From Paludibacteraceae bacterium (GTDB taxonomy: Bacteria; Bacteroidota; Bacteroidia; Bacteroidales; Paludibacteraceae), in the NCBI GenBank assembly GCA_029974315.1, contig JARKSE010000168.1, forward strand, positions 1-37,442: a DNA stretch of 37,442 nucleotides, written 5' to 3'. The notes beneath the pieces were generated by a model, which ran no database searches, was not told where the DNA came from, and was given only the letters and a program-made list of their open reading frames with translations. How positions within the stretch are numbered: the stretch's first letter is position 1; every line of letters starts with the position of its first letter. The position numbers were made by a program, and so were the translations under genes. Of this stretch, positions 1 to 37,442 are shown in pieces.

Positions 1-1139
1 TTCAACAGGAAATTATTTTAGATCGCATACGCGAATGGGAATTTAGAGATTCTGCTGGTTATTCACTGCCCTACAATCCAGAAAAGGTAGAACTCATTTA
101 TAATCTCGCTGCTAAAACTGATTTAAGTACAACACGCTTTACAAGTTATTTTGAAGAAACGTATAAAATAGCTTCTGATGCAGGTTTATGGACTGTAAAT
201 GGTGGTGTACGCGTTAACTATTGGTCGTTTAACAACGAGTGGCTTATAAGCCCGCGTCTTTCAGCTTCTTTTTTTCCAGATTGGGCTATTGATGTCAATT
301 TTAGAATGGCTATCGGCTTATATCATCAAGCGCCTTTTTATAAAGAAATCAGGACAAAAACCACTGATTCTGAAGGAAATAGCACTATGGCATTAAATCC
401 AAATATACAAGCACAACGCTCACTACATACTCTACTTGGTGCCGACTATTTCTTTAGATTGTGGAACCGACCATTTAAATTCACCATAGAAGGTTATTAC
501 AAACCTGGTGATCGTATCAATCCCTACTATGTAGATAATGTACGCATTCGTTATATTGGCGAAAATAATGCGATAGCACAAACGGCAGGAATTGATTTGA
601 AATTATTTGGTGAATTTGTTCCCGGAACCGACTCGTGGATTTCATTTTCGTGGATGTATTCTAAAGAAAATATTTTAAATGATTCTTATCGAGTGTATAG
701 CAATACAGGAAACTTATTAGGCACTGTTCATCCGGGCTATATTTCAAGGCCAAACGAACAACGTTATAACCTCTCCATATTTTTTCAAGATTATTTTCCA
801 AACCATCCTGAATATAAAATATACCTAAAATTGGTATGGTCTGATGGATTACCATTTGGGCCACCTCATAGTGAGCGCTATCAAGCGGTATTGCGTACAA
901 AAGCGTATAACCGTGTAGATATTGGAGCATCACGTGGTTTTTTGAAGGGACAAGATAAATTTATGGATAAACAAAACGTGATAAAAGCGCTTTGGCTCAA
1001 TCTGGAACTGTTTAATCTCTTTAATATCAAGAATGTAAACTCTTATTATTGGGTTACAGATATTTACAATCAACAATTTGCAGTACCTAACTATCTTACT
1101 GGTTTTATGGTCAACTTCAAAGTATCCGTTGATTTCTAA
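1..1139 (+). CDS. TonB-dependent receptor, C-terminal part (5' end outside window)
   Basis: The ORF track starts at an internal Met (306), but the same frame is open back to base 3, so this is a truncated gene of which about 378 residues are visible. The protein reads as alternating strands of an outer-membrane beta-barrel rich in aromatic residues, with turns such as RLSASFFPDWAIDVNF, and ends in FKVSVDF. A terminal aromatic residue is usual for barrels inserted by the BAM complex. The family imports ligands across the outer membrane using TonB energy. The plug and any carboxypeptidase-like N-terminal domain lie outside the window, so the substrate cannot be named and no SusD partner is visible on this side. 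A strong hairpin follows the stop codon, so it is the last gene of its transcript. Confidence 0.88.
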   Translation, partial: QQEIILDRIREWEFRDSAGYSLPYNPEKVELIYNLAAKTDLSTTRFTSYFEETYKIASDAGLWTVNGGVRVNYWSFNNEWLISPRLSASFFPDWAIDVNFRMAIGLYHQAPFYKEIRTKTTDSEGNSTMALNPNIQAQRSLHTLLGADYFFRLWNRPFKFTIEGYYKPGDRINPYYVDNVRIRYIGENNAIAQTAGIDLKLFGEFVPGTDSWISFSWMYSKENILNDSYRVYSNTGNLLGTVHPGYISRPNEQRYNLSIFFQDYFPNHPEYKIYLKLVWSDGLPFGPPHSERYQAVLRTKAYNRVDIGASRGFLKGQDKFMDKQNVIKALWLNLELFNLFNIKNVNSYYWVTDIYNQQFAVPNYLTGFMVNFKVSVDF

Positions 1140-1144
1140 CAACT

Positions 1145-1173
1145 AAAAAAGCGACTCGGTAGAGTCGCTTTTT
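1145..1173. terminator. Bidirectional intrinsic terminator
   Basis: Stem AAAAAGCGACTC, loop GGTA, stem GAGTCGCTTTTT, perfectly paired and flanked by A and T tracts. It lies between the convergent TonB receptor (+) and the Wzz-like gene (-) and can serve both. Confidence 0.9.
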
Positions 1174-1194
1174 CTAAATTATATTGAAGTTGTC

Positions 1195-2139
1195 TTATTT
1201 CTTAAGAAATTCACAAACCTCTTTACGTCTTACAATCCCCCACGCCACAAAAGCGCCAAACACATAACCACCTAGCACCCAAAAGAACAGACAAAGGATA
1301 CGCCATGGAGCCATCAATACCATATCTGACTGAAAATTAACAGCATGTTTATTTTGTGCTAATTGGGTTACTACATGGTCACGTTGTACCATCACTTCAA
1401 ATAGTTGTTCGTGAAACAACTCTTTCTCTTTCTGTGCAAAAACAAATGTTCTTCCACCTTCTAACTCAATAGGTTTCAATTGTGAGAAATATTCATAATT
1501 AGCCAAACTGTCTAAACGTTTCACCTCGTGATTATACGCTTGAAGTTGGCCTTCAAGCCGTGATTTACCTTGTTGTGTTAAAAGCACAAAACTTGATTGA
1601 TTATCAAAGTAAGTTTGTAAAGCTTCTTGAATCGGTTTAAAATTGGTAACCCCTCTAGCAGAAACACGTAAAAACAAACGATCGTTCATCACGACATACG
1701 TTGTATCTATTAAAAAATCAGGGTTATTATCTAAATCCACAAAATCTTGAACTTTATCACCTTTTACGTCAATACAATTAAATGTCTCAAATTTGCGAAT
1801 TTTACTGGCTATAGATTCTGGCAAATGCAAATCCACCGCCAAATCTTTAGTGCGACAATGGGAATTTAAGCGAGCAATATGATCGAGTACCGCAGGTCGA
1901 GCTTCTTCTACAAATAAAATGGTTGATCCCCCTTTAAACATAGTACGAGCAGGAGTCGTAAAAAACCAACCTGCAAAAAAGGCCAAAATGATAAAGGCCA
2001 AAATCACCCAACTATTTTGTATCGAGAATCTCAATAAAAGTAACAACGATTTGCCTAAACGCTTTAGGCCACGCGCAAGTCCTCTAAAAATGAGATACAT
2101 AAAATCCAACAAATTAATCTCTTTGTGTTCATTTTCCAT
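1195..2139 (-). CDS. Wzz-like inner-membrane protein (chain-length-determinant type)
   Basis: A 314-residue protein with one hydrophobic segment near residues 43-62 and a second near 280-303, enclosing about 215 residues of predicted periplasmic sequence with charged, helix-prone stretches. This two-helix layout is that of polysaccharide chain-length regulators (Wzz/PCP). The segment after TM1 (KGGSTILFVEEARP) fits the start of the Wzz periplasmic domain, but I see no proline-rich TM2 signature, so the assignment rests on architecture and some resemblance. It is last in the uvrA-rhomboid run, 53 nt after the rhomboid stop, and that gap holds a possible -7 box of its own. No glycosyltransferase or flippase gene is adjacent. 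It could instead be a Bacteroidales-specific membrane protein of unknown role. Confidence 0.6.
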   Translation of the reverse strand: MENEHKEINLLDFMYLIFRGLARGLKRLGKSLLLLLRFSIQNSWVILAFIILAFFAGWFFTTPARTMFKGGSTILFVEEARPAVLDHIARLNSHCRTKDLAVDLHLPESIASKIRKFETFNCIDVKGDKVQDFVDLDNNPDFLIDTTYVVMNDRLFLRVSARGVTNFKPIQEALQTYFDNQSSFVLLTQQGKSRLEGQLQAYNHEVKRLDSLANYEYFSQLKPIELEGGRTFVFAQKEKELFHEQLFEVMVQRDHVVTQLAQNKHAVNFQSDMVLMAPWRILCLFFWVLGGYVFGAFVAWGIVRRKEVCEFLKK

Positions 2140-2169
2140 AGTAAATAGGCTATTTAAAAATTAAGTGTA

Positions 2170-2177
2170 CAAAAGTA
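2170..2177 (-). promoter_or_regulatory. Possible -7 box for the Wzz-like gene
   Basis: Minus-strand TACTTTTG fits the Bacteroidetes -7 consensus TAnnTTTG and lies 31 nt before the start codon. I see no TTTG at the -33 spacing, so the support is partial. Confidence 0.35.
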
Positions 2178-2192
2178 ACGTAAATTGTTCTA

Positions 2193-2852
2193 TTAGGAAA
2201 GCTTTTCTTCGTCTTCTAGCGGAATATTCCAATATTCCTCCTCATCCGAACTCTCTTCTTCCCAAATTTTGACTATTTTTTGAGGTCCTTGATGTCTATA
2301 TACAAACGCAAGCACAACCCCAATTATTGCCCCAAACAAATGTCCTTCCCACGATACAGTATCTGTTGGCTGCCAAGGAAATAGATGCCAAACCATGCTG
2401 CCATATAAAAATATAACTATAAATGAAATGGCCATAAGTGGTATATGATGGCGAATGAAGCCACTCACCAACAAGAAAAAAGCCAAAGCATAGATAACTC
2501 CACTAGCTCCAACATGGCAGCCTGCACGTCCACCAAGCCAAATACACACACCCACTAATAACCATTCGTAGAAAGCAATTTTAAGGGCAATGTTGTGATA
2601 AAAATAAAACAAGGAAACGGACAACACCCAAAACGACACTACATTATTTAATAAATGCTGCCACGAAGCATGCACAAAAATATGTGTAAAAATTCCTAGC
2701 AATCCTTTCCATGTGCGTGGCAAAATGCCACCAATTTCAGCATCAACATGAAACCACTGCATAAGCACAAACACAAATCCCATACTAAAAACGCACAGCG
2801 TGGGAATAAACAAAGCATAAAAAACACGTTGTTTAATTTTGTTCTCAGCCAT
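2193..2852 (-). CDS. Rhomboid-family intramembrane serine protease
   Basis: A 219-residue polytopic protein with the rhomboid signatures in order: HLLNN (66-70), the nucleophile motif GASG with Ser117, and EGHLFG with catalytic His171. Six or so hydrophobic segments end near residue 185. Rhomboids cleave transmembrane helices of other proteins within the bilayer; the substrate here is unknown. After the membrane core there is a strongly acidic cytosolic-type tail (EEESSDEEEYWN...), which is longer and more acidic than the catalytic core needs. The start overlaps the end of uvrA by 8 nt, so the two genes are probably co-transcribed and translationally coupled. Confidence 0.9.
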   Translation of the reverse strand: MAENKIKQRVFYALFIPTLCVFSMGFVFVLMQWFHVDAEIGGILPRTWKGLLGIFTHIFVHASWQHLLNNVVSFWVLSVSLFYFYHNIALKIAFYEWLLVGVCIWLGGRAGCHVGASGVIYALAFFLLVSGFIRHHIPLMAISFIVIFLYGSMVWHLFPWQPTDTVSWEGHLFGAIIGVVLAFVYRHQGPQKIVKIWEEESSDEEEYWNIPLEDEEKLS

Positions 2853-5652
2853 ACAAAGTTTGCAAAAGAGGTTTTAGATAGTGTCCTGTATAAGATTCTT
2901 GACAGGCAGCAATCACTTCAGGTGTACCTTCACAAACGACTTGTCCTCCGCCCTTTCCTCCTTCAGGACCAATATCAATAATATGATCGGCACATTTAAT
3001 CACGTCCAAATTATGCTCGATGATAACAACCGTATGACCTTTTGCCAACAACGCATCAAAAGCTTTCAACAAGGTTTTTATATCGTGTGTATGTAATCCA
3101 GTAGTTGGTTCGTCAAAAATGAACATCATCGGTTGTAGTGTTTCATTCGCCAAAAAAGAGGCCAACTTAACACGCTGACTTTCGCCACCAGACAAAGTGT
3201 TAGACGATTGTCCCAGCTTCACATAACCGATACCTACATCTTGTAACGGTTTGAGACGTTTCACAATTCGTTTTTCAACTGAACCTTGATGTTCTGAGAA
3301 AAATTCAATAGCTTGATTGATAGTCATTTCAAGCACGTCGAAAATATTTTTTTCATGATACCGCACTTCGAGGATGTCGGATTTAAAACGTTTCCCATGA
3401 CATGCTTCACACTCCAACTCCAAATCGGCCATAAATTGCATCGGGATAGTAACCGTACCTTCTCCTTGACACACTTCACAACGTCCTCCATCTTGATTAA
3501 ACGAAAAATAAGTTGACGTAAAATTCATCTGTTTCGCCAAAGGCTGTTCTGAAAATAGTTTTCGAATATCGTCATACGCTTTGATATAGGTCACCGGATT
3601 GGAACGCGATGATTTGCCAATGGGACTTTGGTTCACAAACTCAACATCCGAAATAAGATGAAAACTGCCTTTCAAGCCTGCAAATGCTCCTGGCGAGACA
3701 ACGGCAGCACCGCTTAACTGTTTTTTTAACCCCGCATAAAACACATCACGCACTAACGATGATTTACCTGAACCACTAACGCCAGTTACAACAGTCATAA
3801 CGTTTAGTGGAAACTTTACATTTATATTTTTCAAATTATTGGCTATTGCACCAAGTACTTCAATATAATTTACCCATTTACGACGAGATAAAGGAAGTTC
3901 AATCTGCTCTTTTTGCAACAAATATTTTAATGTAAACGACTTTTCAATATGTTCTGGTGTAGCCTGTGCTGCTACACCACTCCACACTACCTCTCCTCCT
4001 AAGAGCCCAGCCAAAGGTCCCATATCTATGAGATAATCAGCTGCTTTTATAATATCGTTATCATGCTCAACAACGACTACCGTGTTACCTAATTCTTGTA
4101 ATTGACGTAATACACGAATTAAGCGTTCCGTATCACGAGAATGCAAACCAATACTTGGTTCATCAAGAATATATAACGACCCTACCAATGCGCTACCTAA
4201 TGACGTAGCCAAGTTAATACGCTGACTTTCGCCACCCGACAATGTGTTGGATTGACGATTAAGCGTAAGATAACCCAAACCTACATCCACTAAAAACTGT
4301 AAACGATTAGTAATTTCAATCAACAAACGTTTAGCTACTTGTTGCTCGTGTTTGGTTAATTCTAATTTGGTGAAAAATGGTAATAATTCATCTATGGGCA
4401 ACTCCACTAAATCGGTAATTGATTTGCCTGCAATCTTAACATATTGAGCCTCTCTACGTAAACGAGTACCGTGACATTCAGGGCAAGTAGTTTTTCCACG
4501 GTAACGCGCCAACATCACACGATACTGAATTTTATATTGTTGCGACCCAAGGAATTTAAAAAACTTATTTAGTCCCCCAAAATAACTATTACCTGTCCAC
4601 AATAAATCCTTTTCTTCTTGTGATAGTTCAAAATAGGGTTTATGAATAGGGAATCCAAACTTATCAGCATTGTAAATGAGCTCCTTTTTCCATTCACTCA
4701 TCACCTCACCTCGCCAGCAAACTACTGCATCCTCATATATTGACAACGATTGATTAGGAATAACTAAATTAGGGTCGATACCTATAATCTTACCATAACC
4801 TTCACATGTGGGACAAGCACCAAGCGGATTGTTAAAACTAAACATATAATCGCTCGGTTCATTAAACAGCATACCATCAGCTTCAAACGCATGGGAAAAT
4901 TGACGTTTTATTAGCTTGTCGCCTTTTTGATAAACCACCAAACAAGTATCATGCCCTTCGAAAAAAGCTGTTTGAACAGAATCAGCCAAACGATTTTGTG
5001 TTTCTTTATCGTGTTTTACCACAACACGGTCAATCAACAAATGAATTTTATCATTTTTTTTCAGTAATGACGGTTGTGCCAATATATCAGCGATACGAAA
5101 ATATTCCCCTTGCAACTCAACACGCGAAAAGCCTTGTTGCTGAAATAGTTCAAGTTGCTGAATGATTGTTCTATCTTCCGATATAGGGAAATTAGCTAAC
5201 AAATAGACAGTCGTATTTTCTGATAATTTAATCATATAATCAACCACATCCGATACACTGTCTTTACGCACTTCCGTGCCAGAAATAGGTGAATATGTAC
5301 GTCCTATACGAGCGAATAACAGTTTTAGATATTCATAAATTTCTGTAGATGTACCCACTGTAGAGCGTGGATTGTTGCTAATCACTTTTTGTTGGATAGC
5401 GATAGCTGGAGGAATTCCTTTGATGTAATCCACTTCGGGTTTATTCATGCGTCCCAAAAATTGGCGTACATAAGCTGATAAACTCTCTACATAACGACGC
5501 TGACCTTCGGCATACAACGCATCGAAAGCCAGCGATGATTTTCCGGAGCCCGAAAGTCCTGTAACAACTACTAATTTATTGCGAGGAATCTTAACGTCAA
5601 CATGTTTCAAATTATGAACACGCGCATTTTTTATCTCTATAAAATCACTCAT
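2845..5652 (-). CDS. uvrA: Excinuclease ABC subunit A
   Basis: UvrA is the damage-recognition ATPase of nucleotide excision repair, loading UvrB at lesions. At 935 residues it is full length for the family. Two ABC modules are visible: Walker [10 protein letters not shown] (32-40) and GVSGSGKSS (624-632), with signatures [12 protein letters not shown] (471-482) and [12 protein letters not shown] near 825, each followed by a DEP Walker B. Zinc-binding pairs C280/C283 with C390/C393, and C725/C728 with C748/C751, are intact. The DUF4831 gene ends 2 nt upstream and the rhomboid gene overlaps the 3' end. I see no separate promoter immediately upstream, so expression is probably from the DUF4831 promoter. 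Confidence 0.98.
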
Positions 5653-5654
5653 TC

Positions 5655-6704
5655 CTATTTTGAAATCGACTTAATTGTACCAAAATCAGTAAATTCTACC
5701 TTTGTATAAACACCATCAAATAATAGTGCTGGCAAACAAGCCACCACTCCAAATTGAGGCATTGTAATTGTTTTTTCGGCTAAAACTTTTGTACCGTCAG
5801 CTACTACAACTTCTGCTGAACCCGGGACATTGTAGTAAGGGCCACACATTTTTTTTGAATTGATAATCAGTGCTGGATCTGTTACCATGCTCGGTTTCAC
5901 AGAAAGATAAACAGGACGACCTAATAAATTATCAGACTCAACTATACCAGCTACTGCCGACATACGAAAAACAACTTGATTGGAGAGTGCCTCGCGTGGT
6001 GTTACATAAAATTTACGAGAAACTGGTACAGCAATACGTTTACCTATAAATAATGCCATCAACTCAGCTTCTGTTTCGTCCAACTTTTGAAGCATCAGCG
6101 TAAGTGATACACCGTCTGGAAGTTCTTCATTATCACCTGATAACAAATTGGTACGACTTTCTCGAATATGATAAATTTGCTTGGCGGCCATTTCTGCCAT
6201 CTTCGGGATAGAACTGGAAACCAAAGCCTCTTCTCCCAATTGAGCAAAATCAAAGCGAATAACGGTATCTACAGCAACCGGTTCACTCTTTTTAGAGCGA
6301 TTTGGTTTTGTATGAGTACGTTGATTGATTGTTCGAATTACACCCTTACTATCTAATTCAACATTGAAAGCTGTAGTTTTTTTATTTATAGCAATATGAT
6401 AGCATTTTGTATTATCTGGTTCTGTGCGATAAAAAACCCGAACACCTTGCAATTGCCAATCGGTTTTAGATTCAGTAATAAAATCTGTCATTCCCAAAAA
6501 GCGTTCTGTATATTTATAAAAAGGGCCCTGTTTTTCAATAACTTGTACAACATCCGCTTGCAACACCAAAGTTGTAAGTGGCAATTTATACATAATTCCA
6601 TCAGAGCAAACATCGTCTTCCTGCACTAAGTTTACACTGGTTTGCGCAGACAGCATAGTGATAGAACTCCATAGAGCAACCCATATTATAACCTTTTTCT
6701 TCAT
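5655..6704 (-). CDS. DUF4831 family exported protein
   Basis: A 349-residue protein with an N-terminal signal peptide (MKKKVIIWVALWSSITMLSAQ, cleavage probable after the SA near 20). The following sequence (DGIMYKLPLTTLVLQADV) and overall length match my recollection of the Bacteroidales DUF4831 family, which has no established function. It is predicted to be periplasmic or surface exposed. It is first in the run leading into uvrA, only 2 nt before that start, which probably reflects shared transcription rather than a repair role. It faces nadA across a 172-nt divergent region. Confidence 0.75.
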   Translation of the reverse strand: MKKKVIIWVALWSSITMLSAQTSVNLVQEDDVCSDGIMYKLPLTTLVLQADVVQVIEKQGPFYKYTERFLGMTDFITESKTDWQLQGVRVFYRTEPDNTKCYHIAINKKTTAFNVELDSKGVIRTINQRTHTKPNRSKKSEPVAVDTVIRFDFAQLGEEALVSSSIPKMAEMAAKQIYHIRESRTNLLSGDNEELPDGVSLTLMLQKLDETEAELMALFIGKRIAVPVSRKFYVTPREALSNQVVFRMSAVAGIVESDNLLGRPVYLSVKPSMVTDPALIINSKKMCGPYYNVPGSAEVVVADGTKVLAEKTITMPQFGVVACLPALLFDGVYTKVEFTDFGTIKSISK

Positions 6705-6733
6705 AATTTTTTGCTTTAAAATTTTAGTAAAAA

Positions 6734-6741
6734 CAAAAGTA
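6734..6741 (-). promoter_or_regulatory. Possible -7 box for the DUF4831-uvrA operon
   Basis: Minus-strand TACTTTTG fits TAnnTTTG and lies 30 nt before the DUF4831 start. No clear -33 TTTG is visible. Confidence 0.4.
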
Positions 6742-6795
6742 ACTGATTTTTTTCATATTTGAAGTAAGATGTAGCAGGATTTTCACGATCTGCAA

Positions 6796-6827
6796 TTTGC
6801 CACATCTGACAAATAATTATATCTTTG
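6796..6827 (+). promoter_or_regulatory. nadA promoter, Bacteroidetes type
   Basis: TTTG at 6796-6799, a 20-nt spacer, then TATCTTTG at 6820-6827. This is a full match to the -33/-7 consensus of the primary Bacteroidetes sigma factor. The expected start of transcription is near 6834, about 43 nt before the nadA ATG. Confidence 0.8.
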
Positions 6828-6876
6828 CTCAATATTATAACATACGTGAATTTGCCTTACAAAAGGTATTTAAGAT

Positions 6877-7809
6877 ATGAAACAATCTGAACTTATAGAA
6901 CAAATAAACCTTCTGCGCAAAGAAAAAAATGCAGTCATCATGGCGCATTACTATCAAGATGGCGCAATACAAGATATTGCTGATATGGTTGGTGATAGCT
7001 TGGCTTTAGCACAATGGGCTACTAAAACGCGTGCCGATATATTAGTGGTTTGTGGTGTTCATTTTATGGGCGAAACTGCTAAAATACTATCTCCTCACAA
7101 AAAAGTATTGGTACCCGATATGAATGCAGGCTGTTCGTTAGCGGATAGTTGTAGAGCAGAAGATTTTGAAGCTTTTATCAAACAACATCCTGATCATACA
7201 GTAATTTCGTACGTAAACACCACAGCAGCAGTAAAAGCGTTGACAGATGTAGTAGTAACATCAACCAATGCACGCCAAATTGTGGAGCAGTTCCCCAAAG
7301 ATGCCAAAATTATTTTCGGTCCCGATCGCAACTTAGGTGATTATATCAATAAAATTAGCGGTCGCAACATGGTACTATGGAATGGTGCTTGCCACGTACA
7401 CGAACAGTTTTCAGTAGAAAAACTCGTTGCATTAAAAAAACAACATTCTGAAGCTAAAGTATTAGCACACCCAGAATGTAAAAACACAGTATTGTTGTTG
7501 GCTGATCACATCGGTTCGACGCAAGCTCTGTTAAATTATGCAACCCAAAGTAACGACAAAACATTTTTGATTGCGACTGAAAGTGGTATTATACATGAAA
7601 TGGTAAAACGAAATCCCAACAAAACATTTATTCCCGTGCCACCTGAAGAGAGTACTTGCGGATGCAATAATTGCCAATATATGCGTCTCAATACGTTGGA
7701 AAAAATCTACAATTGTTTGAAAAACGAGTCGCCTGAAATTTTAGTTGATGAGGAGATTCGTGTAAAAGCGGTCAAACCTATTTTAAAAATGCTTGAAATG
7801 ACTAAATAA
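6877..7809 (+). CDS. nadA: Quinolinate synthase A
   Basis: NadA condenses iminoaspartate with dihydroxyacetone phosphate to form quinolinate in de novo NAD synthesis, using an oxygen-sensitive [4Fe-4S] cluster. The 310-residue protein has the family start (KNAVIMAHYYQDGAIQDIAD) and the expected cluster ligands: C86 in NAGCSLADSC, C172 in NGACHVHEQF and one cysteine of CGCNNC (261-266). It is monocistronic: its own promoter lies upstream and a terminator follows the stop. Its pathway partner nadB is in this window but about 15 kb away, and nadC is not seen. Confidence 0.97.
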   Translation: MKQSELIEQINLLRKEKNAVIMAHYYQDGAIQDIADMVGDSLALAQWATKTRADILVVCGVHFMGETAKILSPHKKVLVPDMNAGCSLADSCRAEDFEAFIKQHPDHTVISYVNTTAAVKALTDVVVTSTNARQIVEQFPKDAKIIFGPDRNLGDYINKISGRNMVLWNGACHVHEQFSVEKLVALKKQHSEAKVLAHPECKNTVLLLADHIGSTQALLNYATQSNDKTFLIATESGIIHEMVKRNPNKTFIPVPPEESTCGCNNCQYMRLNTLEKIYNCLKNESPEILVDEEIRVKAVKPILKMLEMTK

Positions 7810-7828
7810 CAGCTCTTATTACAAATAA

Positions 7829-7856
7829 AAAAGATGATTCTGTTGAATCATCTTTT
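7829..7856. terminator. Bidirectional terminator between nadA and kdsD
   Basis: AAAAGATGATTC, loop TGTT, GAATCATCTTTT: a perfect 12-bp stem flanked by A and T runs, placed between two convergent genes. Confidence 0.88.
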
Positions 7857-7876
7857 CTATTATCTTTTATGTTTTA

Positions 7877-8845
7877 TCAATAATGTTTGGTAAAACCATA
7901 TACATTATGAATATGCAAAATACCAATAATTGGCGCATTATCAACCTCTTTTTCCACAACGGCTAATGTCGTAATTTTATAGCGATCCATAATTTCCAAA
8001 GCATCATTTACCATTAAAGAAGCTGAAATACGCTTAAAACCATGAGTCATAAAGTCGGCCGCCACCAAATTTTGGAAATCACTATATTTTTGAGCTGCAC
8101 GACGAATATCACCATCAGTTATAATACCCGTAACTTTGCCTGATTTATCAGCAACCATTGTGATTCCAAGTCGCTTTAAACTTACTTCAGCTATCACATC
8201 TTTAAATGCAGTTGATTCGTTTACCATTGGCACCACATCTGTCATACAATCACGCACCTGAGTAAGCATACGGCGTCCTAATGCCCCTCCTGGATGATAC
8301 AACGCAAAATTTTCGGGTTTGAAATTGCGTTTTTCCATCAAGCAAACAGTGAGCGCATCGCCCATAACTAAAGCTGCCGTCGTTGAGGTTGTTGGTGCTA
8401 AGCCTATATTACACGCTTCACGTTGCACGCCAACATCTAATACATAATCGGCTTGTTTAGCCAAAGTTGAATTCACATCGCCTGTGATTGCTATCAATGG
8501 ACAAGCCATTTTTTTTACCGTTTGTACGACATGTAAAATCTCTTCCGACTCGCCGCTATTTGAAATTGCAATAACCACATCACCACGTGACACCACACCC
8601 AAATCGCCATGTAATGCCTCAGCAGCATTTATAAAAATAGCTTGTGTGCCTGTAGAAGCTAACGAAGCTGCAATTTTTTTACCAATGATACCTGTTTTAC
8701 CAATACCTGTAATTACAACCTTGCCTTTATGCGCATAAATAAGTTCAACAATATGATTGATCTCATCACCAATACGATTTGCAACTCGTTGAATTTCATC
8801 TATTTCGACTTGAAAAACTTCCTTGCTACGCGCTACAAAATCCAT
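7877..8845 (-). CDS. kdsD: KpsF/GutQ family D-arabinose-5-phosphate isomerase
   Basis: It interconverts ribulose-5-phosphate and arabinose-5-phosphate, the first committed step to Kdo of LPS. The 322 residues contain an N-terminal SIS domain (GIGKTGIIGKKIAASLAS, then ISNSGESEEIL) and two C-terminal CBS domains (from about residue 205, with GIITDGDIRR in the first). This three-part layout is that of KdsD. It follows kdsA with 3 nt between them, which strongly supports the Kdo role over the related GutQ or KpsF paralogues. A terminator lies just downstream. Kdo-8-phosphate phosphatase (kdsC) is not in the window. Confidence 0.94.
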   Translation of the reverse strand: MDFVARSKEVFQVEIDEIQRVANRIGDEINHIVELIYAHKGKVVITGIGKTGIIGKKIAASLASTGTQAIFINAAEALHGDLGVVSRGDVVIAISNSGESEEILHVVQTVKKMACPLIAITGDVNSTLAKQADYVLDVGVQREACNIGLAPTTSTTAALVMGDALTVCLMEKRNFKPENFALYHPGGALGRRMLTQVRDCMTDVVPMVNESTAFKDVIAEVSLKRLGITMVADKSGKVTGIITDGDIRRAAQKYSDFQNLVAADFMTHGFKRISASLMVNDALEIMDRYKITTLAVVEKEVDNAPIIGILHIHNVYGFTKHY

Positions 8846-8848
8846 ACG

Positions 8849-9694
8849 TTATAAATTTTTAGTAATAGTATCAATAGCTTTTGCACGTTCTAAAATTGGT
8901 TTTAACGTGCTTAAACGTAACTGATTAGCGGCATCGGAAAATGCTTTATCAGGATCAGGATGTACTTCAGCGAATATGGCATCAACACCAACAGCCAAAG
9001 CTGCATTGATTAAATATGGCGCCATATCGCGATTGCCACCTGTTATAGTACCATTTCCAGAAGGTTTTTGTACCGAATGCGTTGCATCAAATACCACAGG
9101 ATATCCAAATGTTCGCATTTCTACCAAGCCGGTCATATCAACCACCAAATTATTGTAACCAAAAGAAGAGCCACGTTCGCACAGCATCACGTTGTAGTTA
9201 CCTACCGACTCCATTTTTTGAACGACTTGTTTCATGTCCCAAGGCGCCATAAATTGACCTTTCTTGACGTTTACAATCTTACCTGTGCGACCAGCCGCCA
9301 ATAATAAGTCAGTTTGTCGTGATAGAAACGCAGGAATTTGTAGTGCATCAACCACTTCGGCCACAGAAGCACACTGCCAGCTTTCGTGTACGTCCGTAAT
9401 TAGCGGCAAATCAAGCTCGGTTTTAACCTTTTGTAAAATACGTAAACCTTCATCTATTCCAACGCCACGCGGAGAGTTCAATGATGTGCGATTTGCTTTA
9501 TCAAAGGAGGATTTGAATATCAAATTGATGTCTAAATCAAAACAAATTTGTTTTAGATTTTCAGCCACCTGCATTATCATACGCTCACTTTCGATGACAC
9601 ACGGACCAGCAATAAGCGTAAACGGACGTCCACTGCCTATTTCGAAACGATTTAATACTGAAACAGATTTAACTACTTTTGTTAAAAGCGCCAT
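8849..9694 (-). CDS. kdsA: 3-deoxy-8-phosphooctulonate synthase
   Basis: KdsA condenses arabinose-5-phosphate with phosphoenolpyruvate to give Kdo-8-phosphate. The 281-residue protein has IAGPCVIES (28-36), FKSSFDKANRTS, PAFLSRQTDLL and the C-terminal DATHSVQKP and AEVHPDPDKA blocks. Cys32 occupies the place of the metal-binding cysteine of the metal-dependent KdsA class, where metal-independent enzymes such as that of E. coli have Asn. The gene sits between the GH16-like gene (2 nt upstream) and kdsD (3 nt downstream) in one tight operon. Confidence 0.97.
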   Translation of the reverse strand: MALLTKVVKSVSVLNRFEIGSGRPFTLIAGPCVIESERMIMQVAENLKQICFDLDINLIFKSSFDKANRTSLNSPRGVGIDEGLRILQKVKTELDLPLITDVHESWQCASVAEVVDALQIPAFLSRQTDLLLAAGRTGKIVNVKKGQFMAPWDMKQVVQKMESVGNYNVMLCERGSSFGYNNLVVDMTGLVEMRTFGYPVVFDATHSVQKPSGNGTITGGNRDMAPYLINAALAVGVDAIFAEVHPDPDKAFSDAANQLRLSTLKPILERAKAIDTITKNL

Positions 9695-9696
9695 AA

Positions 9697-11034
9697 TTAA
9701 TCATTAGCACGATAAATCTCTATCCAGTCAACTAACATCGTACCTTCGCCACCTTTTTGTTTACTCGAAATGAACGAATTCAACATAGGGAAAAGTGGTT
9801 CAGTGGGAACACCTTCTGTTGTACGGAATACTTCCACATTGTTAACATACCAAATCAATTCTTTCGGTGTCCATTCTAAAGTGTAGATATAAAAATCACT
9901 AGTACGCAAGCCTTTTACTCTAGTAGAGGTGTATTTCTTTTCAAATTTAGTTGCCCAGTGTGTACCCACTTCAATATCTTTCCCATCGCATACACAAACA
10001 TTTACATGTGGTAATTGACGAGCGCCGGTCAACCAAAAAGCATGTGTTAAATCTTTACCCACAAAACGCATTTTTGCACGAAACAACCCACCTTGTTGAG
10101 AAATAGACTGCGTTCCATGTAACACATCAGACGTATATTCAAACTGACGATTAACAAAACCACGCGTTTTATCCCAAGCTAAAGCTAATTTACGTTCTTT
10201 GCGGGTGTGAATGTTCAATTCACCTGCATAAACACTCACATTATTGCCTTCGTTATTCGCTTGTTTCTCATTAGTAAATGAGTGATTACCAACTAATTTA
10301 TCATTAACATAGTTAAAACCACATTCCCAATTTGACGCATTCAACGTATTCCAATCAAAAGTATCAGAGAACGTTAATGTGTATTGACGCATGCGTGAAA
10401 ATTTAGCAGAATTGGTTTTTTCGAAGAATTTAATATCCTCATTTTTTGACAATTCCGCATAACGTTTTTCTTCAATAAACTCAGGTGTTTTTTCCCAACG
10501 TTTAGGATCTGCCCAAAAATCGTTTTCTTTTTTAAATTCAGGGGTTGATATCTTTTGACGCAACTCTTCATAATTTTTGATGATGTATGAATTATGAAAA
10601 CGCATGTAATTTTTATATTCTTTCGATTTTTCAAAATCACGTAAACGCTTTAAATCTGCAGACTTTTTAACTTCACTTTTTTTGCCTAAAAGTTCGTATT
10701 CTGGTGTAGCTTTAAAGGATAAATAATCTTTTAAAATTTGACTGTTAAGTGTTTCGTAGTACAACACAATGTTTTTATCGTTAGTTAAACGATTAAACTT
10801 GCGAGTGTCGTGATACTCTTTGGTATCTTTATATTTACGACTCATCAAGGTTTTTTTCTTTTCCTTGAAATCTGCTGATTTTACACGATGAAATAATTCG
10901 CGATATTCTGCCAATTCTTTCGATTGTTCTACACCTACATAACGTTTGTACTCAGCCATTAATGCGGCATGACGTGCCTCCATTTTAGCAGTACTCTGCA
11001 TGCGTCCTAAAATTCGTTGCCAAAAAAGATTCAT
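9697..11034 (-). CDS. GH16-like protein with N-terminal charged repeats, probably not catalytic
   Basis: A 445-residue protein without a signal peptide or membrane segment. Residues 38-218 are highly charged and built of diverged repeats: compare 71-104 (TKEYHDTRKFNRLTNDKNI...) with 137-167 (SKEYKNYMRFHNSYIIKNY...) and 183-218 (TPEFIEEKRYAELSKNEDI...). Residues 219-445 look like a GH16 laminarinase-type jelly roll (SDTFDWNTLNASNWE, AFWLTG, YTLEWTPKELIWYVNNVEV). The GH16 catalytic motif ExDxxE is absent: the place after FWL reads LPHVNVCV (341-348), and the alternative DIEVGT (353-358) also lacks both glutamates. The gene is first in the kdsA-kdsD operon, 2 nt from kdsA, so a cell-envelope role is plausible. 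A binding or structural function is inference; the substrate is unknown. Confidence 0.75.
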   Translation of the reverse strand: MNLFWQRILGRMQSTAKMEARHAALMAEYKRYVGVEQSKELAEYRELFHRVKSADFKEKKKTLMSRKYKDTKEYHDTRKFNRLTNDKNIVLYYETLNSQILKDYLSFKATPEYELLGKKSEVKKSADLKRLRDFEKSKEYKNYMRFHNSYIIKNYEELRQKISTPEFKKENDFWADPKRWEKTPEFIEEKRYAELSKNEDIKFFEKTNSAKFSRMRQYTLTFSDTFDWNTLNASNWECGFNYVNDKLVGNHSFTNEKQANNEGNNVSVYAGELNIHTRKERKLALAWDKTRGFVNRQFEYTSDVLHGTQSISQQGGLFRAKMRFVGKDLTHAFWLTGARQLPHVNVCVCDGKDIEVGTHWATKFEKKYTSTRVKGLRTSDFYIYTLEWTPKELIWYVNNVEVFRTTEGVPTEPLFPMLNSFISSKQKGGEGTMLVDWIEIYRAND

Positions 11035-11085
11035 AATATTGATTTGAGTTTAAAGTTTTATCGAATTAATTTTTGTTTGTGTTGT

Positions 11086-11634
11086 TCATAATTTTTCCGC
11101 CTGCTCTGCTAACCATGCCGTACACTCCTCTGCTGATTGGCAAATATGCAAGCCGCTTTGACGAGCTTTGTAACCTAAACCTTCAGCCATCATACGATCA
11201 ATTTGTTGTAACAAGCCTGAAAAATAATTATCAGAATTGACCAAAATAGTCTGTTTGTCATGGTAACCCACCATACCCGATGCTAACACATCAAACAGCT
11301 CATCCAAAGTACCAAATCCACCTGCTAAAACCACAAAAACATCGGCGTACTCTTTCATCAATTCTTTGCGTTCACTCATGGTTCCTACTTGAAATAACTG
11401 CGTGGGCAAAGCACTTTTTCTTCCTTTTTCTACAATTAAATCGGGAACTACACCGATGATATCGCCATCTAACTCGTGCGTCGCTTCAGCCACCGCATCC
11501 ATCAACCCGCCAGTAGCACCGCCATATACCAATGTATGACCATTTTCTGCAATAAAACGCCCAATTGACCGTGCTTCTGTTTTAAAAGCATCACTTACAT
11601 GAGGGCTCGAAGCGCAAAATACACAAATATTCAT
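11086..11634 (-). CDS. LOG family (TIGR00730-type) Rossmann-fold protein
   Basis: A 182-residue protein of the family named after plant LONELY GUY, whose tested members release the base from nucleoside 5'-monophosphates (cytokinin riboside phosphoribohydrolase activity). The motifs are CVFCASSPHVSD near the N-terminus, VYGGATGGLMDAVA, the MSERKELMKEYAD block and AGGFGTLDE, the last being a variant of PGGxGTxxE with Ala in place of Pro. The bacterial substrate here is not known. A well-formed promoter with an overlapping palindrome lies just upstream. The GH16-kdsA-kdsD genes follow after 51 nt with no terminator visible between them, so read-through is possible. Confidence 0.9.
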   Translation of the reverse strand: MNICVFCASSPHVSDAFKTEARSIGRFIAENGHTLVYGGATGGLMDAVAEATHELDGDIIGVVPDLIVEKGRKSALPTQLFQVGTMSERKELMKEYADVFVVLAGGFGTLDELFDVLASGMVGYHDKQTILVNSDNYFSGLLQQIDRMMAEGLGYKARQSGLHICQSAEECTAWLAEQAEKL

Positions 11635-11674
11635 GAAATAATCGTCAGATAAACTAGATTAAGTTACCAATTAA

Positions 11675-11700
11675 ACGTACAAATGTACACATTTGTACGT
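11675..11700. promoter_or_regulatory. Perfect 26-nt palindrome overlapping the LOG promoter (operator candidate)
   Basis: ACGTACAAATG, centre TACA, CATTTGTACGT: 11-bp arms without mismatch. On the minus strand the right part of the site contains the -7 box TACATTTG. Few U residues follow it in either direction and the stem is AT-rich, so it looks more like a dimeric regulator site than a terminator for the upstream nfn genes, though the second use is not excluded. Confidence 0.6.
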
Positions 11701-11710
11701 AATTTTCAAA
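11680..11710 (-). promoter_or_regulatory. Promoter of the LOG-family gene
   Basis: On the minus strand TTTG (11710-11707), a 19-nt spacer and TACATTTG (11687-11680) match the Bacteroidetes consensus. Transcription should start near 11673, leaving a leader of about 39 nt. Confidence 0.7.
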
Positions 11711-11729
11711 AAAAAGAGTTAAAAACTAC

Positions 11730-13190
11730 TTAAATTTCGCCAGAAAGAATTTTTGCATGCATTGCAGCGGCTGCTTTTCGCCCATCGCCCATCGCTAAAA
11801 TAACTGTTGCACCACCACGTACAATATCGCCACCGGCAAAAATGATAGGAATTGAACTCTGCATGGTGTCGTCTGCCACTACAATCGTTCCTTTCGAAGA
11901 AACTTCGAGTCCTTTTACAGAGCTTGGCACTAACGGATTAGGTGAAACTCCCACGCTTACAATCACTTCATCTACATCAACCCACTCTTGCGCACCTTTA
12001 ATTTCCACTGGTTTACGACGTCCAGAAGCGTCTGGCTCGCCAAGTGTCATTTTTTGAAGTAACATACCTGTTACGCGGCCTTTTTCATTACCACGATATT
12101 CAACAGGATTATGCAACGTTAAAAAATCAACACCTTCTTCTTTGGCATGTTTTACCTCTTCAAGACGAGCTGGCATCTCCTCTTCCGAGCGTCGATAAAC
12201 AATCATTGCACGCTCAGCGCCAAGTCGGCGAGCTGTACGCACGGAGTCCATAGCCGTATTACCACCACCGATGACCGCCACATGTTTCCCTTTCAAAACA
12301 GGCGTATCGGCATCATCGTGGGCTGCTCCCATTAAGTTTACACGCGTTAAGTATTCGTTGGACGACATCACACCAATCAAATTTTCACCCTTAATATTCA
12401 TAAAATTTGGCAAACCTGCTCCACTTGCTACGAACATTGCTCGGAAACCTTCTTCTTTTAAATCGTCGAAACTGATAGTTTTTCCAACGATGCAGTTTTT
12501 GACAAACTTTACACCCATTTTGGCTAGATTTTCAATTTCAACATCTACTATATAGTTTGGCAGACGAAACTCTGGAATTCCGTATTTCAACACACCTCCA
12601 ATTTCATGAAGGGCTTCAAAAACAGTGACATCATAACCAAGTTTTGCCATATCGCCAGCAAACGACAACCCCGCAGGACCAGACCCAACTGCTGCCACTT
12701 TAATTCCGTTCGGCTGTGCTACTTCTGGCACGCTCATCAGCCCACTTTCACGCTCATAATCGGCTGCAAAACGCTCTAAATAACCGATAGCTACAGCAGG
12801 TTTATTCATTTTTAAGTGAATACATTTTGATTCACACTGTTTTTCTTGCGGACAAACACGTCCACATACGGCAGGTAGAGCCGAAGTCTCTTTTAACGTT
12901 TTCGCTGCTTCAAGCACTTCGCCTGCTTCAATGTGTTTAATAAATCGTGGAATGTCGATAGATACCGGACACCCTGTAACGCATTGTGGATTAGCACAAT
13001 CAAGACAACGCTGAGCTTCCTGCATAGCTTGTTGCAAGGTTAACCCTTGATTTACCTCTTCGCTATTATGACAACGATAATCACTTGGCAATTCATTCAT
13101 CTTAACGCGCTCTATAGCAGCACGTTCTTTTGCTGTTAGTGATTTTCGTAGCGTTTCACGCCAAGTTGTATTTCTTCCTTTTTCTTCCAT
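11730..13190 (-). CDS. NfnB/NfnL-type large subunit of ferredoxin:NADP transhydrogenase (GltD-like fold)
   Basis: A 486-residue flavoprotein. N-terminal cysteines (CLDCANPQCVTGC, then CGRVCPQEKQCESKC) bind two iron-sulfur clusters. A Rossmann FAD motif AVGSGPAGLSFAG follows near residue 168, and a second nucleotide site IGGGNTAMDSVRTARRLG near 310 fits NADPH. By sequence alone it resembles the glutamate synthase small chain. However, it is paired with a DHODB-type FAD/NAD subunit just upstream on the same strand, which is the NfnAB arrangement of the electron-bifurcating enzyme linking NADH, NADPH and ferredoxin. No glutamate synthase large subunit is present. The two genes are separated by 74 nt. 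Confidence 0.85.
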   Translation of the reverse strand: MEEKGRNTTWRETLRKSLTAKERAAIERVKMNELPSDYRCHNSEEVNQGLTLQQAMQEAQRCLDCANPQCVTGCPVSIDIPRFIKHIEAGEVLEAAKTLKETSALPAVCGRVCPQEKQCESKCIHLKMNKPAVAIGYLERFAADYERESGLMSVPEVAQPNGIKVAAVGSGPAGLSFAGDMAKLGYDVTVFEALHEIGGVLKYGIPEFRLPNYIVDVEIENLAKMGVKFVKNCIVGKTISFDDLKEEGFRAMFVASGAGLPNFMNIKGENLIGVMSSNEYLTRVNLMGAAHDDADTPVLKGKHVAVIGGGNTAMDSVRTARRLGAERAMIVYRRSEEEMPARLEEVKHAKEEGVDFLTLHNPVEYRGNEKGRVTGMLLQKMTLGEPDASGRRKPVEIKGAQEWVDVDEVIVSVGVSPNPLVPSSVKGLEVSSKGTIVVADDTMQSSIPIIFAGGDIVRGGATVILAMGDGRKAAAAMHAKILSGEI

Positions 13191-13264
13191 GTTTTAGTTA
13201 ACATTTTGCGTATAACACGCTTCTATTTTTCATTCTACGGGAAGCTGTTTTACCCGACTTAATT

Positions 13265-14077
13265 TTATTCCTGTTTTTTTGCCACTTGTTCTTCATCTCG
13301 ATAAGCACCTAATCGCTTTATCATTTCGTCAAAATCAACTTGATGCGCATCAAACTCTGGTCCATCAACACAGACAAATTTGGTTTGCCCGCCCACCGTA
13401 ACCCGACATGCACCACACATTCCCGTGCCATCAACCATAATAGTGTTTAGTGATGCCACTGTTGGAACGTCATATTTTTTTGTTAATTGCGCCACAAATT
13501 TCATCATTATGGCAGGTCCAATTGTTACACACAAATCAACTTTTTCACGTTGAATAACAGACTCTACACCTTCGGTAACTAAACCTTTTCGCCCATAAGA
13601 GCCATCATCGGTCATAACAATAACTTCATCAGAAAAAGCACGCATTTGCTCTTCTAAAATCACCAATTCTTTGGTACGAGCTGCCAACACAGTTATAACA
13701 CGGTTACCTGCTTTTTTAAGCGCAGTTACAATAGGCAACAACGGTGCAACACCAACCCCACCACCAGCACACACAACAGTCCCGAAATTTTCGATATGAG
13801 TGGCTTTACCAAGTGGCCCAACCAAGTCAGTCACTTCGTCTCCCACATTTAACGAACACAATTTAGTAGAAGAAACACCCATTTTTTGCACCACTAAAGT
13901 AATAGTGCCTTTTTCTAAATTTGAATCAGCAATGGTTAAAGGGATACGCTCTCCTTTTTCGCCTACTTTAACAATTACAAAATGACCTGCTTTACGTGAT
14001 TTGGCAATAAGCGGCGCTTCTATTTCAAGACGTACTACATTGGGCGAAAAGTAAGATTTATCTACAATTTTACTCAT
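13265..14077 (-). CDS. NfnA/NfnS-type FAD/NAD-binding subunit (sulfide dehydrogenase/DHODB-like)
   Basis: The ORF track begins at 14161, but its first 28 residues are an unlikely hydrophobic extension that runs into the terminator hairpin. The family N-terminus MSKIVDKSYFSPNVVRLEIEA starts at Met29, placing the start at 14077 (270 residues). The protein has an N-terminal ferredoxin-reductase FAD domain (GHFVIVKV...RIPLTIAD), an NAD domain (VVCAGGGVGVAPLLP) and C-terminal cysteines CGACRVTVGG...FVC that bind a [2Fe-2S] cluster. Together with the downstream NfnB-like gene this is the pair expected for NADH-dependent reduced ferredoxin:NADP oxidoreductase. It lies in the cytoplasm and balances reductant pools in anaerobes. 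Confidence 0.88.
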   Translation of the reverse strand: MSKIVDKSYFSPNVVRLEIEAPLIAKSRKAGHFVIVKVGEKGERIPLTIADSNLEKGTITLVVQKMGVSSTKLCSLNVGDEVTDLVGPLGKATHIENFGTVVCAGGGVGVAPLLPIVTALKKAGNRVITVLAARTKELVILEEQMRAFSDEVIVMTDDGSYGRKGLVTEGVESVIQREKVDLCVTIGPAIMMKFVAQLTKKYDVPTVASLNTIMVDGTGMCGACRVTVGGQTKFVCVDGPEFDAHQVDFDEMIKRLGAYRDEEQVAKKQE

Positions 14078-14112
14078 GTTAGCAACAAAAATTATGATTT
14101 TAAATGAAAGTC

Positions 14113-14120
14113 CAAAGGTA
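14113..14120 (-). promoter_or_regulatory. Possible -7 box for the nfn genes
   Basis: Minus-strand TACCTTTG matches TAnnTTTG. It lies 35 nt before the revised NfnA start and just past the lolD terminator. No -33 TTTG is visible, as that position falls inside the hairpin. Confidence 0.4.
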
Positions 14121-14137
14121 CAAAAAAAGAGATGAAA

Positions 14138-14172
14138 AATCCCCATTTTTGAAAAAAACAAAAACGGGGATT
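14138..14172 (-). terminator. Terminator after the lolD operon
   Basis: On the minus strand AATCCCCGTTTTTG pairs with CAAAAATGGGGATT (one mismatch, 7-nt loop) and is followed by TTTTC. It lies 35 nt after the lolD stop codon. Confidence 0.75.
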
Positions 14173-14206
14173 AGATTTATTTACAACCAATTCATTATCA
14201 AGGATT

Positions 14207-14857
14207 TTAAACAATTACACCATCGCGCATAGAAACCACCCTGTCCGAAATAGAGGCCAATTCCATATCATGAGTCACAATTAAAATGGTTTGATTAAAA
14301 TTATCACGCAAATCGAACAACAAACGATGTAACTCGTCTTTATTTTTACTATCTAAACTACCCGAAGGTTCGTCAGCTAAAATCACAGAAGGTTTATTGA
14401 TTAACGCCCGCGCAACCGCCACACGCTGTTTCTCACCACCCGATAATTCTGACGGTTTATGTTCTGTACGATCAGTTAATGTAAGATAATCGAGCAACTT
14501 ACGAGCTTCAGTTTCAGCCTCTTTAAAACTCATGCCGGCAATTAACGCTGGCATCATCACATTTTCCATAGCCGTAAATTCAGGTAATAATTGATGAAAT
14601 TGGAATACAAAACCAATGTGTTTGTTACGAAACAAAGAGAGCGCCCGATCATTCAATCCAAGTACATCAACACCAGCTATTTGAATAGTTCCCGTATCGG
14701 GGCGATCTAAAGTGCCCAACAGTTGTAGCAATGTGGTTTTCCCTGCTCCGCTAGGACCTACAATAGAGACAATTTCACGCGGTGCGATATGTAAATCAAC
14801 ACCTTTCAACACTTGAAGCGTATCAAAACTTTTAGTTATATTTTTTGCAATAATCAT
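14207..14857 (-). CDS. ABC transporter ATP-binding protein, LolD-like
   Basis: A 216-residue ATPase with Walker [10 protein letters not shown] (34-42), signature [15 protein letters not shown] and Walker [14 protein letters not shown]. The last is typical of the LolD/MacB/FtsE group, and LolD releases lipoproteins from the inner membrane together with LolC/E permeases. No permease gene is adjacent; the subunit must work with a partner encoded elsewhere, which is common for lolD in this phylum. It is the last gene of the chr-tcdA run, 13 nt after tcdA, with a terminator behind it. The exact substrate cannot be fixed from the ATPase alone. Confidence 0.88.
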
Positions 14858-14870
14858 AATCTACACTTTT

Positions 14871-15593
14871 TTACTTTTTCGGTAATGCTAATTGACGAAT
14901 AATGTGCGATGCTAAATAACACCCAAAGACAGCTGGCATATAGGATACCGTACCTACGTTCGATAGTTTATTTTGTTCTCCTTCCATCATTACAATACAT
15001 TCAGCCGGAACTGCTTCAGCAGAATAAACCACCGTTATACCTTTACGAATGCCCAACCTGTGAAGGCGTTTACGCACCATACGAGCCAATTTACAATAAT
15101 CAGATTTAGCTATGTCGCAAATTTTCACTTGTTCAGGATCAACTTTTCCACCAGACCCCATACTTGAAACCGTTGGAATTCCGAGCAAATACGCCTGTTG
15201 TAACAAAAAAACCTTGGGGCTCAACGTGTCAATTGCATCAACCAAATAATCATATTGAGCCATTTTCAACAGCTCTCCAGTCCGTTCATCACGTAAAAAT
15301 TCAGGATAAAGATGCAATTTAACATCAGGATTTATATCACGCAAACGTACCGCTAATACATCTGTTTTTAATTGACCCATAGTTGAATTAAGTGCCACCA
15401 ATTGTCTATTACGATTAGAATCACTTACCGTATCACCATCGACCAACGTGAATTCTCCAACTCCAGCACGACAAAGCATTTCAGCAGCATACGCTCCAAC
15501 TCCACCCAACCCAACAATTAGCACATGGGCTTGATTTAGCTGGCGTACACTCTCAACACCAAACATTAATTCTGTTCGACTTTGCCAACTCAT
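14871..15593 (-). CDS. tcdA: tRNA threonylcarbamoyladenosine dehydratase (TcdA/CsdL)
   Basis: A ThiF/E1-like ATP-dependent enzyme that cyclises t6A at position 37 of tRNAs reading ANN codons to ct6A. The 240 residues show the start SRTELMFGVESVRQL, nucleotide motif VGLGGVGAYAAEML, SDSNRNRQ, the substrate-contact region DAIDTLSPKVFLL and C-terminal PAVFGCYLASHII. Its size and the RTELMFG start separate it from MoeB and ThiF, which usually carry CxxC zinc pairs not seen here. It lies 6 nt after one chr gene and 13 nt before lolD, in what appears to be a single transcript of unrelated functions. Confidence 0.9.
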   Translation of the reverse strand: MSWQSRTELMFGVESVRQLNQAHVLIVGLGGVGAYAAEMLCRAGVGEFTLVDGDTVSDSNRNRQLVALNSTMGQLKTDVLAVRLRDINPDVKLHLYPEFLRDERTGELLKMAQYDYLVDAIDTLSPKVFLLQQAYLLGIPTVSSMGSGGKVDPEQVKICDIAKSDYCKLARMVRKRLHRLGIRKGITVVYSAEAVPAECIVMMEGEQNKLSNVGTVSYMPAVFGCYLASHIIRQLALPKK

Positions 15594-15599
15594 GCCATA

Positions 15600-16136
15600 T
15601 CAATAAATAATCAATCCCACAATAGCCGCTATCACAATCATCAAAATAGGATGAACTTTCAACCATTTAGTGGCTATAAATGCGACAGCAAAGATAATCC
15701 AACTCACATAATCAGCACACTGTGGACCAAAATTTTCCTCATTCATCAATAACAAGGCAGCAGCAGCAATCAAGCCCACAACCACAGGACGAAGCCCTTG
15801 CATAGCACTATCCACATATTTGTTATTTTTCATTTTGGACATCATCTTGGCTATCACCAACATAATGATAAACGACGGCAATACTACACCTACAGTAGCC
15901 ACCAACGAACCAAAAACATTGCCCGAAGCCAAATATCCTGCATACGTAGCTGAATTGATCCCAATAGGTCCTGGTGTCATTTGTGAAACAGCCACCATAT
16001 TGGTAAATTCGGTCGATGTCAACCAAGCATGATGTTCCACCAACTCAAACTGAATCAATGGCAACATAGCTGCACCCCCACCAAAACCAAAAAGTCCAAT
16101 TTTAAAAAACGTATAAAAAAGTTGCCAATACAACAT
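15600..16136 (-). CDS. CHR-family transporter, short-chain subunit (second of pair)
   Basis: A 178-residue polytopic membrane protein of the chromate ion transporter family, half the size of the fused ChrA. Hallmarks are GFGGGAAMLPLIQFELV near residue 18 and MTPGPIGINSATYAGY near residue 53. Short CHR proteins work as pairs of opposite membrane topology, and its partner ends 7 nt upstream. Chromate efflux is the tested activity in some members, but many bacterial pairs have no known physiological anion. No chromate reductase or regulator is nearby. The tcdA gene follows after 6 nt. Confidence 0.9.
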   Translation of the reverse strand: MLYWQLFYTFFKIGLFGFGGGAAMLPLIQFELVEHHAWLTSTEFTNMVAVSQMTPGPIGINSATYAGYLASGNVFGSLVATVGVVLPSFIIMLVIAKMMSKMKNNKYVDSAMQGLRPVVVGLIAAAALLLMNEENFGPQCADYVSWIIFAVAFIATKWLKVHPILMIVIAAIVGLIIY

Positions 16137-16143
16137 AGTCTTT

Positions 16144-16713
16144 CTATTTTTTTACGTCTTTAGACGATTTATAATCACGATACAACCTCACTAAAATTCC
16201 TGCTACGCCAGCAACAAAAATAATCCATATAGGCGATACACCAAAATACCAAATTAAAAATGCGGATAAAATTGGAATCCAAATCGTTTTCCAGGTTAAT
16301 TTAGCTGCTTTTGACAGATTAAATACAGGTACCGCAATAAGCGCCACAACTGCGGGACGAACTGCCCTAAACATCTTTTGTAAAGCTGGTAACTCTTGAT
16401 ATTTAGCTAAAAAAAATGCAAAAATTAATATCACCACAAACGATGGCAAAGTCGAACCCAAAGCACTCACAAAAGCACCTTTTTTACCTCGCAATTTATT
16501 TCCTACCAAAATGGATATATTGACAGCCAAAATGCCCGGTGCGGTTTGAGCCATCACAATCATATCTAAAAAATCTTCAGTACCCACCCATTTACGAGTA
16601 GTCACCACTTCACGTTCAATCAGTGGTAACATCGCATAACCGCCTCCAATAGTGAAAGCTCCTATTTTTGTAAACGTGCTAAAAAGTTGCCATAATGTTG
16701 CCATAAATTGCAA
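16144..16713 (-). CDS. CHR-family transporter, short-chain subunit (first of pair)
   Basis: A 189-residue CHR half-transporter with TIGGGYAMLPLIEREVV near residue 21 and MAQTAPGILAVNISILVG near residue 49, then several hydrophobic segments and a basic C-terminus (YRDYKSSKDVKK). It precedes its partner by 7 nt and heads the chr-chr-tcdA-lolD operon. A minus-strand TATTTTTG at 16763-16770, 49 nt upstream, is a candidate -7 box. Function as an anion transporter is known for the family; the ion here is not known. Confidence 0.9.
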   Translation of the reverse strand: MQFMATLWQLFSTFTKIGAFTIGGGYAMLPLIEREVVTTRKWVGTEDFLDMIVMAQTAPGILAVNISILVGNKLRGKKGAFVSALGSTLPSFVVILIFAFFLAKYQELPALQKMFRAVRPAVVALIAVPVFNLSKAAKLTWKTIWIPILSAFLIWYFGVSPIWIIFVAGVAGILVRLYRDYKSSKDVKK

Positions 16714-16837
16714 TATTTTATTTAGAAAATGAACACATAAAAATGTATAATCTTCAACTCTGCAAAAATAATCATTTTTTTGAGTATTGTTGATAAGTTT
16801 TTGCTGGTTTTAAACTGTAAAATCAAATATTTTTTTG

Positions 16838-16845
16838 TATATTTG
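16838..16845 (+). promoter_or_regulatory. gyrB promoter, -7 box
   Basis: TATATTTG matches TAnnTTTG, 58 nt before the gyrB ATG. The expected -33 position lacks a clear TTTG. Confidence 0.5.
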
Positions 16846-16891
16846 TTCGCTTAAAACGCTTTATAAAAAGTAACTAATAATTATCTAATAA

Positions 16892-18862
<1,971 letters not shown>

Positions 18863-18884
18863 GATAGTAGCAAATATATTCAAA

Positions 18885-18918
18885 TAAAAAATCCCAGCTT
18901 GATAAGCCGGGATTTTTT
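18885..18918. terminator. Bidirectional terminator after gyrB
   Basis: AAAAAATCCCAGCTT, loop GAT, AAGCCGGGATTTTTT: one internal mismatch and T runs on both sides. It serves gyrB and the convergent broken lipoprotein gene. Confidence 0.88.
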
Positions 18919-18957
18919 ATTAACTTCATTAAAGTAGCAATGGCATGCTAGTAATTT

Positions 18958-19539
18958 TTAGTATGCATTAGTGCTATCTGTAATTTGGTAATCTGCTGGT
19001 ACGGTAAAAGCGTTCTCAGCAACGTCAGTAGTAAACGATATAGCTCTTACATCACCATCAAGGAATACGATACGTTTCCAACCACCAACTTTATCATCAT
19101 CGTCAGTATCGGTGTACACTGTACATCTTTTACCAGCGATAGTTTCAGTCGATTTTTTTACAGTTTCGTCATAATTAGCCAATTTCCAAGTAGCTTCTAA
19201 GAAACAATACGTGGTGTTATATGCATATTCGCCTGAATATGTATATTTATAACCTGTTTTGCTTTGAGTGTCTAATTGGTAATAAACACTATCTGCGAAA
19301 ATGTAGACTTCTGAATTCTTTGCAACACGTTGTTTTTTTCCATATTCAGAAAAAGAGAACGTAGTACCATCACTGTAAGCCAGTGTTGCAGTTAAAATTT
19401 AAAACACTTTCCCGTCCATAACTTCTTCAATTTCTTTTAAAGAATTGCTAATGTCGCTCAAAACAAAGCAACTTGACATACCAATTGTAAGCGCCACAAA
19501 TACGCCTAAACCTAAAATTCGATGTAGATGTTTTATAAT
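18958..19539 (-). pseudogene. Lipoprotein gene with in-frame TAA and no normal start codon
   Basis: The ORF track shows only a 74-residue tail from a TTG. In the same frame the reading continues upstream as convincing protein to 19401, is broken by TAA at 19399-19401, and continues again to 19539. The part before the stop reads IIKHLHRILGLGVFVALT then IGMSSC, a lipoprotein signal with lipobox Cys at position 24, but it starts at ATT where ATG is expected and a stop codon lies two codons further upstream. The part after the stop (DGTTFSFSEYGKKQRV... to ...TVPADYQITDSTNAY) has no Met. Both changes are single-base in effect. A promoter is still recognisable. The intact protein would be about 193 residues, of unknown function. 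A sequencing error would also explain it. Confidence 0.75.
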
Positions 19540-19586
19540 CTTTTAAATTTAAAAATTGTAAATAAAAATGTTTAATAATTAAGAAG

Positions 19587-19617
19587 CAAAAATAAAGTAA
19601 ATAAATTAAAAAAACAA
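19587..19617 (-). promoter_or_regulatory. Candidate promoter of the broken lipoprotein gene
   Basis: On the minus strand TTG (19617-19615), a 20-nt spacer and TATTTTTG (19594-19587) fit the Bacteroidetes pattern, about 48 nt before the ATT codon. The surroundings are very AT-rich, so chance matches are likely. Confidence 0.4.
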
Positions 19618-19678
19618 TAGAAATATTATTTTTTTGAGTTAAATCAATGAAAAACAGATAGAAACACCACGCAAATTA

Positions 19679-19704
19679 GCAATTCGACAAAATGTACGAA
19701 TTGC
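19679..19704. repeat. Short inverted repeat of unknown role
   Basis: GCAATTCG, 10-nt spacer, CGAATTGC: perfect 8-bp arms in the gap between htpG and the broken lipoprotein gene. No T run follows. Confidence 0.35.
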
Positions 19705-19766
19705 CACACTACGTAAATTTCCACATAACTGGTTTAACATACGTTATACAACGCTGATTTTACAAC

Positions 19767-19798
19767 AAAAAACCTCGCTCTTTTGAGCGAGGTTTTTT
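19767..19798. terminator. Terminator after htpG
   Basis: AAAAAACCTCGCTC, loop TTTT, GAGCGAGGTTTTTT: a perfect 14-bp stem 19 nt past the htpG stop codon (minus direction). Confidence 0.9.
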
Positions 19799-19817
19799 AT
19801 GCCGTCAATGCATTTCT

Positions 19818-21875
19818 TTACTTGAGTAACGAAACACTACGTTTTACAAAATCAGACAAATCTTTACCTTTTAACATATTATTCGCCAACAAAGCGATGT
19901 CGATTAACTGTTTTACTTTAGGTTGATCAGCAGCAAACGTGCTATAAACTGCTTTTTTCTGTGCGGATAATTCACCGATTTGTTTGTCAAGTGTTTCCAA
20001 TTCAGCTTTTTCAGCTTGTGGCACTTCTTCGTCTTTTTTACCTTGATGCGACTGTTTCAATTCTTCGCGACGTTTTTCGAAATTGGCAATTTCCGTTTGC
20101 AGAGGAGCTACCTTTTCGGCACACGCCGTTTCTTCTTCTTTCAGCAAACTATCCACCAATGGATGAGCAGTATTGACCACCAAATTATAACTATCAGGCA
20201 TTTCGCCATAGAAACTCATCATCGGATTGCCGCCCGTAGCCGACATATCTTTCATACGACGCATAAACTCATTTTGCGTAATCACAATCGGTTGATCGTC
20301 GGCGCCGAGTTGCTCCATAGTGACCAAGAATTCTGTTTTGTTGAGTTTTGGCAATTGCGATTGGAACAAACTTATCAAAGCGGTTTGTTGTTCCGCAGTA
20401 AGCGTCACTTTTGGTGCATCGGTTTTCACAATGAGTTTTTCCACCACATCGCTATCAACACGCACAAAACGTGATTTTTCGTTTTTCTGTTCTAATTGAC
20501 TAATCCAGTGAATATCCAACTGACCATCCATAAGCAACACATCGTAACCTTTCGCTTTAGCAGCTTCGATGTAAGCGTGTTGTTCTTCGGCATTGGTTGC
20601 ATATAAATAGATGACATTGCCATCTTTATCGGTCTGCTCTACACTAATCAAATCTCTATATTCGGTAAATGTAAAGGCTTTTCCATCCACATTTTTAAGC
20701 AATGCAAAGTCTTTGGCGCGGTCGTAAAATTTCTCGTCGCTCAACATACCGTACACAATGAAAATACGCAAGGCATCCCATTTTTCTTCGAACGAAGCGC
20801 GGTCGTTTTTGAAAATTTCTTGCAAACGATCGGCCACTTTTTTAGTGATATGAGCTGAGATTTTCTTCACATTTTGATCACTCTGCAAATATGAGCGGCT
20901 CACATTCAATGGAATATCTGGCGAGTCAATCACACCGTGCAGCAGCGTTAAAAAATCGGGTACAATATCTTCCACAGAATCGGTAACAAACACTTGATTG
21001 CTGTACAACTGAATTTTGTTACGTTGCAAATCGATATTACTTTTAATGCGTGGAAAATATAAAACACCTGTCAAATTAAATGGATAATCCACATTCAAAT
21101 GGATGTGAAACAGCGGATCTTCGCCATACGGATAGAGTTCACGATAAAAATTGGCATAATCTTCATCTTTCAAATCGGCTGGTTTTTTAGTCCATGCAGG
21201 CTCCGTGTTATTGATAATGTTTGGTTCTTTTGTATCTACCTCTTTCCCATCCTTCCACTCTTTTTTAGTGCCAAAAGCAATAGGTACAGGCAAGAATTTA
21301 CAATATTTGGTAAGCAACGTACTTATGCGCGCCTCTTCTAAAAACTCTTTATTTTCGTCATCAATGTGAAGCACGATATCTGTTCCGCGATCAGCTTTAT
21401 TGTACGCCTTAAGAGTATATTCGGGCGAACCGTTGCAACTCCAATGTTGTGCTGGTGCGTCAGTATATGATTTTGTAAAAATTTCCACCTGTTTTGCCAC
21501 CATAAACGCCGAATAGAAACCTAAACCAAAATGCCCAATAATCGCATTGGCGTCATCTTTATACTTGTCTAAAAAATCGGTAGCACCCGAAAACGCAATT
21601 TGATTGATATATTTTTCAATCTCTTCGGCAGTCATCCCCACGCCACGGTCGCTAATGGTTAACGTACCTGCCTTTTTATCAATTTTTACCTCAACGCGTA
21701 AGTCGCCCATGTCGCCTTTATACTCGCCAACCGATGCTAAAGTTTTTAGTTTTTGTGTTGCATCTACAGCGTTTGATACCAACTCACGTAGAAAAATTTC
21801 ATGATCGCTGTACAAAAATTTCTTAATAACGGGGAATATATTGTCTGTAGTTACCCCAATTTTTCCTTTTGCCAT
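19818..21875 (-). CDS. htpG: Molecular chaperone HtpG (Hsp90)
   Basis: An ATP-dependent Hsp90 chaperone of the cytoplasm. The 685-residue protein has the GHKL ATP site in order: RELVSNAVDATQKL, SDRGVGMTAEEI, and GHFGLGFYSAFMVAKQVEI, then the middle domain (NVSRSYLQSD) and the C-terminal dimerisation region with a charged helical stretch near residues 590-640. That charged helix is longer than in E. coli HtpG, as is usual in Bacteroidetes proteins. It is monocistronic with a strong terminator. I could not place a convincing promoter upstream, where an AT-rich 428-nt gap lies. Confidence 0.96.
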   Translation of the reverse strand: MAKGKIGVTTDNIFPVIKKFLYSDHEIFLRELVSNAVDATQKLKTLASVGEYKGDMGDLRVEVKIDKKAGTLTISDRGVGMTAEEIEKYINQIAFSGATDFLDKYKDDANAIIGHFGLGFYSAFMVAKQVEIFTKSYTDAPAQHWSCNGSPEYTLKAYNKADRGTDIVLHIDDENKEFLEEARISTLLTKYCKFLPVPIAFGTKKEWKDGKEVDTKEPNIINNTEPAWTKKPADLKDEDYANFYRELYPYGEDPLFHIHLNVDYPFNLTGVLYFPRIKSNIDLQRNKIQLYSNQVFVTDSVEDIVPDFLTLLHGVIDSPDIPLNVSRSYLQSDQNVKKISAHITKKVADRLQEIFKNDRASFEEKWDALRIFIVYGMLSDEKFYDRAKDFALLKNVDGKAFTFTEYRDLISVEQTDKDGNVIYLYATNAEEQHAYIEAAKAKGYDVLLMDGQLDIHWISQLEQKNEKSRFVRVDSDVVEKLIVKTDAPKVTLTAEQQTALISLFQSQLPKLNKTEFLVTMEQLGADDQPIVITQNEFMRRMKDMSATGGNPMMSFYGEMPDSYNLVVNTAHPLVDSLLKEEETACAEKVAPLQTEIANFEKRREELKQSHQGKKDEEVPQAEKAELETLDKQIGELSAQKKAVYSTFAADQPKVKQLIDIALLANNMLKGKDLSDFVKRSVSLLK

Positions 21876-22000
21876 ACTATAATAAGTTTTTAAAGTTGAA
21901 TAGTGATATGATCAGCGCAGCCGACCGTGCTTTAGTTTTCAAATAAAATGCCAAACCGTAATTTCTGACAAATTGACACACCAACGCTTACAAATACGAC

Positions 22001-22035
22001 AAACGGCTCTGAAGTGTGTCTTCAAAGCCGTTTTT
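22001..22035 (+). terminator. Isolated terminator-like hairpin
   Basis: AAACGGCTCTGAAG, loop TGTGT, CTTCAAAGCCGTTT, one C-A mismatch, followed on the plus strand by TTTTTGAT. No plus-strand gene precedes it. On the minus strand it lies some 270 nt past the lipoprotein stop and has a poor U tract. Confidence 0.5.
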
Positions 22036-22090
22036 GATATGGGAAAGTACATTTGTTGATGACTAATCAATTTGAATCTTGCTCCTCTCT

Positions 22091-22238
22091 GGCGCAAGTT
22101 TCCCAACTTGTGCCTTTTTATAGTCTCAGTTTCATAACTGACAACTACAAGACAACCTATTGAACTTATTAGTTAATTAATTTTATTAGCAGTTAGAAAC
22201 TGCTTTTATGTATTGGCACAAGTTGGGAAACTTGCGCC
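22091..22238. repeat. 148-bp inverted-repeat element (MITE or REP-pair type)
   Basis: The outer 24 bp at 22091-22114 (GGCGCAAGTTTCCCAACTTG...) and 22215-22238 are exact reverse complements. Each arm is itself a near palindrome: GGCGCAAGTT, TCCC, AACTTGTGCC with one G-U pair. Inward, CAGTTTCATAACTG (left) and CAGTTAGAAACTG (right) are also inverted copies with a one-base difference. The centre is AT-rich and non-coding. This fits a small non-autonomous palindromic element, or a pair of REP-like units in opposite orientation such as those mobilised by RAYT transposases. No transposase and no clear target-site duplication are seen here. Confidence 0.6.
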
Positions 22239-22303
22239 AAATAAGGCCGTTTGTTATATAATTACGAAACGCAATTTCAATTCGACAAGAAAAAGTAACA
22301 AGA

Positions 22304-22798
22304 TTAATCTACATTATTAGCACTTTTAACTTCTGTCAAATCTTTATCAAACGTAAATCTTGTTGTGTTAATAATTATTGCGCCTAAAGCATTTTTAGCA
22401 CGATATTTATGAGACATTTTCCAGCCATTAAAATCTCCAACATATGTTAGTGCCTTTGCATCATATTCATTTTTACAGTCTGCTTCAATTTGTTTGTATA
22501 TTCTTATACTATCCTGAATTAGAGGATTTTCTTCTAAAATATCTTCCATTGTTAATTCAAATGCTCTATTATGAGCAAAGTCCTGTTTTTCTGCCAATTC
22601 TTTTCCCTCTTGTGAAAAATAAAAATTTGAAAAAGTACTATCCAATTCACTAAATTCTATAGATTCATAACTTGAAGCATCATTAAGATTCTTTGAGAGA
22701 TAGTCTTTAATCAGCTTTTGGGCTTTATTTTCATTTGAATTACACCCAACTAATGTTAACGCAACCATTAACAATGATAAATAAATAATTTTTTTCAT
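22304..22798 (-). CDS. Small lipoprotein of unknown function
   Basis: I chose Met10 of the 173-residue ORF as the start (22798), because MKKIIYLSLLMVALTLVGC is a standard lipoprotein signal with Cys19 in the lipobox; this leaves 164 residues. The mature part begins NSNENKAQKLIKDYLSKNLN, then is acidic and helix-prone in its first two thirds, and ends with beta-type sequence (WKMSHKYRAKNALGAIIINTTRFTF) reminiscent of small domains in which the C-terminus reports a modelled flux, but I recognise no family. It has its own well-formed promoter and is not in an operon. The flanking inverted-repeat element suggests a variable site. Confidence 0.7.
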   Translation of the reverse strand: MKKIIYLSLLMVALTLVGCNSNENKAQKLIKDYLSKNLNDASSYESIEFSELDSTFSNFYFSQEGKELAEKQDFAHNRAFELTMEDILEENPLIQDSIRIYKQIEADCKNEYDAKALTYVGDFNGWKMSHKYRAKNALGAIIINTTRFTFDKDLTEVKSANNVD

Positions 22799-22949
22799 AA
22801 CTTGTTTTGTTTTACGTCCGCCCATTAACAGACATTATTTTGATTTGTAATAAAAGAAATCTATTGAATTTGGGTAATATAATTTGTAAATCGCATAAAT
22901 ATATGAATATTTACTATAAATACGATTGTATATAACATACACTCGTCTG

Positions 22950-22981
22950 CAAATATATTAAATATTATTTAATTTTACAAA
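22950..22981 (-). promoter_or_regulatory. Promoter of the small lipoprotein gene
   Basis: On the minus strand TTTG (22981-22978), a 20-nt spacer and TATATTTG (22957-22950) are a full consensus match. The leader to the chosen start would be about 145 nt. Confidence 0.65.
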
Positions 22982-23078
22982 TATAATAAAAGTAAATCAT
23001 AAACTATTTATCAACATACCCGCCACAAAACGGCTTACCGTTAGACACGCATTGAAAAAATGTCAAAAAACGGTAATC

Positions 23079-23112
23079 TTTGCACGTTTCTCAAGCGATT
23101 TTAGTACTTTTG
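23079..23112 (+). promoter_or_regulatory. nadB promoter candidate
   Basis: TTTG (23079-23082), a 22-nt spacer and TACTTTTG (23105-23112), about 90 nt before the ATG. An alternative just upstream is ATTG (23051-23054), 20 nt, AATCTTTG (23075-23082). Confidence 0.5.
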
Positions 23113-23201
23113 ACCTCGAAAAACAACCACGCTGCGCATAGAAAACAACTCCTTGTTTTTCAATGAATTAACAAAATACGGATTCCATAATACGAGGTTC
23201 T

Positions 23202-24773
23202 ATGATACGTAAATTTGATTTTTTGATTGTCGGTAGTGGTATCGCAGGTATGAGTTTCGCACTCAAAGTGGCGAATAAAGGAAAAGTAGCCATTCTTTGT
23301 AAAACCACGTTGGACGAAGCCAACACCGCTTTGGCGCAAGGTGGCATTTCGTCGGTTACCAACACGGTGGTGGACAATTACGAAAAACACATTCAAGATA
23401 CACTCATCGCTGGCGATGGCATTTGCGACCTGAAAGCGGTAGAAAAAGTGGTAAAAAATGCGCCCGCACAAATTAAACAGTTACTCGAATGGGGCGTAGA
23501 TTTCGACAAAACACCCGACGGCGCGTTCGATTTACACAAAGAAGGCGGTCACTCCGAATTTCGTATTTTACATCACAAAGATTCTACGGGCGCCGAAATT
23601 CAACAAAGTTTAATCGAACGGATTCAATCGCACCCCAATATTACGGTGTTTGAACACTATTTTGCCATTGACATTCTCACACAACATCATTTGGGCGAAA
23701 TTGTGACACGCCACACACCGAATATCGAGTGTTATGGCATTTATGCGCTCAACACACGCAATCAACATATTGATACATTTTTGGGCAAAGTGACCATGTT
23801 GGCCACAGGCGGCATTGGCAATGTGTACCAAACCACCACCAATCCACTCGTTGCCACAGGCGACGGCATTGCCATGGTGCATCGCGCTCGTGGTGTGATT
23901 CGCGACATGGAATTTGTACAATTCCACCCAACAGCGTTCTTCCATCCAGGCGTTCATCCTTCGTTTTTAATTACCGAAGCCATGCGTGGTTATGGTGCGG
24001 TGTTACGTACCAAAAAAGGCGAAGAATTTATGCACAAATATGACCAACGTGGTTCATTAGCACCTCGTGATATTGTGGCGCGTGCTATCGATAACGAAAT
24101 GAAATTAGCAGGAACCGACCATGTTTATCTGGACGTAACGCATAAATCGGCAGAAGAGACAAAAAAACATTTCCCGATGATTTATGAAAAATGCCTGTCT
24201 TTTGGTGTTGATATTACCAAGCAATATATTCCGGTAGCGCCAGCAGCGCACTATTTATGTGGAGGTATTGTGGTAGATGAACATGGAAAAACCAGTATCA
24301 ATCGTTTGTATGCCGCTGGTGAATGTTCGTGTACAGGTTTACACGGTGCTAATCGTCTAGCATCAAACTCATTAATTGAGGCGATTGTATATGCGGATGC
24401 CGCAGCCCAACATGCTTCAGAAGTTTTCAAGCATTTTACATATCAAAACAATATTCCAGAATGGAATGACGATGGCACATCGCTCCCCGAAGAGATGATT
24501 TTGATTACACAAAGTGTAAAAGAAGTTCAGCAAATTATGTCGTCATATGTGGGTATTGTGCGGTCCAATTTACGTCTAAAACGCGCTATGAGTCGCTTGG
24601 AAATTTTATTCCGTGAAACCGAAAGTTTATTCGACCGCTCGGTGGTTTCACGCGACATTTGCGAATTGCGCAATTGCATTAGTGTGGCTTATCTAATTAT
24701 AAAACAAGCCACTGCTCGCAAAGAAAGTAGAGGGCTACACTACACCATAGATTATCCACAGAAAAACGATTAA
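23202..24773 (+). CDS. nadB: L-aspartate oxidase
   Basis: NadB oxidises L-aspartate to iminoaspartate, which NadA converts to quinolinate; in anaerobes fumarate is the likely electron acceptor. The 523-residue protein opens with the FAD motif IVGSGIAGMSFALKVA, followed by NTALAQGGISSV, GGHSEFRILHHKDSTGAEI, DMEFVQFHPTAFF and the C-terminal GLHGANRLASNSLIEAIVYA. These separate it from fumarate reductase flavoproteins, together with the lack of partner subunits. A G+C-richer stretch in its first half (about 23280-23960) differs from its surroundings. The gene is 15 kb from nadA and no shared operon exists. Confidence 0.96.
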   Translation: MIRKFDFLIVGSGIAGMSFALKVANKGKVAILCKTTLDEANTALAQGGISSVTNTVVDNYEKHIQDTLIAGDGICDLKAVEKVVKNAPAQIKQLLEWGVDFDKTPDGAFDLHKEGGHSEFRILHHKDSTGAEIQQSLIERIQSHPNITVFEHYFAIDILTQHHLGEIVTRHTPNIECYGIYALNTRNQHIDTFLGKVTMLATGGIGNVYQTTTNPLVATGDGIAMVHRARGVIRDMEFVQFHPTAFFHPGVHPSFLITEAMRGYGAVLRTKKGEEFMHKYDQRGSLAPRDIVARAIDNEMKLAGTDHVYLDVTHKSAEETKKHFPMIYEKCLSFGVDITKQYIPVAPAAHYLCGGIVVDEHGKTSINRLYAAGECSCTGLHGANRLASNSLIEAIVYADAAAQHASEVFKHFTYQNNIPEWNDDGTSLPEEMILITQSVKEVQQIMSSYVGIVRSNLRLKRAMSRLEILFRETESLFDRSVVSRDICELRNCISVAYLIIKQATARKESRGLHYTIDYPQKND

Positions 24774-24794
24774 CGCAATTCTCGTATTTTTTGT

Positions 24795-24802
24795 TATCTT
24801 TG
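24795..24802 (+). promoter_or_regulatory. -7 box before the DUF2723 gene
   Basis: TATCTTTG, identical to the nadA -7 box, 44 nt before the ATG. No TTTG at -33 is visible. No terminator is seen after nadB, so read-through may also contribute. Confidence 0.5.
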
Positions 24803-24845
24803 CGCTGCTATTATTTAACGATAATCACATTATAAAAGAACCATA

Positions 24846-27800
24846 ATGAAACGATTCAAATTGTTTAACAACATCGTAGGTTGGTTAGCATTTACCATCG
24901 CTGCGATTACCTATTTACTCACTATTGAACCAACAGCAAGCTTTTGGGATTGTGGTGAATTTATCTCATCGGCGTTTAAATTGGAAGTTGGTCACCCACC
25001 CGGTGCACCTTTTTTTATGATGACAGCGCGCCTGTTTACCCTGTTTGCATCGGACACGACACAAGTTGCAGCAATGGTAAACTCCATGTCGGCATTATGT
25101 AGCGCTTTTACCATTTTATTCCTTTTCTGGACCATTACGCACTTAGCACGTAAAATTTTAGTTAAAGATGGTGATGAAATATCCGTTACCAAAATGATTG
25201 CTATTTTAGGCGCAGGGTTAGTGGGTGCATTAGCATACACATTTTCTGATACGTTTTGGTTTTCTGCTGTTGAAGGCGAAGTTTATGCCTATTCATCATT
25301 GTTTACAGCAGTTGTTTTTTGGCTAATTTTAAAATGGGAAGATGTTGCAGATACCCCTACTTCTGACCGTTGGATCATATTGATTGCTTACCTTATGGGG
25401 TTAAGTATTGGTGTTCACCTTTTAAATTTATTGGCAATTCCAGCTATCGTTCTAGTCTATTATTTCAAAAAATACACACCTACTGCAAAAGGTGTTGTTT
25501 TAGCTATTGCGGCTTCTGGAGCTATTTTAGTAGCTGTTCTCTACGGCTTAATTCCGGGTTTTGTAAAAGTTGCCAGCTGGTTCGAATTACTATTTGTAAA
25601 TCAATTCGGCTTAGCGTTCAACACTGGTGTAATCTTTTATCTCGTTTTAGTTATTGCTGCGCTTGCATGGGCTATTTACGAAACTCAATTTGGAAAAAAC
25701 AGCACGCGTGTTAAAATTTCATTTTTACTTGCCTTAACCCTATTGGGTATCCCTTTTATTGGTGACAACATTCTCATTGGCTTACTGCTTGTGATTGGCG
25801 GTGCATTATTTCTATTTTTATACAAAAAAGAGATTAGTCGTCGCTGGCTAAACACCATTGTCTTAGCTGCTACAATGATGCTTATCGGTTATGGCTCGTA
25901 TGCTATGATTGTGATTCGTTCGGCAGCCAACACGCCAATGGATCAAAACTCACCCGACGATGTCTTTTCTTTACAATATTATCTCAATCGTGAACAGTAC
26001 GGCGATCGTCCCTTGCTTTACGGTGCTATTTACTCCGCACCAGAAAAATTAAAGATTGTAGGTAACAACTGTGTACCTATTCAAAAAAAGGGTTCTCCAG
26101 TTTGGATTCGTAAAGAAAAAACAGAAGCAGGAGAAAAAGATTCTTATACCATATCGGGCTACAAACATCGTGGCTACGAAATGGATGAACGCTTTACCAT
26201 GCTTTTCCCACGCATGTATAGCAATAACGAAAGCCATATTGCTGTGTACAAAACTTGGGGCAACGTAAAAGGTAATCGCATCAAAGCCAATCGATGTGGT
26301 CAAACAGAAACTATTGTATGTCCCACATTTGGCGAAAATTTGAGATTTTTCTTTACCTATCAACTGAATTTTATGTACTGGCGCTATTTCATGTGGAATT
26401 TTAGTGGTCGTCAGAACGACATTCAGGGGCACGGCGAAATAGATCACGGCAACTGGATTACAGGTTTCAGTTTTATTGACAACGCTAGACTTGGCGATCA
26501 AACCAATGCGCCAACTATTATGCGTGAAAACAAAGGTAATAACCGTTATTTCTTATTACCTTTATTACTTGGAATATTTGGTATTTTATGGCAACTGGGT
26601 AAGGGCAAAAAAGGTACTCAAAGTTTTTGGATCACATTTACGCTATTCTTTATGACCGGTATTGCCATTGTTATCTATTTGAATCAAACTCCTTTCCAAC
26701 CACGTGAACGAGATTACGCCTATGCTGGCTCGTTCTATGCATTTTCTATTTGGATTGGATTGGGCGTATTGGCTATTATTCAAGGATTGAAGAAATTTAT
26801 GCCTAAAACTGTAGCTACACTTGTGGCTATTGTGCTCAGTTTGGGAGTTCCTACACTTATGGCTGCCGAAAACTGGGACGATCACGATCGTAGCGGACGC
26901 ACTACTGCACGCGATTTTGGAGCTAATTACTTAAATAGCTGCGCACAAAATGCAATTTATTTTTGTAATGGCGATAATGACACTTTCCCTATTTGGTACA
27001 ATCAGGAAGTAGAAGGTGAGCGTACTGACGTGCGCGCTTGCAATCTTAGCTACCTCTCTACCGACTGGTATATCGACCAAATGAAACGTGAAGCTTATGA
27101 ATCTAAGCCACTTCCTATTTCTTGGGAACGCAAAGATTATGTGAGTGGTAATTTAGATATTTCACGTGTCATCGACCACCCTAATTTTGGTGGAGAAATG
27201 CCATTAAACTTAGCTTTAGAAATAATGCGTATGCCTGAATTTATTGAGGACGGCATTGGAACTATTTTTGCCAGTACAGTTACTGTTCCTGTTGACAAAG
27301 AGCAAGTTCTAAAAACTGGTACCGTAAAACCAGAAGAAGCAGATCTAATTGTTGACGAATTAAGTATTAAATTGAATCGTTCCGCTCAAAAATCTGACGT
27401 AATGGTGTTGGAAATGATCAACAGTAATAATTGGGAACGCCCAATGTATTTTGCTGTAACCGTAGGCGAACAATTTTATCCTAACGTAAAAGAATATTTG
27501 CAACTAGAAGGTTTGGCTTACCGCTTAGTCCCCATAAAAGGGAATGCTGAACGTGTGAACACAGAAGCTATGTTTGATAATATGATACATAAATTCAAAT
27601 ATGGAGGTATAGAAAATCCAAAGGTCTATTTGGATGAAAATAATTTACGTATGTGTCGTACATTCCGCCTAATGTTCTCGGAATTGGTTGGTGCTTTAAT
27701 TAAAGAGGGTAAAAACGACAAAGCTTTAGAAGCACTGGATTATTGCTTGAAAGTTATTCCGGGCGAAACCGTTCCGCACGATTATACGTCAATGCTCCTT

Positions 27801-28064
27801 GCTAACTACTATTATCAATTAGGTAACCACGAAAAAGCAGATGCCTTAGTGAATAACATCACAACACACATTTACGAACGATTGGATTGGATTACACTTT
27901 TACCAAATGATAAACGTAAAAACCTGTCACGCGAGATGAGTGTACAACAAAACTTGGGTATGTTGCAACAAATTTATTATAATTGTGCAGATGCTAAGAG
28001 TGCTTTGACAGAATCACTACGCACCAACTTTGAAAAATATTATCTACAATTACCTATACGTTAA
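24846..28064 (+). CDS. DUF2723 membrane protein, GT-C-type glycosyltransferase candidate
   Basis: A 1072-residue protein. The first two thirds contain about a dozen hydrophobic segments; the rest is soluble and probably periplasmic, with a TPR-like stretch near residues 960-1010 (ALDYCLKVI..., YYYQLGNHEKADALVNNI). The conserved start EPTASFWDCGEFISSAFKL and GHPPGAPFFMMTARL are hallmarks of DUF2723, grouped with protein O-mannosyltransferase-like GT-C enzymes. The acidic Asp in WDCGEF sits where GT-C enzymes have a catalytic acid. A role in lipid-linked sugar transfer to proteins or envelope glycans is inference from the fold. A deacetylase of the CE4 family follows, separated only by a hairpin. 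Confidence 0.85.
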   Translation: MKRFKLFNNIVGWLAFTIAAITYLLTIEPTASFWDCGEFISSAFKLEVGHPPGAPFFMMTARLFTLFASDTTQVAAMVNSMSALCSAFTILFLFWTITHLARKILVKDGDEISVTKMIAILGAGLVGALAYTFSDTFWFSAVEGEVYAYSSLFTAVVFWLILKWEDVADTPTSDRWIILIAYLMGLSIGVHLLNLLAIPAIVLVYYFKKYTPTAKGVVLAIAASGAILVAVLYGLIPGFVKVASWFELLFVNQFGLAFNTGVIFYLVLVIAALAWAIYETQFGKNSTRVKISFLLALTLLGIPFIGDNILIGLLLVIGGALFLFLYKKEISRRWLNTIVLAATMMLIGYGSYAMIVIRSAANTPMDQNSPDDVFSLQYYLNREQYGDRPLLYGAIYSAPEKLKIVGNNCVPIQKKGSPVWIRKEKTEAGEKDSYTISGYKHRGYEMDERFTMLFPRMYSNNESHIAVYKTWGNVKGNRIKANRCGQTETIVCPTFGENLRFFFTYQLNFMYWRYFMWNFSGRQNDIQGHGEIDHGNWITGFSFIDNARLGDQTNAPTIMRENKGNNRYFLLPLLLGIFGILWQLGKGKKGTQSFWITFTLFFMTGIAIVIYLNQTPFQPRERDYAYAGSFYAFSIWIGLGVLAIIQGLKKFMPKTVATLVAIVLSLGVPTLMAAENWDDHDRSGRTTARDFGANYLNSCAQNAIYFCNGDNDTFPIWYNQEVEGERTDVRACNLSYLSTDWYIDQMKREAYESKPLPISWERKDYVSGNLDISRVIDHPNFGGEMPLNLALEIMRMPEFIEDGIGTIFASTVTVPVDKEQVLKTGTVKPEEADLIVDELSIKLNRSAQKSDVMVLEMINSNNWERPMYFAVTVGEQFYPNVKEYLQLEGLAYRLVPIKGNAERVNTEAMFDNMIHKFKYGGIENPKVYLDENNLRMCRTFRLMFSELVGALIKEGKNDKALEALDYCLKVIPGETVPHDYTSMLLANYYYQLGNHEKADALVNNITTHIYERLDWITLLPNDKRKNLSREMSVQQNLGMLQQIYYNCADAKSALTESLRTNFEKYYLQLPIR

Positions 28065-28070
28065 TCCTAA

Positions 28071-28104
28071 AATAACGCTTCTTCTGTACAGAAGAAGCGT
28101 TATT
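28071..28104. terminator. Perfect 34-nt palindrome between DUF2723 and deacetylase genes
   Basis: AATAACGCTTCTTC, centre TGTACA, GAAGAAGCGTTATT, with no mismatch. It starts 7 nt after the stop codon and ends 14 nt before the next ATG. It looks like an intrinsic terminator with a modest T tract (TATTTATATT), but leaves no space for a new promoter. Confidence 0.75.
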
Positions 28105-28118
28105 TATATTCTACACTT

Positions 28119-28727
28119 ATGTTCTTTGAACAACCTCCACATGTTTTACGTTTAATTTGGAAAGGTACTTGGCGCCGAAAACAAGTCGGTAAAAAAGTAG
28201 TCTACCTCACTTTTGATGATGCCCCATCGCCAACAACTACACCAAAACTATTAGATATCCTTGATAAAAATAACATCAAGGCTACTTTTTTTTGTGTGGG
28301 AGATAATGTGCGAAAATATCCAGATTTATTTGAAGATATTAAACGTAGAGGACATCGCGTTGGCAATCACTCCATGCACCATTTAAAAGGTTTTTGTACT
28401 GACTATGATAGCTATATTCAGGATGTAGAACTTGCCGATAGAGTTATTCAAAGCACTCTTTTACGCCCTCCTTATGGACGCATTACCTTAAAACAACTAC
28501 GGACATTATCAAAAAAATATGAAATTGTGATGTGGGATGTAATTACGCGAGACTACAATAATAAACTTACGCCAGAAGAGGTCTATTCAATCGTAAAACG
28601 TTACACACGCAACGGCTCTATCATTGTTTTTCACGACTCAGAAAAAGCAGCTCACAACATGTTTGGTGCTTTACAGCCATCTATCCTCTTTCTGAAAGAA
28701 AAGGGCTATTCATTTGAACTGCTTTAA
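28119..28727 (+). CDS. Polysaccharide deacetylase (NodB/CE4 domain)
   Basis: A 202-residue protein that is almost only the NodB domain. The motifs are YLTFDDAPSPTTT (variant of TFDDGP), GNHSMHHLKG with the metal-binding histidines, LRPPYGRIT, MWDVITRDY and IIVFHDSEKA. Metal-dependent enzymes of this family remove N- or O-acetyl groups from envelope sugars, peptidoglycan or chitin. No signal peptide is seen; residues 1-20 (MFFEQPPHVLRLIWKGTWRR) are not hydrophobic enough for one, so it may act in the cytoplasm on precursors. Its stop codon overlaps that of the convergent M6 protease gene by 4 nt. A substrate cannot be named. Confidence 0.9.
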   Translation: MFFEQPPHVLRLIWKGTWRRKQVGKKVVYLTFDDAPSPTTTPKLLDILDKNNIKATFFCVGDNVRKYPDLFEDIKRRGHRVGNHSMHHLKGFCTDYDSYIQDVELADRVIQSTLLRPPYGRITLKQLRTLSKKYEIVMWDVITRDYNNKLTPEEVYSIVKRYTRNGSIIVFHDSEKAAHNMFGALQPSILFLKEKGYSFELL

Positions 28728-31099
28728 AATACAACCTTAATGTATTCGTCACCTAAACGCAATACATAAACTTGTCCACGAGGTAATATTATATGTTGAG
28801 TAGATAAATTTGGCTCAACAACACGCCACAATTGACCTTGTACATTATAAATATAGATTGGTTCTGATGCTGTTATTCTCAAGCCTTCACTATCACACAC
28901 TACACCAGCTAGAGCGGAGGCAACATCTTGCAATGTTTCCACATCAATACGGTTAGAAAACGCGGTGATATAATCAGGATATGCTAAATTCAGAGCATTC
29001 GTTGCAGCCACCTTATAATAATAGGCAGTTGATGCCATTAAATCTGAAACGTAATAAACCGTATCGCACACACAAACTGTTGTTAAAGAATCTCCAGCTA
29101 CACCTATTTGTAGATAATAAGCTGTCGCCCCTTCCACGGAATTCCAACGTGCAACAAACGAATTAGAGGTCACCTCTACAGGATTTAACGCCACTGGAAC
29201 AGCCAACTCCGCAGGTGAGGCATAACCAATTAAATTAATATCAGCAGTATGCTCATAATTTGTAACATTCACATAATCGGAGTGTCCATACTCATCAGAT
29301 GGCACGGTTGGCAGATAACGAATATCAACACGTTGTACGATGGCGGATTTACCAGCTTCTGAGGTAAGAATTATTTTTTCGGTACTCCAATCGGTGTCCT
29401 TTGTGCGCATCTGGAAATAATCGCCCATTTCAAAACTTAATTCTAAATTATCATCAACAGAGGTACTCGCCACCACCACTGATTGAATTGGCGACGGAGT
29501 TAACTGCTCTGTTTCAAAAATAAGACGAGGCTCACTCACCGCCACATTCGAGATATCATCATCGTCATCATCTTCTAAAAACTTGAATATAATAACGCTA
29601 TCTTGCTCAATAATAGTTGATAATTCATAATCGACACCAATAAAATTATCAAATTCATCAACTCGTTGAACTCCAGGAAATGGATCTCCCGCTAAATCAG
29701 TTGTAGCTTGATCGGCCTCAATAATATCAACGCCCATATTTGTAGCATAATTATTAACCGCATTATTATTCCAACGTGTAGCGTTATATTTAATGCGCGT
29801 AATCAATAGTCCATGTCCAGGCAGAGCTAAACTATCCCAGCCTATAGGCTGTCTATTTTCCAACAAGTAGAATTGTAACGGATTAGGATTTGTAGGTATT
29901 AAATTATGTCGAGCACTAGCCACTAAATAAGCTTCATTAGATACAATGAGAGGTTCAATTACCGTAAGTTGACTGCGAAAAAGTTGTTTAGGAGTGAGAT
30001 AACCTAAATAAAAACGTTCGTATGCTGAATAACTAGGAGGTGTACGACCGTTGTTATTATAAGGACCGCGATCCATAATATCCCAATTACCAAGCGTATA
30101 ATGACCTGCACCATTAGTAGTATACAAATCGGGTAATCCAAGTACATGGCTAAATTCGTGAACAAACGTTCCGATACCACACATCTGAGCGTCCGAATTA
30201 CCTCTTAATTCAGATGTACAGGCATAGTTATAAACCTTTACCCCATCTACAGACAATTTAGGAGCCAAATTCCAATGATGTGGCCAAATAGTACTTGTTC
30301 CACCACCTTCGGCTTCATTATAACCAGCATAAATAACAAACACATTATCCACATTGCCATTGGCATCAGCATCATATGTTTTGAAATCAACGTCTGCATT
30401 GGCAGCTTCGCAAGCATGTTTTATCATGTCTCTTGGCCGCCCGTCGTTACCAGATACATTTGCCCCATAATAAGCATAATCGTAAGGCAGCGTATAAGGA
30501 CCCACCACATCAAACTGAGGTTGCAATAAGCCAGCTGTACTAGCTTCAAAATAATCAGCTGCAGAACCTGTGGCGCCATTATCGTTATGGCCTTTTTGAT
30601 TCAAAAGATTGGAAAATTGTTGGGCTGGATTTGGTGTTACAAAGGGTTGAGTTGGGAATTGCACTAAAATAACCAAGGCTTTATAGAAACCTTTGACGCC
30701 GTTGGGACCACGATCCTCAAACAACCCCTGTCGTACTTTAGCACGCTCTGCACGATACCTAGCGACATCTTGACTATACATCGCATCTGAAGCCACTTGA
30801 TTGAGTAAATTCCATTCATCAACAGAACGTTGATCTGGATTATGAGCTTGTACGCCCAAACTGATAAGAGTACCTTTTGTAGAAAGAGTGGCGTATTCAT
30901 AACCACCATTCACTTCTAAAAGCCAATACCCATCTACGGTGGTAGCATAATTAAAAAATTCATCACCACACAAACGCATCGATAATGCACTTCCATCCGG
31001 TTGTTGATGGAATAAAACATCAGGATAAGCCGTCACTGCAAACAATGGGTGTAACGACATCAACAGGAAAGAGAGTGTTAGGTAAATGATTTTCTTCAT
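28724..31099 (-). CDS. M6 family metalloprotease with T9SS sorting domain (paralogue 1)
   Basis: A 791-residue exported protein with signal peptide (residues 1-21), an N-terminal pro-region (about 25-120), and an M6 peptidase core bearing HEFSHVLGLPD at 314-324 (zinc motif HExxHxxGxxD) and a calcium-type loop DADANGNVD at 243-251. A fibronectin-type domain follows near residues 640-725. The C-terminus (IYIYNVQGQLWRVVE... to ...YVLRLGDEYIKVVF) looks like a type IX secretion sorting domain. It is therefore a secreted or surface-attached protease. It is a tandem paralogue of the gene upstream and convergent with the deacetylase gene. M6 peptidases such as immune inhibitor A are known; its natural substrate here is not. 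Confidence 0.92.
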   Translation of the reverse strand: MKKIIYLTLSFLLMSLHPLFAVTAYPDVLFHQQPDGSALSMRLCGDEFFNYATTVDGYWLLEVNGGYEYATLSTKGTLISLGVQAHNPDQRSVDEWNLLNQVASDAMYSQDVARYRAERAKVRQGLFEDRGPNGVKGFYKALVILVQFPTQPFVTPNPAQQFSNLLNQKGHNDNGATGSAADYFEASTAGLLQPQFDVVGPYTLPYDYAYYGANVSGNDGRPRDMIKHACEAANADVDFKTYDADANGNVDNVFVIYAGYNEAEGGGTSTIWPHHWNLAPKLSVDGVKVYNYACTSELRGNSDAQMCGIGTFVHEFSHVLGLPDLYTTNGAGHYTLGNWDIMDRGPYNNNGRTPPSYSAYERFYLGYLTPKQLFRSQLTVIEPLIVSNEAYLVASARHNLIPTNPNPLQFYLLENRQPIGWDSLALPGHGLLITRIKYNATRWNNNAVNNYATNMGVDIIEADQATTDLAGDPFPGVQRVDEFDNFIGVDYELSTIIEQDSVIIFKFLEDDDDDDISNVAVSEPRLIFETEQLTPSPIQSVVVASTSVDDNLELSFEMGDYFQMRTKDTDWSTEKIILTSEAGKSAIVQRVDIRYLPTVPSDEYGHSDYVNVTNYEHTADINLIGYASPAELAVPVALNPVEVTSNSFVARWNSVEGATAYYLQIGVAGDSLTTVCVCDTVYYVSDLMASTAYYYKVAATNALNLAYPDYITAFSNRIDVETLQDVASALAGVVCDSEGLRITASEPIYIYNVQGQLWRVVEPNLSTQHIILPRGQVYVLRLGDEYIKVVF

Positions 31100-31143
31100 A
31101 ACTCAACATGTTAATGAATAAAACGTTATATAAAACGAAACGA

Positions 31144-31160
31144 GATTATGACTCATAATC
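31144..31160. repeat. Palindrome between the two M6 protease genes
   Basis: GATTATGACTCATAATC, symmetrical about the central C and extended by CG/CG outside one mismatch. It lies downstream of paralogue 2 and inside the predicted leader of paralogue 1, so it may be a weak terminator (TTTCGTTTTA follows on the minus strand) or a regulatory site. Confidence 0.4.
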
Positions 31161-31211
31161 CCGACTTCGCACTTATATCATCCTCTTATGTGAATGAACA
31201 AACTTACCCCA

Positions 31212-31219
31212 CAAATGTA
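31212..31219 (-). promoter_or_regulatory. -7 box for M6 paralogue 1
   Basis: Minus-strand TACATTTG fits TAnnTTTG, about 113 nt before the start codon. The -33 element is not evident. Confidence 0.4.
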
Positions 31220-31243
31220 TACAATTATTTCAACATATCCTAA

Positions 31244-34093
31244 TTATGGAAAAACTTGATAAAAAAAGTTAGCAGAAGGATCAGTACGCTTAACATGATC
31301 TTTCAAACCATATTTAATGACGCAAAAGACACTAGTTGGTAGCGTCGGGATATCAATAATATTACTAGTTGGTTGAATTTCTGCCAACAATTGTCCCTGT
31401 ACAGAATAAACATATAAACGATAATCTGGATTATAATGCTCCACTTCTACTTGATAACCTGTATGAGAAGAAAAGCGAACTGTTAGTGGCGCAGAGCTTG
31501 GTTTCGTCAACACCTCTATCTCGTTAGAGTATGCTGTAATATTCTCATAATAATCCGTCTTATCTGTAGCTTGTAGCCGATATTTATAAATGGTATTAGG
31601 CAATAAATCTACTATCTTTTCACTTAAGTTAGTCGTATGTTTATGGCGACACACATAAGAAACCTTTTCAAAAAAATGAACCGTAAAATCATCAAATAAT
31701 ACATTGCCACTATTTTTTTCATAAGTGATTCGAAAACGAGAAAAAGTATTAAACACAGGCAAAGACAGTTCTTTTACGATTTTTTTCATCGTGGCATCAA
31801 TGACAATAGCATCAATTCGCACCCACTGTTGACCATCAAAACCATCAACATTCAACTTACTTCCTGTTGCGCTCAAGGTATGCATCCAAAAACTTATTTT
31901 TTCTATGGGAAAAAGATAGCGTTCCGATAATAAAGTGTCACTGTTCGCGCTAAAAACCAATGAAGGTGACATTTTCCCATAAATAGAAATCTGTTTAGAG
32001 ACCAAATTAGAGACCCAATCTGTTGGTACTACATCATCAATAAAAGAATCAAAACCTTCAGTCAACGAATCAGACGTTCCTGTAAGCGAATATACGGACA
32101 AATAATAGCCTGTTGCATCAAAGGCTGAATTCCAATTCGCCACAAACGACGAACTCGTGGTATCAGTGGCTGCAAGAGCCACTGGAACTTCGACTAGAAT
32201 GGGGCGACTAGATTGTCCTTTCAAAGGAATTTCATAGGTTGTATACTGATCACAAGTAATAACCAAAGTATCAAGATGATATTTATCAAAAGAAGCTAAC
32301 ATAGGAAGATAGCGAATAGCGATAGTTACATTCAATGTGGAATCAGCTGATGGCGACAATAACAACGAGCTATTAGTCCACTCCGAGGATGAAGTTGCCA
32401 TAGAGCGCATAAAAAAGTTTTCTCCATTTTTTAATTCCAATTTTAACGGTTGTACTAAATCTTGACCGAGCACCGGCAAAAGCTGAGAATCTGATGGGGA
32501 CTCCTGAACGGTAACAAACAAATTCATAGCAGAAGGAAAATCTTCATAGTGAGGAAAGCCTTCACCACCACCATCATAGCGAAATGAAACAATTCCACCT
32601 GATTCGGAAATGTAAGTTAATGGTTGATTAATATCAATCCCACTACGTAAAGTAGGACGAAAAGACGTTACATTCGCTGTACCAGGAAATGGATCACTCG
32701 CTGAGTTAACTGCATACATACCCGCTTCTATAATATCTACTCCTAAAGCGGTAGCTATATTATTTGGCCCATTAGCACTCCATGTTGACGCATTATAATT
32801 CACGCGAGTCACTAACAATCCGTGCCCAGGAAGATAAGCGTCCCAATCTGATTTTTGACGATTTTCGAGCAAAATGAACTGAGTTGGACTTGGCGATTTC
32901 CCATTTAAATTATGAGTACGCGATTGCGTAATAAGACACGCCTTATTGGTCGACAATAACGACTCCAAGGTAACCAGAGAAGGTTGGTTCAATACCGTAG
33001 GTGTAAGCCATCCTAGAAAAAAACGTTCATAAGCAGAATACCCTGGCGGTGTTCTACCTGCATTATTATAAGGACCCGCATCCATTACATCCCACGATCC
33101 TAACGTTGCATGTTCTGCACCATTTGTAGCATAAAAGTCAGGTAAGCCTAATACATGCCCAAATTCATGAACAAACGTCCCAATTCCACACATATTAGAA
33201 CCAGTATAACCCTTTAACTCTGACGTACACGCATAATCATTAATCTTTTTACCATCAATAGAATAAGGAGTAGACAGCGTCCAACGATGGGGCCAAACAG
33301 CATCATTAGGTCCACCTTCGGCTTCATTAAATCCTGCATAATAGACAAACACATTATCGACAAAACCATCACCATCGGTATCATACTCCGAAAAATCGAC
33401 ACCTAGTGTATCTGCTTTTTTACAGGCATCAATAATCATTTGGCGTGGATTGGCATCACTTTCATTGATATTTTGTCCATAATAATTAAACGTTTGATCC
33501 AAAGAGACTGGTCCAACCACCACAAAATCAGGACTAAAGGCACCATTTGAATTATCACTAAAATAATCACGAGCAGAACCTGTACCACCATTACTACTAT
33601 ACCCAGCTTGATTTAATAACGCAGTATAAGCCTGCAGTGGTTCTACAACAGAAAATTTTTTATTGGTAAATTCGACCAAAATAACTAAACTTTTAGGACT
33701 TCCTGATAGAGGATATGACTTTTGTACACCCATGGAACGTTTTCTATTAGGTGCAACAACATCGGATGATCGGGTTGCTAAAGACGTAGCAGTTTTTAAA
33801 AATCGTTTTTCTTTAGCTGTACGATGATTTGCATTTTTGGCTATCACTCCACGCGTACGAACGCCCCCCCAAACATCCATCTCGGCATATTCATAAACGC
33901 CTAAAGTATTTTGCGTGACCAGATAACCATCTTCAGTGGTAGTATAATTAAATGACTCATCCCCATGACGTAAGATAGATAAACTAGTACCATCTGGCTG
34001 GGTAATAACCATAACACCTTTAAACGCAGGAACAGCGAAAAGACTCGAGAAAGACAATAACAGTAGTAAATATGTTAATTTTATTCTTTTCAT
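31244..34093 (-). CDS. M6 family metalloprotease with T9SS-like C-terminus (paralogue 2)
   Basis: The ORF track starts at MVMKRIK; I prefer Met3 (34093), which begins a clean signal peptide ending near AVPA. Numbering here follows the 951-residue ORF. The M6 core has HEFGHVLGLPD at 311-321 and a calcium-type loop DTDGDGFVDNV at 240-250, and shares long blocks with paralogue 1 (NAGRTPPGYSAYERFFLGWL). The fibronectin-type domain is split by about 136 residues (roughly 677-812) containing GFDSFIDDVVPTDW and FSRFRITYEKNSGNVLFDDF, which resembles jelly-roll adhesin modules. The C-terminus contains LYVYSVQGQLLAEIQP but then runs on as KRTDPSANFFYQVFP, longer than the usual sorting-domain end. Confidence 0.9.
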   Translation of the reverse strand: MKRIKLTYLLLLLSFSSLFAVPAFKGVMVITQPDGTSLSILRHGDESFNYTTTEDGYLVTQNTLGVYEYAEMDVWGGVRTRGVIAKNANHRTAKEKRFLKTATSLATRSSDVVAPNRKRSMGVQKSYPLSGSPKSLVILVEFTNKKFSVVEPLQAYTALLNQAGYSSNGGTGSARDYFSDNSNGAFSPDFVVVGPVSLDQTFNYYGQNINESDANPRQMIIDACKKADTLGVDFSEYDTDGDGFVDNVFVYYAGFNEAEGGPNDAVWPHRWTLSTPYSIDGKKINDYACTSELKGYTGSNMCGIGTFVHEFGHVLGLPDFYATNGAEHATLGSWDVMDAGPYNNAGRTPPGYSAYERFFLGWLTPTVLNQPSLVTLESLLSTNKACLITQSRTHNLNGKSPSPTQFILLENRQKSDWDAYLPGHGLLVTRVNYNASTWSANGPNNIATALGVDIIEAGMYAVNSASDPFPGTANVTSFRPTLRSGIDINQPLTYISESGGIVSFRYDGGGEGFPHYEDFPSAMNLFVTVQESPSDSQLLPVLGQDLVQPLKLELKNGENFFMRSMATSSSEWTNSSLLLSPSADSTLNVTIAIRYLPMLASFDKYHLDTLVITCDQYTTYEIPLKGQSSRPILVEVPVALAATDTTSSSFVANWNSAFDATGYYLSVYSLTGTSDSLTEGFDSFIDDVVPTDWVSNLVSKQISIYGKMSPSLVFSANSDTLLSERYLFPIEKISFWMHTLSATGSKLNVDGFDGQQWVRIDAIVIDATMKKIVKELSLPVFNTFSRFRITYEKNSGNVLFDDFTVHFFEKVSYVCRHKHTTNLSEKIVDLLPNTIYKYRLQATDKTDYYENITAYSNEIEVLTKPSSAPLTVRFSSHTGYQVEVEHYNPDYRLYVYSVQGQLLAEIQPTSNIIDIPTLPTSVFCVIKYGLKDHVKRTDPSANFFYQVFP

Positions 34094-34126
34094 AACCATA
34101 TTAATTCAATTTAAAACTTTAAACCA

Positions 34127-34157
34127 CAAAGATAGTCATTTTAAAAAGATTTGGCAA
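34127..34157 (-). promoter_or_regulatory. Promoter of M6 paralogue 2
   Basis: On the minus strand GTTG (TTG at 34157-34155), a 20-nt spacer and TATCTTTG (34134-34127) match the Bacteroidetes pattern closely. The start would be near 34120, with a leader of about 27 nt. Confidence 0.65.
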
Positions 34158-34188
34158 CCCCTTTAAGTCTTTTTATAGATTAAACAAA

Positions 34189-34218
34189 AAAGAGGACTGT
34201 CGTTTGACAGTCCTCTTT
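34189..34218. terminator. Terminator after the T9SS cargo gene
   Basis: AAAGAGGACTGTC, loop GTTT, GACAGTCCTCTTT: a perfect 13-bp stem 22 nt past the stop codon of the 641-residue protein. It closes the SusD-lipoprotein-cargo transcript. Confidence 0.88.
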
Positions 34219-34240
34219 AATAAATCAAGTTCTAGAATAC

Positions 34241-36166
34241 TTATTCTTTCACAAATTTAGCGGTATGAACACCTGCTGCATCTCTTACAGTCATGATATA
34301 AAGACCAGTAGATAAACTACCGATAGAAACACCATTTTGAACTGAATTAGCGCGATAAGTAGCCACTTGTTTGCCAGTAATGTCAGCAATTGTAATTGTT
34401 GAATTATCTACCAAGTTGTTAATATAAAGCATGTCCTTTGCAGGATTTGGGTAAACTACCAAATTATTATCTGCGGTTACATGTTTAATAGCGATTGGCT
34501 CTTCAACTGTACCTGCTAAATAACCAAAGGTAACGGCAGAATTAATGGCTAAACTCAATAAATCAGCATAACCAGTCACACCATATGTGCTTGTATAATA
34601 AGGTTCAGTATAATCTTCAGCATAATTCATCCACCCATCAGCATCATTGAAACTTAAATAGGCAGTATATGGTCTAAACGAATTATAAGTTTGACCGCGA
34701 TAAATAGATAATAAATCTACGTAATTATCATCTATAGTGGCTGTCAAAGTATCCACTTGTGGTAAATCAATTACTACAAAATATTTACCTTTTACACCAA
34801 TTGGCTGAGGAAATGTAACAGATGTTGGAACCAAATTAGGAGATGCTATATAAGCATTATTACCAAGTACGCTAGCAAAAGTGGCTTCGTAACGACCAAA
34901 TTCCCAATCATTTCTTGGACGGCCATTTTCGTCAGCTCCTAGTACACGGATAACACATGTGGAATCAGCATAATTTTCTAGGTAAGCTTCATAGAAAATA
35001 AATGATACACCTGTTAAAGCAGCATAACCATCTTTTCCTAATACTTCAAAACTTTCAGCGTACGACATTGGAGAATTAGTACTCAAACCAAACATACCTA
35101 TAGAATTATAAGATTCTGAAGGAGCTAAGTTGGTTAATGTATCGGTAGAGTTAGCTACAGGTGAAACAACTCCTTCTGATGGTAATACAGCAGTAGTGTC
35201 ACCTTCGGCGTTTGATGCTTTTAATGACAAAACAATTGATGAATTAGCAGGAAGTGTAAGTGACATAGCATACGTAGTATCAACAGGAAGACCAGCATCA
35301 TCTAACAATGCAATTTCGGCACCAGTCACAGTCCATTTATAATCAGTTGTGAAATTACAATCAGCACTAACATTAACCAATGCAGAATCTGATGCAACAT
35401 ACACTTTAGGAGATTCTGTATTTGTACTCCAAGCGGCATTCCATGCAGCAGCTGTAAACCCGTTAATCATTGGTTTTGGATTTTGAGGTTCGGTAGTAGA
35501 AACCATGAAATAATCCATAGCAGCATACCAAGAATTAGCAGCACCCTTGTGATTAAAAGCAAAATAATAAGAACCTGTAGCAGGCACTGTAAATGAAGCT
35601 TTAACCAAAGTCCATTCAGCCATACCTACGGCGTTAGCACCCGTTTTGTCAATAACAACAGTAGTATGAGTCGTATCAGCTGTAGCACCCATGGTAATTT
35701 TCAAGTCTTGAACACCATAAGAATCTGGAGCCATAACAAAAGCAGACGCCCAATAAGTTACACCTTGTGTTAACTCTACAGCAACATTAGAAATTGCCCA
35801 TGCATTAACAGGAGCTTCAGAATCGTAATCAGAAACAAGATACATCTCACCCATTGCAGCAGAAATATCACCAGTAGAAGACTCAACACTAGACCCAACA
35901 TAAAGACCGTAATAATCTTCACTGGCGCCAAAAGATTGGAGAAGAGTCCAAGTATTATCCTTGTCTTCAAAATCTTCTACATATACAGCAGAAGCTGGAA
36001 TTTTAGCTGGTGCTACAGCACTTTTTGCCAAGCCAGGAACGGTAGTTTCGACTGACACTTTTTCAGAACCAGATAAAGCTTTAAACGCTTTTTTCTGAGG
36101 AACAATCGCCGATACCGCAATTGAGGTGGCGAGCAAAATAATCAACGAGTAAATTTTCGTTTTCAT
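34241..36166 (-). CDS. T9SS type A sorting-domain protein, secreted, function unknown
   Basis: I chose Met10 of the ORF (36166), which starts the signal peptide MKTKIYSLIILLATSIAVSA; this leaves 641 residues. Past a low-complexity linker, residues about 60-225 form a beta-rich module (VYVEDFEDKDNTWTLLQSF ... GSYYFAFNHKG) like the cleaved-adhesin or choice-of-anchor modules. An Ig/PKD-like part (CNFTTDYKWTVTGAEIALL) and a further beta-sandwich follow. The end NNLVVYPNPAKDMLYINNL ... GLYIMTVRDAAGVHTAKFVKE is a textbook type IX sorting domain. No catalytic motif is seen. It is co-oriented with the lipoprotein (27 nt upstream) and SusD genes, so it is probably the extracellular arm of that uptake locus; this is inference. 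Confidence 0.88.
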   Translation of the reverse strand: MKTKIYSLIILLATSIAVSAIVPQKKAFKALSGSEKVSVETTVPGLAKSAVAPAKIPASAVYVEDFEDKDNTWTLLQSFGASEDYYGLYVGSSVESSTGDISAAMGEMYLVSDYDSEAPVNAWAISNVAVELTQGVTYWASAFVMAPDSYGVQDLKITMGATADTTHTTVVIDKTGANAVGMAEWTLVKASFTVPATGSYYFAFNHKGAANSWYAAMDYFMVSTTEPQNPKPMINGFTAAAWNAAWSTNTESPKVYVASDSALVNVSADCNFTTDYKWTVTGAEIALLDDAGLPVDTTYAMSLTLPANSSIVLSLKASNAEGDTTAVLPSEGVVSPVANSTDTLTNLAPSESYNSIGMFGLSTNSPMSYAESFEVLGKDGYAALTGVSFIFYEAYLENYADSTCVIRVLGADENGRPRNDWEFGRYEATFASVLGNNAYIASPNLVPTSVTFPQPIGVKGKYFVVIDLPQVDTLTATIDDNYVDLLSIYRGQTYNSFRPYTAYLSFNDADGWMNYAEDYTEPYYTSTYGVTGYADLLSLAINSAVTFGYLAGTVEEPIAIKHVTADNNLVVYPNPAKDMLYINNLVDNSTITIADITGKQVATYRANSVQNGVSIGSLSTGLYIMTVRDAAGVHTAKFVKE

Positions 36167-36193
36167 AATCTGTTTTTTTTTAGAATTAAACAA

Positions 36194-37219
36194 TTAATAT
36201 AATTTCAATTTTTCTATAAAGAGACCTTGTTTCGTATTTTGATGATGACGTACCCCAATCCATACTTTTGAGTGCTCAAATTCTTTAGGTATAGTCAGTG
36301 AACGTTCCACAAAACGTAATGAATCTGGCAAAGGAGTAGTTGATGTAAATTTAATAGTATCTAGCTTGTGGTTATAAAACCCCGTCGAATCAGTTAATTG
36401 AATTAGAAAGGTTAAAGAGTCTAATACGACAGCATCATCACAATTAGTAGCAGTAATGGAATCCTTAGAAATAAGAATAGAATATTTATCCTTACAAAAA
36501 GCAATGGTGGTAGCAGTTGGATAGACCATAAAATCCAATTTCATATCTATACCGATAGTCTTTCCTGGTAAAACGAACAGATTATCTGGCGTATAAATAT
36601 TGGGACCTTGTTTTGCATAAGAGATATAACCTTTATGAGTTAACTTAAATATAGAGAACTCAAAATTACGTCCATCTCCATCTTTGTCCACTTGATAAAA
36701 GTTTTTACTTTCCCAAACAGATTGATCCATAGTACCATTCACATCAAGGATAGAAGCATAAGTTGCACCCGTTCTAAACAAAGACGGGTCTCCGTATGTA
36801 ACACCGTTATAATTAACAGCATAAGTAGCGTAAGCGTAATCCGTATTCGGAGATAAACCCTTAAAAATAGAGTCAAAATCATTCGTTAAAACAGACGCTT
36901 TCATCGAAATCATATTTCTGCTAGGAATTAATCCTTGCAAAACTGCTTTCTCAAAGCTACCATCAGCTTTATTTAATATAGAATCTGGGCAATATACAAA
37001 ACCAAAATCAACTAGGTTAGCATATTCAGATACCTCGCCAGCAAAGCGTGCTTTAGTCATATATACATCAGCATCCAACGTAACAACACCCTTTGGGGCT
37101 TTGTTAGTATCTACTGGATAATCGTAGTCGCTTTTTATTGGTGACTCTTCACAAGCTGTGAAAGTTACAATTAAGGCGGCATAAACGATTGGCAATAATA
37201 GCCTAAAAGTTCTTTTCAT
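36194..37219 (-). CDS. Surface lipoprotein following SusD (SusE-position protein)
   Basis: A 341-residue lipoprotein with signal MKRTFRLLLPIVYAALIVTFTAC (Cys23) followed by acidic EES, a context that fits surface export in Bacteroidetes. Residues about 43-155 form a fibronectin-like unit with the typical end LSPNTDYAYATYAVNYNGVTYG. The C-terminal 180 residues are beta-rich with no family that I recognise. It starts 26 nt after the SusD stop codon, the place where outer-membrane ligand-binding lipoproteins of SusE/F type or RagAB accessory proteins are encoded. No enzyme motif is visible. Ligand binding is inference from position and architecture. Confidence 0.8.
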   Translation of the reverse strand: MKRTFRLLLPIVYAALIVTFTACEESPIKSDYDYPVDTNKAPKGVVTLDADVYMTKARFAGEVSEYANLVDFGFVYCPDSILNKADGSFEKAVLQGLIPSRNMISMKASVLTNDFDSIFKGLSPNTDYAYATYAVNYNGVTYGDPSLFRTGATYASILDVNGTMDQSVWESKNFYQVDKDGDGRNFEFSIFKLTHKGYISYAKQGPNIYTPDNLFVLPGKTIGIDMKLDFMVYPTATTIAFCKDKYSILISKDSITATNCDDAVVLDSLTFLIQLTDSTGFYNHKLDTIKFTSTTPLPDSLRFVERSLTIPKEFEHSKVWIGVRHHQNTKQGLFIEKLKLY

Positions 37220-37245
37220 CTTATTTGTGTTTTTATATTAATTAA

Positions 37246-37442
37246 TTATTTATTATTGTCATCTTTCCCTATGGCTGAATTTTCTTGAATTTCACTCAAT
37301 GGGATTTGATAAGTCCATCGAACATCGCCTGCTGCAATTTTCAACAAACCATCTGGCGTTCTATGGTTAGTACCTTCGTAAGTACGATCTATACCTTTAT
37401 GCAAACGTTTCAAGTCAAAGTAAGCAAAACCTTCACCCCACA
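37246..37442 (-). CDS. SusD/RagB family lipoprotein, C-terminal fragment (5' end outside window)
   Basis: Not listed in the ORF track. Reading the minus strand from the window edge gives WGEGFAYFDLKRLHKGIDRT ... VRWTYQIPLSEIQENSAIG and a TAA stop at 37248-37246. WGEGFxYFDLKR and the final WxxQIPxxEIQxN are characteristic of the SusD C-terminus. SusD proteins cap a SusC TonB-dependent transporter and capture its ligand; the susC gene would be expected just beyond the right edge. The downstream genes encode proteins without sugar hydrolase motifs, so the ligand may be a peptide as for RagAB, which is inference. Confidence 0.88.
   Translation of the reverse strand, partial: WGEGFAYFDLKRLHKGIDRTYEGTNHRTPDGLLKIAAGDVRWTYQIPLSEIQENSAIGKDDNNK

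Follow-up and report, generated by a model that had tools for sequence, protein, structure and literature searches.

A conserved, probably intracellular protein family of the Bacteroidales that joins helical repeats to a GH16 fold lacking the catalytic glutamate pair

Glycoside hydrolase family 16 (GH16) comprises a large number of secreted polysaccharide enzymes, for which an export signal is usual in bacteria, and the Bacteroidales are glycan specialists. Descendants of GH16 that lack catalysis are found among the invertebrate GNBP/betaGRP proteins, which bind glucans (PMC2375007, PMC6403176). We have analyzed a stretch of 37,442 nucleotides (the window) from a member of the Paludibacteraceae, in which a gene with an ATG start (9697..11034, minus strand) encodes a protein of 445 amino acid residues, composed of a helical-repeat region and a pseudo-GH16 domain. 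An earlier note on this DNA had placed the gene 2 nt from kdsA and at the head of a kdsA-kdsD operon. The spacing is correct, as the stop codon lies 2 nt before the ATG (at 9694) of kdsA (8849..9694, minus strand; Kdo-8-phosphate synthase; Pfam DAHP_synth_1, 7.8e-73), which is separated by 3 nt from a kdsD-like gene for a SIS+CBS arabinose-5-phosphate isomerase (7877..8845, minus strand; Pfam SIS, 5e-26; CBS, 1.6e-12). The position at the head of the operon is not clear, because a LOG-family (lysine-decarboxylase-like) gene on the same strand (11086..11634, minus strand; Pfam Lysine_decarbox, 3.9e-30) is located 51 nt upstream and is kept in most relatives with enough flanking sequence. Elsewhere in the window, near nadA, a gene (5655-6704) encodes a functionally uncharacterized DUF4831 protein that has a signal-peptide-like start and is conserved in L001.

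Structure prediction, proposed in the earlier note as a check of its claim that the C-terminal half is a GH16-like jelly-roll, led to an AlphaFold model (from 50 homologues) with a mean pLDDT of 94.4, in which short helices (residues 15-217) are followed by a beta jelly-roll (residues 218-443; 9706..10383, minus strand). The best PDB structures found by Foldseek were the GH16 laminarinases 4dfs (5.7e-17), 3azx and 4bow, with TM values by target of about 0.7, and a profile of the family matched 4dfs along the entire C-terminal domain (E 9.4e-20). Also, Pfam GH16 (PF00722) gave a weak match to residues 354-421 that was above threshold (25.1 bits versus the curated cut-off of 22). The fold claim is therefore borne out by Pfam, AlphaFold, Foldseek and the profile match alike.

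The domain had further been proposed to be a pseudoenzyme, with LPHVNVCV or DIEVGT as the degenerate catalytic strand and the ExDxxE glutamates absent in either case. Catalytic columns were fixed by aligning the family to real GH16s with EIDVFE and ELDVLE, and LPHVNVCV (residues 341-348; 9991..10014, minus strand) aligned with the GH16 motif xGEIDIxE. With C-G-E-I-D-I-M-E opposite L-P-H-V-N-V-C-V, the nucleophile glutamate corresponds to H343, the aspartate to N345 and the acid/base glutamate to V348. DIEVGT was rejected, since real GH16s (L124, L125 and 4dfs) place ExDxxE against PHVNVCV and DIEVGT lies downstream. In 4crq, a crystallographic E142S mutant, a serine is found at the column that is mostly lysine in the family and V348 in the window. 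None of the 91 Bacteroidales family members carries the catalytic glutamate pair; the nucleophile glutamate occurs in 14, the acid/base glutamate in 4 and the catalytic aspartate in 47 of them, and in 69 the acid/base column holds K, R or H. The residue preceding the nucleophile, usually G in GH16, is P in 86 of 90 members. Among GH16 relatives inspected outside the Bacteroidales, ExDxxE was intact in all 19, most of them with a signal-peptide-like start, and in a maximum-likelihood tree the pseudo-GH16s were all on one side of a branch with 96/95 support.

When the gene of the window was compared to that of its closest relative L001 (86% identity), a dN/dS of 0.073 was obtained for the whole gene, with 0.063 for the GH16-like half and 0.085 for the other half, which is comparable to the values for the neighbouring kdsD (0.078) and LOG (0.048) genes. 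A dN/dS of 0.07 indicates that the dead GH16 domain is under selection, and a relic or pseudogene was rejected on this ground. Together, the fold match, the loss of the pair in 91 of 91 members and purifying selection in both halves strongly support the pseudoenzyme reading, and the C-terminal domain has a GH16 fold in which every member has lost the catalytic glutamate pair.

The region N-terminal to this domain (residues 15-217) is alpha-helical in the model. The earlier note had counted three to four diverged units there; the repetition itself was confirmed and the number amounted to three. A profile search with a repeat HMM, one of the checks suggested in that note, located unit 1 at residues 38-105 (10720..10923; 59.9 bits), a truncated unit 2 at residues 102-143 (10606..10731; 28.0 bits, model positions 23-67) and unit 3 at residues 149-214 (10393..10590; 58.3 bits), all on the minus strand, so that two of the three copies are near-complete and one is truncated. 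A repeat HMM made from the distant member L056 alone gave 37.3 bits with the N-terminus of the window protein, compared to a maximum of 6.5 bits in 500 shuffles. The repeat is a unit of about 70 amino acid residues with five short helices, which in the region of unit 1 are modelled at residues 39-51, 54-65, 72-84, 87-96 and 99-108, and it occurs in 1-9 copies per protein in the family. The model of a 900-residue relative (pLDDT 79, moderate quality) was used for helix counts only. The unit had no match in Pfam and no credible match among PDB sequences (best E 0.069). Repeats were present in 37 of 149 Bacteroidales genomes, essentially only joined to the pseudo-GH16 domain, and in other proteins of these 149 genomes none was found except for one marginal case (G115:C46, E = 5e-4).

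At the very N-terminus, the hydrophobic and basic segment MNLFWQRILGRMQS (residues 1-14; 10993..11034, minus strand), modelled as a short helix at residues 3-8, is by its composition a possible membrane-attaching amphipathic helix. Hydrophobic and basic residues prevail among the first 13-20 positions of family members, and across 86 of them this segment contains 192 basic versus 26 acidic residues, with a mean net charge of +1.9. The earlier note had seen no signal peptide, and by eye no signal-peptide-like start was evident in the window protein or in the relatives inspected; the protein is probably intracellular. Such a conserved, normally single-copy and probably intracellular protein with a GH16 fold and no means of cutting is easily annotated as a glycoside hydrolase, and that label misleads.

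Matches to the family profile were obtained in 80 of 295 Bacteroidales genomes, the weakest being ordinary GH16s, which corresponds to about a quarter of the genomes. Within the Paludibacteraceae, the gene occurs in 78 of the 120 genomes and in 22 of the 33 genera, and normally there is one gene per genome. A search for full-length relatives outside the Bacteroidales in 297 genomes of the phylum returned the window itself only, the rest being ordinary GH16 domains, and plasmid records gave GH16 domains only, mostly from rhizobia, with 26-29% identity among the matches listed. As judged from these searches, the family is specific to the Bacteroidales. A description of such a family was not found in the open-access literature, and the family is seemingly undescribed.

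The gene order gyrB-LOG-pseudo-GH16 is common in the Paludibacteraceae, and the window itself has no gyrB there. Downstream neighbours in this family include, besides kdsA, a DAHP-synthase-like gene, NeuB-NeuA, Stealth with glycosyltransferases, and an O-antigen ligase (Wzy_C); in some members the downstream site holds unrelated genes. Among related genera (L153, L175, L191 and others) this site is unusually variable, as if it were a hot spot for gene exchange.

Our preferred reading, which we hold tentatively and short of even confidence, is that of a cytosolic and perhaps inner-membrane-attached adaptor or sensor that is neither catalytic nor specific for Kdo. On this view the protein would not leave the cytosol, where its short hydrophobic and basic N-terminus might tether it to the inner face of the inner membrane. 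The row of repeats would serve as a docking surface or spacer whose length can be adjusted, and a ligand would be bound by the groove of the dead GH16 domain, where the glutamate of the acid/base position has most often given way to a basic residue. A nascent or lipid-linked intermediate of a surface glycan would be the likeliest ligand in the Paludibacteraceae, where sugar-acid, capsule or LPS genes often follow, as judged from neighbourhood counts that are uncorrected for shared ancestry. The protein would thus act as adaptor or sensor, with no role as an enzyme and no specific membership in the Kdo pathway. The insect GNBP/betaGRP proteins offer an analogy that makes non-catalytic carbohydrate binding plausible, and outside the lineage of the window the protein might possibly serve as a signalling scaffold. 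A bolder version, which we regard as doubtful, makes the protein a hitherto undescribed intracellular GH16-derived lectin or sensor across the Bacteroidales, whose row of new repeats, variable in copy number, would position the dead groove on the cytosolic side of the inner membrane to read nascent or lipid-linked surface glycans and adjust their synthesis.

The alternative that survives best, and that we consider possible but somewhat unlikely, is that the dead domain is solely a scaffold for protein-protein interactions in signalling, by a two-component system and the phosphoprotein SiaC, and has no glycan ligand. It counts against our preferred reading that outside the Paludibacteraceae most neighbours are non-glycan genes, namely histidine kinase-response regulator(-SiaC), fmt, atpD and lepA; in some other bacterial families the gene sits before fmt. 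A histidine kinase-response regulator directly precedes the gene, in some cases with SiaC in between, in several Bacteroidales families (L080, L090, L092, L098, L101, L109, L111, L114, L115, L120 and L121). SiaC was present in 25 of 37 carriers versus 37 of 112 other genomes (149 genomes; odds ratio 4.2, p = 0.0004, with phylogeny and genome size ignored). Furthermore, conservation is lacking at the polar catalytic positions, which would be expected if no sugar were bound. However, SiaC and these kinases are missing beside the gene in the Paludibacteraceae, no SiaC match was obtained in the window's own genome or in G041, and the neighbours of the gene are varied. In favour of our preferred reading, in three loci of other bacterial families (L064, L075 and L118) a gene of the GT9 heptosyltransferase family lies upstream. 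Also, at a locus of a distant family (L100:2588-6390), genes for SIS, a PfkB kinase and a nucleotidyltransferase come after the pseudo-GH16 gene, an arrangement that resembles a heptose-nucleotide synthesis cluster.

Rather improbable is a dedicated part in the synthesis of Kdo or the LPS core, in which the protein would bind Kdo-containing or other LPS intermediates and work with KdsA and KdsD. Such a part would fit the 2 nt that separate the gene from kdsA in the window, the kdsA that adjoins it on the same strand in 29 of the 78 Paludibacteraceae carriers and the SIS-only sugar-phosphate isomerase gene downstream in 13 of 70 loci inspected from this family. The occurrence of the two genes argues against it. 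In the Paludibacteraceae, 55 genomes have both the gene and kdsA, 23 the gene only and 32 kdsA only, which amounts to an absence of co-occurrence (odds ratio 0.75, p = 0.67); incompleteness of the MAGs affects single absences, and several of the carriers without detectable kdsA are 95-99% complete. Similarly, in the 149 Bacteroidales genomes kdsA was found in 33 of 37 carriers versus 96 of 112 others, so that the two occur independently (odds ratio 1.4, p = 0.78). Two types of kdsA are present in the 120 Paludibacteraceae genomes, with 57-100% versus 44-51% identity to the kdsA of the window; adjacency was observed in 29 of 43 genomes having the type with at least 57% identity and in 0 of 44 having the more distant type. 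In the order-wide sample, kdsA was beside the pseudo-GH16 gene nowhere except in the Paludibacteraceae. The tie to Kdo and LPS that the earlier note had suggested, together with its proposal to survey the Bacteroidales for the gene beside kdsA, thus led to a divided outcome: the arrangement recurs in part of the Paludibacteraceae carriers and fails as a general rule. A Kdo-specific role as a general rule was rejected on the basis of co-occurrence and synteny, and the kdsA neighbourhood is a local, lineage-specific habit of this family.

Two further variations concern genes with a known or possible part in Kdo synthesis. The SIS-only isomerase, which replaces kdsA directly downstream in three genera (L002:7379-7999, L205, L209 and others), has about 206 amino acid residues, lacks CBS domains and shows about 40% identity to the SIS region of the KdsD-like protein of the window; it may be the single-domain arabinose-5-phosphate isomerase type known from Bacteroides fragilis. 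In L050 (4021-5391), kdsA carries a C-terminal HAD-type phosphatase domain that is probably KdsC-like, as in a KdsA-KdsC fusion (Pfam DAHP_synth_1 + Hydrolase), and similarly long kdsA frames (427-470 residues) are present in several genera of the Paludibacteraceae.

Finally, a hydrolase with relocated catalytic groups might find room in the fully retained GH16 fold and in the members that keep the aspartate or one carboxylate, but it is very improbable given that the glutamate pair is found in no member, that the catalytic positions hold K/R/H, D/N/S and H/Q/E/M with no conserved replacement, and that P takes the place of G before the nucleophile almost throughout.

Should the protein indeed bind glycans, it would illustrate the conversion of a degrading enzyme into an internal sensor or adaptor. 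When compared to GH16 laminarinases and endo-beta-1,3-glucanases (4dfs, 3azx, 4bow, 4crq), the family has the same beta jelly-roll over the whole C-terminal domain; it differs from them by the lack of the catalytic E-x-D-x-x-E, by P instead of G before the nucleophile, by an insertion of its own (AWDxxxGF), by a shorter loop ahead of the catalytic strand, and by fused helical repeats in a protein without signal peptide. With alpha-solenoid repeat families, the N-terminal region has in common the tandem short helices and a copy number that varies between orthologues, here from 1 to 9; unlike them, this repeat is without relatives in Pfam or credible ones in the PDB and is confined to the pseudo-GH16 family. 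By analogy, the nearest known functional parallel is provided by the insect GNBP/betaGRP proteins, which make dead GH16s a kind already known: they are GH16-derived, have lost at least one catalytic residue, are non-hydrolytic, act by binding and possess an extra N-terminal region (PMC2375007, PMC6403176). Those proteins are immune receptors of animals whose N-terminal glucan-binding region spans some 100 residues, whereas the pseudo-GH16 protein is bacterial and carries all-helical repeats at that place.
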